64,000 nt of DNA from Flavobacteriales bacterium (GCA_020852835.1 JADZAC010000039.1:1-64000), one strand, 5' to 3'. Shown: positions 1-64,000, counted from the first letter of the stretch. A program made the numbers and translations. The notes: generated from the letters alone by a model not told the origin.

Positions 1-227
1 CATGTGGGAACTTGCACCGGCCTGGGGAGCGAGGGTTAATGCATCATCTATTCCGCTGAAACCGGTTCCTCATGGCCCCGCGCACCCCGGATCCATGGTC
101 CCGGCGTATTCCGGGGGTGGTTGGCGAAAGTCCGTAACGGCAGTCGCAGCAACAGGTCGGGTTCTCGGCGGACTTGGGCCCTGTCGCGCTCATGGGCCAT
201 TCGGACGGATGACGGTACGTCACCGCT
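1..227. other. left edge, no gene recognised
   Basis: No convincing coding sequence is seen here. It lies downstream of the minus-strand T9SS gene whose TAA stop is at 228-230. No hairpin followed by a T-run is obvious, so I call no terminator. Confidence 0.3.
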
Positions 228-1904
228 TTACTGCTTCACGAACCGCGCGGTAAGGATCTTGCCGCTCGTGCGGATCCTGGCGGTGTACGCGCCGGCGGCG
301 AGGCCATCGATGGCGATGGTGTTGCCGTTGACGGCCGGATGCGTGGTGGCGCCGTGCATGTCGATCACCTCCACATACAGTGGACTTTCACTGGTGGGCA
401 AGTGGAAGGCGATGCGGTCGTGTGCGGGATTGGGAAGGGCGTGGATGGTCGTTGTACTTGCTGTTTCGCCCAGGCCTACCGTACCAGTGGCCACGCCCGT
501 GCGCAGGATCCGCCCGGCGTAAAGGGAGCCAACGTTCTGATCTCCGGATCGCCAGAAGCTCACCACGCCGCCATCCCCATCGGGCATTTCGATGCGCTCA
601 GCATAGAAGGGTTTGAAGGCAGGTGTGCAGAATGTGCCGAGGCTGGGCCACGCCGCCGTGCCATCCGCGCGTACACGTATGGCCACATACCCGTCCACAT
701 TCCCGTCGGTCATGGCGATCACCGCACCACTGTCCGATGCGACCAGTCCCGGCGTGGTGTAGTAGGTGCTGATCTGGATCCCGGGGATACCGTCCACGGT
801 CCAGAGCGGCGCACCGTCCGTATCGAACTTCTGGAGGTACACATCGCCGTTGGCGGCAGGCGGCCTGTTGTCCGCCCAGGCGGCGAACAAGGCACCATCG
901 CTCATGGTGAGCTTCGGCAGGTCGTGGTAGCTGGCGAACATGCACACAGGCATTGGGCTGGCGGGGAAGGTGAGCGTACCGCTGGCGTCCAGGCGGGCCA
1001 TGACGATATTGCCCGGCACATCGCGCCAGGCGGTGATCTGCGCACCCAAGCCCGTCCCCACGGTGTGGAAACCGTAGTTGAGGCCTGGACTGTTGGCGCT
1101 CACCTGCACGTTCAAGGGCCAGGCGTTCGCCCCGTTCATTCCTACGCGCATGGCATACAAGGCGGCTCCGGTGCCATTGCCGGTGCGCCATTGCACCATC
1201 ATACCGTTGGCATCGTCATCGTGCAACTCGAAGGGGCCGTAGTAGGCCAGATCGATCGTGTTGCCCCCGGTGCCCCACGGAAGACTTCCGTCATTGTCGA
1301 TGCGCGAAACGTTCACCAGGTTGCTGCCGCCGAAGTAGTTGTCGTACCAGCCCACGTAAGCGCCTCCCGCAGTGGGGATCGCCGTTACCTGATCGAAACC
1401 CAGCATGGTGGTGCCAGCCTCATCGAGCACTGTGGGCTGTGCCCAAACCGGGTCGCCGACCGGATCGAAGACCATAGCGTGCAGCGAGAAATTGAACGCG
1501 GTCGGTCCGAAGATGTAGTTGATGAGCACGTTGCCATCATCCAGCACTACGGCTGCCAGTTCCCTGATGTTGCTGTCCGGCATGCTGATGAGCAATTTGC
1601 CGTTCGGGGTCCACTGGGCGTAGCCATCGGCATCCACGTGTTGGCCGAAGACCTCCCCGTTCACGCCGTCGGTGCGCCTGTCGATCCAGAAGGCGTACCA
1701 GCCGCCATTCCCGTCGGGCATCGCTTGCATGCGCACGGGAAGGCCGGTATCGTCGCAGATCTGAAGCGGGTTGGCGGGATCGGTGCTCCATTGGGCAGCG
1801 GCGCGGTAGGAAGTGACCATCAACAGGGTCATGAGCAATGCCACGCCCAGGCAAGCCCAGATGGCGACCTGCATGAGACGGTCGATGAGTTTTTCGCGGT
1901 TCAT
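228..1904 (-). CDS. secreted protein with T9SS C-terminal sorting domain
   Basis: 558 residues. A hydrophobic segment at about residues 14-33 ends in A-A-A-Q and looks like a signal peptide. The body has loosely repeated units with a W-x-D-x-R core followed by Q-x-x-D-x-D/G-G-x-x-W, which suggests a beta-propeller-like fold (inference). The last ~75 residues form a typical type A Por sorting domain: LPNPAHDRIAFHLP, then short beta strands and a final ARFVKQ. Such proteins are exported by Sec, moved across the outer membrane by T9SS and often attached to the surface. The ATG at 1904 was chosen because in-frame starts further upstream would put 46 non-hydrophobic residues before the signal. The ligand or enzymatic role cannot be told. 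Confidence 0.75.
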   Translation of the reverse strand: MNREKLIDRLMQVAIWACLGVALLMTLLMVTSYRAAAQWSTDPANPLQICDDTGLPVRMQAMPDGNGGWYAFWIDRRTDGVNGEVFGQHVDADGYAQWTPNGKLLISMPDSNIRELAAVVLDDGNVLINYIFGPTAFNFSLHAMVFDPVGDPVWAQPTVLDEAGTTMLGFDQVTAIPTAGGAYVGWYDNYFGGSNLVNVSRIDNDGSLPWGTGGNTIDLAYYGPFELHDDDANGMMVQWRTGNGTGAALYAMRVGMNGANAWPLNVQVSANSPGLNYGFHTVGTGLGAQITAWRDVPGNIVMARLDASGTLTFPASPMPVCMFASYHDLPKLTMSDGALFAAWADNRPPAANGDVYLQKFDTDGAPLWTVDGIPGIQISTYYTTPGLVASDSGAVIAMTDGNVDGYVAIRVRADGTAAWPSLGTFCTPAFKPFYAERIEMPDGDGGVVSFWRSGDQNVGSLYAGRILRTGVATGTVGLGETASTTTIHALPNPAHDRIAFHLPTSESPLYVEVIDMHGATTHPAVNGNTIAIDGLAAGAYTARIRTSGKILTARFVKQ

Positions 1905-2142
1905 GTTGGCGGGGGTAGGTGAGTTGATCCTGACGATCGGTAGTGGGGTCGAAGCAAGTGCGGCCCTTGCCCATTGACAAGGACCACTGAGGGAGCGGTC
2001 GTGGCGTTGAGGGAGCGGTGGTTTGCCCGGCCCGACCTTCAACTATGGCCTTCGCAGGAAGAGCAGGCCGGCGCTGCCGCACACCCGTGCCAGGATGCGG
2101 AGGACGGCCGGGGAAAGAGGCGTGCCGGGCTTGGGCCACGGT

Positions 2143-3495
2143 TCAATGCTGGTGCCCGCTGCTGGTGTTCATCATGGCCAGCAAGTAGTAGGCGCCGCCG
2201 GTGGCCACATGGGCATGGTCGGCAACGGGCTGCAGGAAGGTGACGGCGGTATAGGCCCCGTCCGTGGTGCCGCGTTTCACCTCGAAGCGTTGGAAGGAGA
2301 GGCTGCCAGTGCCGGTCTGCGCCGCTGCTTCCTGAGCGTGTTCATGGGCTGCATCAGGGCCGTGCGCATGATCGTGCTCCTGCCCGTGGGCATGGTCGTG
2401 CACCGGAGCCGTTTCTGCCGCGTGATCATGTGCTTCAGCCTCGCTGTGCCCATGGGCATCCGATCCTTCGGTCTTCATAAAAACGTAGTCCTTGCCTTCC
2501 ATGTTCACGATGGCCTCGGTGCGCACGGCGGTGGTGAGCGCCTTTCCGATGCTCAGGCGTGCGGATACGCCCATGCCGTCGATCAGCCCCTGCTTGTTGC
2601 CGGTGATCTCCGCGTGCACGGGAATGGTCTTGGTTTCGCTTTCAAAGGCGCTGCCGATGGCAAATACCACGGCCGTGTAGTTCTTGCCGGGCAGGTTGGT
2701 GAGGCTGAGGTCGATCTGCTGGCCGGTCTTCACCTTGGCGATGTCCTGCTCGTAGAGGAACAGGTCCACGTGCAGCTGGTTGTTGTTCACCACGCTGAAC
2801 AGGGGCGCGTCGCCGCTGACCCTGCTGCCGACGATCACGTGGATGCGGGCGACATTGCCGTCGATGGGGCTGGTGATCTCGGTGGTGGTGCGCAGTGTGC
2901 TCGCGGTGAGCTGGTCGGGATTGATGTGGACCAGGCGCAATTGTGCGGCGGTGGCCATCACCCGGGCCTGCAAGGCGGCATGCTCCGCCGTGGCTTGCTG
3001 CAGGGTTTTCTGCGCGCTGATGTGCTCGGCGGCCAGCGCGGTCTGCCGCTCCAGTTCCGCCTCGGCAAAGGCCAGTTGCGCCTTGGCGCCGAGGTGGTCC
3101 TGCTGCAGTTGGATGATGGCGGGATCGGCAATGGTGGCGAGCACTTCGCCCTTGCTCACCTGGTCGCCTTCCTGCACCAGCACTTCGCGCACGGTGCCGC
3201 CCATGATCGCGGTGACATCGGCCTTGTTCTGCGGGGGCACCTTCAGGAAGCCGCTGGCCTGCAAGGTGCTGGTGAGGTCCTTTTGTTCCACGTGGCCCAA
3301 GGCGCCGTCGATGGCGGCGAACTGTGCGGCAGTGAGCGTCACGGTGTTTCCGTTGTTGGCAGCGGTCTCCGCGCCGTGGTCGTGCTGGTCGGCTTCCGCC
3401 GTGCCGCTGCCGCCGCATGCCGTGAACAGGGTGATCAACAGGAGGAAGGGAGCCGTGCGCAGTAGGGCAACGGTAGGAAGGGGTTGCATAGCCAT
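2143..3495 (-). CDS. czcB: RND efflux periplasmic adaptor, CzcB-like, with His-rich insert
   Basis: 450 residues. Membrane-fusion protein that links the inner-membrane RND pump to the outer-membrane channel. A lipobox (LFTAC) follows a hydrophobic N-terminus, so it is probably a lipoprotein. The first biotinyl-lipoyl half is seen near GGTVREVLVQEGDQVSKGE, a coiled-coil hairpin follows (AQLAFAEAELERQ... ATAAQLRL), then the second half (ITSPIDGNVARIHV) and a beta-barrel domain. At about residues 345-387 there is a strongly His-rich, acidic stretch (repeats of H-D-H-A-H-G), as expected for a periplasmic divalent-metal binder. It is the last gene of the efflux operon, 42 nt after the pump gene. 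Start: ATG 3495, with 3489 also possible; the Met codons are close together just before the signal. Confidence 0.88.
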   Translation of the reverse strand: MAMQPLPTVALLRTAPFLLLITLFTACGGSGTAEADQHDHGAETAANNGNTVTLTAAQFAAIDGALGHVEQKDLTSTLQASGFLKVPPQNKADVTAIMGGTVREVLVQEGDQVSKGEVLATIADPAIIQLQQDHLGAKAQLAFAEAELERQTALAAEHISAQKTLQQATAEHAALQARVMATAAQLRLVHINPDQLTASTLRTTTEITSPIDGNVARIHVIVGSRVSGDAPLFSVVNNNQLHVDLFLYEQDIAKVKTGQQIDLSLTNLPGKNYTAVVFAIGSAFESETKTIPVHAEITGNKQGLIDGMGVSARLSIGKALTTAVRTEAIVNMEGKDYVFMKTEGSDAHGHSEAEAHDHAAETAPVHDHAHGQEHDHAHGPDAAHEHAQEAAAQTGTGSLSFQRFEVKRGTTDGAYTAVTFLQPVADHAHVATGGAYYLLAMMNTSSGHQH

Positions 3496-3537
3496 GAGGT
3501 GCTGGTGTGGGTGCGCGGGGCTGAGTGCCCGCAAGGA

Positions 3538-6500
3538 CTATTGGCCGTTGAGGATGCGGAGGTGGAGGATGGTGGTTGCGAGCTCGAGGCGTGCGCGGAT
3601 GTGGGCGGAGCTCACCTGAAAGGCCTGCTCCATGCCTTGGGCATACTGGAAGTAGTCGGCTTCGCCGGTGCGGTAGGCACGCTCGGCATCGGAGCGCAAG
3701 GTGGTGGCCAGGGCGTCGCCAGTGGTTTCGAAGTAGGCCAGGCTGGCGCGCAGTTGCGCCAGTTGGGCCTCGGTGCGGGTGCGCTCGCTGGCGCGTTGGC
3801 GCCGGGCGGCTTCGAGCTCATCCAGGGCGGCCTGGTGGCGCAGGCGGGCGGCTTTGGTCCGCGCGCCCTGGCCGCTGCCGGGCAGGGGCACGGAGGCACC
3901 GAGGAGGTATCCGGTATAGGGTGCATCGCCGTTGAAGGTGTGGTAGAAGCCACCGCCTTGCAAGGAGGGCGCCCATTGGCTGCGCTCCAGCTTCCAGGCG
4001 GCGCCGGCCACCTGGGCCTGTTGCTCCAGCGGGAGCAGCGCGGGGTCGTTGCCCGCAGAGGGCTCGGGGGCATGGGCCAGCAGCAGCAGCTCCGCAGGCA
4101 ACGGCACGGCACCGGGCAAGGGGCCGGCCCAGCGCTCCACCTCGGCCTGCGCGGCCTGCAGGTCGGCACGGGCCTGCCCAAGCCTGAGCCGCACCTCTTG
4201 GGCGCGGCTCTGTGCGCTGGTCATTTCAAGGCGGCCCGTGGCGCCCAGCGCGAAGCGTTGCTGTGCGAAGGCGGCCATGGAGGAGAAGGCACTGTCGAGC
4301 TGAAGCAGGAGCTGCACCTGCTGCAGGCCTGCGGCCCATTGCAGGTAGGCTCCGGCGGCGCTCTCCTTCACCAGGGCGGCGGTGCTGAGCTGCGCGCTTT
4401 CGGCCAGTTCCAGGCTCGCCTTCAGGTGCTGCGCGCGCCGCGCGATGGTGGTCGGGAAGGCAAGGCCCGTGGTGGCCTGCAGGTTGATGTCCGTGCGGTA
4501 CGGCCCTTGCAGTTGGCCCTGCATGAACTGCACGTTCAGCGGGGAGAGGCTGAGCGCGGTGTTGCGCAGGGCCTCCTGTTCCTGCACGGCGGCGGCGGCC
4601 GCGGTCAGGGTGGGGTGCGTGCGCAGGGCCCGGCCGACCACCGTGTCCAACGGTACCGGCTGCTGGGCGTGTGCGCTGCCGCCGGCGAGCAGGAGCAACA
4701 GCAGGGCGGCGGCCACGGGGATCTTCGGGGCGCCGCCCCCGGCGGAAGGTTTCTTTGTACCGCCCATGAAGAGCAGGTAGAGCACGGGCAGCACCAGCAA
4801 GGTGAGGGCCGTGGCGGTGATCAAGCCGCCGATCACCACCGTGGCCAGGGGCCGCTGCACTTCGGCGCCGGCGCTGCCGCTCAGGGCCATGGGGAGGAAG
4901 CCGAGCGAGGCCACGGCGGCCGTCATCAGCACTGGGCGCAGGCGGATGCGGGTGCCTTTGAGCACGCGCTCCTTCAGGTCGGTGATGCCTTCCTTCTCCA
5001 ATTGGTCGAAGGTGGCGATAAGCACGATGCCGTTGAGCACCGCTACGCCGAAGAGCGCGATGAAGCCCACGCCCGCGCTGATGCTGAAGGGCATGCCGCG
5101 CAACAAGAGCGCAAGCACGCCGCCGATGGCGCTCATGGGGATGGCGGTGTAGATGAGCAGGGCGCGCCTGGCGCTGTGGAAGGTGAGGAAGAGCAGCAGG
5201 AAGATCAAGCCCAGGGCCACGGGCACGGCGATCATCAGGCGCTTGCTTGCGGCCTGCAGGTGCTCGAAGGTGCCGCCGAAGGTGTAGTGGTAGCCCGGGG
5301 GCAGGTGCAGTCCGGTATCCAGGCGGCCCCGGAGGTCCTCCACGAAACTGGCCACGTCGCGGTCGCGGATGTTCACGCCCACGGCAATGCGGCGCTTGGC
5401 ATCATCGCGGCTGATCTGCGTGGGCCCGGGAATGAGCTCCACGCGGGCCACTTGCTGCAGCTGCACCTGGCCGCCGCCGGGCAAGGCCACGAACAGCGTG
5501 CGCACGTCATCGATGGTCTGGCGCTGCTGCTTGGCCAGCCTTACCACCAGGTCGAAGCGGCGCTCATCCTCGTATACGGCCCCGGCAGCCTCACCGGCGA
5601 AGGCGGTGCGCACCGTGCGGTTCAGCTCGCGGATGTTCAGCCCGTACTGGGCCACGCGCGCACGATCATAGGTGATGGTGATCTGCGGCAGGCCGGCCAC
5701 CTTTTCCACTTGGGGTTCACCTGCACCGGGCACCTCGCCCACGATGGCCGCCACCTGCTGCCCGATCGCCGCCAGGGTGTCCATGTTCTCACCGTACACC
5801 TTCACGGCCACGTCCTGCCGTATGCCGGTCATCAGCTCGTTGAAGCGCATTTGGATCGGCTGCGTAGCCTCGAAGAACACGCCGGGCACCACGCGCAATG
5901 CCTCCAGCATGGTGTCCTGCAGGGCTTCGCGGGTCTTGGCGGTGGTCCACGCTTCCTTCTCCTTGAGGATGACCATCAGGTCCGTGCCTTCCAGCGGCAT
6001 GGGGTCGGTGGGGATCTCGGCGCTGCCGGTGCGGCCCACCACCTGCTCCACTTCAGGGAACTGCAGCAGGATCTTCTCCACCTTGGCGTTGTTGGCGATG
6101 CTCTGGCTGAGCGAGGCGCCCGGGGGCAGGAAGCTGTGGAAGGCGAAGTCGCCCTCTTCCAAGGTGGGGATGAACTCGCCGCCCATGCGCACAAAGAGGA
6201 ACACCGCCCCGATGAAGAGGGCCACGGAGGTGGCCACCACCTTGAGCTGGTGCCGCAGCGCGAAGCCGATCAACGGGTTGTACCAGCGCTGGAACCGGTC
6301 CATCATGCGGTCGCTGAAGTTGCGGCGGTGGGCGGTGTTGCGCGGCAGGAAGAGCGCGCTCATCATGGGCACGTAGGTGAGCGAGAGGAGCAGTGCGCCG
6401 ATGATGGCGAAGCTCACCGTGAGGGCCATGGGGCGGAACATTTTTCCTTCGATGCCCACCAGGGTGAGGATGGGGATGTACACGATGAGGATGATGATCT

Positions 6501-7857
6501 CGCCGAAGGCCGCGCTGCGGCGGATCTTGGTGGCGCTGGCGAAGACCTCCCTGTCCATTTCGCCGCGGGTGAGGATGCGCCCCTGGAAGCGCGCGTGCAG
6601 GTGGTGCAGCGTGGCTTCCACGATGATCACTGCTCCGTCCACGATCAGGCCGAAGTCGATGGCGCCGAGGCTCATCAGGTTGCCGCTCACCCCGAAGGCG
6701 TTCATGAGGATGATGGCGAAGAGCATGCACAGCGGGATCACGGAGGCCACGATGAGGCCCGCGCGCCAGTTGCCCAGGAAGAGCACCAGGACGAAGATCA
6801 CGATCAGTGCGCCTTCGATCAGGTTGGTCTTCACCGTGCCGATGGCGCGGTCCACCAACTTGCTGCGCACCAGGAAGGGCTCGATCACCAGGCCTTCGGG
6901 CAGGGCCTTTTGGATCGCGGGCATCCGCGCCTCGATGGCCTCCACCACCTTGGCGCTGTTGGCTCCCTTGAGCATCATCACCGATCCGCCCACTACTTCG
7001 CCCTCGCCGTTGCGGGTGAGCGAACCATAGCGGGGAGCCGTGCCATAGCCCACCTCGGCCACATCGCCCACCAGCAGGGGCACGCCGCCCTCGGGCGTTT
7101 TCACCACCACCCGCCGGATGTCGGCCAGGGTGCGCAGCATGCCCTCCCCGCGGATGCTGTAGGTGTTGGGCCGCTTCTCGATGTACGCCCCGCCGGTGTT
7201 TTCGTTGTTGGCCTCCAGCGCGCTGAACACCTCGCCGATGCTCACGCCCATGCTCTGCAGGCGCCTGGGGTCCACGCTCACCTCGTACTGCTTCACCTCG
7301 CCGCCATAGCTGTTCACCTCGGCCACGCCGGGTGTTCCCAACAGCTGCCGCACTACGATCCAGTCCTGCACCGTGCGCAGTTCGCTGGGGCTGTATTTGC
7401 CCTCATGGCCCGGCAGGGTGTGCAGCACGTATTGGTACACCTCGCCGAGGCCCGTGCTCACCGGCGCCAGCATGGGTTTGCCCGCGCCAGGCGGGATCAG
7501 GGCGGCAGCGTCGTCCAAGCGCTGGTCCACCAAGGTGCGCGCGAAGTAGATGTCCACCTCCTCGTCGAACACAATGGTGATGAGGCTGAGGCCGAAGCGG
7601 CTGATGGATCGGATCTCCACCAGGTCCGGCAGGCTGGCCATGGCCCGCTCGATGGGCGCGGTGACGAACTGCTCCACTTCCTGTGCGGCCAAGGTGGGCG
7701 TGTTGGTGATCACCTGCACCTGGTTGTTGGTGATGTCGGGCACGGCGTCGATGGGCAACTGCGTGAGCGAATACCCGCCGTACAGCACCAGCAACAGCGT
7801 GAGCAGGCCGATGATGGCCTTGTTCTGTATGGAGAACCGGATGATGCGGTCGATCAT
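3538..7857 (-). CDS. czcA: CzcA-type heavy-metal RND pump fused to a CzcC/TolC-like outer-membrane channel
   Basis: 1439 residues, against about 1040 for a free-standing CzcA or CusA. Residues 1-1040 are a complete HME-RND pump: the first transmembrane helix near residue 12, QLPIDAVPDITNNQVQV, large periplasmic loops and a final membrane bundle. The fourth-helix motif is DFGLIVDGAVIIVE with Asp400, Asp406 and Glu413. This is the proton-relay pattern of the divalent-cation (Co/Zn/Cd) branch, not the copper/silver CusA branch. From about 1045 there is a second signal-like hydrophobic run ending A-H-A-Q-Q, then about 380 residues of helical OEP/TolC type (LDTVVGRALRTHPTL..., heptad-rich). Pump and channel are thus one polypeptide. 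Related fusions occur in other Bacteroidota (family knowledge). Likely exports Zn, Co or Cd with the CzcB adaptor downstream. Confidence 0.92.
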   Translation of the reverse strand: MIDRIIRFSIQNKAIIGLLTLLLVLYGGYSLTQLPIDAVPDITNNQVQVITNTPTLAAQEVEQFVTAPIERAMASLPDLVEIRSISRFGLSLITIVFDEEVDIYFARTLVDQRLDDAAALIPPGAGKPMLAPVSTGLGEVYQYVLHTLPGHEGKYSPSELRTVQDWIVVRQLLGTPGVAEVNSYGGEVKQYEVSVDPRRLQSMGVSIGEVFSALEANNENTGGAYIEKRPNTYSIRGEGMLRTLADIRRVVVKTPEGGVPLLVGDVAEVGYGTAPRYGSLTRNGEGEVVGGSVMMLKGANSAKVVEAIEARMPAIQKALPEGLVIEPFLVRSKLVDRAIGTVKTNLIEGALIVIFVLVLFLGNWRAGLIVASVIPLCMLFAIILMNAFGVSGNLMSLGAIDFGLIVDGAVIIVEATLHHLHARFQGRILTRGEMDREVFASATKIRRSAAFGEIIILIVYIPILTLVGIEGKMFRPMALTVSFAIIGALLLSLTYVPMMSALFLPRNTAHRRNFSDRMMDRFQRWYNPLIGFALRHQLKVVATSVALFIGAVFLFVRMGGEFIPTLEEGDFAFHSFLPPGASLSQSIANNAKVEKILLQFPEVEQVVGRTGSAEIPTDPMPLEGTDLMVILKEKEAWTTAKTREALQDTMLEALRVVPGVFFEATQPIQMRFNELMTGIRQDVAVKVYGENMDTLAAIGQQVAAIVGEVPGAGEPQVEKVAGLPQITITYDRARVAQYGLNIRELNRTVRTAFAGEAAGAVYEDERRFDLVVRLAKQQRQTIDDVRTLFVALPGGGQVQLQQVARVELIPGPTQISRDDAKRRIAVGVNIRDRDVASFVEDLRGRLDTGLHLPPGYHYTFGGTFEHLQAASKRLMIAVPVALGLIFLLLFLTFHSARRALLIYTAIPMSAIGGVLALLLRGMPFSISAGVGFIALFGVAVLNGIVLIATFDQLEKEGITDLKERVLKGTRIRLRPVLMTAAVASLGFLPMALSGSAGAEVQRPLATVVIGGLITATALTLLVLPVLYLLFMGGTKKPSAGGGAPKIPVAAALLLLLLAGGSAHAQQPVPLDTVVGRALRTHPTLTAAAAAVQEQEALRNTALSLSPLNVQFMQGQLQGPYRTDINLQATTGLAFPTTIARRAQHLKASLELAESAQLSTAALVKESAAGAYLQWAAGLQQVQLLLQLDSAFSSMAAFAQQRFALGATGRLEMTSAQSRAQEVRLRLGQARADLQAAQAEVERWAGPLPGAVPLPAELLLLAHAPEPSAGNDPALLPLEQQAQVAGAAWKLERSQWAPSLQGGGFYHTFNGDAPYTGYLLGASVPLPGSGQGARTKAARLRHQAALDELEAARRQRASERTRTEAQLAQLRASLAYFETTGDALATTLRSDAERAYRTGEADYFQYAQGMEQAFQVSSAHIRARLELATTILHLRILNGQ

Positions 7858-7958
7858 GCCCGGGGTGCGGCGTTGCCGCGGATCATTAAAAGTTCGGGAA
7901 GAGGGGGACCAAGGGATGCGGCGCGTTCAGCACGGCATCGGGGTGCGTGGCACCGGCC

Positions 7959-8336
7959 TCAGGCCCGCGGAGGCTGCCAAATGCCGTCGGGTCCTTCACG
8001 CGGCGCGATCCGGTCCTCGGTGGCGATCAACTGCACGTCGATGGGCGCGGGCAGCATCAAGACAGTACCGCAGGCACCGTCCAGCTGAGCTTGCAGCGTT
8101 TGTGCGCCACAGTGGTGGTCGCACTGGAAGGGCAATCCCTGATGGCTTTCGCCACGCTCGTGGTGGTGCCTGTCGTGCGGGTAGTGCTCCTCCAGGAACT
8201 GCATCCAGCCCATCGGCTGCTCCGCCTGGTGCTCGGCGTAGTGCGCGAACAGCATGGGCACTTTGAGCAACTGGTGCAGCTCCGTGCCCGTGAAGGCAAA
8301 GAGGCCCAGGAGAAGGATGGCAAAACGCCGCCGCAT
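7959..8336 (-). CDS. small exported His-rich protein at head of the metal-efflux operon
   Basis: 125 residues. N-terminal signal (RRRFAILLLGLFAFTGTE), then HQLLKVPMLFAHYAEH and a His-rich centre (HYPHDRHHHERGESH) followed by LPFQCDHHCG with two Cys. Proteins of this size and layout commonly precede CzcA/CusA-type operons in Bacteroidota; no biochemical role is known to me. The His and Cys residues suggest periplasmic metal binding or sensing (inference). Start ATG 8336 lies 6 nt after a TACCTTTG -7 element. The stop is about 100 nt before the pump gene, so it is probably co-transcribed with it. Confidence 0.72.
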   Translation of the reverse strand: MRRRFAILLLGLFAFTGTELHQLLKVPMLFAHYAEHQAEQPMGWMQFLEEHYPHDRHHHERGESHQGLPFQCDHHCGAQTLQAQLDGACGTVLMLPAPIDVQLIATEDRIAPREGPDGIWQPPRA

Positions 8337-8342
8337 GCGCGG

Positions 8343-8350
8343 CAAAGGTA
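8343..8350 (-). promoter_or_regulatory. -7 promoter element (TACCTTTG) of the metal-efflux operon
   Basis: Perfect match to Bacteroidota TAnnTTTG on the minus strand, 6 nt before the ATG at 8336. I see no good TTG -33 element at the usual spacing. Confidence 0.55.
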
Positions 8351-8579
8351 GTTGCGCGGCGTGAGCGTGGAACAGCCAGGCACGTCCAAGTCAAACAGGG
8401 CCGGTCGGGCAGGGAGGCCAAGCCGGCGAATCTCCGCGCAAGCCCCGCGCATTTACCGGGAAATGGGTATGGTACAAGCCTGGGCATGCGGCTACCTTGG
8501 AGGACCGGGCGATCAGCCCCCGGGCATCCGGAAAAGCCTGGTGGTCCCCAACAAGTGATGCACCCTTCCCCTATCGAAA

Positions 8580-10337
8580 ATGCCTGCTGCCATGCCCCTC
8601 TTCGACCTCCACGCACACTTCAGCTTCAAGCCCGCCAATTCGCGCAGCTTTGCCACCAATGTGTTCCCCGATCCCGACCACTGGAACGAACGTTTCAAGC
8701 GGCGCGCCGACTACAGCAAGTTGGCCGGGATCGACAACGATGTGGTGAAGAGCAGCCAATTGCACGGCAACAGTGCCATGGCCGGCGGCTTCCGCGTGAT
8801 CTGCAACGCGCTCTACCCCCTGGAGCAGGGCTTCACCAGCGCCTTGCTGAACAAGCCCCTGGCCACGCTCACCGGCTTTTCGCCCGAGGTGCTCCAGGAC
8901 ATCTACTCGCGCAAACAGTCCTATTTCCAGCACTTGGAGCGTGAGTACACCAACCTCATCGCCAACCAGGGCAGCACCCGCCACGCCCCTGCGGGCTACC
9001 GCTACCGCGTGGTGGACTCCTTCGCCGAGATCGAGCGGACCCTCGCCCAGGCGCCAGATACCGTCTGCATCATCAACAGCATCGAGGGGGCCCATGCCTT
9101 CGCCGACAACCTGTTCGACCGGCGCGGCCAACCGGTGAGCATCAACGAGCAAGAAGCCAAGTTCCTGCGGCGTGTGGGCGAGCGCAAGCGCAACAGCTGG
9201 TTCGAACTGTACATCGAGGCCATGATCGCCAACATCGACAAGGTCACCACCAACTGGGAGCACACGCCGCTGTTCGTCACCCTGGCCCACCATTACTACA
9301 ATCACTTGTGCGGGCACAGCCCCAGCCTCACGGACATGGTGCAGATCTTCCTGCCCCAGAGCGGCGGTGCGCCCAACCCCCAAGGGTACGATACCAACTA
9401 CTTCCACTTGGGCCTGCGGCCGTGGACAAAACGCATCATTGCCCACTTGCTGCGCCGGCGCAACAGCCGCGGGGAACCGGTGCGCCGCGTGCTCATCGAC
9501 ACCAAGCACATGAGCCCCCAGGCCCGGCTGGACTACTACGAGATCGTGGACATGCGCCGGGCCGACAACGACCCCATCCCCATCGTGGTGAGCCACACCG
9601 CGGTAAGCGGCCGCCGCGACATGCGGGCCAGCATCGCCAACGACCATGGCCTGCTACCGGGTGAAAAGCAGCGCTCGCGCTATTTCTACAACGGCATCAT
9701 CAACCTGTTCGATGATGAGATCGTGCGTGTGGTGAAAAGCGACGGGCTGATGGGCTTGATGATCGATGAACGCCGCATCATGGGTGAGAGCATCCCGCCC
9801 GAGGCGGCCATCACCATGCCCACCTTCAAGGACAGGGCCCAGGCGAACCGCCGGCTGATGCGCCGTTGGACCCAGGCCAAGCAGGAGCACGCCTGGGGCG
9901 ATCTGGACGATGCCGCATTGGCGCGGACCCTGAGCACGATCGAAACGGACCGGGCCCCCTTGCTGTCCGAACTGCGGCCGGCCTACCTGAGCGTGATCTT
10001 CCGCCAGATCTTCCACGTGCTGGACCTGGCGGCCACGCCGGAAGATCCCGCAAAAGGGTGGAACCACCTCTGCCTGGGCACCGACTACGACGGGGTGATC
10101 AACCCCATCGACATTTACCCGCAAAGCGCGGACATGAAAAGCATCAAGCGCGACCTGGTGGATTTTTGGAACCGGACCTGCCAGCACGCCGATCCGGCCA
10201 TCGCCCAACTCTACACCGGCCACCGCTATGGCCAAAGCACCAATGCCCTGGTGGAGAAGCTGCTCTGGGGCAACGGCATGGATTTCCTGCGCAAGTATTA
10301 CCACGACGGCTACCTGCTCCAAGGTGTTGTGGCGTGA
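8580..10337 (+). CDS. peptidase-M19-like (renal dipeptidase superfamily) metallohydrolase
   Basis: 585 residues, longer than the usual 320-400 of M19 dipeptidases. All expected metal-site motifs are visible in order: DLHAH (His11, His13), SIEGAHAF (bridging Glu), TLAHHYYNH, VVSHTAV and LGTDYDG (Asp). It is therefore probably an active binuclear zinc hydrolase with a TIM-barrel fold. No signal peptide is seen, so it should be cytoplasmic. The substrate is unknown; M19 enzymes cleave dipeptides or related amides. Extra length lies in insertions between the Glu and His motifs and near residues 380-470. Start 8580; an ATG at 8592 in frame would remove four residues. It is transcribed toward the remnant at 10352 and may belong functionally with the amidohydrolase cluster at 13-17 kb. 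Confidence 0.72.
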   Translation: MPAAMPLFDLHAHFSFKPANSRSFATNVFPDPDHWNERFKRRADYSKLAGIDNDVVKSSQLHGNSAMAGGFRVICNALYPLEQGFTSALLNKPLATLTGFSPEVLQDIYSRKQSYFQHLEREYTNLIANQGSTRHAPAGYRYRVVDSFAEIERTLAQAPDTVCIINSIEGAHAFADNLFDRRGQPVSINEQEAKFLRRVGERKRNSWFELYIEAMIANIDKVTTNWEHTPLFVTLAHHYYNHLCGHSPSLTDMVQIFLPQSGGAPNPQGYDTNYFHLGLRPWTKRIIAHLLRRRNSRGEPVRRVLIDTKHMSPQARLDYYEIVDMRRADNDPIPIVVSHTAVSGRRDMRASIANDHGLLPGEKQRSRYFYNGIINLFDDEIVRVVKSDGLMGLMIDERRIMGESIPPEAAITMPTFKDRAQANRRLMRRWTQAKQEHAWGDLDDAALARTLSTIETDRAPLLSELRPAYLSVIFRQIFHVLDLAATPEDPAKGWNHLCLGTDYDGVINPIDIYPQSADMKSIKRDLVDFWNRTCQHADPAIAQLYTGHRYGQSTNALVEKLLWGNGMDFLRKYYHDGYLLQGVVA

Positions 10338-10351
10338 AGCGGTCCGGCGGG

Positions 10352-10459
10352 CTACAACTTCCGCTTGTCCCCCAGCCCGATCAGCAAGTTCAGCGCCGCG
10401 ATCAAGTTGCCGTCCTTGGTGAGGGTGCCGTCGAAGTTCAAGGTGCAGATGATGCTATA
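10352..10459 (-). pseudogene. 3' remnant of a lost gene (about 35 codons)
   Basis: On the minus strand an open stretch ends FDGTLTKDGNLIAALNLL then IGLGDKRKL and a TAG stop at 10352-10354. Going upstream the frame hits a stop at 10460-10462, and there is no start codon. Codon use is like the host's, with G/C in third positions. It reads like the C-terminus of a protein whose remaining gene was removed. It sits exactly at the left edge of a lower-GC segment, so an insertion or deletion there is likely. I do not recognise the family. Confidence 0.5.
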
Positions 10460-10490
10460 CTACCGGACTCAGGTACGGTTTGTACAACGC

Positions 10491-12617
10491 TCAATGTTCC
10501 ATGGTCTTGGCCAACGCTTTGCGCTTCTTATCCAAGGATCGCTCCAATTTTTTTAGGCGCTTTGGCCCCCCCATGCTTGCTGCACGTTCTTTGGCAACTT
10601 TTTCTTCCTGTTTCATGACATCCTTCGCCAATTCACCGACCTGCCGTTGTTTGAGCGCAAGCGGAATGAAAGGAATGTCCACTGTCAGGAAGAATCCGAA
10701 GCGCAGGGCGTCATGCGGGTTCAGGTTTACGGCCCCTGCTACTGCACCGCGAAGCTGCGGTGCGTATTGCACGCCGATTCCGTAGGAAATGGGATGTTCC
10801 TGAATGCCGTGGATGGCGTATAGACCTGGTGCAAGCACATTGGCAATGCTTACCTCCGGATTGGCGCTCACGGTGTCTTCGCTGTTGAACCGGTAGGTAA
10901 GGAGCGCACCGATATCGATGAAGCTCAGAAAGAGCGAATTGCTGGCACGCAGCTGGCGTTCACTTCCCCGTGACTTGGATAGCGCGATACCGATGGGACC
11001 CGCAACCCCTCCGAAAGCTTTGGTGCTTCTGCTGTCCTGTAGTTGTTCCCATCCGCCGGTCATCCCGGGGTAGGCATTGATGGATGCGCTGAAATGCGTG
11101 GCTTGTTTTACCCGGTAGCTGCCGACTGGCATAATGGCCGATTCAAAGATGGCCTTCACCTCACCACTGCCGGCCTGGGCAATATCGGCAGCAAGGGTCA
11201 CCAGTTTCACCAAGTCACGGTCCAGGATGCTGTCCTTCGGCAAGGCAGCCTCAATGACGCGCAACACCTGGAGGGATGCCTTGCCATAGTCTTTATTGGC
11301 AACGGCGGAAGTCAGTTCGGCAGCCGCGCTCCACCCTTCCCTGAACTTCTTGGAGGAGATGATTTCGGCGGGGGCATCTTTGATCTGAAGGGTTTGGATC
11401 ATGTGGGCCACTGCGGATTCGCCATGTGTGATAAAGTTGAATAGCTCGTTCGTGTACTCCAGCAAGTATGTACCCTTGTCCAACCTGTCCGGATTTTGGG
11501 CCATTGCAATTAGCCGATCTATCGCGCGTGCCAATTCGACCACTTCGTAGAACATGCTGCGCATCTGCTCGACATTGGCACCGGCTCCAACAGCTACCTT
11601 GAGCGTATTCAAGTCTTGGTGGACGCGGCCGTTGGCCAGGAGCATACCCAAGTATGCCTTGAGCTCGGCATCGTTCAAGTCCGTTGCGTTCCCTATAAGC
11701 AGATCGCCATTGGGGTCTTTCATGCTATCGAGCAATCGGAGTGAGAGGTCGACAAGCGCACCACGGGTCCTCCATGCAGGCGATTCAACATTTTGGTGGA
11801 TGAGTTCTTCAAGAATTGTATTCCAAGGCCGCCCGTGCGCGACACCATCCACCATGCGGGATGCCAGAAGTATGGAAAAGTCCTCGTCGGTGAGTTCCCC
11901 CTTGCAGTTGGATCCTTCCACGCGCAGGAGCGCCATGCCGTACGCGGAAGTGAAGTGTGCCGGGAATTTTTCCAGATCATCCATGAACGCCGCCTTCAGC
12001 GTGGCACCGGCTTGGGGAGAGATGTGGTCTCGGCTTTCGCGGAAAATCAATTGCGTCGCGGGCAAGAGCTCTGCAAGTGTGCACAAGGTAAGGGGTTTCT
12101 TGCCGGAGCCACAGGCATGCTGCAATACCCTCACGGATTCCATTTTCGAGGCCATCTTGTCGAAATAGGCCAAGGCCAGTTCCTCTTTGATGCGATCCAC
12201 CAGTACTTCTGAGAGGGCATGAAGAACCTCCGATTGGTTAAGGATCTTGATGGAACTCCCGGTTTGTTCTGCACCACTACCCGGGATCCGATTGAAGTTA
12301 TTTGCACGATCCAGAAGCATGTCCACACTGTCTAGCAGCGCGTCTATCTGCTCTTGATCAAAGGATACTGAGTTGGCTGTTGGCGAACCAGAGGCGATTC
12401 TCATATTGTGGACATCCGCGCCTGTGGAGATACTATCGACGAAGGAACCAAGATCTATGTTGTATTGCGAGCCATTGGCCAGCATGGTGGCCTGTTGGTC
12501 AGCGAACGCCTGGCGGTGCTTCACCAGAAGCTTGGAGTAGTGCGCTTCATGCTGCGCAACTAAAGTGCTGGGAAGCATAAGCATCCATGCGATCAAAGTG
12601 GATGATAGGGTCTTCAT
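10491..12617 (-). CDS. large exported protein with C-terminal outer-membrane-like strands, unknown function
   Basis: 708 residues with an N-terminal signal (LIAWMLMLPSTLVAQ). The middle is mostly helical and without recognisable motif. The C-terminal third (about 530-660) alternates hydrophobic and polar residues in short strands (LSFIDIGALLTYRF, ISYGIGVQYAPQLRG, ALRFGFFLTVDIPF) like an outer-membrane barrel segment. It ends in a Lys-rich coiled coil (KRLKKLERSLDKKRKALAK). ATG 12617 was chosen because it begins the signal. It follows the papain-like gene by 11 nt and is probably co-translated with it. Codon use is less GC-biased than in neighbours, which suggests transfer. Confidence 0.65.
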   Translation of the reverse strand: MKTLSSTLIAWMLMLPSTLVAQHEAHYSKLLVKHRQAFADQQATMLANGSQYNIDLGSFVDSISTGADVHNMRIASGSPTANSVSFDQEQIDALLDSVDMLLDRANNFNRIPGSGAEQTGSSIKILNQSEVLHALSEVLVDRIKEELALAYFDKMASKMESVRVLQHACGSGKKPLTLCTLAELLPATQLIFRESRDHISPQAGATLKAAFMDDLEKFPAHFTSAYGMALLRVEGSNCKGELTDEDFSILLASRMVDGVAHGRPWNTILEELIHQNVESPAWRTRGALVDLSLRLLDSMKDPNGDLLIGNATDLNDAELKAYLGMLLANGRVHQDLNTLKVAVGAGANVEQMRSMFYEVVELARAIDRLIAMAQNPDRLDKGTYLLEYTNELFNFITHGESAVAHMIQTLQIKDAPAEIISSKKFREGWSAAAELTSAVANKDYGKASLQVLRVIEAALPKDSILDRDLVKLVTLAADIAQAGSGEVKAIFESAIMPVGSYRVKQATHFSASINAYPGMTGGWEQLQDSRSTKAFGGVAGPIGIALSKSRGSERQLRASNSLFLSFIDIGALLTYRFNSEDTVSANPEVSIANVLAPGLYAIHGIQEHPISYGIGVQYAPQLRGAVAGAVNLNPHDALRFGFFLTVDIPFIPLALKQRQVGELAKDVMKQEEKVAKERAASMGGPKRLKKLERSLDKKRKALAKTMEH

Positions 12618-12628
12618 GTTGAACGGGT

Positions 12629-13063
12629 TTAGAGCAGTATGAGCTTCACTTCGCCCAAGCAATCACGGATGGGGTGGAAAGAGTGGTCCTGTGGTTCAAA
12701 AAGCTCAACCACGCCATTCTTGTTCATATACCAGTTTGCGGCGTGTTCGCCGGATGCCCAGGTGAACTTGCCGAAGATGATTCCAACGCACCAGGAGGCG
12801 GGAATTCTAGCCCTATTGAGGTTCCACAAGCCGATGCAACCCTTCACGGCGTACGCATAGTCGTCGCAATCGAAGCCTATGCCCAGATCGGGGGGGGCGA
12901 GGTTAATGTTGTGTTGGAGGAAGAGATCGATCTCCTTGTGCTCGGGCAGGTAGTATTGGGGGTCCGCACCCCAGAATGCTTGAAGGTCGCGGTGCAGTTT
13001 ACCGGGCGGAAGTAGAACGCTGAAATGATCGCGGATCGAGCTGGGTGATGCATATGTGGGCAT
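12629..13063 (-). CDS. small papain-like/transglutaminase-like fold protein
   Basis: 144 residues, no signal peptide. The order of conserved-looking residues fits a papain or transglutaminase-like fold: FDCDDYA (Cys66), GEHAANW (His107), then VELFEPQ (Glu120/Glu123, Pro, Gln). This arrangement resembles the papain-like domain of MOA-type lectin-proteases and related phage or bacterial proteins (family resemblance from memory). The predicted role is a cysteine protease or amidase, in the cytoplasm unless exported by another route. It is the first gene of a two-gene unit with the 708-residue exported protein. Base composition is lower in GC than the flanks. Confidence 0.55.
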   Translation of the reverse strand: MPTYASPSSIRDHFSVLLPPGKLHRDLQAFWGADPQYYLPEHKEIDLFLQHNINLAPPDLGIGFDCDDYAYAVKGCIGLWNLNRARIPASWCVGIIFGKFTWASGEHAANWYMNKNGVVELFEPQDHSFHPIRDCLGEVKLILL

Positions 13064-13159
13064 TTGCCGTTCGGTTTGGTTCAGGCAGGTTGTGGATCTA
13101 CCGGGTCACTGCAAAATGGCAGCTGGATTTCCTGTTTGTTCAGATCATTCATAGGTGGC

Positions 13160-14365
13160 TTAGGATCCGAGGTACCTCGCCGTATTGCCCACGGCGATCT
13201 TCTCAAAAGCGGGTTTGCCGATGCCGTTGATGCAGCGTTGCCACAGATCGGCCTCGGGGTCTTCGCGCAGGGTCATGAAAAAATCGGTGCCGAAGAGGAT
13301 CCGGTCGCCCAGCGGGCCGTTGATCAAGGCCGGCAGCAGCGTGTAGATGCACTTGTTGAAGAGGATGTAGGAGAGGTCGGTGTACAGGTTGGGGTACAGG
13401 AGGGTGCCGTCGGGCTGTTGCAGGCCCATGATGCGTTTCACCTCGTTGTGCCAGTTGTCGGGGTCAATGCCCCTTTTGCGCAGGGGCTGTTCGTACTTGT
13501 CCGGCAGCATCTCATCATCGCCGCCGAAGTGGGCGAAGCAGAGCTTGAGCGCGGGGTACTTGCGCAGCACGGGCTCGTAGTTCTGCGGATGCAGGAAGAT
13601 GTTGCAGCCGTATTTGCTGTCCTTCCACGTGAAGTCGTGCGCTTTGAAGGTGGCGATGCGCCGGTGGATGGCCTGCATTTCCGGGGCGCCGGGGTTGAGC
13701 CCGGAGGGCGCGGGGTCGGTGAGCACGTCGTCCATGCGGCCGGTGTAGTAGGTGCCGGTGCGGGTGCAGTGGGTCATCACCGGCACGCCGTTGGCGGCGG
13801 CCCACTGGTAGAGTGCATCGAGCCGTGCATCGAAGGGGAAGAAGCCGATGGAGGGATAGAGCTTGATGCCGAAGAAGGCGTGGCGGTCGATCTTTTCCTT
13901 CACCCAGTCGCGCAGGGCCGTGCCCCCGAGATGGCGCGGGTCCACGCCCACGAAAGGGAAGAATTCGTTGGGGTAGTGGGCGCGCACGCGCTCCACCTCG
14001 GCCAGCTGGTCTTCGATGCGGGCGTGGCGGCTGGGCTTGGTGTCCATGTGGTCCATGTTCAGCGTCAGCGCCACAAAGCGCACATCGGCGCCCATGGAGT
14101 TGTAGGCCTGTTTCATGGCCAGGAAGATCTCCTCCTGGCTGTTCTGGGTGCCTACTTCGATGAACTGCAGGTAGCGCAGCAGCTGGCTGTGGCCGCGGCG
14201 ATGGGCCAGCGCCTTGATGATGCGCCGCATCCAGCGCTTCTCCAGGAAGTACTTGATCTCCTCGGCCCAGCGGTCCGCCCAGGAGGGCAGCACCATCTTG
14301 AAGAAGTAGTCCGGGGCGCACCCGCCGGTGAAGACGTGGCTGTGTACGTTGGTGATGCGTGCCAT
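13160..14365 (-). CDS. amidohydrolase-family metal-dependent hydrolase (amidohydrolase_2 type)
   Basis: 401 residues. TIM-barrel amidohydrolase features appear in order: NVHSHVF (His8, His10), VGVDPRHLGG, GIKLYPSIGFFP (possible Lys position), VPVMTHCT, LCFAHFGGDD and ILFGTDFF (Asp near the C-terminus). This layout matches the ACMSD/amidohydrolase_2 group, which hydrolyses or decarboxylates varied substrates; the actual substrate cannot be inferred. No signal peptide. It is the last gene of a four-gene minus-strand cluster, 7 nt after the 417-residue membrane protein, so it is probably co-translated with membrane components and a predicted peptidoglycan-type peptidase. Confidence 0.8.
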   Translation of the reverse strand: MARITNVHSHVFTGGCAPDYFFKMVLPSWADRWAEEIKYFLEKRWMRRIIKALAHRRGHSQLLRYLQFIEVGTQNSQEEIFLAMKQAYNSMGADVRFVALTLNMDHMDTKPSRHARIEDQLAEVERVRAHYPNEFFPFVGVDPRHLGGTALRDWVKEKIDRHAFFGIKLYPSIGFFPFDARLDALYQWAAANGVPVMTHCTRTGTYYTGRMDDVLTDPAPSGLNPGAPEMQAIHRRIATFKAHDFTWKDSKYGCNIFLHPQNYEPVLRKYPALKLCFAHFGGDDEMLPDKYEQPLRKRGIDPDNWHNEVKRIMGLQQPDGTLLYPNLYTDLSYILFNKCIYTLLPALINGPLGDRILFGTDFFMTLREDPEADLWQRCINGIGKPAFEKIAVGNTARYLGS

Positions 14366-14372
14366 GGCGGGA

Positions 14373-15626
14373 TCAGGTGTTGCGGGCCGTGGTGGACTGC
14401 GGCTTGGGCCCGGCGCGGCGCATGTTGATGAGCTTGACCAGCAGTTCGAACCAGAAAGGTGCGCCCATGCTCAGCGAAATGGTGGTGACCCCGATGCCGG
14501 CGAGCCACATCAGCAGGTTCATCCACGACCAGCGGTTCCGTTTCTGGAAGTGATTGAGCACGGCGCGCTGCGAAGGCTTGAACTCCTTGGGCACTTCCTT
14601 CAGGCGGTCGCCGCTGAACCAGCTCCACGGCGCTTCCCCGGGGTTCCAGCCCAGGGGCAGCTGCCAGCGCCGCACCAGGTCCAGCACCTGTTCGGCCTGC
14701 CGCTGGTATTGGGTGTACTGGGTGTCGGCCAGTTGTTGCACCAGCTCGGCTTTTCGCGCTGCAGGCAAGGCCGTGGCCGAAGCTGGCGCCCCCACCGCCC
14801 GAAGCATTTGGTCAATGGGGAGCGTATCGGCGGCCGCCATCCGCTTTTGTTCCTCGTATTGGTCGCTCACCCGTTCGGCCTCTGCCACCATGCTGTTGCG
14901 CAGGTCCTGGTCCAGCAGGAACACCTTGGTGAGGTGCAGCGAATCCACGTTGAGTGCGAGGGCCACCACCAGCCCGATGATGCGCAGCTTGCGGCGCTGG
15001 TCGTCCTTGTATTCGCCCGATGCCCGGTCCATGTAGTCGTCGAACCAGCGGCCCAGTTCCTGTTTCAGGCGGTCCATGTCCAACCGCAGGTCCCCTGGGG
15101 CATTTCCGGCGTCGGGCGGCCCGTGCCGTTTGTTGCGGTCAATGAAGTTCACCATCAACCGTTTGAACTCGCTGTCGGCCAGGTTCCGCACGCCCAGTTG
15201 CAGGCGTTGGTCCAAGCCGGGGTCCCCGGCCAAGGGTCCGGCGGTGCCGTACACTTCCGGGGTCATGGTATATCGCCCGTCCTCGTCCTTCACATACTGG
15301 AATTTCACCGCTTGGTCCGCCAGGGTGTCTATCAAGGCATTGGCAAAACCTTCGGACGGTATGTAGTAGGGATAGCTGTTGCCGTCCCGCCGCATCTTGT
15401 TGATGATGGGATGCTGGTAGATGAGGTATCCGAAGTTGCGGTTCAGCGGATCATCGAGCAGCCGGTACACGGCGCGCTGCAGGAACACGCCGCGCTCCTT
15501 GATGCACTTGTTCCACGCCTCCAGCAGGATGCTCACCAGAATGCTGAGCAGCGCGTACACCAGCACCAGGGCGATGATGGTGTCCACGTACGGGCTGTTG
15601 AAGATGCCTTGGGTGACCGGGTCCAT
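14373..15626 (-). CDS. conserved membrane protein of uncharacterised family
   Basis: 417 residues. One transmembrane helix at the N-terminus (TIIALVLVYALLSILVSIL), one in the middle after DDYMDRASGEYKDDQRRK (IIGLVVALALNV), and a C-terminal pair ending SLSMGAPFWFELLVKL. The MDRxSGxYK and S(L/M)GAPFWF(D/E)LL signatures match a widespread family of membrane proteins that I remember as uncharacterised. The soluble part between helices 1 and 2 (about 190 residues) is probably cytoplasmic. An in-frame TTG at 15647 exists, but ATG 15626 is preferred. It lies between the 202-residue membrane protein (17 nt gap) and the amidohydrolase (7 nt gap), so a shared complex is plausible. Confidence 0.7.
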   Translation of the reverse strand: MDPVTQGIFNSPYVDTIIALVLVYALLSILVSILLEAWNKCIKERGVFLQRAVYRLLDDPLNRNFGYLIYQHPIINKMRRDGNSYPYYIPSEGFANALIDTLADQAVKFQYVKDEDGRYTMTPEVYGTAGPLAGDPGLDQRLQLGVRNLADSEFKRLMVNFIDRNKRHGPPDAGNAPGDLRLDMDRLKQELGRWFDDYMDRASGEYKDDQRRKLRIIGLVVALALNVDSLHLTKVFLLDQDLRNSMVAEAERVSDQYEEQKRMAAADTLPIDQMLRAVGAPASATALPAARKAELVQQLADTQYTQYQRQAEQVLDLVRRWQLPLGWNPGEAPWSWFSGDRLKEVPKEFKPSQRAVLNHFQKRNRWSWMNLLMWLAGIGVTTISLSMGAPFWFELLVKLINMRRAGPKPQSTTARNT

Positions 15627-15643
15627 GTCGATCGGTGTTGGGT

Positions 15644-16252
15644 TCAATCCTTTTTCTTGGTGCGCACGGTGCGCCCGGCGATGGCCTGCACCAGGTCCTC
15701 CAGGCGGGTGGGGTCGTAGCCCAAAGCGAAGGAGAGCGTGCTGAGCAGGCCGGCCAAGCGGGTGAACTGTTCGGCCGTGGGTGCGGAAAAGGGCTCGCTG
15801 GTGATCAGCAGCATCCCGCTCACCGAAGTGATGTACACCAGGAAGCCGCGCAGCATGCTGTGCAAGGGCTGTTCATGGAGGTAGTCCGCGCGTAGCTCGA
15901 AGCGCTCCGCTTTTTCGCTATCGCCTTCTTCCTGTGCTTTCGCAATGCGCCGGGCCAGGCCCTTGAGCGTTTGCACCCGGCTGCTGCAGCCGCCGATCAG
16001 CGCGGCCAGCACGCACAGCATGGCCACATTGGTGGGGGTATAGGTGAACGTGGCCTGCACCAGGTTGGTCCAGCTGGCGGAGCCGCTGGTGATGGCCGTG
16101 CGGTAGGGGTTGGGATCAATAAGCAGCCCCAGGGAGAAGAGCGCCACCCATGCCAGCAAGGCGATGAACCCCAGCAAGGCGTACGCATTGCGGGTGGCCG
16201 TGCTGTCGGGGCTGCGGCCAAGCACTGTGTATCCGTGGTTTTGGGCGGCCAT
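15644..16252 (-). CDS. small membrane protein, unknown function
   Basis: 202 residues. Hydrophobic helices are visible at about 26-46 (LLGFIALLAWVALFSLGLLI), 74-92 (NVAMLCVLAALIGGC) and 133-152 (MLRGFLVYITSVSGMLLI). A charged, probably cytoplasmic linker (RIAKAQEEGDSEKAERFE) sits between helices two and three. A motif GYDPTRLEDLVQAI follows the last helix and the tail is Lys-rich. I do not recognise the family. It starts 12 nt after the TIGR02594 gene and ends 17 nt before the next membrane protein, so it belongs to the same transcription unit. Confidence 0.62.
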   Translation of the reverse strand: MAAQNHGYTVLGRSPDSTATRNAYALLGFIALLAWVALFSLGLLIDPNPYRTAITSGSASWTNLVQATFTYTPTNVAMLCVLAALIGGCSSRVQTLKGLARRIAKAQEEGDSEKAERFELRADYLHEQPLHSMLRGFLVYITSVSGMLLITSEPFSAPTAEQFTRLAGLLSTLSFALGYDPTRLEDLVQAIAGRTVRTKKKD

Positions 16253-16264
16253 GCGCGGAGTGCT

Positions 16265-16906
16265 TCATGCGTGCCAACGGTGGTCGATCAGGTCGGCCGA
16301 TGGGTAGTTGCCGATGCACACGCGGTTGCCCTGGTTGCCGCCCAGCACATGGATCCGGTTGCCGATCTGTTCCAGGAAGAAGGCCACATGCCCAGCGGCG
16401 GGGTTGCCCGGCACCTGCCGCCGGAACACGGTGATGCAGCCCAGGCGCGGCTGTGGCAAATGCACGCCCCAACGGGCCCAACTGCGTGCCAATGCACTTC
16501 CGGTGCCCGGCACGGTTGCCTGCAGCATGCACCAGTTCACAAAGCTGCTGCACCAGGGCGTTTCATCATCGGAGGCGTGCAGGCTGGTGGCCTGGTGGTA
16601 TTGCACGATGCGCGGGTTGTGCCGCGATCCCGTGTACTCGTGCACGCCCATCTCGGCGCGGGCAACGGCCAGCCATGGTGGTTCCACAAGCACTTGCACC
16701 GGGTCCAGTGGTTCCACATGGTCCGCGCTCACCCAGCCGGTGAGCTCCCCGTCGAGCAGATCGGCATTTACGCGCAGCCACCCGCCCGTGGGGCCTTGAA
16801 GCGCCTGCAGCAAGGTGCCACGGGGCAAGCGGCCGATGATGCGGTGGTCCGTGCCGGGGCCGCTGCGCAGGCGCAGCACGGAGGCAGTGGTGCGGTAGGC
16901 GGGCAT
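16265..16906 (-). CDS. SH3b plus TIGR02594-family (NlpC/CHAP-like) peptidase
   Basis: 213 residues. Residues 4-65 form an SH3b domain (LRLRSGPGTDHRIIGRLPRG... GWLRV... GWVS). The rest is a TIGR02594 domain with TPWCSSFVNWC (catalytic Cys119), GTGSALARSWARWG, GCITVFRR, GHVAFFLE (His173) and LGGNQGN. Family members are NlpC/P60-like cysteine peptidases or amidases presumed to act on peptidoglycan. No signal peptide is seen, which is odd for a wall enzyme; export may rely on the membrane proteins encoded next or on another system (inference). It is the first gene of a four-gene operon. Confidence 0.8.
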   Translation of the reverse strand: MPAYRTTASVLRLRSGPGTDHRIIGRLPRGTLLQALQGPTGGWLRVNADLLDGELTGWVSADHVEPLDPVQVLVEPPWLAVARAEMGVHEYTGSRHNPRIVQYHQATSLHASDDETPWCSSFVNWCMLQATVPGTGSALARSWARWGVHLPQPRLGCITVFRRQVPGNPAAGHVAFFLEQIGNRIHVLGGNQGNRVCIGNYPSADLIDHRWHA

Positions 16907-16927
16907 GGGAGCAATTGTTCAGCACCT

Positions 16928-16935
16928 CAAAGGTG
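16928..16935 (-). promoter_or_regulatory. -7-like promoter element (CACCTTTG)
   Basis: One mismatch from TAnnTTTG on the minus strand, 21 nt before the ATG at 16906. A TTG lies 17-20 nt further upstream, close to the usual -33 spacing. It would drive the four-gene cluster down to 13160. Confidence 0.4.
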
Positions 16936-17077
16936 CCTGCGCAACTTGGCCGCAACAATCCCCATTTGCAGGTATTTTTCCGGGTGACGGCACCGGGGCG
17001 CAGGTTGCCCGAAGGAACTGCGCGATGCCCGGGCCGGGAGCAGCCTGCTACAGCGCACAGGCAGCAGGAGATGGCCG

Positions 17078-17911
17078 CTATCGCTTGATGAACGGCCGGG
17101 TTTCCACCCGGTCGGCATAGCGCAGCTGCACCATGTAGGCGCCTGCAGGCAACATGCCCACCTCCAAGGTGATCTGGCCCGTAGCATCGGGCAGGCCCGG
17201 CAGGCCGGCTTCCACTGCTTGGCCTGCCGCGGTCAGCACGCGCAATTCCCCAACACCGGTAAGTCCGGTGAGCTTCACCTCTTCGGTGGCGGGGTTGGGG
17301 AAGAGGGAGATGGCGTTCCCGCTGGTCCCAAGGTCGGGGATCACGGTGGTGGTGCCGGTGTCGCCGGCGTTGATCGCCGTGCCCGGGAGGCTTTCGTAGG
17401 CATAGGCCTTCACCAAGGTGGTGTTGGTTTCCATCTTCAGCTCGATCCAGCCGTAATAGGTGTTGCCATCGTCCTGGAAGCGCACGCCCAAAAAGCCGCT
17501 GGGATTGCCGAAGGCCCATTGACCGTAGGAATAGAAGCTCACCAACCAACCTTGGGCGTCATTGCGCCAATCGGGATCGCCGGGTGCAATGGGGTCCCCG
17601 TTTTCCAAGCGGTCGGGGAACATGTTGTTGCTGTAATACAACCCCAGCACGCTTACGCCAGGGGCTTGGTCCGTGATGCCCACGTAGTGCATGGAGCCGA
17701 ACTCGGTGCGCGTGATCTCCAGCTCCACCGTTCCGTCGTTATTGATGTCCACGCCGTAGGTGGAGAAGGATACCTCCACGTCGGGGTCCAAGTCGGTGTG
17801 GATGATCTGGGCGTCGGCTTCCGGGGCCGTTGCCAGAAAGGCCAGCGCCATGCCGGGGTAGGCGAGCTTGTCGGGGATGGCGGTTTTTCTGCAGGGTACA
17901 TGTGCACGCAT
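17078..17911 (-). CDS. secreted T9SS protein, paralogue of 21249-22100
   Basis: 277 residues. A signal-like N-terminus ends in EADAQ. The mature part opens IIHTDLDPDVEVSF followed by DINNDGTVEL, an EF-hand/dockerin-like calcium loop pattern. A YYGWIELK motif follows in mid-protein. The C-terminus is a T9SS type A domain (LFPNPATEEVKLTGL ... FIKR). The same order of signal, DPDV, D-x-D-x-DGTV-x-L and YGWVEL is found in the gene at 21249. Function unknown; extracellular calcium-binding adhesin or matrix protein is a guess. Start ATG 17911; a TACCTTCG promoter-like site lies about 40 nt upstream (17953-17960). Confidence 0.72.
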   Translation of the reverse strand: MRAHVPCRKTAIPDKLAYPGMALAFLATAPEADAQIIHTDLDPDVEVSFSTYGVDINNDGTVELEITRTEFGSMHYVGITDQAPGVSVLGLYYSNNMFPDRLENGDPIAPGDPDWRNDAQGWLVSFYSYGQWAFGNPSGFLGVRFQDDGNTYYGWIELKMETNTTLVKAYAYESLPGTAINAGDTGTTTVIPDLGTSGNAISLFPNPATEEVKLTGLTGVGELRVLTAAGQAVEAGLPGLPDATGQITLEVGMLPAGAYMVQLRYADRVETRPFIKR

Positions 17912-18067
17912 GTTATTGCAGGTTTTGGGGTTGAACGGATCGCCAACGAGAACGAAGGTAATGCCATCACGGCGGTAGGGTGATCTTCTTCTTGTCGGCT
18001 GGACTTCGTCCGGTGTGCTTTGTGGAAGGGCTTGTAGCACACCGCTGGGGCCAGGGTGCCTATTAAT

Positions 18068-20719
18068 TCATGTGCCCGAACGTTCGCGGTAGAGCGCCGG
18101 GTCCACCGCTTGGGCCATGGCAGCCACGTCCAAGGTGGTGCCGAGGAATGCGTTGACCCGCTTCATCGCGGTGAGCGGGTCGGTGATCACTTCGCCATAG
18201 GGCACGCGGATCATGTCCACGTTGGGGCATTGCTCCCGCCAGCGCTCCACCCTGCGCAGCTGCTCATGGAAGGCATGGTGCAGGCCCAGCGGATAGGTTT
18301 TGGCTTTTGCCTCCTTTCCGAGGCGCGCCAGCATGCGCCGCTGGGAGCCGATCACTTCTTCGATCCCGCGTTCCATGAAGACCACCTTGTAGTGGTAGCG
18401 TGGTTGCAGGTAGGGCAGCAACGGGGCTACCACCTTCACCACTTTACCTACGGCCTGTTCCAGGAAGCTGGCGTCGCGGGCCAAGCCCTTCACGGCGGCG
18501 TGCTCCAAGTAGCCTTTCGGGTTGTTGGCGTCCGCCGGGCGCCGGTCATCGGTGAAGGGCGTGAGCCCTGCGGCCACCAGGGCCTGCATCATCATGGAGG
18601 TGCCCGAGCGCGGAAGGCCGGACACCACGGTGATGACGTGGGGCGCCGTCCTTTCACCCACTTCCCTGCGCAGGGCCTCGGCCTTGGCCGGTTCACCCAA
18701 GTGATCTTGGTAGAGGCTGGCCAGTTGCAGGCGCGCCCGGTTGGTCCCCGGGGCCATCTTCAGGCAAACGGCATAGGCCTGCGCGGCATCGGCATAGCGG
18801 CCCAATTGCGTAAACGCCTCGCCCAGGTGGTAATGGGCAAAGGGCCGGTGGAAGTTCAGCCCGATGCCGTGCAGGATCTCCTGTGCGGCGCGTTCCGCAT
18901 CGCCGTTGCGCAGGTGCGCGAGGCCCAGCCCGTAGTACGCTTGTTCCGCCTGGGGGTCGTAAGTGATCGCCCGTTCGAACGCCGTGATCGCACGCGGCCA
19001 TTGTTTGGCCTTCAGCAAGGCGTAGCCGCATCGCAACTGCACCTTATCGCCGTATGCGGGGTCCAGGGCCATGCGTTCCAGCAGGGCGATCGCTTCTTTG
19101 GTGCGTTGCTCGCCTTGCAGCACGGCGGTCTCCAACAGGCGCAGCGCAGGTTCCTCCCGGTAAGGGCCCGGGTCCTTGGGCGGTGGGGCGTCCGGCCGGT
19201 CCTTCGGCGGCATAGCGGCCAGCTGCTTTTGGCGCGCTTCCTCATGGGCCCTCGCCCGGGCCGTGCGCATCTTCTCCAACGTGGCGCGTGCTTCGGGCGC
19301 TTTGCCCAGCCGCAGTTGGCATTGGGCCAATTGCTGGCCGTAGCGCAACTGGTCCGGTGCGGCGGCAAAGAGCTCCTCGAACAGCGCCAAGGCTTCCGGA
19401 TGGCGGCCGCCGTCCACGTAAGCGCGTGCCAGGAAGTAGCGGTTCTCCTGCACCGTGCGCACGCTGGCCTGTTCGGGGTCTTCGCCGGGGTCTTCCACAT
19501 AGCCCAGGTCCACCAGTTGTTGCAGGGATCCGCGGTCCATGTCCGAAACCGCGTCGGCGGCTTTGTTGCGGGGGTGCATGCCGCAATCACCGGCCACCTC
19601 TTCCCAGGAGGGGATCACCTCGATCTTGGGCGGCTGTTCGAAGATGTCCAGCAGCGGCCGCCCGTCCATGTCGCTCGCTATGGGCAGGCCGAAGAGGGTG
19701 AGCAGGGTGGGGGTGATGTCCAGCAGGCTTGCGCCGTGCACCAGTTCATCTTGTTTGATGCCCGGCCCCTTGATGCAGAAGATGCCGTAAGGGCTGTGCT
19801 CGTAAGCCGGCCCGGCGGGCTCGCGGGGCAAGGCGCTGGGCCGCAGGTGGTCCGGGTGGAAGCCATGGTCGGAAAGCAGCAGCACGGTGGCCTCGGGGCC
19901 GGCCAGGTCCAACAGTCGCCCCAGCATCAGGTCGTGGAAACGGTAGGCCGCGGTGACCACGCCCTTGTACAGATTGAACTCGCGCTCCGGGATGTAGGGC
20001 CGCCGGGGCGGGTGGAATTTCATGAAGCCGTGCTTGAAGTGGTCGATGGCGTCGTAGTACACGCCCATAAAATCCCATTCCTCCCGCTCCAGCAGGTAGG
20101 TGGCGGCGGCATGCACCGTGGAACAATCGGCCAGTACGCGGGCTATGGAGTTGAGCCCCCGTTCCTTGTCCTGGTCCACCTGCGCGAAGTCCGGTACAAA
20201 GGGTGCGATGTGGGCGGCGGTGAGCTCCGCCGGGTGGATCCGCAGCCGCGCGAATTCCGCGCCGCGTTCTGCCGGATGCACGGTGCCTTCCCGCAGGGGC
20301 CAGGGTTCATTGATCGGCTGGTGTGCGCGCTGGTAGAAATTGCTCACCATCACCCCGTTGATGGGCTCGGCCGGATGGCTCGGCCACCAGCCCAGCACAT
20401 GGGTGCGTTTCTTTTCCTGCGTCAGGATGTTCCAGATGGCTTTTACGCGGCGGTGCACGTTGGTGACCGGGCGCACGGTCTTGCCGTCGGGGCCGGTTTC
20501 AGTGAAGCCCAGGATGCCGTGCTTATAGGGCCGCTTCCCCGTGGCAATGGAGGTCCACAGCATGGGGGACAGGGGCGGGTCCAAGGTGGCCAGGCGCCCG
20601 CGCACGCCGCCGCTCACCAGCTTTTCCAAGTTCGGCATCAGGCCCGCGTCCATCAGCGGGTCGATCGCTTTCCAGTCGGCGGCGTCCCAACCGATCACCA
20701 GCACCTTACGCTTGGCCAT
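18068..20719 (-). CDS. alkaline-phosphatase-superfamily phosphodiesterase fused to TPRs and a sulfotransferase
   Basis: 883 residues with three parts. Residues 1-400 resemble type I phosphodiesterase/nucleotide pyrophosphatase: VIGWDAADW (metal Asp12), SPMLWTSIATG (nucleophile Thr56), YYDAIDHFKHGF and LLLSDHGFHPDHL. Residues about 410-690 are tetratricopeptide repeats (AYYGLGLAHLRNGDAERA, HYHLGEAFTQLGRYADAA). Residues about 692-883 are a sulfotransferase domain with the PAPS 5'-phosphosulfate loop SGLPRSGTSMM. No signal peptide, so probably cytoplasmic. The substrate is unknown. The fusion suggests that transfer and removal of a sulfate or phosphate ester are coupled on one protein (inference). 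It overlaps the 70-residue gene upstream by 14 nt, which suggests coupled translation. Confidence 0.85.
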   Translation of the reverse strand: MAKRKVLVIGWDAADWKAIDPLMDAGLMPNLEKLVSGGVRGRLATLDPPLSPMLWTSIATGKRPYKHGILGFTETGPDGKTVRPVTNVHRRVKAIWNILTQEKKRTHVLGWWPSHPAEPINGVMVSNFYQRAHQPINEPWPLREGTVHPAERGAEFARLRIHPAELTAAHIAPFVPDFAQVDQDKERGLNSIARVLADCSTVHAAATYLLEREEWDFMGVYYDAIDHFKHGFMKFHPPRRPYIPEREFNLYKGVVTAAYRFHDLMLGRLLDLAGPEATVLLLSDHGFHPDHLRPSALPREPAGPAYEHSPYGIFCIKGPGIKQDELVHGASLLDITPTLLTLFGLPIASDMDGRPLLDIFEQPPKIEVIPSWEEVAGDCGMHPRNKAADAVSDMDRGSLQQLVDLGYVEDPGEDPEQASVRTVQENRYFLARAYVDGGRHPEALALFEELFAAAPDQLRYGQQLAQCQLRLGKAPEARATLEKMRTARARAHEEARQKQLAAMPPKDRPDAPPPKDPGPYREEPALRLLETAVLQGEQRTKEAIALLERMALDPAYGDKVQLRCGYALLKAKQWPRAITAFERAITYDPQAEQAYYGLGLAHLRNGDAERAAQEILHGIGLNFHRPFAHYHLGEAFTQLGRYADAAQAYAVCLKMAPGTNRARLQLASLYQDHLGEPAKAEALRREVGERTAPHVITVVSGLPRSGTSMMMQALVAAGLTPFTDDRRPADANNPKGYLEHAAVKGLARDASFLEQAVGKVVKVVAPLLPYLQPRYHYKVVFMERGIEEVIGSQRRMLARLGKEAKAKTYPLGLHHAFHEQLRRVERWREQCPNVDMIRVPYGEVITDPLTAMKRVNAFLGTTLDVAAMAQAVDPALYRERSGT

Positions 20720-20918
20720 GGGTGCCGTGCTTGGGTGCTTCCTGTTCCTCCATGGCGCTGGCCCGTTTGGCGCGCCAGGCCATCAACCCCCGGTAGCCCA
20801 AGGCCAGCAGCGAGAGCGATCCTTCTTTGGTCACCTCGAAGGGCGAGCCGTCCTTGGCAGTGATCTGCTGCTGCGGCGGGCCGTCTTGGGGTTGGTCTCC
20901 CCTGTTGCTGTTTGGCAT
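20706..20918 (-). CDS. small conserved-looking partner of the sulfotransferase fusion
   Basis: 70 residues, with a Gln/Pro-rich N-terminus and then DGSPFEVTKEGSLSLLALGY and RGLMAWRAKRASAMEE. The core EGSLxLLALGYxGLxAWR looks like a short conserved element that I associate with genes next to this type of phosphatase/sulfotransferase in Bacteroidota (memory, unverified). No transmembrane helix or signal. Its end overlaps the start of the fusion gene by 14 nt. A longer reading from ATG 21026 is possible, but a perfect TAATTTTG -7 element at 21011-21018 lies inside that extension, which favours the 20918 start. Confidence 0.55.
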   Translation of the reverse strand: MPNSNRGDQPQDGPPQQQITAKDGSPFEVTKEGSLSLLALGYRGLMAWRAKRASAMEEQEAPKHGTHGQA

Positions 20919-21010
20919 GTTGAGCGATGAATTAGTATCGGCAAGATCAGGTCTTTGCAGCTGGGGCGGAAGGCCCGTGCCCGTGGGCGGTGCTCCGAGA
21001 GCGGTAGCTT

Positions 21011-21018
21011 CAAAATTA
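21011..21018 (-). promoter_or_regulatory. -7 promoter element (TAATTTTG)
   Basis: Perfect TAnnTTTG on the minus strand, about 90 nt before the preferred ATG 20918. It would transcribe the 70-residue gene and the fusion gene together. Confidence 0.45.
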
Positions 21019-21248
21019 GATTGCATCCCGGAAAAGCTTTGGAAAGGCAGGCTGGCAGTGCGGCGAACTTGCTTGTGGCCCGGCCTGGTCCGGGGCATGT
21101 GGACAGGTGACCTTGCCACGGCTTGCGGGGTTACGATCGGCCTTTCGCGGTTGTACCTGCTGCGGCCTCTGCAACCGCTTTCCGGTGCCCCGCCCCGGTG
21201 TTCAACTTCAGTATTGATTACCTTGTGTGCTCAAACCATTCAACCGCA

Positions 21249-22100
21249 ATGAAAACCAATACTGCGCTGAAGGAGGATGGAGTGGCCAAATGGTTGGGCT
21301 ACTCCGGCATGGCCACCGCGTTCCTGGCAATGGCACCGGGCGCAAAAGGGCAGGTGGTGTACGTGGACATTGACCCCGATGTGGTCCTGTACCATGCGAA
21401 CTACAACGTGGATTTTGATGCCGATGGCACGGTTGACCTCACCATGACGCATTTTCATGTATTTACGGACCCGTATGGTACCTCGGGGTCAACGTCAACA
21501 GCCTCCAGTCAACGTGCCGGGGTCCAATTTCCGTCGGGAAATGCAGTAGTGGGCACAGTCACTCCAGCCCTCTTGGGTTCGGGTGATCCGATCACTACCG
21601 GTTCCAATTTCATTACCGATGGTTTTGCCGTGCTGGCGAATGGGGAAAACCCCAACGCTTACGATTGGTATCAGCAAACCGGGTTTATCGGTTGCCGCTT
21701 CGTGGGCGGCGACGGCATGGACCACTACGGTTGGGTGGAGCTCAGCGTTCCTACCATGTACCAATTGGTCGTGCGGGCATATGGCTACGAGACGGAGCCG
21801 GGCAAGGGAACCGCGGCGGGTGCCACGGGGAGCGTGGGCTTTGCCGGCAATGGCGTACTGCCTGCGTGGGGGCTGTTGGCCAACCCGGTGAACGACCGGG
21901 CCATTGTCAAGCTGCCGCCCGCCACCAACGGGCCCGTGGCGCTGAGTCTGCTCAGCCCTGCCGGCGAAGTGCTGTTCACCGATGCGTTGCACGGCCAGCA
22001 CATGTACGACCTGCCCATGGCCCGATACGCCCCCGGCGTGTACTTCCTGCGTTTGCAACAGGGTGACCGCTGCAGTGTGCACAAGGTGGTGAAGCAGTAA
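21249..22100 (+). CDS. secreted T9SS protein, paralogue of 17078-17911
   Basis: 283 residues. The N-terminus MKTNTALKEDGVAKWLGYSG leads into a hydrophobic run ending APGAKGQ. The mature start VVYVDIDPDVVLYH and the loop DFDADGTVDLTM parallel the paralogue at 17 kb, as does HYGWVELS. The C-terminus is a T9SS type A domain (LLANPVNDRAIVKLPP ... VHKVVKQ). A TACCTTGT site and a TTCAACCGCAATG context precede the start, similar to the paralogue's leader. The two paralogues face away from each other on either side of the sulfotransferase fusion unit. Function unknown. Confidence 0.72.
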   Translation: MKTNTALKEDGVAKWLGYSGMATAFLAMAPGAKGQVVYVDIDPDVVLYHANYNVDFDADGTVDLTMTHFHVFTDPYGTSGSTSTASSQRAGVQFPSGNAVVGTVTPALLGSGDPITTGSNFITDGFAVLANGENPNAYDWYQQTGFIGCRFVGGDGMDHYGWVELSVPTMYQLVVRAYGYETEPGKGTAAGATGSVGFAGNGVLPAWGLLANPVNDRAIVKLPPATNGPVALSLLSPAGEVLFTDALHGQHMYDLPMARYAPGVYFLRLQQGDRCSVHKVVKQ

Positions 22101-22418
22101 GCACGGCTGCCCGGCATCGGAGCAAGTACGGCCTGCGGGTCCTATCGGCAACGGGTGCCCATGGCGCTGTTTGGCGCGCGGCATCAACGGATGGTCGAGC
22201 TATGTCCACGCTGTGGTACCAGGATGATCCATGCCGACCTGGTCGGCGCCGCCCTTCGTTCATGCCCTTGATCGATCGCGGCGCCTGGCGCATGAAAATG
22301 ATCCGATGGCCCGGGTACATCGCAACGGCCGCATTCCGGGAACAAAGGCTCAACCGGCCAGGGCGATCAGCCGATCGCACCTTCCGCGTTCCCTTCCCGC
22401 TGCCGCATTGCTGCGGCC
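22101..22418. other. 318-nt convergent intergenic region, nothing recognised
   Basis: It lies between the 3' ends of the T9SS gene and the SRAP gene. I see no tRNA, strong hairpin with T-run, or conserved small reading frame. Confidence 0.35.
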
Positions 22419-23183
22419 CTACGCAAAGGCCAGCTCAGGATATTCAAACGGGTCGCTGGCGCGCTCCGGCTCCGCCGCCTTGCCCGTCAGCGGGCGCACG
22501 GTCCAGGCTTCCATGCCCTCCTGCGGGTAGGGCAGCACCAACTGGTTGATCCGCTCCGCATCGCGTGCATCCTCCAAGGGCTGCAGCCAGGCGTCCTCCA
22601 GTTCCTGCGGCAGGATCAAGGGCATGCGCGGGCCTTCCAACTTGGGGTTGTTGTGGATCTTGGCCATGAGCGGGTTGGCTGCCGTGGTGACGATGGTGAA
22701 GGTGCGCAGCACCGCTCCGTTGGCCGGGTTGCGCCATTCGTCCCAAAGGCCCGCCAAGGCAAAGGCCTCGCGCCCCTTCACGTGGATGTACCACGGATAG
22801 GTGCGCTTCATGAAGTGCTGGTGCTCGTAAAATCCGTTCACGAAGATCAGGCAGCGCCGTTCCATGGCGGACCTGCGGAAGGCGGGTTTTTCGAAGATGG
22901 ACTCCCCGCGCGCATTCAACGTCTGCACGCGCAGCTTATGTGCCTGTGCTTCATCCTTGGCCCATGATGGGACCAAGCCCCAGGTAAGCAGCTGCGGCCG
23001 GTACGGTTCCGCATCGGTGAAGCCCGCCAGCGGTGGGTGCTCGAAGGCATTGGTGAACACGCGGTCCACCAGGCCGGGCAGCGCCTCCAGCTCCTCGCGC
23101 AATTGGTCCGCGATGGCCATGTCGCCGTCATGCACGGCCCGCTTCAGTGCGGCGGTCTTCAGGCTCTTGGCGCTGTAGCACAT
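22419..23183 (-). CDS. SRAP (YedK/HMCES-type) abasic-site DNA-protein crosslinking protein
   Basis: 254 residues. The start ATG 23183 is fixed by the family: Cys2 (MCYSAKSL) is the catalytic residue that bonds to abasic sites in single-stranded DNA. Other signatures are LTWGLVPSWAKD, TLNARGESIFEKPAF (Asn, Glu), CLIFVNGFYEH (Glu) and KIHNNPKLEGPRMPLIL (His and RMP). The protein shields abasic sites during replication; older annotation calls it SOS response-associated peptidase. It is divergent from the hsp20 gene with 155 nt between starts. All key residues appear intact. Confidence 0.9.
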   Translation of the reverse strand: MCYSAKSLKTAALKRAVHDGDMAIADQLREELEALPGLVDRVFTNAFEHPPLAGFTDAEPYRPQLLTWGLVPSWAKDEAQAHKLRVQTLNARGESIFEKPAFRRSAMERRCLIFVNGFYEHQHFMKRTYPWYIHVKGREAFALAGLWDEWRNPANGAVLRTFTIVTTAANPLMAKIHNNPKLEGPRMPLILPQELEDAWLQPLEDARDAERINQLVLPYPQEGMEAWTVRPLTGKAAEPERASDPFEYPELAFA

Positions 23184-23338
23184 GGTGCGATGCGATCCCC
23201 GAAGGTACCTCCAACACCTTTTTGCCTGGTGCCTGCCGCAGGCGCACCCCGGTTTTACTTGGATCTTTTTGGCACCCGGGCCAAGAACAGTTCTCCGGTC
23301 TGCCTGTTTTGCTTGTGAACGACCAAACCAACAACCAC

Positions 23339-23782
23339 ATGGCACTGATGAAATTCCGTGGACCGGTGGACGAAGCGTTCCCGGTTGACCGCCTGGCCAG
23401 CGACACCTTCGGCTCCAACATCGCACGCCTGCTGGGCAGCGACACGCTTTCACACCATGCACCCCGCGTCAACATCACCGAACGCGCCAAGGATTTCCGC
23501 CTGGAAATGGAAGTCCCGGGCTTCGATAAGAAAGACCTGAAGGTGGACCTGCAGGAGGATACGATCACCATTCGCGGCGAACATGCCGCCATGGAACGCC
23601 AAGCGGAGGAGCGCTACACGCGAAGGGAGTTCAACCGCTCCTCCTTTGAACGGAGCTTCGTGCTGCCCGCCACGGCCGATGCCGCCAATGTGGCTGCCGA
23701 CTACACCAATGGGGTGCTCACGCTCATCATCCCCAAGCATGAAGAAAGTCGGCCCAGCACGCGCCGCATCAGCATCAAATGA
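23339..23782 (+). CDS. Hsp20/alpha-crystallin small heat-shock protein
   Basis: 147 residues. The alpha-crystallin domain runs from about residue 43 to 135: PRVNITERAKDFRLEMEVPG, then DLKVDLQEDTITIRGE, ERYTRREFNRSSFERSFVLP and GVLTLIIPK. The C-terminal ISI (I-x-I) motif binds neighbouring dimers. It acts as an ATP-independent holdase. Start ATG 23339 gives the usual short N-terminal arm. A SRAP gene is divergent upstream and a lipoprotein follows 61 nt later. Confidence 0.93.
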   Translation: MALMKFRGPVDEAFPVDRLASDTFGSNIARLLGSDTLSHHAPRVNITERAKDFRLEMEVPGFDKKDLKVDLQEDTITIRGEHAAMERQAEERYTRREFNRSSFERSFVLPATADAANVAADYTNGVLTLIIPKHEESRPSTRRISIK

Positions 23783-23843
23783 AGCAGGGAAGCAGCGAAC
23801 GGGGAGCTCCTGTCAAGCGGCCCCCGGCCACCGCCGCTCCATA

Positions 23844-24347
23844 ATGTCCCAACAGATGAAAGCCCGATCAGCCGCCCAATGGATCGCCTTGGTCGCAGTG
23901 GTCACCTTCGGTTCCGTTGCTTGCAGTGCGCAAAGTAAAAAACTGAAGCCGGGCACCGCCGGCCTGCTCGCGGATACGCTCGCCGCAGAGAGACCCAAAG
24001 TGAACATGCGCGTGAACAAGGTGTATGACGCCAACGGCAACCTGCTCCAATACGACTCTACCTTCACCAGCATCTGCACCGGCAGTGACAGTCTGCGCAT
24101 GGACAGCCTGATGTTCCGGTTCATGGAACCGTTCAGCAGCCCCGGCACCATGGGCATGTTCGGCCCCGGCTTGAACGAACGCTTCTTCAACGACAGCCTG
24201 CCGGGCTATGATTTTTTCCACGACGATTTCTTCCGCAAGCGCATTGATCTGATGCAGGACATGATGCAGCGAATGGATTCGTTGAAGAACCAATTCTTCC
24301 AGGAGCTGTCTTCACCGCCACAGCAGGACAACGCCGGAACGCTTTAG
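23844..24347 (+). CDS. predicted lipoprotein, unknown function
   Basis: 167 residues. Hydrophobic N-terminus with lipobox GSVAC (Cys27). The mature part contains VNKVYDANGNLLQYDSTF, a phrase seen in many Bacteroidota envelope proteins. It ends in a Met/Phe/Asp-rich segment (FFHDDFFRKRIDLMQDMMQRMD) predicted to be amphipathic helix. No enzyme motif is visible. An alternative ATG is at 23856. It may be co-transcribed with hsp20. Confidence 0.6.
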   Translation: MSQQMKARSAAQWIALVAVVTFGSVACSAQSKKLKPGTAGLLADTLAAERPKVNMRVNKVYDANGNLLQYDSTFTSICTGSDSLRMDSLMFRFMEPFSSPGTMGMFGPGLNERFFNDSLPGYDFFHDDFFRKRIDLMQDMMQRMDSLKNQFFQELSSPPQQDNAGTL

Positions 24348-24565
24348 CTTCCATCACCAGCGTGTTCAGCACGCACGTGCCCCGTGCCCGCCCTCTCGCC
24401 AGGGCAAACGCATCTGATCTCCTCAACCCACTGGGCCATGGATTCCCATGGATCGTTATGATCCCCGGACGATTTGCCTTTGGCGCGGTGCGCAAGGCAG
24501 GCAAGACCATATACCCGGCTTGGTGCTGTTACCCCGCGGACTCATCTAAGAAGGGCCAAAGGCCC

Positions 24566-24608
24566 GTGACCTTCCAGCCCATGGCATCGCCTTGGGCTGG
24601 AAGGTCAC
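24566..24608. repeat. REP-like hairpin
   Basis: Perfect 16-bp inverted repeat GTGACCTTCCAGCCCA / TGGGCTGGAAGGTCAC with an 11-nt loop. It shares the TTCCAGCCC core with the hairpin at 24715, and GCTGAAGG follows at about 24633. Confidence 0.7.
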
Positions 24609-24714
24609 ACGGGTTCTGGCGGGGCTGAAGGCCACGCACATAGGTTGGACCATACGGCGGAAGGACGAGCAAGGTTCATGATGTTCCGGGCCTGCAGCCC
24701 TCCACCGTAGCTAC

Positions 24715-24756
24715 GCACATTCCAGCCCGTAGCACCGGCCACGGGCTGGAATGTGC
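24715..24756. repeat. REP-like hairpin
   Basis: Perfect 16-bp inverted repeat GCACATTCCAGCCCGT / ACGGGCTGGAATGTGC with a 10-nt loop, followed by GCCTTCAGCACGGC. Same family as 24566 and 40001 by its core and flanks. Confidence 0.7.
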
Positions 24757-24940
24757 CGTGCCTTCAGCACGGCAACGGGAGCAGTACTGTACGGGATAGG
24801 CCTCCTGGGCAGTGGCCTCCAAACGGCTGCGACGCACCTGCTCAACTCTGGTACGCTTGGGCCGAACTTGGATGGAAAACGGCCGGAAGATTTGATGCGT
24901 TTGCCCTGACCCACTCACCCTCCCAACCTCCCCCTCCTCC

Positions 24941-24948
24941 CATCTTTG
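24941..24948 (+). promoter_or_regulatory. -7-like element (CATCTTTG)
   Basis: One mismatch from TAnnTTTG; its last base is 4 nt before the ATG at 24953, so the mRNA would have almost no leader. Confidence 0.45.
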
Positions 24949-24952
24949 CCCC

Positions 24953-26167
24953 ATGCGCGTGATCGTCATCGGGGGAGGCGCTGCGGGCTTCTTCGCGGCA
25001 TGCACCGCAAAGCGCCACCATCCGGCTGCGGAAGTGGTGCTCTTGGAGAAGAGCGACAAGCTGCTTGCCAAGGTGCGCATCAGCGGGGGCGGGCGCTGCA
25101 ATGTCACCCACCACCAGCCGCACCTCCGCAAGCTGGCCGCCAACTACCCGCGTGGCGAACGCTTCCTGCGCAAGGCGTTTGAGCACTTCAGCGTGAAGGA
25201 CACCCTCTCCTGGTTCGCGCAACGCGGCGTGCAACTGAAGGCCGAGGAGGACGGCCGTATGTTTCCGGTAACCGACAGTTCGGAAACGATCATCCATTGC
25301 CTGATGGAGGAGGCGGAGCGATGTGGCGTCCGCATCAGCGTGCAGTCGGGCGTGACGGTATTGGAGTTGCTTCCGGCCGGCAATTTCCGCCTGCGGTCGG
25401 AGCGCGGCGGGAAAATGGAAGCGGGCCGCGTGATCGTCACCACCGGAGGGCACCCCAAGCTGCAAGGTTATGCCTGGTTGCAGGCACTGGGCCACACCAT
25501 CGTGCCGCCCGTGCCTTCGCTCTTCACCTTCAACATGCCTGCCGAACCCGTGCGGCAACTGATGGGCGTGGTGGCGGAAACCGTGCGGGTGCGCATCATC
25601 GGCACCGGCCTGGAAAGTTCCGGCCCGCTGTTGGTCACGCACTGGGGCATGAGCGGCCCGGCCGTGCTCAAGCTCAGCGCCTGGGGTGCGCGCCAAGTGC
25701 ACGACCTGGGCTACCGGTTCACCTTGCAGGTGCACTGGCTTGCCGGCCGGGGCGAGCAGGAGGTGCACCTGGCCATGGCCGCCGAAGGCCTGCGGCGCAA
25801 GTTGGCGCGCAACGCGGATCCGTTCGCACTGCCGCAACGCCTCTGGGAATTTCTGCTGGCCAAAGCGCAGATCGCGCCGGAGGCACCTTGGGGCAATGTG
25901 GGCAAGAAAGACCGCAACCGCTTGGTGGACGTGCTCTGCAACGATCGTTATGCCGTGGCCGGCAAAACCTCCTTCAGGGAAGAGTTTGTAACGGCCGGCG
26001 GCGTAGCGCTCGACGAAGTGGACCCGCTGACCATGGAGAGCCGCACGGTACCGGGACTGTTTTTCGCGGGGGAGGTGCTGGACATCGACGGCATCACCGG
26101 CGGGTTCAACTTCCAGGCGGCATGGACCACGGGTTTCCTGGCGGGCCGTTCGGCCGGAGCCCATTGA
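24953..26167 (+). CDS. BaiN/YhiN (HI0933-like) family FAD-dependent oxidoreductase
   Basis: 404 residues. Dinucleotide-binding N-terminus VIGGGAAG (Gly7-Gly12), then LLEKSDKLLAKVRISGGG and RCNVTH, the hallmark of this family. Further signatures are VVTTGGHPKLQGY, LLVTHWGMSGPAVL, FREEFVTAGGVALDEVD and GLFFAGEVLDIDGITGGFN. Cytoplasmic flavoprotein. The cellular role of most members is unknown; the name BaiN comes from a bile-acid operon and should not be taken as function here. It is convergent with the DUF6089 gene across a 53-nt gap holding a hairpin. Confidence 0.9.
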   Translation: MRVIVIGGGAAGFFAACTAKRHHPAAEVVLLEKSDKLLAKVRISGGGRCNVTHHQPHLRKLAANYPRGERFLRKAFEHFSVKDTLSWFAQRGVQLKAEEDGRMFPVTDSSETIIHCLMEEAERCGVRISVQSGVTVLELLPAGNFRLRSERGGKMEAGRVIVTTGGHPKLQGYAWLQALGHTIVPPVPSLFTFNMPAEPVRQLMGVVAETVRVRIIGTGLESSGPLLVTHWGMSGPAVLKLSAWGARQVHDLGYRFTLQVHWLAGRGEQEVHLAMAAEGLRRKLARNADPFALPQRLWEFLLAKAQIAPEAPWGNVGKKDRNRLVDVLCNDRYAVAGKTSFREEFVTAGGVALDEVDPLTMESRTVPGLFFAGEVLDIDGITGGFNFQAAWTTGFLAGRSAGAH

Positions 26168-26177
26168 AAACGGAAAA

Positions 26178-26203
26178 CGCCCCGACGTAAGCTCGCAGGG
26201 GCG
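26178..26203. terminator. possible bidirectional terminator
   Basis: CGCCCC / GGGGCG stem preceded by GAAAA and followed by ATTT, lying between two convergent genes (stops at 26167 and 26221). The stem is short, so confidence is modest. Confidence 0.4.
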
Positions 26204-26220
26204 ATTTCGGACACGTGCGA

Positions 26221-27177
26221 TCAGAATACCACCTTCTGCCGGCGGATCCGCGTGCGGAACTTCTTGCCGCTCGTTTTGTACTTGAACAACTTGTAGTGCA
26301 GCTGTGCCTTCAGAAAGAGGTAGCCGTCATTGTGCTCGCTGTAGCCCCGTTGCTGGCCGGTGGCCGTCTGGCCGGGCACGGCCCCCAAGCTCGGGTCGGA
26401 GAGGTAGGCCGAAAGCAGGCCGAAGTTTTCCGCCAATGCGGTTTTATCGTAGTACACCCCGCTCACGTCGTCGATGTAGTCGGTGAAGGTCTTGGTGTAT
26501 TGCAGCTCCAAACCGATGGTCATCGTTTTGTTCAACGGCCGGCGTACCCCGATGCCCATGGGGATGCACAGCTGCATCAGCGCGTATTCCTCGGGGCCGT
26601 TGGGCAGGCCCTGGCCTTCGGTGTGCAGGGGCTGCAGTTCCACCCAGGCCCCGTCGATCTGCGCCATGGGGTTGAAATAGAAGCCGCCCACGCCGGCGAA
26701 CACGTACAAGCCGGTGCGGCTCGGCGCCATGCCCTTTACTCCGCGCAGGTCGTACAAATGGCCCGGCGCCTCCTGGAAAGGGTGCCATTCAAAGCACACC
26801 TGGCCCTCAATGATGTTCGACCGGAAGCTCAGGTTGCGGTTCTGCCGGAACACTTCCTTGGTGAGGTTGTCATGGCCGGCCAGAACGCCGTAGGTGCCCG
26901 CGGCGCGCACGGCCAACGACTTCGCCACGTAATACCGGTAGCCCAAGCTGAAGGTGGGCTTGGTCTGGCTCATTTCCAGGTCCCACACAAAGGGTGAACC
27001 GATCTGGTTGCGCCCGCCGAGCTCGCCCAGGAAGTTGGAGATGCCGATGCCCGCGCTGATCTCCCGGCGGTGCGTCTTCCAATAGTTGGAGTCGCGGAAG
27101 TATTGGGCGCCGGCCGGGGCGGAGGCCGCCAGGCTGGCCAGCAGCAGCAAAGCGGAGAGAGCGTTGGAGAAGCGCAC
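26221..27177 (-). CDS. DUF6089-like outer-membrane beta-barrel protein
   Basis: 318 residues. A signal peptide (ALSALLLLASLAASAPAGAQ) is followed by REISAGIGISNFLGELGG, typical of DUF6089 proteins. The rest is alternating strands (FSLGYRYYVAKSLAVRAAG, GLYVFAGVGGFYFNPMA) with DYIDDVSGVYYD near the end and a C-terminal KVVF. No ATG fits; the GTG at 27177 starts the signal directly, 18 nt after a perfect TATATTTG -7 element. The role in the outer membrane is unknown. Confidence 0.75.
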   Translation of the reverse strand: MRFSNALSALLLLASLAASAPAGAQYFRDSNYWKTHRREISAGIGISNFLGELGGRNQIGSPFVWDLEMSQTKPTFSLGYRYYVAKSLAVRAAGTYGVLAGHDNLTKEVFRQNRNLSFRSNIIEGQVCFEWHPFQEAPGHLYDLRGVKGMAPSRTGLYVFAGVGGFYFNPMAQIDGAWVELQPLHTEGQGLPNGPEEYALMQLCIPMGIGVRRPLNKTMTIGLELQYTKTFTDYIDDVSGVYYDKTALAENFGLLSAYLSDPSLGAVPGQTATGQQRGYSEHNDGYLFLKAQLHYKLFKYKTSGKKFRTRIRRQKVVF

Positions 27178-27195
27178 TGCGGTATCGATATGTGC

Positions 27196-27203
27196 CAAAT
27201 ATA
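27196..27203 (-). promoter_or_regulatory. -7 promoter element (TATATTTG)
   Basis: Perfect TAnnTTTG on the minus strand, 18 nt before the GTG start of the barrel gene; it supports that start choice. Confidence 0.6.
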
Positions 27204-27245
27204 GAAGAAGCAGGCTACCTGCTGCGGGGTGCCGGAACCCACCTT

Positions 27246-27821
27246 TCAACGGGTGGGCCGGGGATCGGTTGCGAGGGGGGGTGCGGCCGCGCCGAAGGCA
27301 GCCCAGGCCGCCACGATGCCCGCGCACACCGAAACGTTCAACGAATGCTTGGTGCCGCCCTGCGGGATCACCAACGCCCCGGTGCAGGCGGCCACCACCG
27401 CCTCATCCACCCCGGCCAGTTCGTTGCCCAGCACCAACGCCACGCCTTGCCCCGGGTCCGGCACCCAGGCCGTGATCGGCACGGCCCGCACCGTTTGCTC
27501 CACCGCCCATACCGCCCACCCCTGGGCCTTCAGGCGCTGCACCACTTCCAGCGTTACGGGGTGGTGCTGCCAGGGCACCGTGAGCGTGGCGCCCAGCGCC
27601 GTCTTCTCGATCTCGCGGTGCGGGGGCAGGGGCGTGAACCCGCACAGGTCGATGCCCTCCAGGGCGAAGGCATCGGCCGTGCGAAAGATCGAACCCACGT
27701 TGTGGCGGCTGCGCACATCATCCAAAATGAACCGCAAGCGCCGTTTGGCCATGGCCCGGTAGGCGTCCGGGTGCGGGCGGTCCAGTTCGTCCATGGTCAA
27801 TTTGCGGTCGGTGGCGGGCAT
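27246..27821 (-). CDS. SpoU/TrmH-family RNA 2'-O-methyltransferase
   Basis: 191 residues. SPOUT trefoil-knot methyltransferase with its three motifs: SRHNVGSIFRTADAF (motif 1, with catalytic Arg), VALVLGNELAGVDEAVV (motif 2) and IPQGGTKHSLNVSVCAGI (motif 3). It uses S-adenosylmethionine to methylate ribose in tRNA or rRNA; which nucleotide cannot be told. No extra N-terminal RNA-binding domain is present. ATG 27821 was chosen; 27794 is an alternative. It is divergent from mutS with 100 nt between starts. Confidence 0.88.
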   Translation of the reverse strand: MPATDRKLTMDELDRPHPDAYRAMAKRRLRFILDDVRSRHNVGSIFRTADAFALEGIDLCGFTPLPPHREIEKTALGATLTVPWQHHPVTLEVVQRLKAQGWAVWAVEQTVRAVPITAWVPDPGQGVALVLGNELAGVDEAVVAACTGALVIPQGGTKHSLNVSVCAGIVAAWAAFGAAAPPLATDPRPTR

Positions 27822-27908
27822 GGGGCAAGGTGTTGAAAAACGAGCGGGCGGATGGCTGCAAAGGACGGAAAATGAAAGGTACATTTCGGGCTGCCCGCCG
27901 CGATGGGC

Positions 27909-27916
27909 GATCTTCG
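27909..27916 (+). promoter_or_regulatory. -7-like element (GATCTTCG) before mutS
   Basis: Two mismatches from TAnnTTTG, ending 5 nt before the mutS ATG. It is listed because the same position is occupied in several other genes here. Confidence 0.3.
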
Positions 27917-27921
27917 CGCCG

Positions 27922-30579
27922 ATGACCAAGGCTTCCCCGGCAGAAACTCCCTTGATGAAGCAGTACATGCGCATCAAGGCCCAGCACCCCGATGCGCTGC
28001 TGCTGTTCCGCGTGGGCGATTTCTACGAGACCTTCCTTCAGGATGCCGTTACCACGGCGGCCGTGCTGGGCATCACCCTCACCCGGCGCAACAACGGTTC
28101 CAGCGATATGGAACTGGCCGGTTTCCCCTACCACGCCCTGGACAACTACCTGCCCAAGCTGGTGCGCGCCGGCCACCGCGTGGCCGTGTGCGACCAACTG
28201 GAGGACCCCAAACTGGCCAAGACCATCGTCAAGCGCGGCGTTACCGAGGTGGCCACCCCGGGCGTGTCCTTCTCCGACGGCGTGGTGGACGGCCGCAGCA
28301 ACAACTGGCTGGCGGCCCTCTGCGGCGAGGGCGACCGTTACGGCACCGCCTTTCTGGACATCACCACCGGGGAGTTCCTGGCCGGTGAAGGCGATGCCGG
28401 CACCGTGGCCAAAGCCTTGGAGCGCCATGGCCCCAGCGAACTGCTGCACCCCAAGGGCGCCCGGCAGGAGCTGGTGCTGGAGGCGGCCTCGCGTTGGCGC
28501 GGCTATGCCCTGGAGCCATGGGCCTTCACCGACGACTTCGCCCAGGATCGCCTGCTGCGCCAGTTCGGCACCAACAGCATGAAGGGCTTCGGCCTGGACG
28601 GCCTGCGCCTGGCGCATCGCGCGGCCGGCGCCATCCTGCACTACCTGGGCGAAACCCGCCATGACCGCCTGGGCCACATTAGCGGTATTGCCAAATGGGC
28701 CGATGAAGGCCAGGTCTGGCTGGACCGCTTCACCGTGCGCAACCTCGAACTGGTGGCCCCCGTGAACGATGGAGGCCGCACGCTGCTGGCCGCCATGGAC
28801 CGCTGCGAAACGCCCATGGGCGCCCGCTTGCTCAAGCGCTGGCTGCTGGCGCCGCTCGTGGACCTGGCCGCCATCGGCCAACGCCTGGACCAGGTGCAGG
28901 CCATGCACGAACAGGGCGATCTGCGCGGTGCGCTGGGCCCTGACCTGGCCACCGTGGGCGACCTCGAACGCTTGGTGGCGAAGGCTGCCGTGGGCCGCAT
29001 CAACCCGCGCGAACTGCTGCAACTGGCCCGCTCCCTGCACGCCGCCGAACGCCTGCAAGCAGCCTTGGCCACGGCCGGGGGCACGCTGGCCGCCACCGCC
29101 GCCAGCTGGCAGGTGCCCGTGGCCATCGCCGCGCACATCGTGCAACGCATCGAGCCCGAAAGCCCGGTCATCCTCCAGAAAGGCGGGGTGGTGCGCAGCG
29201 GCGTGGATGCCGACCTCGATGAGCTGCGCCACATCACCACCCATGCCAAGGAGCTGCTCATGGGCGTGCAGCAGCGCGAAGCGGCAAACACCGGCATCAG
29301 CTCCCTGAAGGTGGGCTACAACAACGTCTTCGGCTATTACCTCGAGGTGCGCCACACCCACCGCGACAAGGTGCCGGCGGAGTGGGTGCGCAAACAAACG
29401 CTCACCGGCGCGGAGCGATACATCACCGACGAGCTCAAGGCCTTGGAGGAACGTATCCTCAGCGCCGAGGAACGTATCCTGGTACTGGAAGAGCAGCTTT
29501 ACGGCCGCGTGGTGGAGCACGTATGCCAAGGCATGGAGGCCCTGCAACGCCTGGCGGCCGCCGTGGCCCGCGTCGATGTGCTGCGCGGCTTCGCCATGCA
29601 AGCGGCCCAATGGAACTATGCCCGCCCGGTGATCCATGCGGGAAACACCTTGCGCATCCGCGACGGCCGCCACCCCGTGATCGAGCAGCAACTGCCGCCC
29701 GGCGAAACCTACGTGGCCAACGACCTCACCCTCGATCCGGATCAGGCCCAACTGCTGGTGATCACCGGGCCCAACATGAGCGGCAAGTCGGCCCTGCTGC
29801 GCCAAACCGCCCTCATCGTGCTTATGGCCCAGTGCGGCAGCTTCGTTCCCGCCCGCGAGGCCGATATCGGCCTGGTGGACCGCGTGTTCACCCGCGTGGG
29901 CGCCAGCGACAACCTCAGCACCGGCGAGAGCACCTTCATGGTGGAGATGAACGAGACCGCCGGCATCCTCAACAACCTCAGCGCCCGCAGCCTGTTGCTC
30001 ATGGACGAGATCGGCCGCGGCACCAGCACCTACGACGGCATCTCCATCGCCTGGTCCATCGCCGAGTACTTGCATGAGCATCCGCTACGGCCCAAAACGC
30101 TCTTCGCCACGCACTACCATGAACTGAACGACATGGCGGAGACCTACCCGCGCATCCGCAACGCCAACGTGGCCGTGCGCGAGGCCGATGGCAAGGTGCA
30201 TTTCCTGCGCAAGCTGGTGCCCGGCGGCAGCGACCGCAGCTTCGGCATCCACGTTGCGCGCATGGCCGGCATGCCCCGCCAGGTGGTGGAGCGCGCCGAG
30301 CGGGTGCTGCACCACCTGGAACAAGCACACGCGGGCAACCTCGGTGAAGAGGCTTCCAACGAAACCAACGGTCCCCAAGCGGCACGTGCTCCCGTGGCCG
30401 GCCTGGGCCGCGAGCCGCAACTAAGCTTTTTCCAGCTGGACGACCCCGCTTTGGAGGCTATCCGCGAGGAGCTCGCCGAGGTGGACATCAACAACCTCAC
30501 CCCGGTGGAGGCGCTGATGAAGCTCAGCGAGATCAAGCGCAAGGCCGGCGCCGGCAAGGCCAAGCTGCGCAAGGCATGA
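27922..30579 (+). CDS. mutS: DNA mismatch repair protein MutS
   Basis: 885 residues, a normal length. The mismatch-reading motif is Phe34-Tyr35-Glu36 in VGDFYETF. Connector, lever and clamp domains follow (GYNNVFGYYLEV at about 472). The ATPase has Walker A GPNMSGKSALLRQ (from about residue 616), Walker B LLLMDEIGRGTSTYDG (Asp695, Glu696) and FATHYHELNDM. The C-terminus LSFFQLDDPALEAIREEL is the usual MutS tail. It recognises mispairs and recruits MutL. The next gene overlaps its stop by 4 nt (ATGA). Confidence 0.97.
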   Translation: MTKASPAETPLMKQYMRIKAQHPDALLLFRVGDFYETFLQDAVTTAAVLGITLTRRNNGSSDMELAGFPYHALDNYLPKLVRAGHRVAVCDQLEDPKLAKTIVKRGVTEVATPGVSFSDGVVDGRSNNWLAALCGEGDRYGTAFLDITTGEFLAGEGDAGTVAKALERHGPSELLHPKGARQELVLEAASRWRGYALEPWAFTDDFAQDRLLRQFGTNSMKGFGLDGLRLAHRAAGAILHYLGETRHDRLGHISGIAKWADEGQVWLDRFTVRNLELVAPVNDGGRTLLAAMDRCETPMGARLLKRWLLAPLVDLAAIGQRLDQVQAMHEQGDLRGALGPDLATVGDLERLVAKAAVGRINPRELLQLARSLHAAERLQAALATAGGTLAATAASWQVPVAIAAHIVQRIEPESPVILQKGGVVRSGVDADLDELRHITTHAKELLMGVQQREAANTGISSLKVGYNNVFGYYLEVRHTHRDKVPAEWVRKQTLTGAERYITDELKALEERILSAEERILVLEEQLYGRVVEHVCQGMEALQRLAAAVARVDVLRGFAMQAAQWNYARPVIHAGNTLRIRDGRHPVIEQQLPPGETYVANDLTLDPDQAQLLVITGPNMSGKSALLRQTALIVLMAQCGSFVPAREADIGLVDRVFTRVGASDNLSTGESTFMVEMNETAGILNNLSARSLLLMDEIGRGTSTYDGISIAWSIAEYLHEHPLRPKTLFATHYHELNDMAETYPRIRNANVAVREADGKVHFLRKLVPGGSDRSFGIHVARMAGMPRQVVERAERVLHHLEQAHAGNLGEEASNETNGPQAARAPVAGLGREPQLSFFQLDDPALEAIREELAEVDINNLTPVEALMKLSEIKRKAGAGKAKLRKA

Positions 30580-33545
30580 GCGGGGTACTTCCGGTGCCGG
30601 CCGTTGCGGATGACCGGTGGGCACGGCGCTGGGGCTGGGCGCTGATCACCTTGGCCGTGCTGGTGGTGTACTGGCCCCTGAGCACGGTTTCCTACGGCCT
30701 TACCTACGGCGATACGCTGGACTGCTGGTTGCCGTGGCGCTGGTTCATCGCCCAGGCCTTCCAAGACGGGCATTTCCCCCTCTGGAACCCCTACGCGCAA
30801 TCCGGCTATCCCATCCATGCCGATCTGCAAGGTCCGGCCTGGTATCCCCCGGCGATCGCCCTGGCGGGCACCGTGGGGCATTCGCTGTACACGCTGCAGG
30901 TGCTTTTCCTAGCGTATTTGGTCATCGGTGGCACCGGGATGATGCGCCTGGTGCAGCGGCTGCACGGCGATGCCTGCATCGCCCTGGTGATCGGAACGGC
31001 CTATGCGCTCAGCGGCTTTTTCACCGCCCACCAGATGCACTTCTATGCGGTGATCAGCGCGGCCTGGCTGCCGTGGTTGCTTGCCGCACAGTTCCGCCTC
31101 ATCGGGCAGCCGTCCGCGCGCCACGCCGCGGAGGCCGCGATCTTCCAAGCGTTGCTCCTCACCGGGGGCAACCACACCTTCACGCTCATCGGCACCTGGT
31201 TGCTGCTGGCGCTGATCGCCCTGCAGGTGGTACGCCACTGGCGCCAGGGGCACCGCACCCGGGCGGTGCGCGTGGTCGGTTTCCAGGCGCTTTTCGCCCT
31301 GCTCACCGTGGCCATGGCCTGTGGCACCTTCCAGGCCTGGTGGGAGGTGTCCCCGTTCCTGGCCCGCACCGAAGGCATGGCCTACGCCGATGCCGCCATC
31401 AATCCCTTCACCCTGCGGGCCATGGGGTCCTTGTTTTTTCCCTTTGCCGTGGGCACCGATGCGGCGTGGCTGGGCACCGATCCCACCATGGCCAACGGGT
31501 ATTTCGGGGTGATCATTCTCGTGTTGGCCGCACTCGCGATCCTGCGCCGGCGCAGCGCAACGGACCATGCCATCGCCGTTTTCGGCCTCGTCTGTTTCCT
31601 GGCATCGTTCGGTGGCACACTGCCGGTGCACCAAGGGCTCTGGGCCGCGGTGCCCGGGCTGGACCTCTTCCGCTTCCCCAGCTACTACCAGTGGTTCGCG
31701 ATGCTTGCTGCATTGGTGCTGGCCGCAGGCACCCTGCACCAGTGGCCTGAATTGATGAATGAGCGGCCGCGCCTGGTAAAGGGCCTGATCGCCGCCGCCG
31801 GGATGGCCGCAACAGCGGCCCTCGTATGGGCATGGGTGCGCCACGGGCATGAACCGCCCTTCGGTGCAGGTGCCACCACCTACGAACGTATTACGGGCCT
31901 TTGGCGCTGGCACCGCGTGCTCTTGGTGGCGCCCGCCACGCTGCTGGCCTTGGGCGGCCTTTGGTGGTGGGCCATTGCGCCCAAGCGCCGCTGGTGGGCG
32001 CTGCTGGCCTTGGTGGTGCTGGAGATGGGTTGGGCCACCACCTGGGCCCAGTGGAACACCGCCTTGGGCGACTACGCGCCTGCCGCCCTGCAAGCCCGCT
32101 TGGAACGCATGCCCGAAGGCCCCGTGTGGCCCCTGCTGCACCCCATGGCCCTGAACGCCAGCAATTCCTCCGCCCTCAAGTACCTCTGGCGCAACACCCA
32201 GGTGTTCGAGGGCCGGCCCTCCCACGACGGGTTCAATTCCTTCCGCCTGAAGAATACCGACCGCCTGGCCGCCGATCATGCCGACCTGTTCGCGGCCATG
32301 AAACGCCAGCCGTTGGTGTACCTCTCGGACAGCCTGGTGGCCATGGAACACGATGATCCGCAGGCCGTGGATCCCGCCCGCGACAGCGCCCTGGTGGTGG
32401 TGGAAGGCATTCCGCCGCCGGACCGGCTGAAGCGGTCAACTGAGGACCGCATCACCATGGCCGGTTTCGACCACGATGGCATCACCTTGCAAACCCGCAC
32501 CGCCCACGCCACCTTCGCCGTGCTGCAGCAGGCGTGGTACCCCGGCTGGACCGCCACTGTGGACGGACGACCCGCGCCCATCATCCGCGCCAACATCGCC
32601 TGCATGGGCACCGTGCTGCCCGCCGGAAACCACGTGCTGGCTTTCCGTTACCAAAAGCCGATCGCCCCGTGGCTCCTCGCCATCTCCCTGCTCACCTTCC
32701 TGGGTGCCTGTTGGTGGTTGGTGTGCTCAGGCCCACCTTCCACCTTGGGTTTGAAGGCGGCCTTGCTGCTAGTTACCATGGCCATCGGCTGGTCGCTTTT
32801 CGCCCACCGCCCCAAAGCCCAACACCTGCCGCAAGCGGTGCGGTCGCTGCTGCTCCGGATGGAGGAGAGGGATCGTGGATCCCCCATCGTGGTGCATACC
32901 GATCGGTTCCCGGCGCTGAAGGAAGAATTCGGCGATCGGCAACCGCAGCCCCTGCGCACCGACGGCCCCGACGGCTTGGACCGGTTGCTGGCCGTGGCCA
33001 CGCCGTTGCACAACCAGGCTTTTTGGTGGATGGAAGCGGGCCTGCCCACCAACCCGGCGGTGCGGGCCTGGCTGCTGCGCCATCACCGGGTGGATACGGT
33101 GCTGATTGACGGCGCGGCGGCGGCCGTGCTGCTGGTACCGGCCCAAGGGGCGTTGAGGGAGAACCTGCTGTATGCCGGCCGGGAACCCACTTGGCTCAGC
33201 AGTGACCAGCCTTGGACCCAGGCGTACCGGGTGCCGGTGGCGGTGCCATTGGAACAGGACCAAGGGGCGGTGCTGGTCCATGTGGACTACCTCGCTACCG
33301 GCCGCTCCGCGCCGCAGGTGGTGGTGGAATGCCGCAATGCCGCCGGGGACCTCATCGACTACGAAAGTCTGCCCTTGCCGCACATGCCCGGTGATACCCT
33401 TCGGGCCGTGGCCGTGAAAGCATTGGGCGAGCTGCGCCGGGGCGATGCGGAGCTGGGCGTTTATGTTTGGAACAACGGCCCCGACAGTGTGCACGTGGTC
33501 AATTGGCGCATCGCCACCACGCCGCTCGATCTGGAAAAGTGGTGA
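30576..33545 (+). CDS. YfhO-family multispanning membrane protein
   Basis: 989 residues with about a dozen hydrophobic helices in the first 470, then a large extracytoplasmic region, two more helices (LLAISLLTFLGACWWLVC and GLKAALLLVTMAIGWSLFA) and a soluble C-terminus. GDTLDCWLPWRWF and GHFPLWNPYAQSGYPIHADL near the N-terminus, and QQAWYPGWTATVDGRPAPI ... LPAGNHVLAFRY later, are YfhO signatures. YfhO proteins belong to the GT-C-like superfamily and modify envelope glycans in Gram-positives; the substrate here is unknown. It overlaps mutS by 4 nt, so it is transcribed from upstream. Confidence 0.82.
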   Translation: MSGVLPVPAVADDRWARRWGWALITLAVLVVYWPLSTVSYGLTYGDTLDCWLPWRWFIAQAFQDGHFPLWNPYAQSGYPIHADLQGPAWYPPAIALAGTVGHSLYTLQVLFLAYLVIGGTGMMRLVQRLHGDACIALVIGTAYALSGFFTAHQMHFYAVISAAWLPWLLAAQFRLIGQPSARHAAEAAIFQALLLTGGNHTFTLIGTWLLLALIALQVVRHWRQGHRTRAVRVVGFQALFALLTVAMACGTFQAWWEVSPFLARTEGMAYADAAINPFTLRAMGSLFFPFAVGTDAAWLGTDPTMANGYFGVIILVLAALAILRRRSATDHAIAVFGLVCFLASFGGTLPVHQGLWAAVPGLDLFRFPSYYQWFAMLAALVLAAGTLHQWPELMNERPRLVKGLIAAAGMAATAALVWAWVRHGHEPPFGAGATTYERITGLWRWHRVLLVAPATLLALGGLWWWAIAPKRRWWALLALVVLEMGWATTWAQWNTALGDYAPAALQARLERMPEGPVWPLLHPMALNASNSSALKYLWRNTQVFEGRPSHDGFNSFRLKNTDRLAADHADLFAAMKRQPLVYLSDSLVAMEHDDPQAVDPARDSALVVVEGIPPPDRLKRSTEDRITMAGFDHDGITLQTRTAHATFAVLQQAWYPGWTATVDGRPAPIIRANIACMGTVLPAGNHVLAFRYQKPIAPWLLAISLLTFLGACWWLVCSGPPSTLGLKAALLLVTMAIGWSLFAHRPKAQHLPQAVRSLLLRMEERDRGSPIVVHTDRFPALKEEFGDRQPQPLRTDGPDGLDRLLAVATPLHNQAFWWMEAGLPTNPAVRAWLLRHHRVDTVLIDGAAAAVLLVPAQGALRENLLYAGREPTWLSSDQPWTQAYRVPVAVPLEQDQGAVLVHVDYLATGRSAPQVVVECRNAAGDLIDYESLPLPHMPGDTLRAVAVKALGELRRGDAELGVYVWNNGPDSVHVVNWRIATTPLDLEKW

Positions 33546-33581
33546 ATCAGCCGCGCTTGTTGCATCGATCAAAACCACGGC

Positions 33582-33589
33582 TATATTTG
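33582..33589 (+). promoter_or_regulatory. promoter of tRNA-Gly (TATATTTG)
   Basis: Perfect TAnnTTTG with a TTG (33560-33562) 19 nt upstream, the canonical Bacteroidota spacing. It ends 11 nt before the tRNA. Confidence 0.7.
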
Positions 33590-33600
33590 CACCCCGTTAC

Positions 33601-33673
<73 letters not shown>

Positions 33674-33677
33674 CAGT

Positions 33678-33705
33678 ACGAAAGCAGCCCTTGGGCTGCT
33701 TTCGT
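33678..33705 (+). terminator. hairpin terminator after tRNA-Gly
   Basis: Near-perfect inverted repeat ACGAAAGCAGCCC / GGGCTGCTTTCGT directly after the tRNA. It lacks a long T-run but is strongly placed. Confidence 0.6.
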
Positions 33706-33729
33706 CGTTACGGCTTGCCGATGTTCGAT

Positions 33730-33767
33730 GTTTCCACAGGGTCACCGCCGCGGGACCCTATGGAAAC
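33730..33767. repeat. palindromic repeat, copy 1 of a tandem pair
   Basis: 38 nt, GTTTCCACAGGGTC ... GGACCCTATGGAAAC with loop ACCGCCGC. It differs from copy 2 at four positions. Confidence 0.7.
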
Positions 33768-33787
33768 TGAGGTACTCCCCATTCAAT

Positions 33788-33825
33788 GTTTCCACCGGGT
33801 CACCGCTTCGGGACCCTGTGGAAAC
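33788..33825. repeat. palindromic repeat, copy 2 of a tandem pair
   Basis: 38 nt, GTTTCCACCGGGTC ... GGACCCTGTGGAAAC, 20 nt after copy 1 and 8 nt before the end of the minus-strand T9SS gene. The pair may also end transcription of that gene. Confidence 0.7.
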
Positions 33826-33833
33826 ACCGTTCT

Positions 33834-35327
33834 TCATGGCAGTACGATCAGTTTGCCCGCGTGCAGCGTTCCTTGTTCCTCTTGTACGCGCAGCAGGTAG
33901 GTGCCCGGCGCCAGCAGGCCAGCCTTTAGCGTGTGCGTAACCGTGCCCGCAGGCCACGGTTCTTGCCGCACCACTCGCCCGCTGGCATCGTGGATGGTGA
34001 GCGTGGCCCGCTTGGGCACCTCGCCTACGGATAGCTGCACCGCCCCGCCATGGCAGGGGTTAGGCGCTATGTGCAACGCCTGCACCTGCATGACCCCGTG
34101 TTCCTCCACGCCCACATTAAGCCCGTGCAAGCGGCTGATCAGGCGCTGGTCGGGGTCGTTGGTGGTACCATCATCGTAGCCGTAGTAGGCGCCGGAGATG
34201 TAGTAACTGCCATCGTAAGCAGGGGTGAGGTTGATGACATGGTTCATCCATTGGAACGGGCTGGGCGGGTCCAACCAGGTCCAGATGTACCCCCCACACC
34301 CGGACCCGGTGAACAGGTCGTCCAGCAGGTAGCCTGCCGTATCGATCAGCGCAATGCCTCCGCGCGGCTCACCGTCGATCTCGGTGAAGGCACCTGTGAG
34401 GATGTATTTGTCCGTGCCCAGCGGGGTGATGCTGTTGACGCCTTCCATGAGGTAACCGCCGAGGATGGGATTGTAGTTGTGCACCAGCGGCAAATGGAAC
34501 GTGGGGTCCATACTGCCATCGGGCAGCAGGCGCATCAGGCAGAGCGTATCGCCATTGGCGAGGTAGGAAGGATTACCGCCGATGAGCATCTTGCCACTGG
34601 CAAGTACATGGCTGGTCGTGACGGTAACATAGCCCTCCGGTGCTTGGAAAGTGGTGTCCAAAGCGCCGTCCGGCATCACCCGGAACGTGGAGCTGGGCAA
34701 GGGGTGCCCATCGAACAAGGTGGCGTAGCCCGAACAGAGGAATTTGCCGTCCGGCAGGGCGTGCAGGTAGTAGATGTCCGAATTGGTACGGCGGTGAATG
34801 CGGGTGGTGTCCAGATAGCCTTGGTTGGTGAACCAGATTAGACCATAGAGCCCTACAAATCCGCGAATACTGTCTTCCAACAAATGCCCACCCGCCACCA
34901 ATACCCGCCCATCGGGGAACACATGGTAGTCACCACCTTGGAGAAAGCCGCAATAGGGCGCTTGAGCGATGGAGATGTAGCTCGAATCGATTCGGCCATC
35001 CATGAAGAAACGGCGTACTACTTGCCCCACCTCGCAATAGAACTGGTCCTGCCATGGTGTGCTCTTTCCGCCCATGGATGGGTATGTCCTGAAATCAGGA
35101 TCAATGCTGCCATCCGGGTTCAGTCTGGCGCCAAGCCTTTCAATGGGCCACTCGCCAGGCACGGCGATCACGCCGGAGATGATCACATCCCCGTCCGGCA
35201 GGGGGTAGGTGCTGTTGATGTACCAGGAGTCGGCGTTGAACCGGAAGGAGGGGTCCAGGTCGAAGGGCTGTTGCGGCCATGCCGCACCGGCCGCCAAGGT
35301 GGCGGCCAGTGCGATCAGGGTCTTCAT
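33834..35327 (-). CDS. secreted delta-60-repeat protein with T9SS sorting domain
   Basis: 497 residues. Signal peptide MKTLIALAATLAAGAAWPQQ. The body has delta-60-type repeats built around R-x-x-PDG-x-D-x-x-F (RLNPDGSIDPDF, RVMPDGALDTTF, RLLPDGSMDPTF), each followed by a hydrophobic strand and G-K/D-x-L-I-x-G, expected to form a beta-propeller. The C-terminal T9SS type A domain begins HIAPNPCHGGAVQLS and ends GKLIVLP. Secreted or surface protein of unknown ligand. It starts 14 nt after the stop of the large T9SS gene upstream, so the two are probably one transcription unit. Confidence 0.82.
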   Translation of the reverse strand: MKTLIALAATLAAGAAWPQQPFDLDPSFRFNADSWYINSTYPLPDGDVIISGVIAVPGEWPIERLGARLNPDGSIDPDFRTYPSMGGKSTPWQDQFYCEVGQVVRRFFMDGRIDSSYISIAQAPYCGFLQGGDYHVFPDGRVLVAGGHLLEDSIRGFVGLYGLIWFTNQGYLDTTRIHRRTNSDIYYLHALPDGKFLCSGYATLFDGHPLPSSTFRVMPDGALDTTFQAPEGYVTVTTSHVLASGKMLIGGNPSYLANGDTLCLMRLLPDGSMDPTFHLPLVHNYNPILGGYLMEGVNSITPLGTDKYILTGAFTEIDGEPRGGIALIDTAGYLLDDLFTGSGCGGYIWTWLDPPSPFQWMNHVINLTPAYDGSYYISGAYYGYDDGTTNDPDQRLISRLHGLNVGVEEHGVMQVQALHIAPNPCHGGAVQLSVGEVPKRATLTIHDASGRVVRQEPWPAGTVTHTLKAGLLAPGTYLLRVQEEQGTLHAGKLIVLP

Positions 35328-35341
35328 GGCATAGGGGCGTT

Positions 35342-38300
35342 TCAGGGCCGTACGATCAGCTTTTGTGCATCTACGAGCCTTCCGTCATTCACCAGTTCCA
35401 CGGTGTAGCTGCCCGGGGCAAGGCGGCGGGTGTCGTATACCGCTTGGCTTTCAGTGTGTTCAACGGGGATCTGCTCCAGCCGGCGGCCGGTGGCATCGCG
35501 CAGCAACAGGTAGGCACGGTTGACGGGGGGCTCCAAGCGGTAGTCCATGGCTACCCAAGCGTTGGCCGGGTTGGGTGCCAGCTTCAGCATAGGGGTTGGC
35601 GCAGTTGCTCGGTCCACGGGTACTTGCCGGCCTTGGGGCGCCGCATCCTCTCCGCCCGAAAGCGGGGCACGGCAGATGCCGTAACCGAAGCACAACAGGT
35701 TCTGTGCCCACTCGGCAGGCCGGTCGTACCAGCCTTCCACCAGCGCTTGCAAGGCGGCGATCTCGTCCGCGGTCAGTTCGGCATCGGTACGGCCGGCATT
35801 GCGCCAGCCTTGCACCAGCCCGATGTACTGCTTGGCACGGTCCTTCTCACTGATCTCCCCATCGTTCAGCCGGAACTCATCCGGCAGCCGGTCCATCACC
35901 GCGTTGGCGCTGTCAAAGCGGTCTTGCTCCAGGTAGGAGAGGATCTCCATGTATCGGGCCTCCGTGGTGCGTAGCACCTGCAGTGCGGCGCGGATGCTGT
36001 CAACGGGCACGGCAGTGGTATCCGTATGGTAGCTGGCCACTACTCCATAAATGGCCTGGCTTAGTTCGCTGCGGCTGAACGCCAGGTCGGCTTCCAGCGA
36101 AGTGCGATAGGTCTTCTGGTCCCAGCTGGCCACTATGTTGTCCAAGAGGTACTGCGGCATGTTGCAGGGCGAATCGTATTGAAGCCAGTTCAGGAAGCCT
36201 TCCTTTTGGGTGCCATCGGGATTGGCAATGCAGATCTCGGCCACCATGGCCGGGGGCATGATGTTCTTCAGCACCACCTCCTTCAACACCACCACGGAGA
36301 GGTACGGGGATTTTTCCAGCAAGGCCGTGCGCAATTCCCACGCCTCGTTCGGCCAGGTGCTTTGGATCTCCTGCACCGTTTCGTCCGTGCTGCCGCCATC
36401 GATCAGTTGGTCGTACAGGTAGCGTGTATCGCCATACTCCTGTTTGCGGGCCTGGGCAACGCCCATCAGGTACGCTCGGTAGGCCACCGGCTCCGCAAGC
36501 GAAGACACAGGTTCCATGTGCTCAATGGAAGCAACTAGCTCGTCCTCGCAATAGTTGGCATTTTCGGTGTGCGCCAAGGCAACGATTCCTTCCGTGAGAG
36601 TGGGCTCGTAGGGGAAGGGTTGCGGATGGTACCACCAGTAGCGGATGCCGGTGATCGGGTTGTCATTGTCGATGTCCAACGTATTGCCGATGAACTCGTT
36701 GCCCGCCGCGCCATCCACGGAACCATGGATGGGCCGGAAGACCTCATAGGGTAGGATGTTCGGATCGCTTGTTACGACCCGGATCTTGATCCCTGTGCCG
36801 TTTGCATTGGTGACGTTGCATTTGTACAGCAGGCCGTGGACCTGGTCGGTGGTGGAGCAGACCCCTTCGGAAACAAAGCCAATGTGCATGTCGTAGGTAT
36901 CGTTCCAGCGCACCACGTCGTCGCTGCCTTGTGTCCAGCCCGTAACAAAGCCCTCCGGCTTTACGCCCGTTGGCGTGGTGGCCGAACGCTGTGCCGTGTT
37001 GTGCTCCAGCACGAAGCCCTGGCTCTGGTAGCTGTACGTGCCGCGGTTGGCATTTAACCACGACCATTCTTCCGGGTTATCCAATGTAGTCGCATGGCTG
37101 CCCCCCACGCTAAATGAGCTGTGTTGCACCTGGAAGGCGGGCACGCCCTGTACATACACACCGGCCACATTGTTGGTGAATTCGCTTTCCTCCACGGTAA
37201 AGGAGAACAGGTTGGTGGCCTTGTAGGCATGGATGCCGTGGTCCAGGTTGATGAACTTGGAGGGGAGCACGTTATGGCAGAAGCCGGGCGGTGGCGGCGG
37301 CCCCAGGTCGGCGCAGCGGCTGCTTACATGGATCTCCGCATCCAAGCTGCGGATGCCCTGCCCGCGTTTGGAACTTTGGTTCTCGGTGGTGCGCAGGTTC
37401 TGGAAGGTGCACCCCAGGTACCGGATGCCCTTCACCTTCCACATTTGGGCATGGACAGCAAAGTCATAGCCGCTCACTGCGTGGTTGTTGTAACCGGCAT
37501 CCGCCGTGAACGTGGAGCTCGAAAAGCGGCTGTTGCTGGGGAGTTCAAAGCCACCGGGGGTAAGGTTCTTGTACGGGTAGAAGTTCACGCCCACGCGGCA
37601 GTTCAGAAACGTGCTCCCGGTGGATTGCAGGATGCCGCCCGCGAATTGCACGATCCCGAACATGTTCTTCTTGCCCAGGGTAACGCCCACCTCGGCATCT
37701 TGCACGGTGCTGTTATTGAACACCATTTTACCATGGTTTGGCGGAAAGGCAGGGTTGCTGCCCTGGGGCATGTTGGTGATGGCGCGCACTTCCACGCCGG
37801 GCCAACGCTCGGGCCCGCATGCTCCTCCTCGCAGCAGGCAGTCCTTGAACTGCACGAAGGCCCCAGGCTCCACGATAAGGCGGGCGGTGGGGGCGAAGCG
37901 CCATTCCATGCCCTGAACATACAGGCGTGCACCGGCCTGGATCACGAAGTCCTGGTTGAAGTAGGCGTGGCCGATGGGCTGCCCGTTGCCATCCAGCGGC
38001 CAGGTGCACAGCATAGGACCTGTCAGGCCGTTCTGCGTGGTGGTCCACGGAGTGGTCGGTGTGTTGGTACCGGAATAGGTGAACGGGTGGCTCCACTCTG
38101 GCACTTGCTCATTGGACAAGCAGCACTTGCCTTGCTGCAGGCTGGGCACCTGCTGGTCGCGGTAGTTCTGCATGTCCATCAGATACCGCGTGTACGTGTT
38201 GTATGGAGAGGACGATTGCAGGACCCCGGATACCGGTGGTGGGCCGATCTGCAGTGTGCCTGGTACAAGGGGGTGCCATACGTGCAGTGCCGGATTTCCT

Positions 38301-39598
38301 GCTCCCGCCAGGTAGCCTATCCCTGAAGCGTACGGAAAATGGATGGCATGACCGACACCGGAAGGATCGCGGTTCAGGCGGATGTGGCCGTTGCCATACG
38401 CAGCTAACTGGCCTGGTGGCAAGCTCAATTCCGCAGCCAGGTCATGCACGGTCAAGGCGGGGTCGTACAGATCGATGTAGCCGATGTACGGCTCGGCGCT
38501 TTGGGCGAAATACAGGTATCGCCCCGTAGCGTCGAAAGCAACGCCCTGTACTCTGCCGTGCACGCCGGGAGCGATGGGGGTCCTCGTGTTCACATCGGTC
38601 CTGTTGATCAGTGAGACACCGCCAACAAGCTGGATTTTCAGTATGGCCAGGGTGCGATCCGAACTGCCGATGAACCCATCGCGCCAATTGTTGGTGCAGA
38701 CCAAGCGCACCACTCCATCGCCACCTTGGGCAATGGCAAGGCCCCCGTTCATGTACAACCAAGCCTCCGAGGACCAGCTTGTGAAGTTGTCGGCATTGGC
38801 GAGGTGTTGCATATTGGGGATGCCAAAGGGCGTGATGGTGGAGTGGAGATACTCCATGCCGTTCCGTGCGAACAGATACTTCTGGGCCCCGGGTGTGGTG
38901 CCCTCATACACCACGTGGTAGATGTTGTTGAGCCGGCTGCTGTGATGGGAACTCCCATACAAGCTGTAATTGCCGGAAGCAATCTTAAAAACGGCCGGAT
39001 CGCCGGAGATCGGCATGCACGAAGTTGTGTACACCTGGTTGGCCATGTGCTGGAATGCCTGGATATTGGCAGTTACGAGCGGGTGCACGCTCCAATCCTC
39101 CAAGTAATGCCATACGCGGCCCTTCCGACCAATTGCCCCATAGTACCTGCTGGGCAACGCAAGGTCCAGAATACTATACCCCAGGAAGGACTTTTCACTC
39201 GGGTCCGGCCAATAACATGCCGGGTCGGCACCGGGTGAGTTGTAGTTCCTTGCCCTCCCTGAAATGATGTAGTACTTGTCACAGGTGCCCGGCATCAGTA
39301 CGATGCTCACCTCCTGCATGCCCGCAGGCAGGCAATCGGTGCAGTTGGGGTCCAGGTCATTGTCGGCCATTTTATAGCCGGCATGGTCGTAGATGTTGCC
39401 GTCCTGTGTGAAGAACAGCAGGTTGCCGTTCTCGTCGTACTGCGCATTCTGCGCGTACTGTGCGGCTGTGCCGGTGTAATCCTGGCCGGTGGGCAGCGCA
39501 CAGACCTCCACCGCGTTGTTCAGGTCGTTGTAGTCCAGCAGTTGGCCGCCGTTCATCCACAAGTTATCCTGCGCCATCAGCAAACCCGCGCCCACCAA
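35342..39598 (-). CDS. giant T9SS surface protein, probable frameshift in signal peptide
   Basis: About 1411-1418 residues depending on start. The N-terminal half has a lytic or adhesin-like repeat pattern (YDENGNLLFFTQDGNIYD; GRYLYFAQSAEPYIGYIDLY). The middle resembles a right-handed beta-helix (GKMVFNNSTVQDAEVGVTLG, STFLNCRVGVNF). The C-terminal T9SS domain starts KLAPNPANAWVAMDY and ends AQKLIVRP. No usable ATG precedes a full signal peptide: the frame opens at a TTG (39598) with an ATG at 39577 (MAQDNLW). Just upstream, a C8 tract (39609-39616) separates this frame from a +1-shifted stretch KPLLVAAFVAPP that would complete a signal. Either phase variation, decay or a base-calling error is possible. 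Confidence 0.75.
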   Translation of the reverse strand: MVGAGLLMAQDNLWMNGGQLLDYNDLNNAVEVCALPTGQDYTGTAAQYAQNAQYDENGNLLFFTQDGNIYDHAGYKMADNDLDPNCTDCLPAGMQEVSIVLMPGTCDKYYIISGRARNYNSPGADPACYWPDPSEKSFLGYSILDLALPSRYYGAIGRKGRVWHYLEDWSVHPLVTANIQAFQHMANQVYTTSCMPISGDPAVFKIASGNYSLYGSSHHSSRLNNIYHVVYEGTTPGAQKYLFARNGMEYLHSTITPFGIPNMQHLANADNFTSWSSEAWLYMNGGLAIAQGGDGVVRLVCTNNWRDGFIGSSDRTLAILKIQLVGGVSLINRTDVNTRTPIAPGVHGRVQGVAFDATGRYLYFAQSAEPYIGYIDLYDPALTVHDLAAELSLPPGQLAAYGNGHIRLNRDPSGVGHAIHFPYASGIGYLAGAGNPALHVWHPLVPGTLQIGPPPVSGVLQSSSPYNTYTRYLMDMQNYRDQQVPSLQQGKCCLSNEQVPEWSHPFTYSGTNTPTTPWTTTQNGLTGPMLCTWPLDGNGQPIGHAYFNQDFVIQAGARLYVQGMEWRFAPTARLIVEPGAFVQFKDCLLRGGACGPERWPGVEVRAITNMPQGSNPAFPPNHGKMVFNNSTVQDAEVGVTLGKKNMFGIVQFAGGILQSTGSTFLNCRVGVNFYPYKNLTPGGFELPSNSRFSSSTFTADAGYNNHAVSGYDFAVHAQMWKVKGIRYLGCTFQNLRTTENQSSKRGQGIRSLDAEIHVSSRCADLGPPPPPGFCHNVLPSKFINLDHGIHAYKATNLFSFTVEESEFTNNVAGVYVQGVPAFQVQHSSFSVGGSHATTLDNPEEWSWLNANRGTYSYQSQGFVLEHNTAQRSATTPTGVKPEGFVTGWTQGSDDVVRWNDTYDMHIGFVSEGVCSTTDQVHGLLYKCNVTNANGTGIKIRVVTSDPNILPYEVFRPIHGSVDGAAGNEFIGNTLDIDNDNPITGIRYWWYHPQPFPYEPTLTEGIVALAHTENANYCEDELVASIEHMEPVSSLAEPVAYRAYLMGVAQARKQEYGDTRYLYDQLIDGGSTDETVQEIQSTWPNEAWELRTALLEKSPYLSVVVLKEVVLKNIMPPAMVAEICIANPDGTQKEGFLNWLQYDSPCNMPQYLLDNIVASWDQKTYRTSLEADLAFSRSELSQAIYGVVASYHTDTTAVPVDSIRAALQVLRTTEARYMEILSYLEQDRFDSANAVMDRLPDEFRLNDGEISEKDRAKQYIGLVQGWRNAGRTDAELTADEIAALQALVEGWYDRPAEWAQNLLCFGYGICRAPLSGGEDAAPQGRQVPVDRATAPTPMLKLAPNPANAWVAMDYRLEPPVNRAYLLLRDATGRRLEQIPVEHTESQAVYDTRRLAPGSYTVELVNDGRLVDAQKLIVRP

Positions 39599-39616
39599 GG
39601 GGTTCAGCGGGGGGGG

Positions 39617-40243
39617 CTACGAAAGCTGCCACCAGTAAGGGTTTCAGGAGGTCTGTCGTTTTCTTTTATATGGATTTTGGTGTGTAGGTCTGCTCCGAAC
39701 TTAATGGTAATTTTCGTACTTGCAAGCTGCCAGCGAGGCGAAGCCGGGCGCGGATATACAGGTCAAAGGGCGATCAGGGTCCATCCGTGCCAGGGCGATC
39801 CCATCTGCCATCAAAGCGGAATTCCGTTGTCGGCAACTGTAGGTTGGCGGTGGATCAATTACCACAGGATCCAGGCCCGTGCATGTCCGCGCCTTCAGCG
39901 CTGCGGAACCGGTGCATGGCACCGCCATGCGCCGGTTGCACACCTGCCTTCAGCGCGGCACCGTGCATCGGGATGACCACAGCGGGCTGAAGGCCCGCCA
40001 GCAAGCCAGCCCGGAGCGAGGCTCCGGGCTGGCTTGCGCCCCCATGCACCGAGCGCTGAAGGCGCGGCACATGCACCTCACGTCCCAGCTTCCAACAGGG
40101 CCGGTGTTGGACCGGTTTAGATGCGCTTGCCCTTGCTCTCCGTGCCAAGCCAAGGGCTACATTATGGACCGGGGAGCGGCACACGGCGCGGGTCCATTCC
40201 TTGCGGCCCTGCTTCCGGCCGCACCGGAACTGTTGCTCCGCGC
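39617..40243. other. about 630-nt intergenic region with REP-like elements
   Basis: No gene is recognised. The right half holds repeated CCTTCAGCGC/GCGCTGAAGG boxes around hairpins (next entry). The left part holds the degraded upstream end of the giant T9SS gene. Confidence 0.5.
39891..40065. repeat. REP-like composite element
   Basis: Contains GCCTTCAGCGC at 39891 and 39946, an imperfect stem AACCGGTGCATGGC / GCCATGCGCCGGTT between them, GGGCTGAAGGCCC, a perfect 17-bp hairpin (40001-40017 with 40021-40037, GCAAGCCAGCCCGGAGC), and GCGCTGAAGGCGC at the right end. The boxes and CAGCCC core match the hairpins at 24.6-24.8 kb. Confidence 0.65.
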
Positions 40244-40251
40244 CATCTTTG
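40244..40251 (+). promoter_or_regulatory. -7-like element (CATCTTTG) of tRNA-Leu
   Basis: One mismatch from TAnnTTTG, ending 7 nt before the tRNA. It probably also transcribes the GluQ-RS-like gene behind it. Confidence 0.5.
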
Positions 40252-40258
40252 CGGCCCC

Positions 40259-40343
40259 GCCCGGGTGGTGAAATGGTAGACACGAGGGACTTAAAATCCC
40301 TTGGTCCGTAAGGGCTGTGCGGGTTCGAGTCCCGCCCCGGGCA
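40259..40343 (+). tRNA. tRNA-Leu(TAA)
   Basis: 85 nt with a long variable arm, as in tRNA-Leu. Acceptor GCCCGGG/CCCGGGC, anticodon loop CTTAAAA (anticodon TAA), T-arm GCGGGTTCGAGTCCCGC, discriminator A. CCA is not encoded. Confidence 0.95.
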
Positions 40344-40351
40344 CCGTTTTC

Positions 40352-41179
40352 ATGAAGACCCGCATAGCACCTACGCCCAGTGGCTACCTGCATGCGGGCA
40401 ACGGTGCGGCCTTTGTGCTGGCCTGGCAATTGGCGCAAGAGGCGGGCGGCAAGGTGCTGCTGCGCATCGACGACCTGGATGCCGAACGGGCGCGTACGGA
40501 ATACGTGCAGGACATCTTCGATACGCTGGCATGGCTGGGCATCGGTTGGGAGGAAGGCCCGCACAGCCCGCAAGAATTGACGGAACGCTGGTCGCAGTAC
40601 CATCGCTTGGCACATTATCACCGCCTGCTGGCGGAGCTGCGTGCAGCAGGGCACCTCTACGCCTGCGATTGTTCGCGCCGCCTGATCGCCAAGCGGGGCG
40701 CCACGGCGGAATATGACGGCCATTGCCGCCGCCGTGGCTTGGACTTGGACGGGCCGGAGATGGCCTGGCGGATGCGCTTGCCGGAGGCGGGCACCGTAGC
40801 GCTGCGGGAATGGCCCACAGGCACGGTTCGGCAACATGCGTTGGACCTGCCCGATCCCGTGGTGCGCCAGCGCAACGGCCGTCCCGCGTACCAGGTGGCC
40901 TCCCTATCGGACGACCTCCGGTTCGGGGTGGATACCATTGTGCGCGGCATGGACCTGCTGCCTTCCACATTGATACAACTGTACATGGCCGAGGTGCTGG
41001 AACATGCGGCATTCTCCAAAGTGGTCTTCCTGCACCATGGCCTGATCGCAGGTGCCGATGGGGGGAAGCTCTCCAAATCGGCCGGTGCGGGATCCTTGAA
41101 GCATTGGCGGGAAACCGGCCGGGGGCCGGAGGATGTGCTCGCCTTGGCCGAACGGCTTAGAGCCTCAGCCCGGGCATGA
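40352..41179 (+). CDS. gluQ: glutamyl-Q tRNA(Asp) synthetase-like protein
   Basis: 275 residues, the length of GluQ-RS and without the anticodon-binding half of GluRS. HIGH-type motif APTPSGYLHAGN at the N-terminus and KLSKSAG as the KMSKS loop. The zinc site CDC ... YDGHC matches the C-x-C...Y-x3-C pattern of E. coli GluQ-RS. It is expected to activate glutamate and attach it to queuosine in tRNA-Asp. ATG 40352 lies only 8 nt after the end of tRNA-Leu with no promoter between, so it is probably cut from a joint transcript. Its end overlaps the convergent fic gene by 23 nt. Confidence 0.88.
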   Translation: MKTRIAPTPSGYLHAGNGAAFVLAWQLAQEAGGKVLLRIDDLDAERARTEYVQDIFDTLAWLGIGWEEGPHSPQELTERWSQYHRLAHYHRLLAELRAAGHLYACDCSRRLIAKRGATAEYDGHCRRRGLDLDGPEMAWRMRLPEAGTVALREWPTGTVRQHALDLPDPVVRQRNGRPAYQVASLSDDLRFGVDTIVRGMDLLPSTLIQLYMAEVLEHAAFSKVVFLHHGLIAGADGGKLSKSAGAGSLKHWRETGRGPEDVLALAERLRASARA

Positions 41180-42305
41180 AAGGGCGGGCTGGGTAGGGCA
41201 GGGGTTGCACATCCCGGCCCCGGCGCTGCACCAGGCGCAACTGGCCAAGCCGCTCCAGGTCGCGTTGCAGGGTCTTGGGCGAGAGCCGCGCATAGAGCAA
41301 GGCCAATTCAGGGTCGAGCCGCAACACCTGGGCCGTGCGCACGGACTTGCCGTGCGCCAGCAGCGCCTTGGCCAAAAGCTGCTGCCGTCGACCGGCTTCG
41401 GTGCGGTCCGGGTCCACCAGGCGGGCCAGCCCGCTGTACTCAAGGTCGGTGGCCTGTGCCTGCTGGAGTTCCTCCCAAAGGCTGCGCAATTGTTCGGCAA
41501 AGCCCCGGGCCATGTAGGCGATGTACGGGGTGTTGTCGCCACCGGGCCTTGCCGCATGTACCCGTTGCCGCTCGTGCTCGCTGCGGGTGGCCGCCGTGTG
41601 CATGGCCAGACGGTGCGCGGCGGCATGGGGCACCCCGGCATGGACCAACAGTTGGTGCCCCAACAAGCGGGCGGTGCGGCCGTTGCCCTCCGCAAAGGGA
41701 CTGATCCATAGCAGGTAGAGCTGTGCCAGAAAGGCGCGGACCAGGGCAAACGGCAAGCGCTCTTCCTCGTGCTCGGTATCAAAGGCCGGTCCGCTGAGCC
41801 AGGTGGCGGCATGGTCCAGCAGGAAGGGGATGTCTTCCGCAGGCACTGCACCAGCGGGACTTTGGCGCACGTTGCGGTAAGCACCTGCTGCGCTGTTCGT
41901 AGGCAGGCCGTGCAGCACGTGGGCGTTCATCACCTGCAACGACCAGGCGCCGAGGTCACGGTCTTGGGCTTGGGCCCGGGCTTCGGTCCAGCGCACGGCT
42001 TTCACCAGGTTCAGCAGTTCTTGGCCCATGGCTTCTTGGGAAGGGGGCAGGAGCAAGCTGCCTTCCAGCAGGCGGTCCAACTGGTCTTCGCTCAGGGTGT
42101 TGCCCTCCATGGAAGCGCTGGCCACCACGCCTTGCAGCAAGGAGATGTAGCTGATCAATTCCGCCTCCTTGGCCGAAAGTGCTGCCTGGCCCAAGCAGTG
42201 GCAGCGCGTGGCGGCTTCACCCAGCAGCAACCAGACCGCACGGGGCAGTTGTTTCGGCTCCCAACGAAAGGCAAGCCAGGGATGCGACAGCTCGTAGGAC
42301 CGCAT
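41157..42305 (-). CDS. Fic-domain protein with inhibitory motif and Ser in place of catalytic His
   Basis: 382 residues. Fic/DOC fold with N-terminal Fic helices and a C-terminal winged-helix-like segment (SPKTLQRDLERLGQLRLVQRRG). The inhibitory helix motif (S/T)xxxE(G/N) is present as Ser63-A-S-M-Glu67-Gly68, the class II arrangement. The active loop reads ISPFAEGNGRTAR (202-213), where the canonical HPFx(D/E)GNGRxxR has His at position 202; here an AGT codon gives Ser. GAYRNV before it is normal. AMPylation normally needs that His, so this protein may be inactive or do something else. ATG 42305 is preferred over an upstream TTG. Confidence 0.87.
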   Translation of the reverse strand: MRSYELSHPWLAFRWEPKQLPRAVWLLLGEAATRCHCLGQAALSAKEAELISYISLLQGVVASASMEGNTLSEDQLDRLLEGSLLLPPSQEAMGQELLNLVKAVRWTEARAQAQDRDLGAWSLQVMNAHVLHGLPTNSAAGAYRNVRQSPAGAVPAEDIPFLLDHAATWLSGPAFDTEHEEERLPFALVRAFLAQLYLLWISPFAEGNGRTARLLGHQLLVHAGVPHAAAHRLAMHTAATRSEHERQRVHAARPGGDNTPYIAYMARGFAEQLRSLWEELQQAQATDLEYSGLARLVDPDRTEAGRRQQLLAKALLAHGKSVRTAQVLRLDPELALLYARLSPKTLQRDLERLGQLRLVQRRGRDVQPLPYPARPFMPGLRL

Positions 42306-42357
42306 GGATGTCGCAAAACTGCTCAATGAAAAGATGCTGATAGTGAGGATGAAGGAT

Positions 42358-42404
42358 CAAAGATCAACAGTGCAATGTCCATTTACATGTCCATTTGAAT
42401 GTCC
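42358..42404 (-). promoter_or_regulatory. fic promoter region with ATGTCC direct repeats
   Basis: GATCTTTG (42358-42365, minus strand) is a -7-like site about 52 nt before the fic start. Three copies of ATGTCC, two followed by ATTT, lie at 42374-42404 over and beyond the expected -33 position and could be an operator. The direct-repeat reading is visible; the role is inference. Confidence 0.3.
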
Positions 42405-42476
42405 GGTTCTCAAAAAGGTGAAAAACACCTTGGTATTGCCAAGAAGCGAAGCTATTAACCGTTGGGGCAACGCCTG

Positions 42477-43103
42477 CTAGGCTGCCATCAGCAAGCCCAC
42501 CAAGGCCAAAAACAGCGCTGCTGCCCCCAGGATCATTCCCCCGATGGCCAAGCCCTTTCCGCGTTCATCGCGGTCGCGGCACTGGCGGCTGGCGATCAGG
42601 CCCAGGGCGAATGCAAGGGCGCCGCCTGCCAATAGAAGCAGGGTGCTTTGGGCCAGAAGGGCTGTTCCTACAGCGGCCACCGCCACCGGCAGTGCGGCCA
42701 CGGCCTTGGCGTTCCACCGCTTGGGCTGCTGGGAGAAATAGTCCGTGCTGTCGGAGGCCAGGGTGTTGCCATGGGCCACCAAGGCGGACATGGAAATCGC
42801 ACGATGCACCACCGCAGGCCGTGGGGGCGGGAGCAGCGGAGCGTTGGGGCACGAGGCGGTCACTTCATCCGCCTGATCGTCCGGTCGGCCTTGCTCCACC
42901 CGCCGGGTCCCGTCCGCAGGGGGATGTTCCGTGAGCGCCGGGAAACAGGGCGCGCCCTTGGGGCTTGCCGCCCGGTGGGGATCGGCCGGTCGCCGCCCTT
43001 GTTTCTGAAGCCAAGGATAGTGTGCGGCAGATTGCCGGTACCCGCCGGCGCAACCTGCCACCAGGCCCAGCAGCAAGAGGCAGGGGAGGAGCGGTTGGCG
43101 CAT
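42477..43103 (-). CDS. predicted lipoprotein with two C-terminal membrane helices
   Basis: 208 residues. A hydrophobic start with lipobox LVAGC (Cys about 19). A Pro/Arg-rich region of low complexity follows. The C-terminus has helices AVAALPVAVAAVGTALLAQ, STLLLLAGGALAFALGLIA and, after RDRDERGKG, LAIGGMILGAAALFLALVG. The GKGLAIGGMILG pattern resembles small DUF4190-type membrane modules. No enzyme motif. It is divergent from the barrel gene at 43179 with 75 nt between starts. Confidence 0.6.
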   Translation of the reverse strand: MRQPLLPCLLLLGLVAGCAGGYRQSAAHYPWLQKQGRRPADPHRAASPKGAPCFPALTEHPPADGTRRVEQGRPDDQADEVTASCPNAPLLPPPRPAVVHRAISMSALVAHGNTLASDSTDYFSQQPKRWNAKAVAALPVAVAAVGTALLAQSTLLLLAGGALAFALGLIASRQCRDRDERGKGLAIGGMILGAAALFLALVGLLMAA

Positions 43104-43166
43104 GGCGCAAGCTAGGTTGAAGCAGGGGCCGGTGCAGATATTTCCTTCCGAACCTGCGCCAAAGGC

Positions 43167-43174
43167 GATCTTTG
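43167..43174 (+). promoter_or_regulatory. -7-like element (GATCTTTG)
   Basis: One mismatch from TAnnTTTG, ending 4 nt before the ATG at 43179. Confidence 0.45.
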
Positions 43175-43178
43175 GCCC

Positions 43179-43916
43179 ATGCACCTGCGCTTGGCCGTTA
43201 TCTTGTGCATGTCCCTCTCGGGCATGCCGGTAGGCTGGGCGCAGTTGGGCGTCACCACCTTCGGCCTGCAGGTGAAGCCGGTGATCCCCTTCGGCTTTTT
43301 CGATGCGGACAAGGTCTACCAGCAGGAACACTTGCACGCCACTTTGGCCTTGGACGGGGGCTTGGCCTTCGGCATGGTGGTGCGCACCGGGATCAGCAAG
43401 TCCATTTCACTGGAAGTGGGCTTGGACCAGATCACCCGGCGCTACGATTTTACCATGGCCAACGATACGGCCGGGTATGACGATGCCACCACCGTGCGCT
43501 ACGTGGGCTACGAGCTGCCCGTTACCTGCCTGGTGTACATCCGGCTGGGGGAGCGCACCTGGATGAACAACGCCTTGGGCGCCAGCGTGGACTTCTACCC
43601 CAGCGATGCCAAGCGCGAATTGGCCAATGCCCAAGCTTACCTCTTCCGTCGCAATTGGGCACAGGTGGGCATTGTGGGCAACATCGGGGTGGAGTACCGC
43701 ACCGAGCGCTCCGGTTTCATCTACCTGGGGGCCACCTTTCACCGGCCCTTTGGGGATATGGCCCAAGCAGATGCCACTTGGCTGGACCGCTATGCCAGCT
43801 ACCGGCCATACCGCATGTCCACGGGCCTGAGCGGCAGTTACCTCACGCTGGACCTGCGCTACTACTTTCATGAAGACCCGGACAAGGCGCGCCTGCGCAA
43901 GGCCAGGGGGCGCTGA
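43179..43916 (+). CDS. outer-membrane beta-barrel protein, unknown function
   Basis: 245 residues. Signal peptide LRLAVILCMSLSGMPVGWAQ. The remainder is amphipathic strands (GVTTFGLQVKPVIPFGFF, SISLEVGLDQITRRYDF, VGYELPVTCLVYIRLG, SYLTLDLRYYF) typical of a small 8-10 strand barrel. No close family is recognised. It is followed 38 nt later by the DUF423 gene. Confidence 0.65.
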   Translation: MHLRLAVILCMSLSGMPVGWAQLGVTTFGLQVKPVIPFGFFDADKVYQQEHLHATLALDGGLAFGMVVRTGISKSISLEVGLDQITRRYDFTMANDTAGYDDATTVRYVGYELPVTCLVYIRLGERTWMNNALGASVDFYPSDAKRELANAQAYLFRRNWAQVGIVGNIGVEYRTERSGFIYLGATFHRPFGDMAQADATWLDRYASYRPYRMSTGLSGSYLTLDLRYYFHEDPDKARLRKARGR

Positions 43917-43941
43917 CGATGCAGACCAAGCGCTCTTTGAC

Positions 43942-43949
43942 CACCTTTG
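43942..43949 (+). promoter_or_regulatory. -7-like element (CACCTTTG)
   Basis: One mismatch from TAnnTTTG, ending 5 nt before ATG 43955. It lies inside the longer alternative reading from 43919 and supports the shorter start. Confidence 0.4.
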
Positions 43950-43954
43950 CACCC

Positions 43955-44359
43955 ATGGCAACCCTTAGAAGTGAACGAACCTTGGCCTGGGCCGCCGCCA
44001 TCCTGCTGGTGGCCGTCGCCTTGGGGGCCTTTGGCGCCCATGGCATCCAAGGCCGCGTGGACGATCGGGCATTTCACAATTGGGGCACAGCGGCGCAGTA
44101 CCAGTTCATACACGGGTTGGCCCTCTTGGGCTTGGCCGCACTGGAACCACGGCTGCCCTCGCGCGTGGTGGGCTTTGTGCGCATCCTCTTCCTGCTCGGG
44201 ATCCTCTGCTTTTGCGGCTCGCTATATCTGCTGGCCGTGCGCGACCTGGCGGGGATCCAGGCCTGGGCACGGGCCCTGGGGCCCATCACCCCGCTGGGCG
44301 GCCTGATGTTCATGGCCGGTTGGGCCGCGCTGCTGGTAGGCGCCTTCCGCAAGGGCTGA
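43955..44359 (+). CDS. DUF423 family membrane protein
   Basis: 134 residues with four hydrophobic helices. ALGAFGAHGIQ near the N-terminus, QFIHGLALLGLA, and TPLGGLMFMAGWAALLVGA at the end are DUF423 (YgdD-type) signatures. Inner-membrane protein of unknown function. An ATG at 43919 in frame would add 12 residues, but a promoter-like site sits between. Confidence 0.85.
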   Translation: MATLRSERTLAWAAAILLVAVALGAFGAHGIQGRVDDRAFHNWGTAAQYQFIHGLALLGLAALEPRLPSRVVGFVRILFLLGILCFCGSLYLLAVRDLAGIQAWARALGPITPLGGLMFMAGWAALLVGAFRKG

Positions 44360-44393
44360 CGCCCGTCAACTGGCGCGACCGGGGGGCTTGCCG

Positions 44394-44401
44394 TACATTT
44401 G
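44394..44401 (+). promoter_or_regulatory. -7 promoter element (TACATTTG) of pckA
   Basis: Perfect TAnnTTTG, 26 nt before the ATG of the PEP carboxykinase gene. Confidence 0.6.
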
Positions 44402-44427
44402 CGCCTCCAAAATCGAATCCTACTGCC

Positions 44428-46044
44428 ATGAACGAATTCGGATTGAAGCCGAAGAACGCCGACCTGTCGAAGATCGGCTTGGTAAACCTGGGCGACATCT
44501 ATTGGAACCTGGAGCCGGCGGAACTGGTGGAGCACACCATCGTGAACGGACAAGGCGTGCTGGCGGACAGCGGAGCGCTGGCCGTGGATACCGGTGAATT
44601 CACGGGCCGCAGCCCCAAGGACAAGTTTTGTGTTAAGGACAACACCACCGAAGGCACGGTGTGGTGGGGCGATGTGAACATCCCCATGGACCCGGCGGCC
44701 TTTGAACGGCTTCGTGAGCGCATGGCGGCCTACATGATGGGGCGCGAGGCCTATGTGCACGATGCCCATGCCTGCGCCGACCTGGCCTTCAAGCTGAACA
44801 TCCGCCTGGTGGCCGAGCTGCCCTGGGGCGCGCTCTTCGGCAGCAACATGTTCCTGCGGCCCAAGCGCTCCGAGCTGGAGGGCTTTGCGCCCGACTGGCA
44901 TATCCTGTGCGCCCCCGGTTTCATGGCCGACCCGAAGATCGACGGCACCCGCCAGCACAATTTCGCGGCATTGGACTTCAGCCGCAAAATGATCTTGATC
45001 GGCGGCACCGCCTACACCGGCGAGATCAAGAAGGGCATCTTCAGCGTGCTCAACTACATCCTGCCGCAAAACCACGATGTGCTCAGCATGCACTGCTCGG
45101 CCAACATCGGCAAGGGCGGTGATACGGCCGTGTTCTTCGGCCTCAGCGGCACGGGCAAAACCACCCTCAGCGCCGACCCCGACCGCCAGCTCATCGGCGA
45201 TGATGAGCACGGCTGGAGCAATAACGGCGTCTTCAACTTCGAGGGCGGATGCTATGCCAAGTGCATCGACCTCTCCGCCGAGAAGGAGCCCGACATCTGG
45301 GCCGCGGTGAAGTTCGGCGCCCTGCTGGAAAACGTGGGTTTCGGCGAAGGCAGCGAAAGCAAGGTGGACTTCAGCGACAAGAGCAAGACCGAGAACACCC
45401 GGGTGAGCTACCCCATTGAGCACATCGCCAACCATGCGGTGCCCAGCATGGGCGGCCACCCCAGGAACATCTTCTTCCTTACCTGCGACGCCTATGGCGT
45501 GCTGCCCCCCATCAGCAAGCTGGACGCGGGCCAGGCCATGTACTGGTTCCTCAGCGGCTACACCGCCAAGGTGGCCGGTACCGAAGCGGGCATCACCGAG
45601 CCAAAGACCGTGTTCAGCGCGTGCTTCGGCGCGCCGTTCCTGCCCCTGCACCCCACCAAGTATGCCGACATGCTGGGTGAGCGCATGAAGAAGCACAACG
45701 TGCACGTATGGCTGGTGAACACCGGCTGGAGCGGCGGGGCCTATGGCACCGGCGAGCGCATGAAGCTCAAGTTCACCCGTGCCATGATCACCGCCGCCCT
45801 CAATGGCGAGCTGGACAAAGTGGCCTATGCCCACCATCCGGTGTTCGGCGTGAACATGCCCGCCAGCTGCCCCAACGTGCCCGCAGAGATCCTCGATCCG
45901 CGCAATACGTGGAAGGACAAGGCGGCCTATGATGCCCAGGCCGACAAGTTGGCCGCGGCCTTCCAGGCCAACTTCAACAAGTACCGCGACAGCGCCAGCG
46001 CGGAGATCATCCAGGCCGAACCCAAGGCAAGGGTGAGCGCTTGA
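44428..46044 (+). CDS. pckA: phosphoenolpyruvate carboxykinase (ATP)
   Basis: 538 residues, full length for the ATP-dependent enzyme. It converts oxaloacetate and ATP to PEP, CO2 and ADP at the entry to gluconeogenesis. Visible sites: TGEFTGRSPKDKF, NIRLVAELPWGALFGSNMF, the P-loop FFGLSGTGKTTLS (about 238-247), IGDDEHGWS (metal-binding Asp), FNFEGGCYAKC and NTGWSGGAYGTGERMKL. Every catalytic element looks intact. Cytoplasmic. Confidence 0.98.
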   Translation: MNEFGLKPKNADLSKIGLVNLGDIYWNLEPAELVEHTIVNGQGVLADSGALAVDTGEFTGRSPKDKFCVKDNTTEGTVWWGDVNIPMDPAAFERLRERMAAYMMGREAYVHDAHACADLAFKLNIRLVAELPWGALFGSNMFLRPKRSELEGFAPDWHILCAPGFMADPKIDGTRQHNFAALDFSRKMILIGGTAYTGEIKKGIFSVLNYILPQNHDVLSMHCSANIGKGGDTAVFFGLSGTGKTTLSADPDRQLIGDDEHGWSNNGVFNFEGGCYAKCIDLSAEKEPDIWAAVKFGALLENVGFGEGSESKVDFSDKSKTENTRVSYPIEHIANHAVPSMGGHPRNIFFLTCDAYGVLPPISKLDAGQAMYWFLSGYTAKVAGTEAGITEPKTVFSACFGAPFLPLHPTKYADMLGERMKKHNVHVWLVNTGWSGGAYGTGERMKLKFTRAMITAALNGELDKVAYAHHPVFGVNMPASCPNVPAEILDPRNTWKDKAAYDAQADKLAAAFQANFNKYRDSASAEIIQAEPKARVSA

Positions 46045-46117
46045 TCCTTTCGGGCCCGGAAGTTGCAGCGCCCGTATCACGTGCCCGATACACCGTGGAC
46101 GGCTTGACCGAACGTGC

Positions 46118-47578
46118 ATGCGTACCCGAAACTACCGGTTGTTGGCAGCCAGCACCGTGCTCGTGTCCTCTTGGGCCACGGCACAGCTGGACCCGCTGAC
46201 CACCATGGTCAACCCGGAGCAGCTGCGCGAAGACCTGGAAGTGGTGCGCCGATCGGTGGAGCAGGTGCATCCGGACCCCTACCGCTACCAGCCCGTGGAG
46301 CAGTTGGGCATGCGCTTCGACAGCGTGGCTGCATCGATCCGCGAGCCCATGACCGCCGAGGACTTTATGCGGGCCGTGCGGCCGTTGTTCCACGCCATCG
46401 GCTCGGCCGAAACCCGGCTGCTGCCTTCAGCAGCCTTGCAGCAGGCCTATGCGCACCAGGTAAAGCTCATCCCCTTCACCGTGGCGGTGATCAACGGCCG
46501 CTTGTACGTGGATGAGGAGCTTAAGGGCTTCCGCTCGCTGCCAACGGCCGCCGAACTGCTGAAGGTGAACGGACGAAGCGGGGCCGAGATCCTCGCCCTG
46601 CTGCGCAAGGCTCAAGTGCCCGAAGGCGCCGACACCACCTTGCTGGACCGCCGGATCGAACAGGACTTTCCCTTGATGTACCGCCGATCCGTGGAGGCCG
46701 CCGACCGGTTCGTAGTGGAGTACCGCGACCTTTCCGGTGCCACGGGACAGCGGGAGATCTTTGCCTTGACCAAGGACGAAATGCGGCAATCCCGCCGCCC
46801 AAAGGGCCTGCAGGTGCAGCCCTGGCGACTGGAAGCGATCCCGGCGACGCGCACGGCATGGCTCACCCTTTCCACCTTCAACGCCGCGGCGTTGCTCGAA
46901 CAGCGCATAAACCCCGAGCGCTTCCTCAGCGATGTGCTCGGTGCCTTGCGCAAGTCCGAAGCCGCCACCCTGGTGATCGATGTGCGCGGTGCCGGCGGCG
47001 AAGATCCCGGCATGGCCGAGGCGGTCTTCAGCTTGATCGCGCAGCAACCGTTCCGCGTGCTCAAGTCCATGTATGTGCGAAGCGGGCGCGTACCCGATTC
47101 CTATCGTTATGCGGAGCCGGCACCGGAGTTTTTCGCCTCGGCCGAAGGCGCCTACATGCCTGAGCACAACGGTCGCCGGGTGCTCAAGGCCGATGACCCG
47201 CGCCTGGAGAAACTGGAGCCGGCTGCAACGGCGTTCCAAGGCAAGGTGTACGTGGTGTGTAACGGATCGACCACCGGTGCCGCCGCCGCCTTTGTAATGA
47301 TGGCCAAGCGCACCGGCCGTGCACGCACCGTGGGCGAGGAAACCGGGAGCAATGCCGCCAGCTTCTGCGGGGGGCGCAAGATGCATTTTACGCTGCCCAA
47401 CACGGGATGCGTGCTGCATGTGCCCATGACCTGCTTCGTGCCGGAAGGCACGCCGAGCGGCCCCTTGGACCGCGGGGAAATGCCCACCTATGGCGTGCCT
47501 CCCCGGGTGCAGGACCTGGCCCAAGGGCGGGATACCGTGCGTGAGGCGTTGCTCAACCTGGTGGCCGAGATGCAATGA
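46118..47578 (+). CDS. S41-like peptidase with altered catalytic position
   Basis: 486 residues. Signal peptide YRLLAASTVLVSSWATAQ, then an N-terminal helical domain (REDLEVVRRSVEQVHPDPYR) seen in S41/tricorn-type proteases. The core has VIDVRGAGGEDPGMAE and VYVVCNGSTTGAAAAFV followed by ARTVGEETGSNAASF. In typical S41 enzymes the residue five after the Asn is the nucleophilic Ser (NGxTFSA). Here that position is Gly387, so normal serine catalysis seems lost. Periplasmic. The BtuF-like lipoprotein gene overlaps its stop by 4 nt. The substrate is unknown; it may be a binding protein. Confidence 0.75.
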   Translation: MRTRNYRLLAASTVLVSSWATAQLDPLTTMVNPEQLREDLEVVRRSVEQVHPDPYRYQPVEQLGMRFDSVAASIREPMTAEDFMRAVRPLFHAIGSAETRLLPSAALQQAYAHQVKLIPFTVAVINGRLYVDEELKGFRSLPTAAELLKVNGRSGAEILALLRKAQVPEGADTTLLDRRIEQDFPLMYRRSVEAADRFVVEYRDLSGATGQREIFALTKDEMRQSRRPKGLQVQPWRLEAIPATRTAWLTLSTFNAAALLEQRINPERFLSDVLGALRKSEAATLVIDVRGAGGEDPGMAEAVFSLIAQQPFRVLKSMYVRSGRVPDSYRYAEPAPEFFASAEGAYMPEHNGRRVLKADDPRLEKLEPAATAFQGKVYVVCNGSTTGAAAAFVMMAKRTGRARTVGEETGSNAASFCGGRKMHFTLPNTGCVLHVPMTCFVPEGTPSGPLDRGEMPTYGVPPRVQDLAQGRDTVREALLNLVAEMQ

Positions 47579-48708
47579 TCAAACAGGCCCAAGGCATCGG
47601 CGGGTTGTTCATCCTGGGGGGCGCGGTGCTGTTCATGCAAGCCTGCTCCAGCCCGGTGCAACACACTGGCTGGGACGGTTGGCAGCGCGAACCGTTGCAC
47701 GCTGCGGAATACTTCCAACTGTGGCGGCGGGGCGAGGACCGGCTGCTGCTCACCTTCGGGCCTGGCGGAACGGTGGATACCACGGGCATCATTGTTCTGG
47801 CACCACACGGGGCAAAGGAAGATCTGCCCGGCGGAGCCACCCTGCTGCGCCAGCCGCCCCGGCGCGTGGCATTGTTCAGCACCACCCACGCCTCGTTCCT
47901 ATCGGCATTGGGCCGTGCGGATGCCGTGGTGGGCTGTGCTTGGACTGACCGCCTGCGCGACCCGCAGGTGGCCGGCATGGCACGGGCAGGCAAGATCACG
48001 GAGATCGCCACTGCCGAGGGGTTGGACCGGGAGCGCATGCTGTTGCTGGCACCGGAAGTCTTGTTCACCTATCCGTACGGCAACCCCAAAAACGTCTCCG
48101 TAGGCGTGGGGATGTCCACCGTGCCGGTGGCGGAATACCTCGAATGCCACCCGTTGGGCCGTGCGGAATGGATCCGGGCCTTCGGCATGCTGTTGGGGCA
48201 GGAGGAACAGGCCGCGGAGCGCTTTCGGGCCATCGTACAGCGGTATCAGGCGGCCATGGCCTCCGTACCGAAGGATTCCCTCGCACCGGCGGTATTCTTC
48301 GGCAGCTCGTGGAAGGGGGCATGGTCCGTGCCGGCGGGCAACAGTTACATGGCGCAACTGATCAACGATGCCGGGGGGCGCTACCTCTTCGCCGATCGGC
48401 AGTCCACCGGCAACTTGGACCTGGACCTGGAAACGGTGCTGACCATCGGTGCCCAGGCCCATCGGTGGGGGCGAATTCTGGAATTGGACCACCCCGTGGC
48501 GGCAACGGATGTCGGCGGCAATGACGGCCGCATCATGGCCTTGCCGGCCTTCACCGGGCATGGGGCGTTCTACGGCAACAGTGCAGAGAGCGACCTCTTC
48601 GGCCAGGCCGGCCTGGAACCCGACGTGGTGCTGCTCGACCTGATCGGCATCCTTCGGCCCGAATTGGCCCGTGGGCGCGAGCCGGTCTACTTCAAGCCCG
48701 TTCAATAA
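47575..48708 (+). CDS. BtuF/FepB-like ABC-transporter substrate-binding lipoprotein
   Basis: 377 residues. Lipobox MQACS near residue 23. Two-lobe periplasmic binding pattern: RVALFSTTHASFLSALGRAD AVVG at lobe one, a long middle helix with AEWIRAFGMLLGQEEQAAERF, then VFFGSSWKGAWSVPAGNSY and VLTIGAQAHRW in lobe two. The family delivers cobalamin, haem or ferric siderophores. No permease or ATPase gene is next to it. Its start is coupled to the S41-like gene (ATGA), so the two may handle one ligand. It overlaps the convergent DUF962 gene by 7 nt. Confidence 0.8.
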   Translation: MIKQAQGIGGLFILGGAVLFMQACSSPVQHTGWDGWQREPLHAAEYFQLWRRGEDRLLLTFGPGGTVDTTGIIVLAPHGAKEDLPGGATLLRQPPRRVALFSTTHASFLSALGRADAVVGCAWTDRLRDPQVAGMARAGKITEIATAEGLDRERMLLLAPEVLFTYPYGNPKNVSVGVGMSTVPVAEYLECHPLGRAEWIRAFGMLLGQEEQAAERFRAIVQRYQAAMASVPKDSLAPAVFFGSSWKGAWSVPAGNSYMAQLINDAGGRYLFADRQSTGNLDLDLETVLTIGAQAHRWGRILELDHPVAATDVGGNDGRIMALPAFTGHGAFYGNSAESDLFGQAGLEPDVVLLDLIGILRPELARGREPVYFKPVQ

Positions 48709-49172
48709 CCTATGCCCAGCCTGCGGTAGAGCTTGGCCATCAGCCACGCCGGGCCGATCAGCAGGAACTGGAGGTCCTTGAGAAAGCTGGGCTTCTTGCC
48801 CTCCACGCCGTGGCCGATGAACTGGGCGATCCAGGCCAGCGCGAAGACCGCCAGGCAGATCGCCCATAGCGGCCATGCCGCATGTTGGTCCAGCCATCGG
48901 CCTGCCAGCACGCACAGCATGCTGAACACGGCCATGCCCACGGCAATGGAGAAGCTGCGCTGCATGTAAAAGATCCATACCGCCCCCATGGCGAGCAAGG
49001 CCCACAGGTAGCGGTCCACATAGGGGTATGCCGGAGCCGGGATGGCCATCAGAAAGCCGGTGATGCTGAAATAGATCAGCGGCACCGCGACCCAGTGCAC
49101 GGCCACGTTCACCCCGTTGCGGTGGCTCTCGCCATATTCATCGAACCACTGCTGGATGGAGCGTTTGCCCAT
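48702..49172 (-). CDS. DUF962 / Mpo1-like membrane protein
   Basis: 156 residues. QQWFDEYGESHRNGVNVAVH, WVAVPLIYFSITGFLM and AWIAQFIGHGVEGKKPSF, with GPAWLMAKLYRRLG at the end, are family signatures. Four membrane helices. The yeast member Mpo1 is an Fe(II)-dependent dioxygenase in alpha-oxidation of 2-hydroxy fatty acids; His residues in SHRNG, VHW and IGHG are kept here. The bacterial role is unproven. It is the last gene of a seven-gene run, 10 nt after the DinB-like gene. Confidence 0.87.
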   Translation of the reverse strand: MGKRSIQQWFDEYGESHRNGVNVAVHWVAVPLIYFSITGFLMAIPAPAYPYVDRYLWALLAMGAVWIFYMQRSFSIAVGMAVFSMLCVLAGRWLDQHAAWPLWAICLAVFALAWIAQFIGHGVEGKKPSFLKDLQFLLIGPAWLMAKLYRRLGIGY

Positions 49173-49182
49173 GCCTGAAGTT

Positions 49183-49704
49183 TCAGGCAAGATAACGTTC
49201 GCGTATGATCCGCAGGTGGTGCTCGGAATGCCCGGCAATGATCCATCCCAGGGCCGGCACGGTGATGTGCTTGCCATTGGCGGTGCCGCTGCAGGCCAAG
49301 GCCTCGGCATCGAAACTGTGGAACAGTTCAACGGTGGACCTGCGCACGGCCGCCAATTCACGCAGGATGTCCTCAATGTTGCGGGCTGCGGTGCGCGCCT
49401 TGGCCTGGTAGGCATCCTCGTCCATGCTGGGCAGGTTGGCTTGTTCGCCCCGGGCGATGCACAGCGCCCTGTAGCTGAACACGCGCTCAGTGTCGATGAT
49501 GTGCTGGAACACCTCCTTGGTGGTCCACTTGCCCGGAGCATAGCGGAACTCCCATCGGTCTTCGGGTACCAGGTCGCGGGTGCGGAGCTCCTCCGCGCTG
49601 GCATGGTGGAAGGCTGTGGAAAGGTCCTCACCATGGGCTGCCAGCAGGTAAGCACCGTGGTAGGCGGGGAAATCACCCGGTTTAGGCCTTCTGATCGTTT
49701 CCAT
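49183..49704 (-). CDS. DinB-superfamily protein
   Basis: 173 residues, a four-helix bundle of the DinB/YfiT type. RYAPGKWTTKEVFQHIIDTE provides the first metal-binding His, and GWIIAGHSEHHLRII the other two. These proteins bind a divalent metal; related ones act as thiol transferases or damage-induced proteins, but most are unassigned. It starts 33 nt after the stop of the YdcF-like gene. Confidence 0.88.
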   Translation of the reverse strand: METIRRPKPGDFPAYHGAYLLAAHGEDLSTAFHHASAEELRTRDLVPEDRWEFRYAPGKWTTKEVFQHIIDTERVFSYRALCIARGEQANLPSMDEDAYQAKARTAARNIEDILRELAAVRRSTVELFHSFDAEALACSGTANGKHITVPALGWIIAGHSEHHLRIIRERYLA

Positions 49705-49737
49705 GCCCGAAAGTTACGCTTGGGCGCCGGGTGGCGT

Positions 49738-50691
49738 TCATTTCGGTGGAAGCACCGAATGCTTGATGCGCACGGCCTGCTTTTCCGGTGTGCCGAACAC
49801 TTCCTTGAGCACGGTGAGCCAGCCCCGTGAACTGCGCCACCAGTTGGCATGTGTGCAATACGGGTCGGTGAGGGCCACCACGCCCACGCGAACGCCGGGG
49901 CCGCAAGCGGCCTGGAACAGGTTGCGCGAACGGCGGGCATGCACGCCCACGGTGGCCACATCAAAGGCGGTAAGACCGTCATTACGGGCCTGGATGCCGA
50001 AGGCATGGGCATTGCCCCAGGTACGGCTGCGCGGCAGGCCGTAGGCCGGTACGGCGGTGATCGTGCCGGATGGCACGCCCAGGCGTATCAGCCCATCCCT
50101 TGCCTTTTGGGCGTAGGTGGGCCAAGCCGGGGCGTTGACATCTTCAGGGCGGGTGAACCAGGACCGCTCCTGGAGCAAATTGATGTTCACACCGCCTACG
50201 GCGGCATCCGCAACGAAGATGGACGGGGCATCCCCGGCAACCCCGGTGGACCATGCCGTAAGTTGGATGCCTGCAGTGCGGCGGGGCAACGGCGCAGTGT
50301 ACACCTGCGGCTCCGGCCCCACGGACCGGTTCAGCAAGGTGTCGCCGTCCGCGACCAGCGTGAAGCCCGCCCCGGGCAGGCCGCTGATATCCACTTCCAG
50401 CGTGGCTTGTGCTGCTTCACGCAACACCACGGAAAGGCCATGGCCGGGCCTGAGGTAGTAGGAGAAGGGGCGTACGGTGCCGGTGGTGTATACCCGGGTG
50501 TAGCCACTGTCAAGGACCAGCTGGGCGGCTTGCTGCAAGGCGGCTTCTTCCATCCACCCTTCCACCACCAGCACGTGGCTGCCGGTGCGCCCCGTGATGG
50601 CCAAATACGGCCAAGCCTGCCAGGTGATGGCGGCCAGCACCACCAACGGCCCGGCGACCACCCACCAAAAGGTCCTGCGTGTGCGCTTCAT
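49738..50691 (-). CDS. YdcF/ElyC-like (DUF218) protein interrupted by a beta-rich domain
   Basis: 317 residues. One N-terminal membrane helix (FWWVVAGPLVVLAAITW). SHVLVVEGWMEEAALQQAA with YTRVYTTG begins a DUF218 Rossmann-like domain. From about residue 85 to 180 there is a beta-rich insert (TLEVDISGLPGAGFTLVADG ... GIQLTAWSTGVAGDAPSIFV) with carbohydrate-binding-module character. The DUF218 fold then resumes (LIRLGVPSGTITAVPAYGLP, RSRTWGNA, FDVATVGVHARRSRNLF). Probably anchored facing the periplasm. DUF218 proteins affect envelope polymers; the insert suggests glycan binding (inference). It overlaps the TPR gene by 4 nt. Confidence 0.65.
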   Translation of the reverse strand: MKRTRRTFWWVVAGPLVVLAAITWQAWPYLAITGRTGSHVLVVEGWMEEAALQQAAQLVLDSGYTRVYTTGTVRPFSYYLRPGHGLSVVLREAAQATLEVDISGLPGAGFTLVADGDTLLNRSVGPEPQVYTAPLPRRTAGIQLTAWSTGVAGDAPSIFVADAAVGGVNINLLQERSWFTRPEDVNAPAWPTYAQKARDGLIRLGVPSGTITAVPAYGLPRSRTWGNAHAFGIQARNDGLTAFDVATVGVHARRSRNLFQAACGPGVRVGVVALTDPYCTHANWWRSSRGWLTVLKEVFGTPEKQAVRIKHSVLPPK

Positions 50692-51014
50692 TCCCCTGCT
50701 TCCTCCAGGCTGTTGCGCAGGGCCAGGAGCTCGCCGCGTGCCTTGGCATCACCGGTGATCAGGCATTGCAGGGCTCCGGCCTTGCACGCTTCCATGGCCG
50801 CGGCAGTATGCCCCAGGTCCGCTAGGATCACGGCAAATTGGTAGTAGCAGGCAACGTATTTCGGGTCTTCCTCCACCAACGTGCGAAGGTCCGCTGCGGC
50901 AGCCTCCATTTCCCCGTCGCGCTTTTTCTCCATGGCTATGGCGTAGCGTAGGAATTGATCGCCCGGCTCTTCGGCGAGCATGGCGTGCAGTTGGGCGAGG
51001 CGGGGGGAGGACAT
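50688..51014 (-). CDS. small TPR protein
   Basis: 108 residues. Two to three tetratricopeptide helices pairs: DQFLRYAIAMEKKRDGEMEA, then VACYYQFAVILADLGHTAAA. No signal peptide, so a cytoplasmic adaptor is likely. ATGA overlap with the YdcF-like gene downstream; 52 nt after the membrane-protein gene upstream. Confidence 0.75.
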   Translation of the reverse strand: MSSPRLAQLHAMLAEEPGDQFLRYAIAMEKKRDGEMEAAAADLRTLVEEDPKYVACYYQFAVILADLGHTAAAMEACKAGALQCLITGDAKARGELLALRNSLEEAGE

Positions 51015-51066
51015 GGGTATGGTCGCACCGCAAATTACTGCGCAAGGACTGAGCTTAGGTAAAAAG

Positions 51067-52614
51067 CTACCACTTCCGGCCCAACCTGTCCATCACTTGC
51101 GCGGTGGTAGGGCCTCCCGGGCGCAGCAGGTGGAAGGTTTCGCCTGCGATGTTCAAAGTTTCGAAGGCGGGTCGGGCATCGTGCAAGCGGTTCCACAAGG
51201 CATCATCGCCGCCAACGAAAAGGATGGCTTTGTGCTGCGCTCCCTTTTCTTCCTGTCTGCGCCACCAGCGGCGGTCCAAGCCCACATAGAGCGTGGGCGG
51301 CAGGTTGGGCGACACGATGTTGCCGCCGTAGCACAAGGCCAGATGGAGCGACCCGTCCGGACCGTCCAGCCCGACCACCAGATCAGCCTGGTGCCGTGCG
51401 GCCACGGTGGAAACGGTATCCGCGTAAGCCACAAAGTCTGAATAGGGCCAGCTCTCCACCGGCACCCCGGTTCCCGGTTGCATGGCTGCATGGGCAATCC
51501 CGGCCACGTGCGTGGCTTTATACCAGGTAGTTCCTGCCGCCGCCACGATCAAACAAATGGCCGCTGCCGCGTGCATGCGCCATTTCAGGTGCGACAATGC
51601 CCATGCCAGCAGTATTGGAACGGCCAAGTACATGCGGTTGTAAGGGTAGAGCACGTGCCTGAACCCGTCCTGGACTTTCGCGAAGGAAAAGGAGAACAAG
51701 ATCAGTGGGAAGACCGCCGCAATGGCCCAAGCCAAGTTCTTGTGCCCTTGCCAGGCCGCGAGCAGCGCCACCACGGCCAATGCGGCCAGCACCCATGCCC
51801 CATGGTTCCATGCCGCGGGCATCAGCCACTGGAAATGGTCCCCAAGCTGCTGCAACCCTTCAGGCACCAGGTCGATGGGGTGGAACTCCATGCGCCAATC
51901 GTCGATGCGGTGTACCATGCGCCACGGCTGCCGGGCGTAGAACTGCATGGACAGGAAGTGTGCCGACAGGGGTGCAATGCTGCCTGCGGCCATGGAAAGC
52001 AGAGCGCGGAACCGCTGTTGCGAACCCAGCAGGAACCACATGCTGAAGGGCAGCCCGAAGATGGCCGCGTTGGGGTTGAGGTAAAGAGCGGTACCAAGGA
52101 TGAAGCCGATGGCAGCGGCTTTTCGCATTTCGGACTTGATCCGAAACGCCCAAGGAAGAGCTCCCAACGCGGCGATACCGGTAACGAAGCCGCGCGACAT
52201 GGTGGTGATCAGGTCCCACTGCACGGGGAGCAGCAGGGGAATGGCGAGAAAGGCCATGGCGGGCAACCACTCCTTGCTGCGTTTGTGCCAAAGGGAGAAG
52301 GAAATGAACGGCAGCAGGGCCAACAGCGAAGTGGAAACGGGCATGGCCGTGTGCATGGGCACGTGGCACCAAAGCAGGGGTACGGCCAGCAGCGATTCCA
52401 GGGCGGGATTGTAGTTCTGCCCGTACACGTAGGGTTCCCGGAAGATGCCGTGTGCAAAGTCGTTGGCCACGTTCCAGAAGAGCACATCGTCCGAACCGGC
52501 ATAGCGCATTCCGAATTCGACCATGGTGGCGGTGCGCACAACGAGCACGCAGATCAGCACGAACCACCAGGCCACGGCCATGCGCCGATCATGGGCGGGG
52601 GCGGTTTCAGCCAT
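51067..52614 (-). CDS. multispanning membrane protein, possibly GT-C-type glycosyltransferase
   Basis: 515 residues with about ten hydrophobic helices in the first 360 and a soluble C-terminal domain of about 130. The first periplasmic loop has YAGSDDVLFWNVANDFAHG, with adjacent Asp residues placed as in GT-C enzymes that use lipid-linked sugars. The family is not firmly recognised. It shares one base with the end of miaA (TAATG) and so is translationally coupled to it. Confidence 0.6.
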   Translation of the reverse strand: MAETAPAHDRRMAVAWWFVLICVLVVRTATMVEFGMRYAGSDDVLFWNVANDFAHGIFREPYVYGQNYNPALESLLAVPLLWCHVPMHTAMPVSTSLLALLPFISFSLWHKRSKEWLPAMAFLAIPLLLPVQWDLITTMSRGFVTGIAALGALPWAFRIKSEMRKAAAIGFILGTALYLNPNAAIFGLPFSMWFLLGSQQRFRALLSMAAGSIAPLSAHFLSMQFYARQPWRMVHRIDDWRMEFHPIDLVPEGLQQLGDHFQWLMPAAWNHGAWVLAALAVVALLAAWQGHKNLAWAIAAVFPLILFSFSFAKVQDGFRHVLYPYNRMYLAVPILLAWALSHLKWRMHAAAAICLIVAAAGTTWYKATHVAGIAHAAMQPGTGVPVESWPYSDFVAYADTVSTVAARHQADLVVGLDGPDGSLHLALCYGGNIVSPNLPPTLYVGLDRRWWRRQEEKGAQHKAILFVGGDDALWNRLHDARPAFETLNIAGETFHLLRPGGPTTAQVMDRLGRKW

Positions 52615-53516
52615 TATCGGCCAAGTTCACGGATCTTTTCCGGCGTGGCGATTTCGGGATGAAGAAAGCGCCAGCTTTTTTCCCGCCGCAGCCAGGTCAA
52701 CTGCCGCTTGGCGTAGTTGCGCGTATGCTGTTTGATCTGTTCAATGGCCTCTTCGCGGCCGGTCTTCCCGTCGAAGTGCTCGAAGAATTCGCGGTAGCCC
52801 ACGGTGCGCAAGGCGTTCAGTTCGCGGTAGGGCAGGAGGGAACGCGCTTCTTCCTCCAGGCCGTCGGCGATCATGCGGTCCACGCGGGCATCGATGCGGG
52901 CGTAGAGTTCCTCGCGCGGCAGGTCCAGGGCGATGCGCACGATGCGCAGGTCTTCGCGCTGGCGCGGGCCAATGCGCTGGGCGCTATAGGGCCGTCCGCT
53001 GGCAATGCACACCTCTAAGGCGCGGATCACGCGCTGGGGGTTTTGCCGGTCGATGACGCGGGAGATCTCCGGGTCCAAACGGTCCAACTCTTTCAAAAGG
53101 TCTTGCAGGCCGTGTTGCTGAAAGCGGTGTTGCAGCCGTTCGCGCACGGCGTGGTCCACCAAGGGCATGGGGTCCAGTCCGTTGGTGAGCGCATCCAGGT
53201 AGAGGCCGCTGCCGCCCACCAGCACCGCGATGCCGTGTTGCTTCAAGAGCTCTTGCAGCACGGGTTCCGCCTGCCGCGCGAATTCACCGGCGCTCCACGT
53301 TTCCTTCAGTTCCAAGTGGCCCAGGAAGTGGTGCTTCACGCCCAACAATTCTTCTTCCGCTGGCCGGGCGGTGCCGATGCGCATGGCGCGGTAGAACTGG
53401 CGGGAATCCCCGCTGATGACCTCCGTGCCGAAGTGCTTGGCCAAGGTGGCGGCCACCCGGGTTTTACCACTGGCAGTGGGACCGCCGATCACCACCAGCA
53501 AGCCCTGTGCGTCCAT
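52614..53516 (-). CDS. miaA: tRNA dimethylallyltransferase
   Basis: 300 residues. P-loop GGPTASGKT (11-19), VISGDSRQFYRAMRIGTARP, HHFLGHLELKETWSAGEF, LVGGSGLYLDAL and DPEISRVIDRQNPQRVIRAL are all family signatures. NYAKRQLTWLRREK is the C-terminal RNA contact. It adds dimethylallyl to A37 of tRNAs reading UNN codons. One-base overlaps with the genes on both sides place it inside a compact operon. Confidence 0.97.
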   Translation of the reverse strand: MDAQGLLVVIGGPTASGKTRVAATLAKHFGTEVISGDSRQFYRAMRIGTARPAEEELLGVKHHFLGHLELKETWSAGEFARQAEPVLQELLKQHGIAVLVGGSGLYLDALTNGLDPMPLVDHAVRERLQHRFQQHGLQDLLKELDRLDPEISRVIDRQNPQRVIRALEVCIASGRPYSAQRIGPRQREDLRIVRIALDLPREELYARIDARVDRMIADGLEEEARSLLPYRELNALRTVGYREFFEHFDGKTGREEAIEQIKQHTRNYAKRQLTWLRREKSWRFLHPEIATPEKIRELGR

Positions 53517-54064
53517 CAGTACTTGTCGCCCAGGTCGTCCACACTGCCGCCGTAGTGCTCGTCGTCCCCATCGTCGTCACCGTACGGGTCATCGCCGTTG
53601 TAGGGGTCGTCGAAGGCTTCGTCATCTTCCACGGCCAGCAGTTCCTGTCGGGAATCTTCGCGCGGGGCCTTGCCCACGCTCATGGCCACACGCGGGTAGG
53701 TGAGCGCGGGGTCCGGGTCGTCCGTGCCGATGCGCTCCACCAGGAACATCCACATGTGCAGGAAGTCATAGGCATACACAAAGCGCTGGTCGGCATCGCG
53801 CACGTGATCGCCCACTTCCACCTCGTGCATCAGCAGGGGCACCTTGCCTTCCTCCCCGAAGCCCAGGTCGGCCAAGGGAATTTCAGTGCCTTTGCCCCAT
53901 TCGGCGTCGCTTACGTAGAAGCAAGCCATTTCATCACCCGTGAAGCCGAAGGCCTCCTTGATGGCCTGGTGGAACTCGCGGAAGCTTTGTCCTGAACCGA
54001 TCTCAATGTCGCGGAACGCCTCGCTGGCGTCGTCGATCAGCACGCGGAAACGGTAGATGAGCAT
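53516..54064 (-). CDS. pRiA4b ORF-3-like (PF07929) protein
   Basis: 182 residues. IYRFRVLIDDASEAFRDIEI, SFREFHQAIKEAFGFTGDEM and LMHEVEVGDHVRDADQRFVY are typical of the family, and the C-terminal third is very acidic (DDPYNGDDPYGDDDGDDE). Family members are named after an IS1096 passenger gene, but stand-alone chromosomal copies such as this are common in Bacteroidota. Function unknown. It is the first gene of the seven-gene run; TACTTTCG at 54081-54088 is a promoter-like site 16 nt before the start. Confidence 0.85.
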   Translation of the reverse strand: MLIYRFRVLIDDASEAFRDIEIGSGQSFREFHQAIKEAFGFTGDEMACFYVSDAEWGKGTEIPLADLGFGEEGKVPLLMHEVEVGDHVRDADQRFVYAYDFLHMWMFLVERIGTDDPDPALTYPRVAMSVGKAPREDSRQELLAVEDDEAFDDPYNGDDPYGDDDGDDEHYGGSVDDLGDKY

Positions 54065-54080
54065 GGGTGTGGATGAAGCG

Positions 54081-54088
54081 CGAAAGTA
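54081..54088 (-). promoter_or_regulatory. -7-like element (TACTTTCG)
   Basis: One mismatch from TAnnTTTG on the minus strand, 16 nt before ATG 54064. It is the likely promoter for the seven-gene run down to 48702. Confidence 0.45.
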
Positions 54089-54125
54089 GCCTGAGATAGG
54101 GGTGAATCCGAGTTGTCCGTTGTTA

Positions 54126-54184
54126 GGGCGTAGTTCGTGGTTGGTGGTGTGAGCGCTCCGAACGCCGAACTACGAACTACGCCC
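54126..54184. repeat. TAGTTCG palindromic repeat 1
   Basis: GGGCGTAGTTCG (54126-54137) is inverted at 54173-54184. The right arm overlaps the last codons of the tRNA nucleotidyltransferase gene and supplies its TAG stop (minus strand). Confidence 0.7.
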
Positions 54185-55645
54185 CGGCTCCTCCATCCCC
54201 TCCACCACCGTCAGCCCGAGTTTCTTCCCTTCCTCCAACATTAATGGCCAGGCAGCCGCACGGTCGTTGTGTATCCTGCCGTCCAAGATCGCATCCTTGA
54301 TCACCGTCTTGATGTCGCCGATGGCCTTGCAGGGCGCGATGTTGAACGCGGCCATGATGTCCTCGCCGGTGATGGGCGGCTGGAAGTTGCGCACGCGGTC
54401 CTTTTCCTCCACCTCCTTCAGCTTTTCCAGCACCAGTTCGTAGTTGGCCAAGTAGCGCTTCTTGCGGGCCTCGTTCTTGCTGGTGATGTCCGCCTTGCAG
54501 AGGATCATCAGCGCGTCGATGTCGTCGCCGGCATCGAAGAGCAGGCGGCGCACGGCGCTGTCGGTGACTTCCTCCTTGGTGAGGGCGATGGGCCGCAGGT
54601 GCAGGGCCACCAGTTTTTTCACGAAGCGCATCTGCTCGTCCAAGGGCAGCTTCATGCGGCGGAAGATGCCGGGCACCATGCGGGCGCCCTTGTCCTCGTG
54701 GCCATGGAAGGTCCAGCCGCGGCCCTGCTCGAAGCGTTTGGTGCGCGGCTTGGCGATGTCGTGCAGCACGGCGGCCCAGCGCAGCCAGAGGTCGTCGCTG
54801 TGCTTGGCCACGTTGTCCAGCACTTGGATGGTATGGTAAAAGTTGTCCTTGTGGCCGATGCCGAATTTTTCCTCCGCGCCCAGCAGCTCCACCATTTCGG
54901 GGAAGAAACGCACCAGCAGTCCGCTGTCCAGGAGGAGTTTGAAGCCGATGCTGGGCACCGGTGCCAGGATGATCTTGTTCAGTTCGGTGTGGATGCGCTC
55001 GGCACTGATGATGTCCAAGCGCTCGGCGTTGCGCCGGATGGCCTCGAAGGTGGGCGCGTCAATGAAATAGCCCAATTGCGTGGCGAAGCGGATGGCCCGC
55101 ATCATGCGCAGCGGGTCGTCGCTGAAGGTGATGTCGGGATCAAGCGGGGTGCGGATGATGCCGCGCTCCAGGTCGTGAACGCCGTTGAAGGGGTCCACCA
55201 GCGCGCCCCGGTCGGTTTCGTTCAGGGAAATGGCGAGCGCGTTGATGGTGAAATCGCGCCGCTCCTGGTCGTCGCGCAGGGTGCCGGGCGCCACCTCGGG
55301 CTTGCGGCTGTTGCGCTGGTAGCTCTCCTTGCGGGCGCCCACGAACTCCACCTGCAGTTCATCCAGCATGAACATGGCGGTGCCGAAATTCTTGAACACA
55401 TGCACCTTGCCCGCGTTGAGCTCCTTGGCCACGGCTTCGGCATAAGCGATGCCGTCCCCCTCGCACACGATGTCGATGTCTTTGCAGGGCCGGCCCAGCA
55501 GCAGGTCGCGCACATAGCCGCCAATGGCGAAGGCGCGTACGCCCATGCGCTCCGCCACCCGCGAGGCGGCCTGGAACAAGGGTTGTTCCGCAACGCCCTC
55601 CAAGCGTGTGGTGTCAACGGTAAATGCGGTGGTGCGCTCGGACAC
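54170..55645 (-). CDS. cca: CCA-adding/tRNA nucleotidyltransferase with HD domain
   Basis: 491 residues. Polymerase-beta head: AFAIGGYVRDLLLG (GGxVRD from about 42) and KDIDIV (Asp56, Asp58). RRDFTINALAIS and GIIRTPLDPDITFSDDPLRM follow, with the neck/body helices. The C-terminal half carries an HD phosphohydrolase motif (AAVLHDIAKPRTKRF, HGHEDKGARM). It adds or repairs the 3' CCA, which the two tRNA genes here do not encode. No ATG precedes the conserved region; GTG 55645 is the best start. The last codons (GRSS-stop) come from the TAGTTCG repeat. Confidence 0.93.
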   Translation of the reverse strand: MSERTTAFTVDTTRLEGVAEQPLFQAASRVAERMGVRAFAIGGYVRDLLLGRPCKDIDIVCEGDGIAYAEAVAKELNAGKVHVFKNFGTAMFMLDELQVEFVGARKESYQRNSRKPEVAPGTLRDDQERRDFTINALAISLNETDRGALVDPFNGVHDLERGIIRTPLDPDITFSDDPLRMMRAIRFATQLGYFIDAPTFEAIRRNAERLDIISAERIHTELNKIILAPVPSIGFKLLLDSGLLVRFFPEMVELLGAEEKFGIGHKDNFYHTIQVLDNVAKHSDDLWLRWAAVLHDIAKPRTKRFEQGRGWTFHGHEDKGARMVPGIFRRMKLPLDEQMRFVKKLVALHLRPIALTKEEVTDSAVRRLLFDAGDDIDALMILCKADITSKNEARKKRYLANYELVLEKLKEVEEKDRVRNFQPPITGEDIMAAFNIAPCKAIGDIKTVIKDAILDGRIHNDRAAAWPLMLEEGKKLGLTVVEGMEEPGRSS

Positions 55646-55672
55646 GGGTGCGGGATTTTCCGAATGGGGCCG

Positions 55673-55680
55673 CGAAAATA
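55673..55680 (-). promoter_or_regulatory. -7-like element (TATTTTCG) of cca
   Basis: One mismatch from TAnnTTTG on the minus strand, 27 nt before the GTG start at 55645. Confidence 0.4.
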
Positions 55681-55725
55681 GGACCGATGGTTCAGTGGGA
55701 GGCGCCACAGGCAAAAGCAAGTTCC

Positions 55726-55733
55726 TATCTTTG
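55726..55733 (+). promoter_or_regulatory. -7 promoter element (TATCTTTG) of the toxin-antitoxin pair
   Basis: Perfect TAnnTTTG ending 5 nt before the antitoxin ATG. Confidence 0.6.
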
Positions 55734-55738
55734 GCTAC

Positions 55739-55957
55739 ATGAAGATCCCCCTGCAATATGTGAACGATGCGGATGGCAATCTGCAAGCCGTTCAAGTGTC
55801 GGTGGAAGAGTGGAACAAGCTTGCCGAACGCATTCGCCACTATGAACAGTTGCTGAAATTGCGGGATGATCTGACGACAGCGTTTTCCCAAGTAGAGCGG
55901 ATGCGCAAGGGAAAATTGCGGAAGCCCACCTTGACGGAGGTGCTGAATGCCGTATAG
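55739..55957 (+). CDS. type II antitoxin (partner of RelE-like toxin)
   Basis: 72 residues. It begins MKIPLQYVNDADGNLQAVQV, then SVEEWNKLAERIRHYEQLLK and a helical, basic C-terminus (RMRKGKLRKPTLTEVLNAV). Small size, predicted helix-rich dimer and an 11-nt overlap with the toxin gene fit an antitoxin; the DNA-binding type is not clear. It is expected to neutralise the toxin and repress the shared promoter. Confidence 0.78.
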   Translation: MKIPLQYVNDADGNLQAVQVSVEEWNKLAERIRHYEQLLKLRDDLTTAFSQVERMRKGKLRKPTLTEVLNAV

Positions 55958-56276
55958 GGTCATACCGACGCCGGTCTTTCGAAAGAAGGTGAAGGCCCTT
56001 TTGAAGAGGTACCGTTCACTGCGTGATGAACTTATGGCGATCGAGGCGGATCTGAAACGTGATCCACATCTGGGCACCAGCTTGGGCCACGGTGTTTTCA
56101 AGGTGCGCGTGGCGATCAAGAGCAAAGGGAAGGGGAAGAGCGGTGGTGCCCGATTGATCACGTACGTGATCACCGAGGACAAGGAGGTCTATCTCTTGAG
56201 CATCTATGACAAATCCGAAATGGACAGTTTGGATACCAAGGCGATCAAGGAACTGGTCGCTCAAGTTTCGCATTGA
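55947..56276 (+). CDS. RelE/ParE-superfamily toxin
   Basis: 109 residues. TPVFRKKVKALLKRYRSLRD (long N-terminal helices), LGHGVFKVRVAIKSKGKGKS, GGARLITYVITEDKEVYLLS and IYDKSEMDSLDTKAIKELV follow the RelE fold order, with basic residues for RNA contact and the (L/I)Y-D-K-S-E strand-helix end. It probably cleaves mRNA at the ribosome. Translation is coupled to the antitoxin. The pair lies between cca and a deaminase gene. Confidence 0.82.
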   Translation: MPYRVIPTPVFRKKVKALLKRYRSLRDELMAIEADLKRDPHLGTSLGHGVFKVRVAIKSKGKGKSGGARLITYVITEDKEVYLLSIYDKSEMDSLDTKAIKELVAQVSH

Positions 56277-56318
56277 ACGAAACGAGTCAGGTTTACCCGA
56301 GGATCCAAGATCATTCCC

Positions 56319-56750
56319 ATGGACCAATTCATGCTAGCGGCCATCGACGAGGCGCGCAGGGGCCTTGCGGAAGGCGGCATCCCCATTGGCTCCGCGCTGG
56401 TGCGGGACGGTAAGCTCATCGCCACCGGCCGCAACAAGCGGGTGCAGGAGCGCAACCCCATTTTGCACGGCGAGATGGACTGCTTGAACAATGCGGGCCG
56501 CATCGGCAGCTACCGCAACACGGTGATCTACTCCACCTTGATGCCGTGCTACATGTGCGCGGGCACCATCGTGCAGTTCAAGATCCCCAAGGTGGTCGTG
56601 GGGGAGAGCCGCACCTTCCCCGGTGCACGCAAGTTCATGGAGGAGCACGGTGTGGAGGTGATCGACCTGGACCTGCCGGAATGCGTGCGCATGATGGAGG
56701 AGTTCATCGCCGCCAAGCCTGAACTGTGGAACGAGGATATTGGGGGGTAG
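56319..56750 (+). CDS. cytosine deaminase of yeast FCY1 type
   Basis: 143 residues. Zinc site His50-G-Glu52 (ILHGEMDCLNNAGR) and PCYMCAGTI (Cys77, Cys80). Beyond the common CDA fold, the phrases GLAEGGIPIGSALV, GRNKRVQERNPILHGE, LMPCYMCAGTIVQF, VVVGESRTFPG and ELWNEDIGG parallel yeast Fcy1 closely, including its C-terminal helix that caps the active site. It therefore probably deaminates free cytosine to uracil (salvage) rather than tRNA adenosine. ATG 56319 is 42 nt after the toxin stop. The stop TAG touches the next palindromic repeat. Confidence 0.83.
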   Translation: MDQFMLAAIDEARRGLAEGGIPIGSALVRDGKLIATGRNKRVQERNPILHGEMDCLNNAGRIGSYRNTVIYSTLMPCYMCAGTIVQFKIPKVVVGESRTFPGARKFMEEHGVEVIDLDLPECVRMMEEFIAAKPELWNEDIGG

Positions 56751-56840
56751 GGCACAGGGCGTAGTTCGCAGGGAATAGTGCCACGCACCAATCCCTTGCC
56801 CTACGCCCTGTGCACTACGCCCTACGAACTGCGAACTAGC
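56751..56840. repeat. TAGTTCG palindromic repeat 2
   Basis: GGGCACAGGGCGTAGTTCGC at the left; CTACGCCCTGTGC, CTACGCCC and TACGAACTGCGAAC in inverted sense at the right. It fills the whole space between the convergent stops of the deaminase and the cytochrome. Confidence 0.7.
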
Positions 56841-57287
56841 TCAGTGCTTCTCCGGGATCGGGATCGTCACCATGTTGTTCGGCTCCTCATGCCCGTTGTG
56901 GCAGGTATTGCAGGAAACCTTGTACTGCGATTGCAGGTAGTTGGTCTTGAAATCGCCGTCCACCCCGAAGTACTGCTTGTTCAGCTCCTGCACCATCTTC
57001 ATCATCTCGATGGTGGTCTGCTTGTGCTTGGTGTCCGCAGCCCAATCCATCTTGTTGGGGTCGGTAGCGCTGTGGGTATGGCAATCGCCGCAGTTCATGT
57101 TCAAGGCCACCTCAAAGCTGTGCATCACCTGCATGAGCTCTTCATCCGAGATGTCCTTGGGAAGGATCTTCAGGTTGTTTTCATGGTTGCCGGGCCGGGG
57201 TGCCGGGCTGAAGGCATAGCTGCCCACTACCACTGCACCGGCGATCAGGGAAAGGACGATGGTTTTTTGGGGGGAGCGATAGGTCAT
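56841..57287 (-). CDS. exported c-type cytochrome, reaction-centre-cytochrome-like
   Basis: 148 residues. Signal or anchor VLSLIAGAVVVGSYAF. LKILPKDISDEELMQVMHSF followed by CGDCH (66-70) and later CNTCH (126-130) matches the two-haem unit of the CytoC_RC (PF02276) family common in non-photosynthetic Bacteroidota. Met residues between the sites (EMMKM) could be axial ligands. Periplasmic electron carrier; the partner is unknown. Confidence 0.85.
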   Translation of the reverse strand: MTYRSPQKTIVLSLIAGAVVVGSYAFSPAPRPGNHENNLKILPKDISDEELMQVMHSFEVALNMNCGDCHTHSATDPNKMDWAADTKHKQTTIEMMKMVQELNKQYFGVDGDFKTNYLQSQYKVSCNTCHNGHEEPNNMVTIPIPEKH

Positions 57288-57366
57288 GATGGAATGGATC
57301 GGGTTGGTCTGGATCAGGAGGGCAAGGTACTTAATGTCACGGAATTGTCAGTAGTGTGGATCGGGG

Positions 57367-58407
57367 TCAGTGCGCAACTGCGTGACCGACACCGATTTCC
57401 AGCGCGCACTTGAAATGTCCTTCGGGGCAAGCCTTGTGCCCGTGCAGGCCGCAGGGTCTGCAATACAACGGCTCGGCGCGCTGCACCACGCGACCGTTGG
57501 CGTGCAACGGCCCGAATCCGAAGGCTGGCATCGTGCTGCAGAACACAGCGGTCACAGGGGCACGCATGGCGCCGGCGATATGCAGCGGTGCACTGTCATT
57601 CACGTAGTTCATCGCGGCGCCTTCCATCAATGCCGCAGTGCCCAGTAGGGAAAGTTTGCCGGCCAGCACCTCGCCGCGCCCGGCTTCCTTGGTGATGCGA
57701 CCACACAGTGCCACATCACCCGGCGCACCGATCAGCAGCACACGCTGTCCCTTCGGGATGAGCTTGATCAACTTCACCCATTGTTCCGCTGGCCATTGCT
57801 TGGTGAACCATACCGACGCCGGCGCGATGGTGATGTATTGCCCCCTCAGGTTCTCCGCCTCAGGACCCTGAGGCCCCAACAGTCCGGCCACCTGTGCGCG
57901 TTCTGCTTCCGATGGATACAACCTTGGCAGCGGTCTTGCCCCATCGGTGAGGTGTGCGATCAATGCATTCAAGCGGTCCATCTCGTGCACGCCGCTGTCC
58001 GCGACTTTCCCGCGCAACTCGCGCCAATCCGGGATTTGGTGCGGCACCTTGCGCGTGAAGAGGAAGCTCAGCGGGTTTTTGCTGAATCCGATCGTCTCCC
58101 TCCCGCCGGAAAGCGCCGTCATCAGCCCGGTGCTGAAGTAGCGCTGCGCATTGATCACGTGGTCGTACCGGCGCTTGCGCAGCTCGCCGATCAGCTGGAA
58201 CAGTGCGCGGTTCTTGCCCTGCCCCTTATCCCATACGTGGAGCTTGCGCAGGTAGGGATGCCCGTTGAACAGTCCGTCATTGCCCTTGCGCACCACCATG
58301 TCGATCGCGGCGTCCGGGTACCACGCATGCAGCTTCTCCGCCAGGCCGGTGGCCAGCACGGCATCGCCCAGGAAGGCGGTCTGTATGATCAGGAACTGCT
58401 TGGCCAT
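57367..58407 (-). CDS. glycosyltransferase family 9 (heptosyltransferase-like)
   Basis: 346 residues. FLIIQTAFLGDAVLATGLAE at the N-terminus, IDMVVRKGNDGLFNGHPYL, the donor-site region APASVWFTKQWPAEQWVKLI, and NDSAPLHIAGAMRAPVTAVF are GT9/ADP-heptose transferase signatures. A Cys cluster near the end (YCRPCGLHGHKACPEGHFKC) is typical of this subgroup. It probably adds a sugar to lipopolysaccharide core at the inner face of the membrane. Confidence 0.9.
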   Translation of the reverse strand: MAKQFLIIQTAFLGDAVLATGLAEKLHAWYPDAAIDMVVRKGNDGLFNGHPYLRKLHVWDKGQGKNRALFQLIGELRKRRYDHVINAQRYFSTGLMTALSGGRETIGFSKNPLSFLFTRKVPHQIPDWRELRGKVADSGVHEMDRLNALIAHLTDGARPLPRLYPSEAERAQVAGLLGPQGPEAENLRGQYITIAPASVWFTKQWPAEQWVKLIKLIPKGQRVLLIGAPGDVALCGRITKEAGRGEVLAGKLSLLGTAALMEGAAMNYVNDSAPLHIAGAMRAPVTAVFCSTMPAFGFGPLHANGRVVQRAEPLYCRPCGLHGHKACPEGHFKCALEIGVGHAVAH

Positions 58408-58436
58408 GCGGGTGTGCCGTTTCCCTTTCTTGCAGT

Positions 58437-58520
58437 TGTCAGTGGTTCGTTGTTGGTTGTCCGTGGGCCGCGCACCTAATGGCTGACAACTGACAACAGA
58501 AAACTACGAACCACGAACTC
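58437..58520. repeat. TAGTTCG palindromic repeat 3
   Basis: GTTGTCAGTGGTTCGTTGTT at the left and GACAACTGACAACAG plus AACTACGAACCACGAACTC at the right. It lies just downstream of the dapD stop (58527, minus strand) and upstream of the GT9 start. Confidence 0.65.
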
Positions 58521-58526
58521 ACCCCC

Positions 58527-59354
58527 TTACACCGCCACATGGTGCTCCCGTAGAACATCGTTCAAGCTCGTCTTGCGGTCCGTGCTCTCCTTGCGCTGCC
58601 CGATGATGAGCGCACACGGCACGCCGTACTCCCCGGCGGGGAAGCGCTTGGGCACCGTGCCCGGGATCACCACGCTGCGCGGCGGCACATGGCCCTTCAT
58701 CTCCACCGGCTCCGGACCGGTAATGTCGATGATGCGGGTGCTGGCCGTGAGCACCACGTTGGCGCCCAGCACGGCCTCGCGGCCCACATGCACGCCTTCC
58801 ACCACAATGGCGCGGCTACCTATGAAGGCGCCGTCCTCAATGATCACAGGCGCGGCCTGCACGGGCTCCAGCACCCCGCCGATGCCCACGCCGCCGCTCA
58901 AGTGTACGTGCTTGCCGATCTGTGCGCAGCTGCCTACGGTGGCCCAGGTGTCCACCATGCTGCCTTCGTCCACGTAAGCACCGATGTTCACGTAGCCGGG
59001 CATCAGGATCACCCCGGGGGCGATGTAGCTGCCGTGCCGCGCGATGGCATGCGGCACCACGCGTACCCCCAGCCGCGCGTAGTTGCGCTTCAACGGGATC
59101 TTGTCGTGGAATTCCAGCGGCCCGCACTCCATCGTCACCATCTTGCGGATGGGGAAGTACAACAGCACGGCCTTCTTCACCCATTCGTTCACTTTCCATC
59201 CATTGGTGGCTGTCGGCCCGAGCGAAGTCGAGGGCTCCGCCACGCGCAATTCTCCCCGGTCCAGTTGCTCCACCACGCCCTCAATGGCCTGCACCACTTC
59301 AGGGTCGGCCAGCAGGCTGCGGTCCTCCCATGCTTTTTCGATCAGTTCGTGCAT
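58527..59354 (-). CDS. dapD: 2,3,4,5-tetrahydropyridine-2,6-dicarboxylate N-succinyltransferase
   Basis: 275 residues. Left-handed beta-helix acyltransferase: MVDTWATVGSCAQIGKHVHL, SGGVGIGGVLEP, IIEDGAFIGSRAIVVEGV and REAVLGANVVLTAST are hexapeptide repeats. WKVNEWVKKAVLLYFP in the N-terminal domain and a C-terminal VPKRFPAGEYGVPCALIIG complete the family pattern. It adds succinyl to tetrahydrodipicolinate in lysine and diaminopimelate synthesis. ATG 59354 is preferred because a GATCTTTG -7-like element ends 4 nt before it. Confidence 0.95.
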   Translation of the reverse strand: MHELIEKAWEDRSLLADPEVVQAIEGVVEQLDRGELRVAEPSTSLGPTATNGWKVNEWVKKAVLLYFPIRKMVTMECGPLEFHDKIPLKRNYARLGVRVVPHAIARHGSYIAPGVILMPGYVNIGAYVDEGSMVDTWATVGSCAQIGKHVHLSGGVGIGGVLEPVQAAPVIIEDGAFIGSRAIVVEGVHVGREAVLGANVVLTASTRIIDITGPEPVEMKGHVPPRSVVIPGTVPKRFPAGEYGVPCALIIGQRKESTDRKTSLNDVLREHHVAV

Positions 59355-59358
59355 GGGC

Positions 59359-59366
59359 CAAAGATC
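59359..59366 (-). promoter_or_regulatory. -7-like element (GATCTTTG) of dapD
   Basis: One mismatch from TAnnTTTG on the minus strand, 4 nt before the ATG; almost no leader. Confidence 0.45.
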
Positions 59367-59476
59367 GCCCGATTCCGGTCCGCGGCACTGATGGCTGAAA
59401 CATGGGATTGCTCCCTCCGGATCTCCGCTCAGGGACCTTGGAGCTATGCGAAGCACGGAGTTGATCCGCCCAACCC

Positions 59477-59484
59477 CACTTTTG
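59477..59484 (+). promoter_or_regulatory. -7-like element (CACTTTTG) of ruvX
   Basis: One mismatch from TAnnTTTG, ending 4 nt before the ATG at 59489. Confidence 0.4.
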
Positions 59485-59488
59485 CCCC

Positions 59489-59902
59489 ATGCGCATCCTC
59501 GCCATCGACTTCGGCCTCAAGCGCACCGGCCTGGCAGTGACCGATCCGGCGGGCATCATTGCCACGGCCTTGGCCACGGTGGATTCCATGGAACTGATGG
59601 ACTACTTGAAGCGCTACACCGCCAAGGAGGCGGTGGAGGGCTTTGTGGTGGGCCTGCCGGTGAATTTGGACGGTACGCCTACGGACATCACGGCCAATAC
59701 CCGGCTCTTCATTGCCGAGCTCAAGCGCCAGTTCCCTAAGCACTGGGTGGAAACCGCCGATGAGCGCTTCACCAGCGTGCTCGCCCAGCGCGCCATGGTG
59801 CAAAGCGGCATCGGTAAAAAGGCCCGGCGTGATAAAGGTGCGGTGGACCGCATCAGCGCAGTGATCTTGCTGCAGGGGTGGATGGAGCGGAGGAGGACAT
59901 AG
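59489..59902 (+). CDS. ruvX: RuvX/YqgF-family resolvase-like nuclease
   Basis: 137 residues. RNase H-like fold: ILAIDFGLKRTGLAVTDPAG (catalytic Asp), GFVVGLPVNLDGTPTDI, VETADERFTSVLAQRAM (Glu) and KKARRDKGAVDRISAVILLQ (Asp). The family is annotated as putative Holliday-junction resolvase; 16S pre-rRNA 5'-end processing is the better supported role in E. coli. The stop TAG is the first three bases of the TAGTTCG repeat. Confidence 0.93.
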   Translation: MRILAIDFGLKRTGLAVTDPAGIIATALATVDSMELMDYLKRYTAKEAVEGFVVGLPVNLDGTPTDITANTRLFIAELKRQFPKHWVETADERFTSVLAQRAMVQSGIGKKARRDKGAVDRISAVILLQGWMERRRT

Positions 59903-59972
59903 TTCGTGGTTCGTAGGGAAGAGTGTCTGCACACGTGGTACTGCCTGCATCCAACGAACTACGAACTACCCC
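59900..59972. repeat. TAGTTCG palindromic repeat 4
   Basis: TAGTTCGTGGTTCGTAG at the left (its first TAG ends ruvX) and CCAACGAACTACGAACTA at the right, with about 40 nt between. It ends 4 nt before the def -7 element. Confidence 0.7.
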
Positions 59973-59975
59973 CAA

Positions 59976-59983
59976 TACCTTTG
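59976..59983 (+). promoter_or_regulatory. -7 promoter element (TACCTTTG) of def
   Basis: Perfect TAnnTTTG, 12 nt before ATG 59996; it excludes a longer start at 59906. Confidence 0.6.
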
Positions 59984-59995
59984 CGCCCCTCAACC

Positions 59996-60577
59996 ATGAT
60001 CCTCCCCATCCGCGCCTACGGCGACCCCGTGCTGAAGAAAGTCGCCGCCGACATCGCCCCCGGCCATCCCGGCCTGAAGCAGTTGATCGCCGACATGTAC
60101 GAAACCATGTACGCCGCCAGCGGTGTAGGCTTGGCGGCCCCGCAAATTGGCGAGAGCATCCGCCTTTTTGTGGTGGACTGCTCGCCGTTTGCCGAGGATG
60201 AGGACGGCAACCCCACGGAGGATGCGCACCTGAAGGACTTCAAGAAGGTCTTCATCAATCCGTACATCGTGGAGGAGGAAGGGGAGGAGTGGGCCTTTGA
60301 GGAGGGCTGCCTCAGCATACCCGGCATCCGCGAGGAGGTGGGGCGCAAACCGAAGATCGTGATGCAGTACATGGACGAGGACTTCAAGCAGCACGAAGAA
60401 ACCTTCGAGGGCTACGCGGCACGGGTGCTGCAGCACGAGCACGATCACCTGGACGGCATCCTCTTCACCGAGCTGCTGGCACCGCTGCGCAAGCGCATGT
60501 TGCAGGGCAAGCTGCGCGACATCAGCCGCGGCAAGACCGATGCGAAGTACAAGATGCGATTCACCACCTTGAAATGA
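59996..60577 (+). CDS. def: peptide deformylase
   Basis: 193 residues. Motif 1 GVGLAAPQ (43-50), motif 2 EGCLSIPG with metal ligand Cys105, and motif 3 QHEHDHLDG with His147, Glu148 and His151. It removes the formyl group from new proteins. The extra acidic loop DCSPFAEDEDGNPTED is usual in Bacteroidota deformylases. The next gene overlaps its stop by 4 nt. Confidence 0.97.
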   Translation: MILPIRAYGDPVLKKVAADIAPGHPGLKQLIADMYETMYAASGVGLAAPQIGESIRLFVVDCSPFAEDEDGNPTEDAHLKDFKKVFINPYIVEEEGEEWAFEEGCLSIPGIREEVGRKPKIVMQYMDEDFKQHEETFEGYAARVLQHEHDHLDGILFTELLAPLRKRMLQGKLRDISRGKTDAKYKMRFTTLK

Positions 60578-61134
60578 AGAAGGTATTTTTTTGTGCCCAT
60601 AAGGTTGTGGCCATGCTGCTGGTGCTGTCGTCGTGCGGCAGTGGTGCGGAAACTGAAGCAGGGGGCAATGTGGCCGCCGACCGCATCCGGGCCATGGAGG
60701 ATACGCTCTATGCCACACCGGGAGTGGATCGCAAGGGAGCCCAAGCCTTGCTTGACGTATATCTGTTGTATGCCAAACAGCATCCGCTGGATTCCCTCAC
60801 GCCGGAGTACATCTTCCGAGGGGCCAGCCTGCGCAGTACGTTGGGCGACCCACAAGGTGCCATTGAATTGTACGAACGGATCATGCGTGATTTTCCCGGG
60901 TGGAGGAAGATCCCCGACACGTATTACCTGAAAGCCTTCGCCATAGACAATGGCCTGCACCAAAAGGGTGAGGCGGAAAAGGCGTACCAAACAGTGATCG
61001 ACAAGTTCCCGGACCACCGCTTTGCCAAGGATGCCGCACAGATGATCGTGAACTTGGGCTATACCGATGAGGAGCTGATCCAGCGGTTTGAGGCCTTGAA
61101 CGCGGACAGCTTACAGGCCGCAACCCAACCATAG
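60574..61134 (+). CDS. TPR-containing lipoprotein
   Basis: 186 residues. Lipobox LVLSSC at about residue 21, then tetratricopeptide-like helices: AQALLDVYLLYAKQHPLDSL, YIFRGASLRSTLGDPQGAIE, YYLKAFAIDNGLHQKGEAEK. Periplasmic scaffold or assembly factor of unknown partner. Coupled to def by an ATGA overlap and followed 3 nt later by the thioredoxin-like gene. Confidence 0.75.
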   Translation: MKKVFFCAHKVVAMLLVLSSCGSGAETEAGGNVAADRIRAMEDTLYATPGVDRKGAQALLDVYLLYAKQHPLDSLTPEYIFRGASLRSTLGDPQGAIELYERIMRDFPGWRKIPDTYYLKAFAIDNGLHQKGEAEKAYQTVIDKFPDHRFAKDAAQMIVNLGYTDEELIQRFEALNADSLQAATQP

Positions 61135-61137
61135 CCC

Positions 61138-61770
61138 ATGGAGATGAGCACAACTAAAGCCGCCCCCTCCAGCGACCTGTTGGCCGGAATGGCGGAGGCG
61201 CTGGGCGCCGATGCCTACCGCACCCTGTTCGACCGCTTGGTGGCGGAGCACCGTACCACGGGCCCCGACCAAAGTGAGGAGATGCTGGCCTACACCAAGC
61301 TGAACCTGGCCCGCACCGTGCGCAACGAGAAAACCGTGAAGCTGTTGCCGGAGGTGGTGGAAGCCCTCAAGCTCGCTCCGGCCATGAACTGGCTGGTGCT
61401 CACGGAGCCTTGGTGCGGAGACAGCTCGCAGGTGGCACCAGTGCTGCACTTGATGGCGGACGCGGCTCCCAACGTGCGCTATGGCCTACTGCTGCGTGAC
61501 GGGCACCTTGGGCTGATGGACCACTACCTCACCAACGGAACGCGGAGCATTCCCAAGCTGATCGCCTTCGACCTCCACGGCAAGGAACTGTTCACCTGGG
61601 GGCCGAGGCCGCAAGAGGCGCAATCCATCGTGCTGGCGAACAAGGCCTTGCCAGCCGATAAGCAATTGCCCAAGGAGGAGCTTTATGCCAAGGTCCACGC
61701 GTGGTACGCTGCAGACAAGGGCCGGCACATTCAACAAGAGATGTTGGCGCTGCTTGGGGCACTGGCGTAG
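61138..61770 (+). CDS. thioredoxin-fold protein (thioredoxin_9 type) with CGDS
   Basis: 210 residues. WLVLTEPWCGDSSQVAPVLH is the thioredoxin strand and active loop, with CGDS where classical thioredoxins have CxxC. SIPKLIAFDLHGKEL has the cis-Pro loop and WGPRP follows. The single Cys suggests a monothiol or non-redox role. No signal peptide. ATG 61138; MSTTK at 61144 is an alternative. Last gene of the def unit. Confidence 0.82.
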   Translation: MEMSTTKAAPSSDLLAGMAEALGADAYRTLFDRLVAEHRTTGPDQSEEMLAYTKLNLARTVRNEKTVKLLPEVVEALKLAPAMNWLVLTEPWCGDSSQVAPVLHLMADAAPNVRYGLLLRDGHLGLMDHYLTNGTRSIPKLIAFDLHGKELFTWGPRPQEAQSIVLANKALPADKQLPKEELYAKVHAWYAADKGRHIQQEMLALLGALA

Positions 61771-61827
61771 GCCGCCGGTCCACCCCTGCGGAAACCGGGC
61801 TTAGGTACTTGCGCGGTGCGCGCCCGC

Positions 61828-62319
61828 TCAGATCCGCACCAAGGCCTGCAGCATGCCAACCAAGTTGGGCATGGGCACTTCGGGAAGCAGGCACGCGGAA
61901 CGCTCGTCCTGTTCCTTGGCCGTATTCCTGGAAGCATGCTTCACCTGCTTCTTCACCGCAATGGAGGATACCGTGTACTGGCCGTCGGCCAGTGCTTGTA
62001 CGGCGCGGACGAGCTGGCCGTCATCCACCTTGGCGGGGTCGTAGGTCACCTTGGCATGGCCCGTTTCCGAGCCGTCGGTATACTCCACCTCCGCTTGTGT
62101 AACGCCCGGCACTTTGGCCAATGCGCCCTTGATCATGTTGCCGCACATCATCGAACAGCTCATGCCCCCGATGGTCAGGTCGGCCGTGGCCATGGGTTCC
62201 CCGGTGCTGATCACCACCTCCACCTCCGTACGGTCTGCCACTGCTCCGCCGTTATCCGATGAAGGGCCATGGCTGCAGGCGAAGAGCAGCAGCACGGAAA
62301 GAAGGGGCAACTTGTTCAT
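61828..62319 (-). CDS. heavy-metal-associated (HMA) domain lipoprotein
   Basis: 163 residues. Signal with lipobox LLLFACS, then an HMA fold: ATADLTIGGMSCSMMCGNMI, KGALAKVPGVTQAEVEYTDG, AKVTYDPAKVDDGQLVRAVQ. The metal loop is C-x3-C rather than the usual C-x2-C, a form I have seen in other Bacteroidota proteins (memory). Periplasm-facing copper or other soft-metal binder; the C-terminal 60 residues are charged and then hydrophobic. ATG 62319; -7 element 62338-62345. Confidence 0.82.
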   Translation of the reverse strand: MNKLPLLSVLLLFACSHGPSSDNGGAVADRTEVEVVISTGEPMATADLTIGGMSCSMMCGNMIKGALAKVPGVTQAEVEYTDGSETGHAKVTYDPAKVDDGQLVRAVQALADGQYTVSSIAVKKQVKHASRNTAKEQDERSACLLPEVPMPNLVGMLQALVRI

Positions 62320-62337
62320 GATCAGTCGGACTTGGTA

Positions 62338-62345
62338 CAAATGTA
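62338..62345 (-). promoter_or_regulatory. -7 promoter element (TACATTTG)
   Basis: Perfect TAnnTTTG on the minus strand, 18 nt before the HMA lipoprotein start. Confidence 0.6.
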
Positions 62346-62438
62346 GTGATCGGTCCGCCATATGCCGCAGCTAACTCAGGGCCAACGCATCGTAATTCAA
62401 CTGTCAATGGAAACCGCTGGTAGTCCTAAGGTTGTGAA

Positions 62439-62513
62439 TGGCCCTTCGGCTCCGCCCAAGGCAGTACTCGTAGATCTATCCTAAACACTGCCCTGTGCGG
62501 AGCCGAAGGGCCA
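62439..62513. repeat. inverted-repeat element
   Basis: Perfect 17-bp arms TGGCCCTTCGGCTCCGC (62439-62455) and its complement (62497-62513), with GGCAGT/ACTGCC nested inside. It has the size and shape of a REP or MITE remnant between divergent genes. Confidence 0.65.
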
Positions 62514-62605
62514 ACACCAGCTAACATCGGTGGTGGCTCTGCATGTTGCACAGCTCCAACAAGCCGGTTCAACTGCGGTCATTTTAATGCGGTTGCCCTT
62601 GCAGC

Positions 62606-62613
62606 TACCTTCG
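62606..62613 (+). promoter_or_regulatory. -7-like element (TACCTTCG)
   Basis: One mismatch from TAnnTTTG, 15 nt before the EamA-transporter ATG. Confidence 0.4.
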
Positions 62614-62628
62614 CCCGCGCATCGCAGG

Positions 62629-63537
62629 ATGGACAATGGCAGCGGAAACGGGCGGTTGAAGTGGCTGCTGCTGGCGGTGCTCTCGCTGGTCTGGGGCAGT
62701 TCCTTCATCCTGATGAAGCGCGGGCTGTTCCAGGGCGGCGCCCCGGCGCTTTCGCCCATGCAGCTGGCCAGCGCGCGCCTGTTCATCGCCTGGTTGGTGC
62801 TGCTGCCGCTGCTCTTCCGCCACGCACACTGGTTCATCGGCCATTGGAAACCCCTGCTGGGCACGGCACTGCTGGGCAACGGCATCCCCGCGTTCCTGTT
62901 CGCCCTGGCGCAAAGCCGTATCGACAGCTCCCTGGCGGGCATGCTCAACAGCCTCTCGCCGCTGTTCACCCTGCTGGTGGGCGTGCTGCTGTTCGGGGTG
63001 CGCTTCCGCGCGGCCAACTTCCTCGGCGTGCTGCTGGGCCTGGCGGGGGCCTTGGGCACCATCGCCTTCCGGCAGGGCGGCGGGGCTGCGGCCTGGAGCG
63101 TGTACGCCATCCTGCCCATCGTGGGCGCGGTGTGCTACGGGTTCAGCGGCAACATTGTGAAGCACGGCCTTTACATGGTGCCCGCCACGGCCATCTCCGT
63201 GCTGGCCATCAGCATCGTGGGGCCGTTGGGCCTCGTGGGCATTTTCGCATCGGACCTGCCGCACACCTTGGCCACGGTGCCGCATGCTTGGAGGGCCTTG
63301 GGCTTTGTGGCCATCCTGGCGGCGTTCGGCACGGGCATGTCGCTCATCCTCTGGAACCAGTTGATCAAGCTCACCTCGGCCGTGTGGGCGGCCTCCGTCA
63401 CCTACCTCATGCCCGTGGTGGCCATCGGCTGGGGCCTGTTCGATGGCGAAAGCGTGGCCCCGATGCAATTGGCCATGGTGGGCCTGATCCTGCTGGGCGT
63501 GTACTTGGTGAACAAGGGCACCTCGGCAGCGGGCTGA
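62629..63537 (+). CDS. EamA/DMT-family transporter
   Basis: 302 residues with ten predicted helices in two EamA halves. LLLAVLSLVWGSSFILMKRG at the start, AQSRIDSSLAGMLNSLSPLF and NFLGVLLGLAGALGTIAF in the first half, LPIVGAVCYGFSGNIVKHGL and LTSAVWAASVTYLMPVVAIG in the second. Drug/metabolite exporter of unknown substrate. ATG 62629 directly precedes the first helix. Confidence 0.92.
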   Translation: MDNGSGNGRLKWLLLAVLSLVWGSSFILMKRGLFQGGAPALSPMQLASARLFIAWLVLLPLLFRHAHWFIGHWKPLLGTALLGNGIPAFLFALAQSRIDSSLAGMLNSLSPLFTLLVGVLLFGVRFRAANFLGVLLGLAGALGTIAFRQGGGAAAWSVYAILPIVGAVCYGFSGNIVKHGLYMVPATAISVLAISIVGPLGLVGIFASDLPHTLATVPHAWRALGFVAILAAFGTGMSLILWNQLIKLTSAVWAASVTYLMPVVAIGWGLFDGESVAPMQLAMVGLILLGVYLVNKGTSAAG

Positions 63538-63582
63538 AGGCGCGCGAAGCATACGAGGTGGCGGGGGAAGGTCACGCGAAGG

Positions 63583-63660
63583 CGCGAAGCCGCGAAGGTT
63601 CCATCCAGGGAAAGTGGGGTAATTCACGCGAATCAAGGAGTACTCCTTCGCGGCTTCGCG
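63583..63660. repeat. inverted-repeat element (CGCGAAGCCGCGAAGG)
   Basis: 16-bp arms at 63583-63598 and 63645-63660 (inverted). TCACGCGAA boxes lie outside or between the arms. GCGAAG-type repeats of this kind are common in intergenic Bacteroidota DNA (memory). Confidence 0.6.
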
Positions 63661-63694
63661 AGATGCATCGTAACCTCGCGTGATCTGTTCATCC

Positions 63695-63702
63695 CATCTT
63701 TG
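63695..63702 (+). promoter_or_regulatory. -7-like element (CATCTTTG)
   Basis: One mismatch from TAnnTTTG, ending 7 nt before ATG 63710. Confidence 0.4.
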
Positions 63703-63709
63703 CCCTCCC

Positions 63710-64000
63710 ATGTACCAAGGCAAAAAGGTCGTTGTGGTGCTCCCCGCCTACAAGGCCCAGCACACCCTGAAGCAGACCTACGACGAGATCCCCCTCGACA
63801 TCGTGGATGAGGTGGTGCTCGTGGACGACAAAAGCCCCGACAACACCGTGGAAGAGGCCAAGCGCATCGGCATCCGCCACATCGTGGTGCATGAGGTGAA
63901 CAAGGGTTACGGCGGCAACCAGAAAAGCTGCTACGACAAGGCCCTGGAGCTGGGCGCCGACATCGTGGTGATGCTGCACCCCGACTACCAGTACACCCCC
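63710..64000 (+). CDS. glycosyltransferase family 2, 5' part only
   Basis: 97 codons are visible; the frame runs off the window without a stop. KVVVVLPAYKAQHTLKQTYD begins a GT-A fold, EVVLVDDKSPDNTVEEAKRI carries the nucleotide-binding Asp-Asp, HEVNKGYGGNQKSCYDKALE is the polyprenyl-phosphate mannosyltransferase-like NKGxGGN motif, and DIVVMLHPDYQYTP replaces the usual DxD with HPD. Probably a dolichol-phosphate-mannose-synthase-like enzyme acting in envelope polysaccharide synthesis. Confidence 0.88.
   Translation, partial: MYQGKKVVVVLPAYKAQHTLKQTYDEIPLDIVDEVVLVDDKSPDNTVEEAKRIGIRHIVVHEVNKGYGGNQKSCYDKALELGADIVVMLHPDYQYTP

Follow-up and report, generated by a model that had tools for sequence, protein, structure and literature searches.

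An apparently undescribed kind of operon joining an uncharacterised inner-membrane protein to interchangeable leaderless enzymes

Several described systems resemble parts of the locus analysed here. In T10SS cassettes, a wall hydrolase without leader can be let through by a membrane protein. These cassettes and the holin-endolysin-spanin systems share with our locus a membrane protein beside a signal-less peptidoglycan hydrolase, sometimes accompanied by an outer-membrane component. They differ from it in that our membrane protein, P3, is ~420 aa long with a large, predicted cytosolic part, is non-phage by the tests made, and has partners that include lipases, proteases, and metal hydrolases. 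T6SS effectors, of which TIGR02594 and DUF2235/Tle1 are classes (PMC13055248), include leaderless enzymes of the same kinds (TIGR02594, Tle1/DUF2235, Amidase_2). However, no T6SS core gene is present in the hosts searched, and it is a membrane protein, not VgrG/PAAR, that accompanies the enzymes throughout. Protease-activated bacterial immunity comprises nuclease–protease pairs (PMC12799240) and bacterial gasdermins. A single protein is there paired, gene by gene, with proteases that differ in fold; the P6 family of our locus is likewise found with S8, trypsin, and MOA-type proteases and with a caspase-like neighbour at one locus (L178). In contrast, P6 is predicted to be secreted, is neither a nuclease nor a gasdermin by the matches found, is accompanied by no immune core gene, and would be only a putative target of activation. 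A full-text literature search found no paper joining the genes of the cluster, in agreement with the first-pass annotation of this DNA, which knew of no system uniting four of them. Passages on conflict systems in the lipocone paper do not describe P3. The cluster apparently represents an undescribed, widespread kind of operon, made of an uncharacterised inner-membrane protein and interchangeable leaderless enzymes.

Layout of the locus and its accessory modules

The window, i.e., the whole stretch of 64,000 nucleotides that was analysed, belongs to a Flavobacteriales assembly of 3.44 Mb in 96 contigs; the relatives of its P3 and a T9SS marker indicate Bacteroidota. Gene calling followed a simple ORF rule, and many of the genomes used for comparison are MAGs. 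ORF calling found P1 to P4 on the minus strand between positions 16906 and 13160: P1 (16265–16906, 213 aa), P2 (15644–16252, 202 aa), P3 (14373–15647, with a TTG start at 15647 or an ATG start at 15626), and P4 (13160–14365, 401 aa). The gaps are 12 nt between P1 and P2, 17 nt from P2 to the ATG of P3 (or an overlap of 4 nt with its TTG start), and 7 nt between P3 and P4. Their GC3 (0.82–0.90) is that of the real genes of the window. This bears out the earlier description of four minus-strand genes with gaps of 7–17 nt. The same strand continues with P5 (12629–13063, 144 aa), 96 nt after P4, and P6 (10491–12617, ATG at 12617, ~708 aa), 11 nt after P5; P7 (8580–10337) lies on the plus strand and faces the P1–P6 operon. 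P5 and P6 may have been acquired later, because their GC3 (0.69 and 0.63) is below that of the other genes. A scan of the locus for promoters and terminators did no better than on shuffled sequences, and a search of the right flank in relatives returned few copies only. Directly upstream of P1 is a gene for a T9SS type A sorting-domain protein (17078–18040, minus strand), apparently unrelated to the cluster. Further upstream (18068–20719, minus strand), an 883-aa protein combines a type I phosphodiesterase/nucleotide pyrophosphatase domain, TPR repeats, and a sulfotransferase domain; it has strong relatives in few congeners.

The first-pass annotation took four genes as the unit, which is not supported: the window is a composite of the modules P3–P4, P1–P2, P5–P6, and P7, of which the last three are separate and recur beside P3 or without it. 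P1 adjoins P3 in three or more distinct lineages of P3; the full order P1-P2-P3-P4 was found in the window only. Congener G028 has P1-P2-P3 up to a contig end within P3, another congener has P1-P3-P4, and a third (G003), in which nothing matches P3, combines P1, a relative of P2, a DUF900-like hydrolase, and P7 in a single operon.

P1 is a predicted leaderless peptidoglycan hydrolase. It matches the Pfam profiles SH3_3 (5.8e-13) and CHAP (3.8e-8) and belongs to TIGR02594 (1.9e-38; 131.8 bits for an NCBIfam cut-off of 70.55), has the Cys119 and His173 pair, and lacks an N-terminal hydrophobic segment, all as expected from its initial reading as a peptidoglycan-type cysteine peptidase without signal peptide. 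It also matches phage endolysin and tail-lysozyme families. An iterated P1 profile strayed into PG-binding proteins and was set aside. P2, a predicted three-helix membrane protein with a GYDPTRLEDL motif, has no Pfam or NCBIfam family above cut-off.

P5 is a leaderless relative of the MOA-type cysteine proteases. Its Agglutinin_C domain, the C-terminal domain of the MOA/PSL lectins, scores 39.2 bits (cut-off 26.8), and P5 is related to this domain of these fungal lectins (3phz, 9.4e-8; 2iho, 6.4e-4). The residues C66, H107, and E123 align with C215, H257, and E274 of MOA, giving the same Cys-His-Glu active site. P5 differs from the chimerolectins in being stand-alone, bacterial, and operonic with P6: its 144 aa hold the protease domain only, and the N-terminal ricin-type lectin that defines MOA-type chimerolectins is absent. 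It has no N-terminal hydrophobic segment. A relative was found in only one other of 395 genomes of the class, with a broken frame and also directly before P6.

P6 has a signal-like N-terminal sequence, and most of its family carries an N-terminal hydrophobic segment. It consists of a helical N-part and a C-terminal beta-barrel-like region, with a probable position at the outer membrane; its structural model (pLDDT 55, from a shallow alignment) resembles small outer-membrane barrels only weakly. The gene upstream of P6 relatives encodes an S8 protease, mostly with an SH3-like domain (12 loci), a trypsin-like protein or P3-trypsin fusion (4 loci), or P5 (2 loci). P3 is present in 14 of the 23 P6-bearing genomes among the 395 (Fisher 9e-11). 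A divergent caspase-like protein is encoded beside a P6 relative at a locus that has no P3 (L178:7392–9299), and a longer P6 subfamily of ~940–1120 aa (L184–L187, L190, L191) has no recognised protease neighbour. P7 is an M19-like member of the amidohydrolase superfamily without N-terminal hydrophobic segment; its score of 19.5 bits places it below the Pfam cut-off of Peptidase M19 (26). Members of its family recur next to P3–P4, next to P3 accompanied by different hydrolases, and next to P1–P2.

P3 and its dedicated partner P4

P3 (424 aa) has three predicted transmembrane helices and the conserved motifs MDRxSGxYK and SxGAPFWF. No family of Pfam or NCBIfam scores above cut-off, and its distribution is patchy across many phyla, in line with its first assignment to a widespread uncharacterised membrane family. 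P3 is encoded in 36 of the 395 genomes of the class (even draw), and in 5 of 44 genomes of the same genus besides the window; relatives of it are encoded in at least 545 stretches among 84,980 species scanned. None of 50,697 phage records contains it, which ruled out P3 as a phage lysis gene, and IMG/VR has it on a single contig. The structural model is confident (pLDDT 89.5), and a Foldseek search gave no match better than E 0.2, with a best Z of 3.5 on a second look. The charges at the ends of the transmembrane helices favour an N-out/C-in topology with a cytosolic C-terminus, and therefore the C-terminal tail and any enzyme fused to it would face the cytosol.

P4 belongs to Amidohydro_2 (1.5e-15; 58.2 bits for a cut-off of 26.4), and the ligands of the HxH, His, His, Asp pattern are all intact (H8, H10, H199, H279, and D361), which agrees with its initial annotation as an amidohydrolase with intact metal motifs. 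It shares the fold family and metal ligands of the ACMSD-like metal hydrolases and differs from them as a distinct subfamily tied to P3. It has no N-terminal hydrophobic segment.

P4 is a dedicated partner of P3. P3 was found in 7 of 97 relatives of the host, and P4 follows immediately in six of them; G028, the seventh, has a contig that stops inside P3. Across all loci, after removal of duplicates, there are 31 P3–P4 pairs, spaced by -38 to +43 nt, and P3–P4 alone is a frequent two-gene unit. The distance matrices of the two proteins are correlated (Mantel r 0.86; none of 2000 permutations as high). Conversely, 13 of the 14 P4 hits above 250 bits in the 395 class genomes adjoin P3 (Fisher 4e-14). 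The first-pass annotation held that the cluster would be chance if homologues lay mostly apart or only in close relatives; P3 and P4 keep a fixed order in other families and phyla (Bacteroidota and Glaciecola as well as a Thalassobius MAG), and the cluster is therefore not chance. In the P3 tree, many forks of which are weakly supported, the P4-linked copies group together. The patchy spread of P3, with the Glaciecola and Thalassobius copies nested among those of Bacteroidota, suggests horizontal transfer.

Exchangeable enzymes and P3 tails

We compared the genes beside P3 at two sets of loci: the 80 best of the at least 545 P3 stretches, chosen by similarity to the P3 of the window, and 30 regions from the class census, some of which repeat loci of the first set. 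Related loci in these sets are not independent. The 123 P3-adjacent genes gave 34 family hits to M15, S8, Amidase_2, Tle1, patatin, C1, M19, GH46, or CHAP, whereas among the matches listed for 123 control genes at least six places from P3, C1 occurs twice and each other such family at most once. The neighbours of P3 are thus enriched for enzymes that break down envelope, lipid, or protein. The P3-adjacent matches include PG_binding_1 (9), M15 (6), S8 and Amidase_2 (5 each), and Tle1, patatin, papain C1, M19, GH46, and CHAP (3 each); PG_binding_1, too, stays below two among the control matches listed. Vanadium haloperoxidase/PAP2, a phospholipase-type phosphoesterase, a DUF900 hydrolase, TIR, and SIR2 occur once or twice. 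In the 30 census regions, the neighbours of P3 are P4, S8, P6, P7, GH46, papain, CHAP, patatin, Amidase_2, and DUF900. The partner is exchanged between P3 loci for an amidase, M15, CHAP, GH46, subtilase, trypsin, papain, patatin, or Tle1, and nearly all the partner hydrolases checked lack an N-terminal hydrophobic segment. In some loci the enzyme is fused to the C-terminus of P3: a class-3 lipase in L088 (Lipase_3, 9.7e-27) and trypsin-like domains bearing the motif GDSGA or GDSGS in L082, L142, L159, and L161. We propose a P3 hub family, defined by a P3 core with an adjacent or fused leaderless hydrolase; in the window, P3 has both P4 and P1 in this place. Hydrolase loci of P3 or P6 repeatedly have large membrane proteins close by (L134:1662–5243, L102:12597–15260, L144, L147, and L179); two of these proteins have a weak match to the dCache sensor domain and might sense a trigger.

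The tail of P3 after its third helix is short in the P4-linked copies, and the P3 of the window has no partner-type tail. Elsewhere, tails vary with the type of partner, those of the Amidase_2- and M15-linked copies being of other kinds. A tail ending in [AVIP][VAIP]G(Q), a motif picked after the tails had been inspected, is present in 10 of the 15 P3 copies whose locus encodes a partner with an N-terminal SH3-like domain, in 0 of 105 other P3s, and in 9 of 2039 other proteins. Under a looser rule (a tail ending in G), the association with SH3-like partners has a Fisher p of 9e-10, and the independent pairs on the tree stand at ~4:0 (median p 0.125). The link between tail and partner is therefore strong in raw counts and not significant given ancestry, and we regard it as a lead that does not concern the P3 of the window directly. 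One of the nine other proteins is a membrane protein unrelated to P3 that ends in APAVG and is encoded with a papain gene on one side and SH3/S8/P6 genes on the other (L179:8096–8779). In two sister P3s of Caballeronia, one has an Amidase_2 partner and a DLPxAxGGV tail (L096), and the other has neither partner nor tail (L012). The tails of L074, L084, L089 (Nitrosomonas), and L059 resemble a PG_binding_1 domain, on the presumed cytosolic side.

It is conceivable, although we consider it rather doubtful, that P3 represents an undescribed class of membrane hubs that arms bacteria with swappable cytosolic hydrolases, either through a docking code in its tail or by outright fusion. In such a code, [AV]VG-COOH would serve partners with an N-terminal SH3-like domain, DLPxAxGGV would serve Amidase_2, and a W..G..EGVL-type tail would serve M15. 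Unrelated membrane proteins may fill the slot of P3, e.g., the L179 protein with the APAVG end beside an SH3-domain/subtilase pair.

Possible roles of the operon

The pairing of P3 with P4, the exchange of partners, the fusions, and the absence of leaders were established computationally; topology, anchoring, trigger, target, and purpose are inferred. Our leading interpretation, to which we give somewhat less than even credence, is that P3 acts as a membrane anchor or gate for cytosolic hydrolases, most likely in a module for conflict or self-lysis (programmed lysis). P3 would be the constant inner-membrane part of a modular, horizontally moving operon family, in which it anchors, restrains, or gates exchangeable hydrolases that lack export signals. 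Within the window, P4 would be its obligate partner, to which the operon would have added a leaderless wall peptidase with its own membrane partner (P1–P2) and a leaderless protease with a secreted, probable outer-membrane protein (P5–P6). A trigger signal, perhaps envelope damage or infection, would free or admit the hydrolases, whose targets would be the wall, membrane, and proteins of the cell itself. We prefer such an anchored or gated effector module to a metabolic role because a constant membrane protein accompanies variable, leaderless, and potentially self-harming enzymes. The initial suggestion of a membrane-bound toxin-like or wall-acting module remains a fair one; wall action fits P1, but many other partners of P3 are lipases or proteases. 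Known defence effectors occur among these partners, namely TIR (PF10137, L055) and SIR2 (L088). None of the seven window proteins matches a PADLOC model, the PADLOC tally beside P3 is no higher than among control genes, and no defence island is visible around the window. It also counts against our leading interpretation that P4 and P7 are small-molecule-type metal hydrolases and not obvious killers, that P3 has no confident fold match from which a pore or binding site could be read, that the link between tail and partner loses significance once ancestry is considered and the P3 of the window has no such tail, and that P6 and P1–P2 occur without P3 as well.

The main rival is a T10SS-like export or lysis device, in which P3, perhaps with P2, would admit the leaderless P1 to the peptidoglycan and P6 would complete the passage through the outer membrane, with release by lysis or without it. 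In its favour, P1 resembles endolysins and tail lysozymes, the amidases and M15 enzymes paired with P3 also resemble endolysins, and P6 resembles an outer-membrane protein. Yet P3 is far bigger than a holin, has no holin match in Pfam, NCBIfam, or PHROGs, and is missing from the phage records and all but one IMG/VR contig; the lipases and trypsins fused to it are improbable as export cargo, and P3–P4 alone comprises no wall hydrolase. We find this device unlikely. We also judge it improbable that the operon serves envelope upkeep, with P4 and P7 processing small molecules derived from wall or lipids and P1, P5, and P6 trimming the wall and envelope proteins at the membrane. The presence of two amidohydrolase-superfamily enzymes and a wall peptidase in a single locus, the frequency of P3–P4 as a unit of its own, and the absence of a defence island would suit that role; the patchy spread, within the class and within the genus alike, and the swapping of partners are unlike housekeeping, and leaderless wall enzymes could not reach the peptidoglycan unaided.

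That TIGR02594, DUF2235/Tle1, and further partner types belong to T6SS effector classes might suggest antagonism effectors delivered by a T6SS or an eCIS, P3 or P2 providing immunity or helping to load them. In the window host and seven P3-bearing relatives, VipB/TssC (PF05943) was found in 0 of 8 genomes and the phage-type sheath PF04984 scored above cut-off in 0 of 8. We rejected a T6SS or eCIS origin on this absence of core genes from the hosts searched; a single P3 family common to unrelated hydrolases is also unlike immunity proteins, and such delivery seems very improbable. Chance juxtaposition of unrelated genes, to which the restriction of the full four-gene order to the window could point, deserves hardly any credence given the census, the co-evolution, and the recurrence of every module: it is refuted for P3–P4, while P1–P2 and P5–P6 recur elsewhere.

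If the anchor or gate interpretation is right, hundreds of genomes from many phyla would store lytic enzymes in the cytosol, coupled to one constant, uncharacterised membrane protein. This would open a way to study how wall hydrolases, lipases, and proteases without leaders are restrained and then used, and tail swaps would be a simple test of the docking code. It would also give a context to a large membrane family that lacks a Pfam entry, to a dedicated subfamily of amidohydrolases, and to a fungal lectin's protease domain as it occurs, stand-alone, in bacteria.
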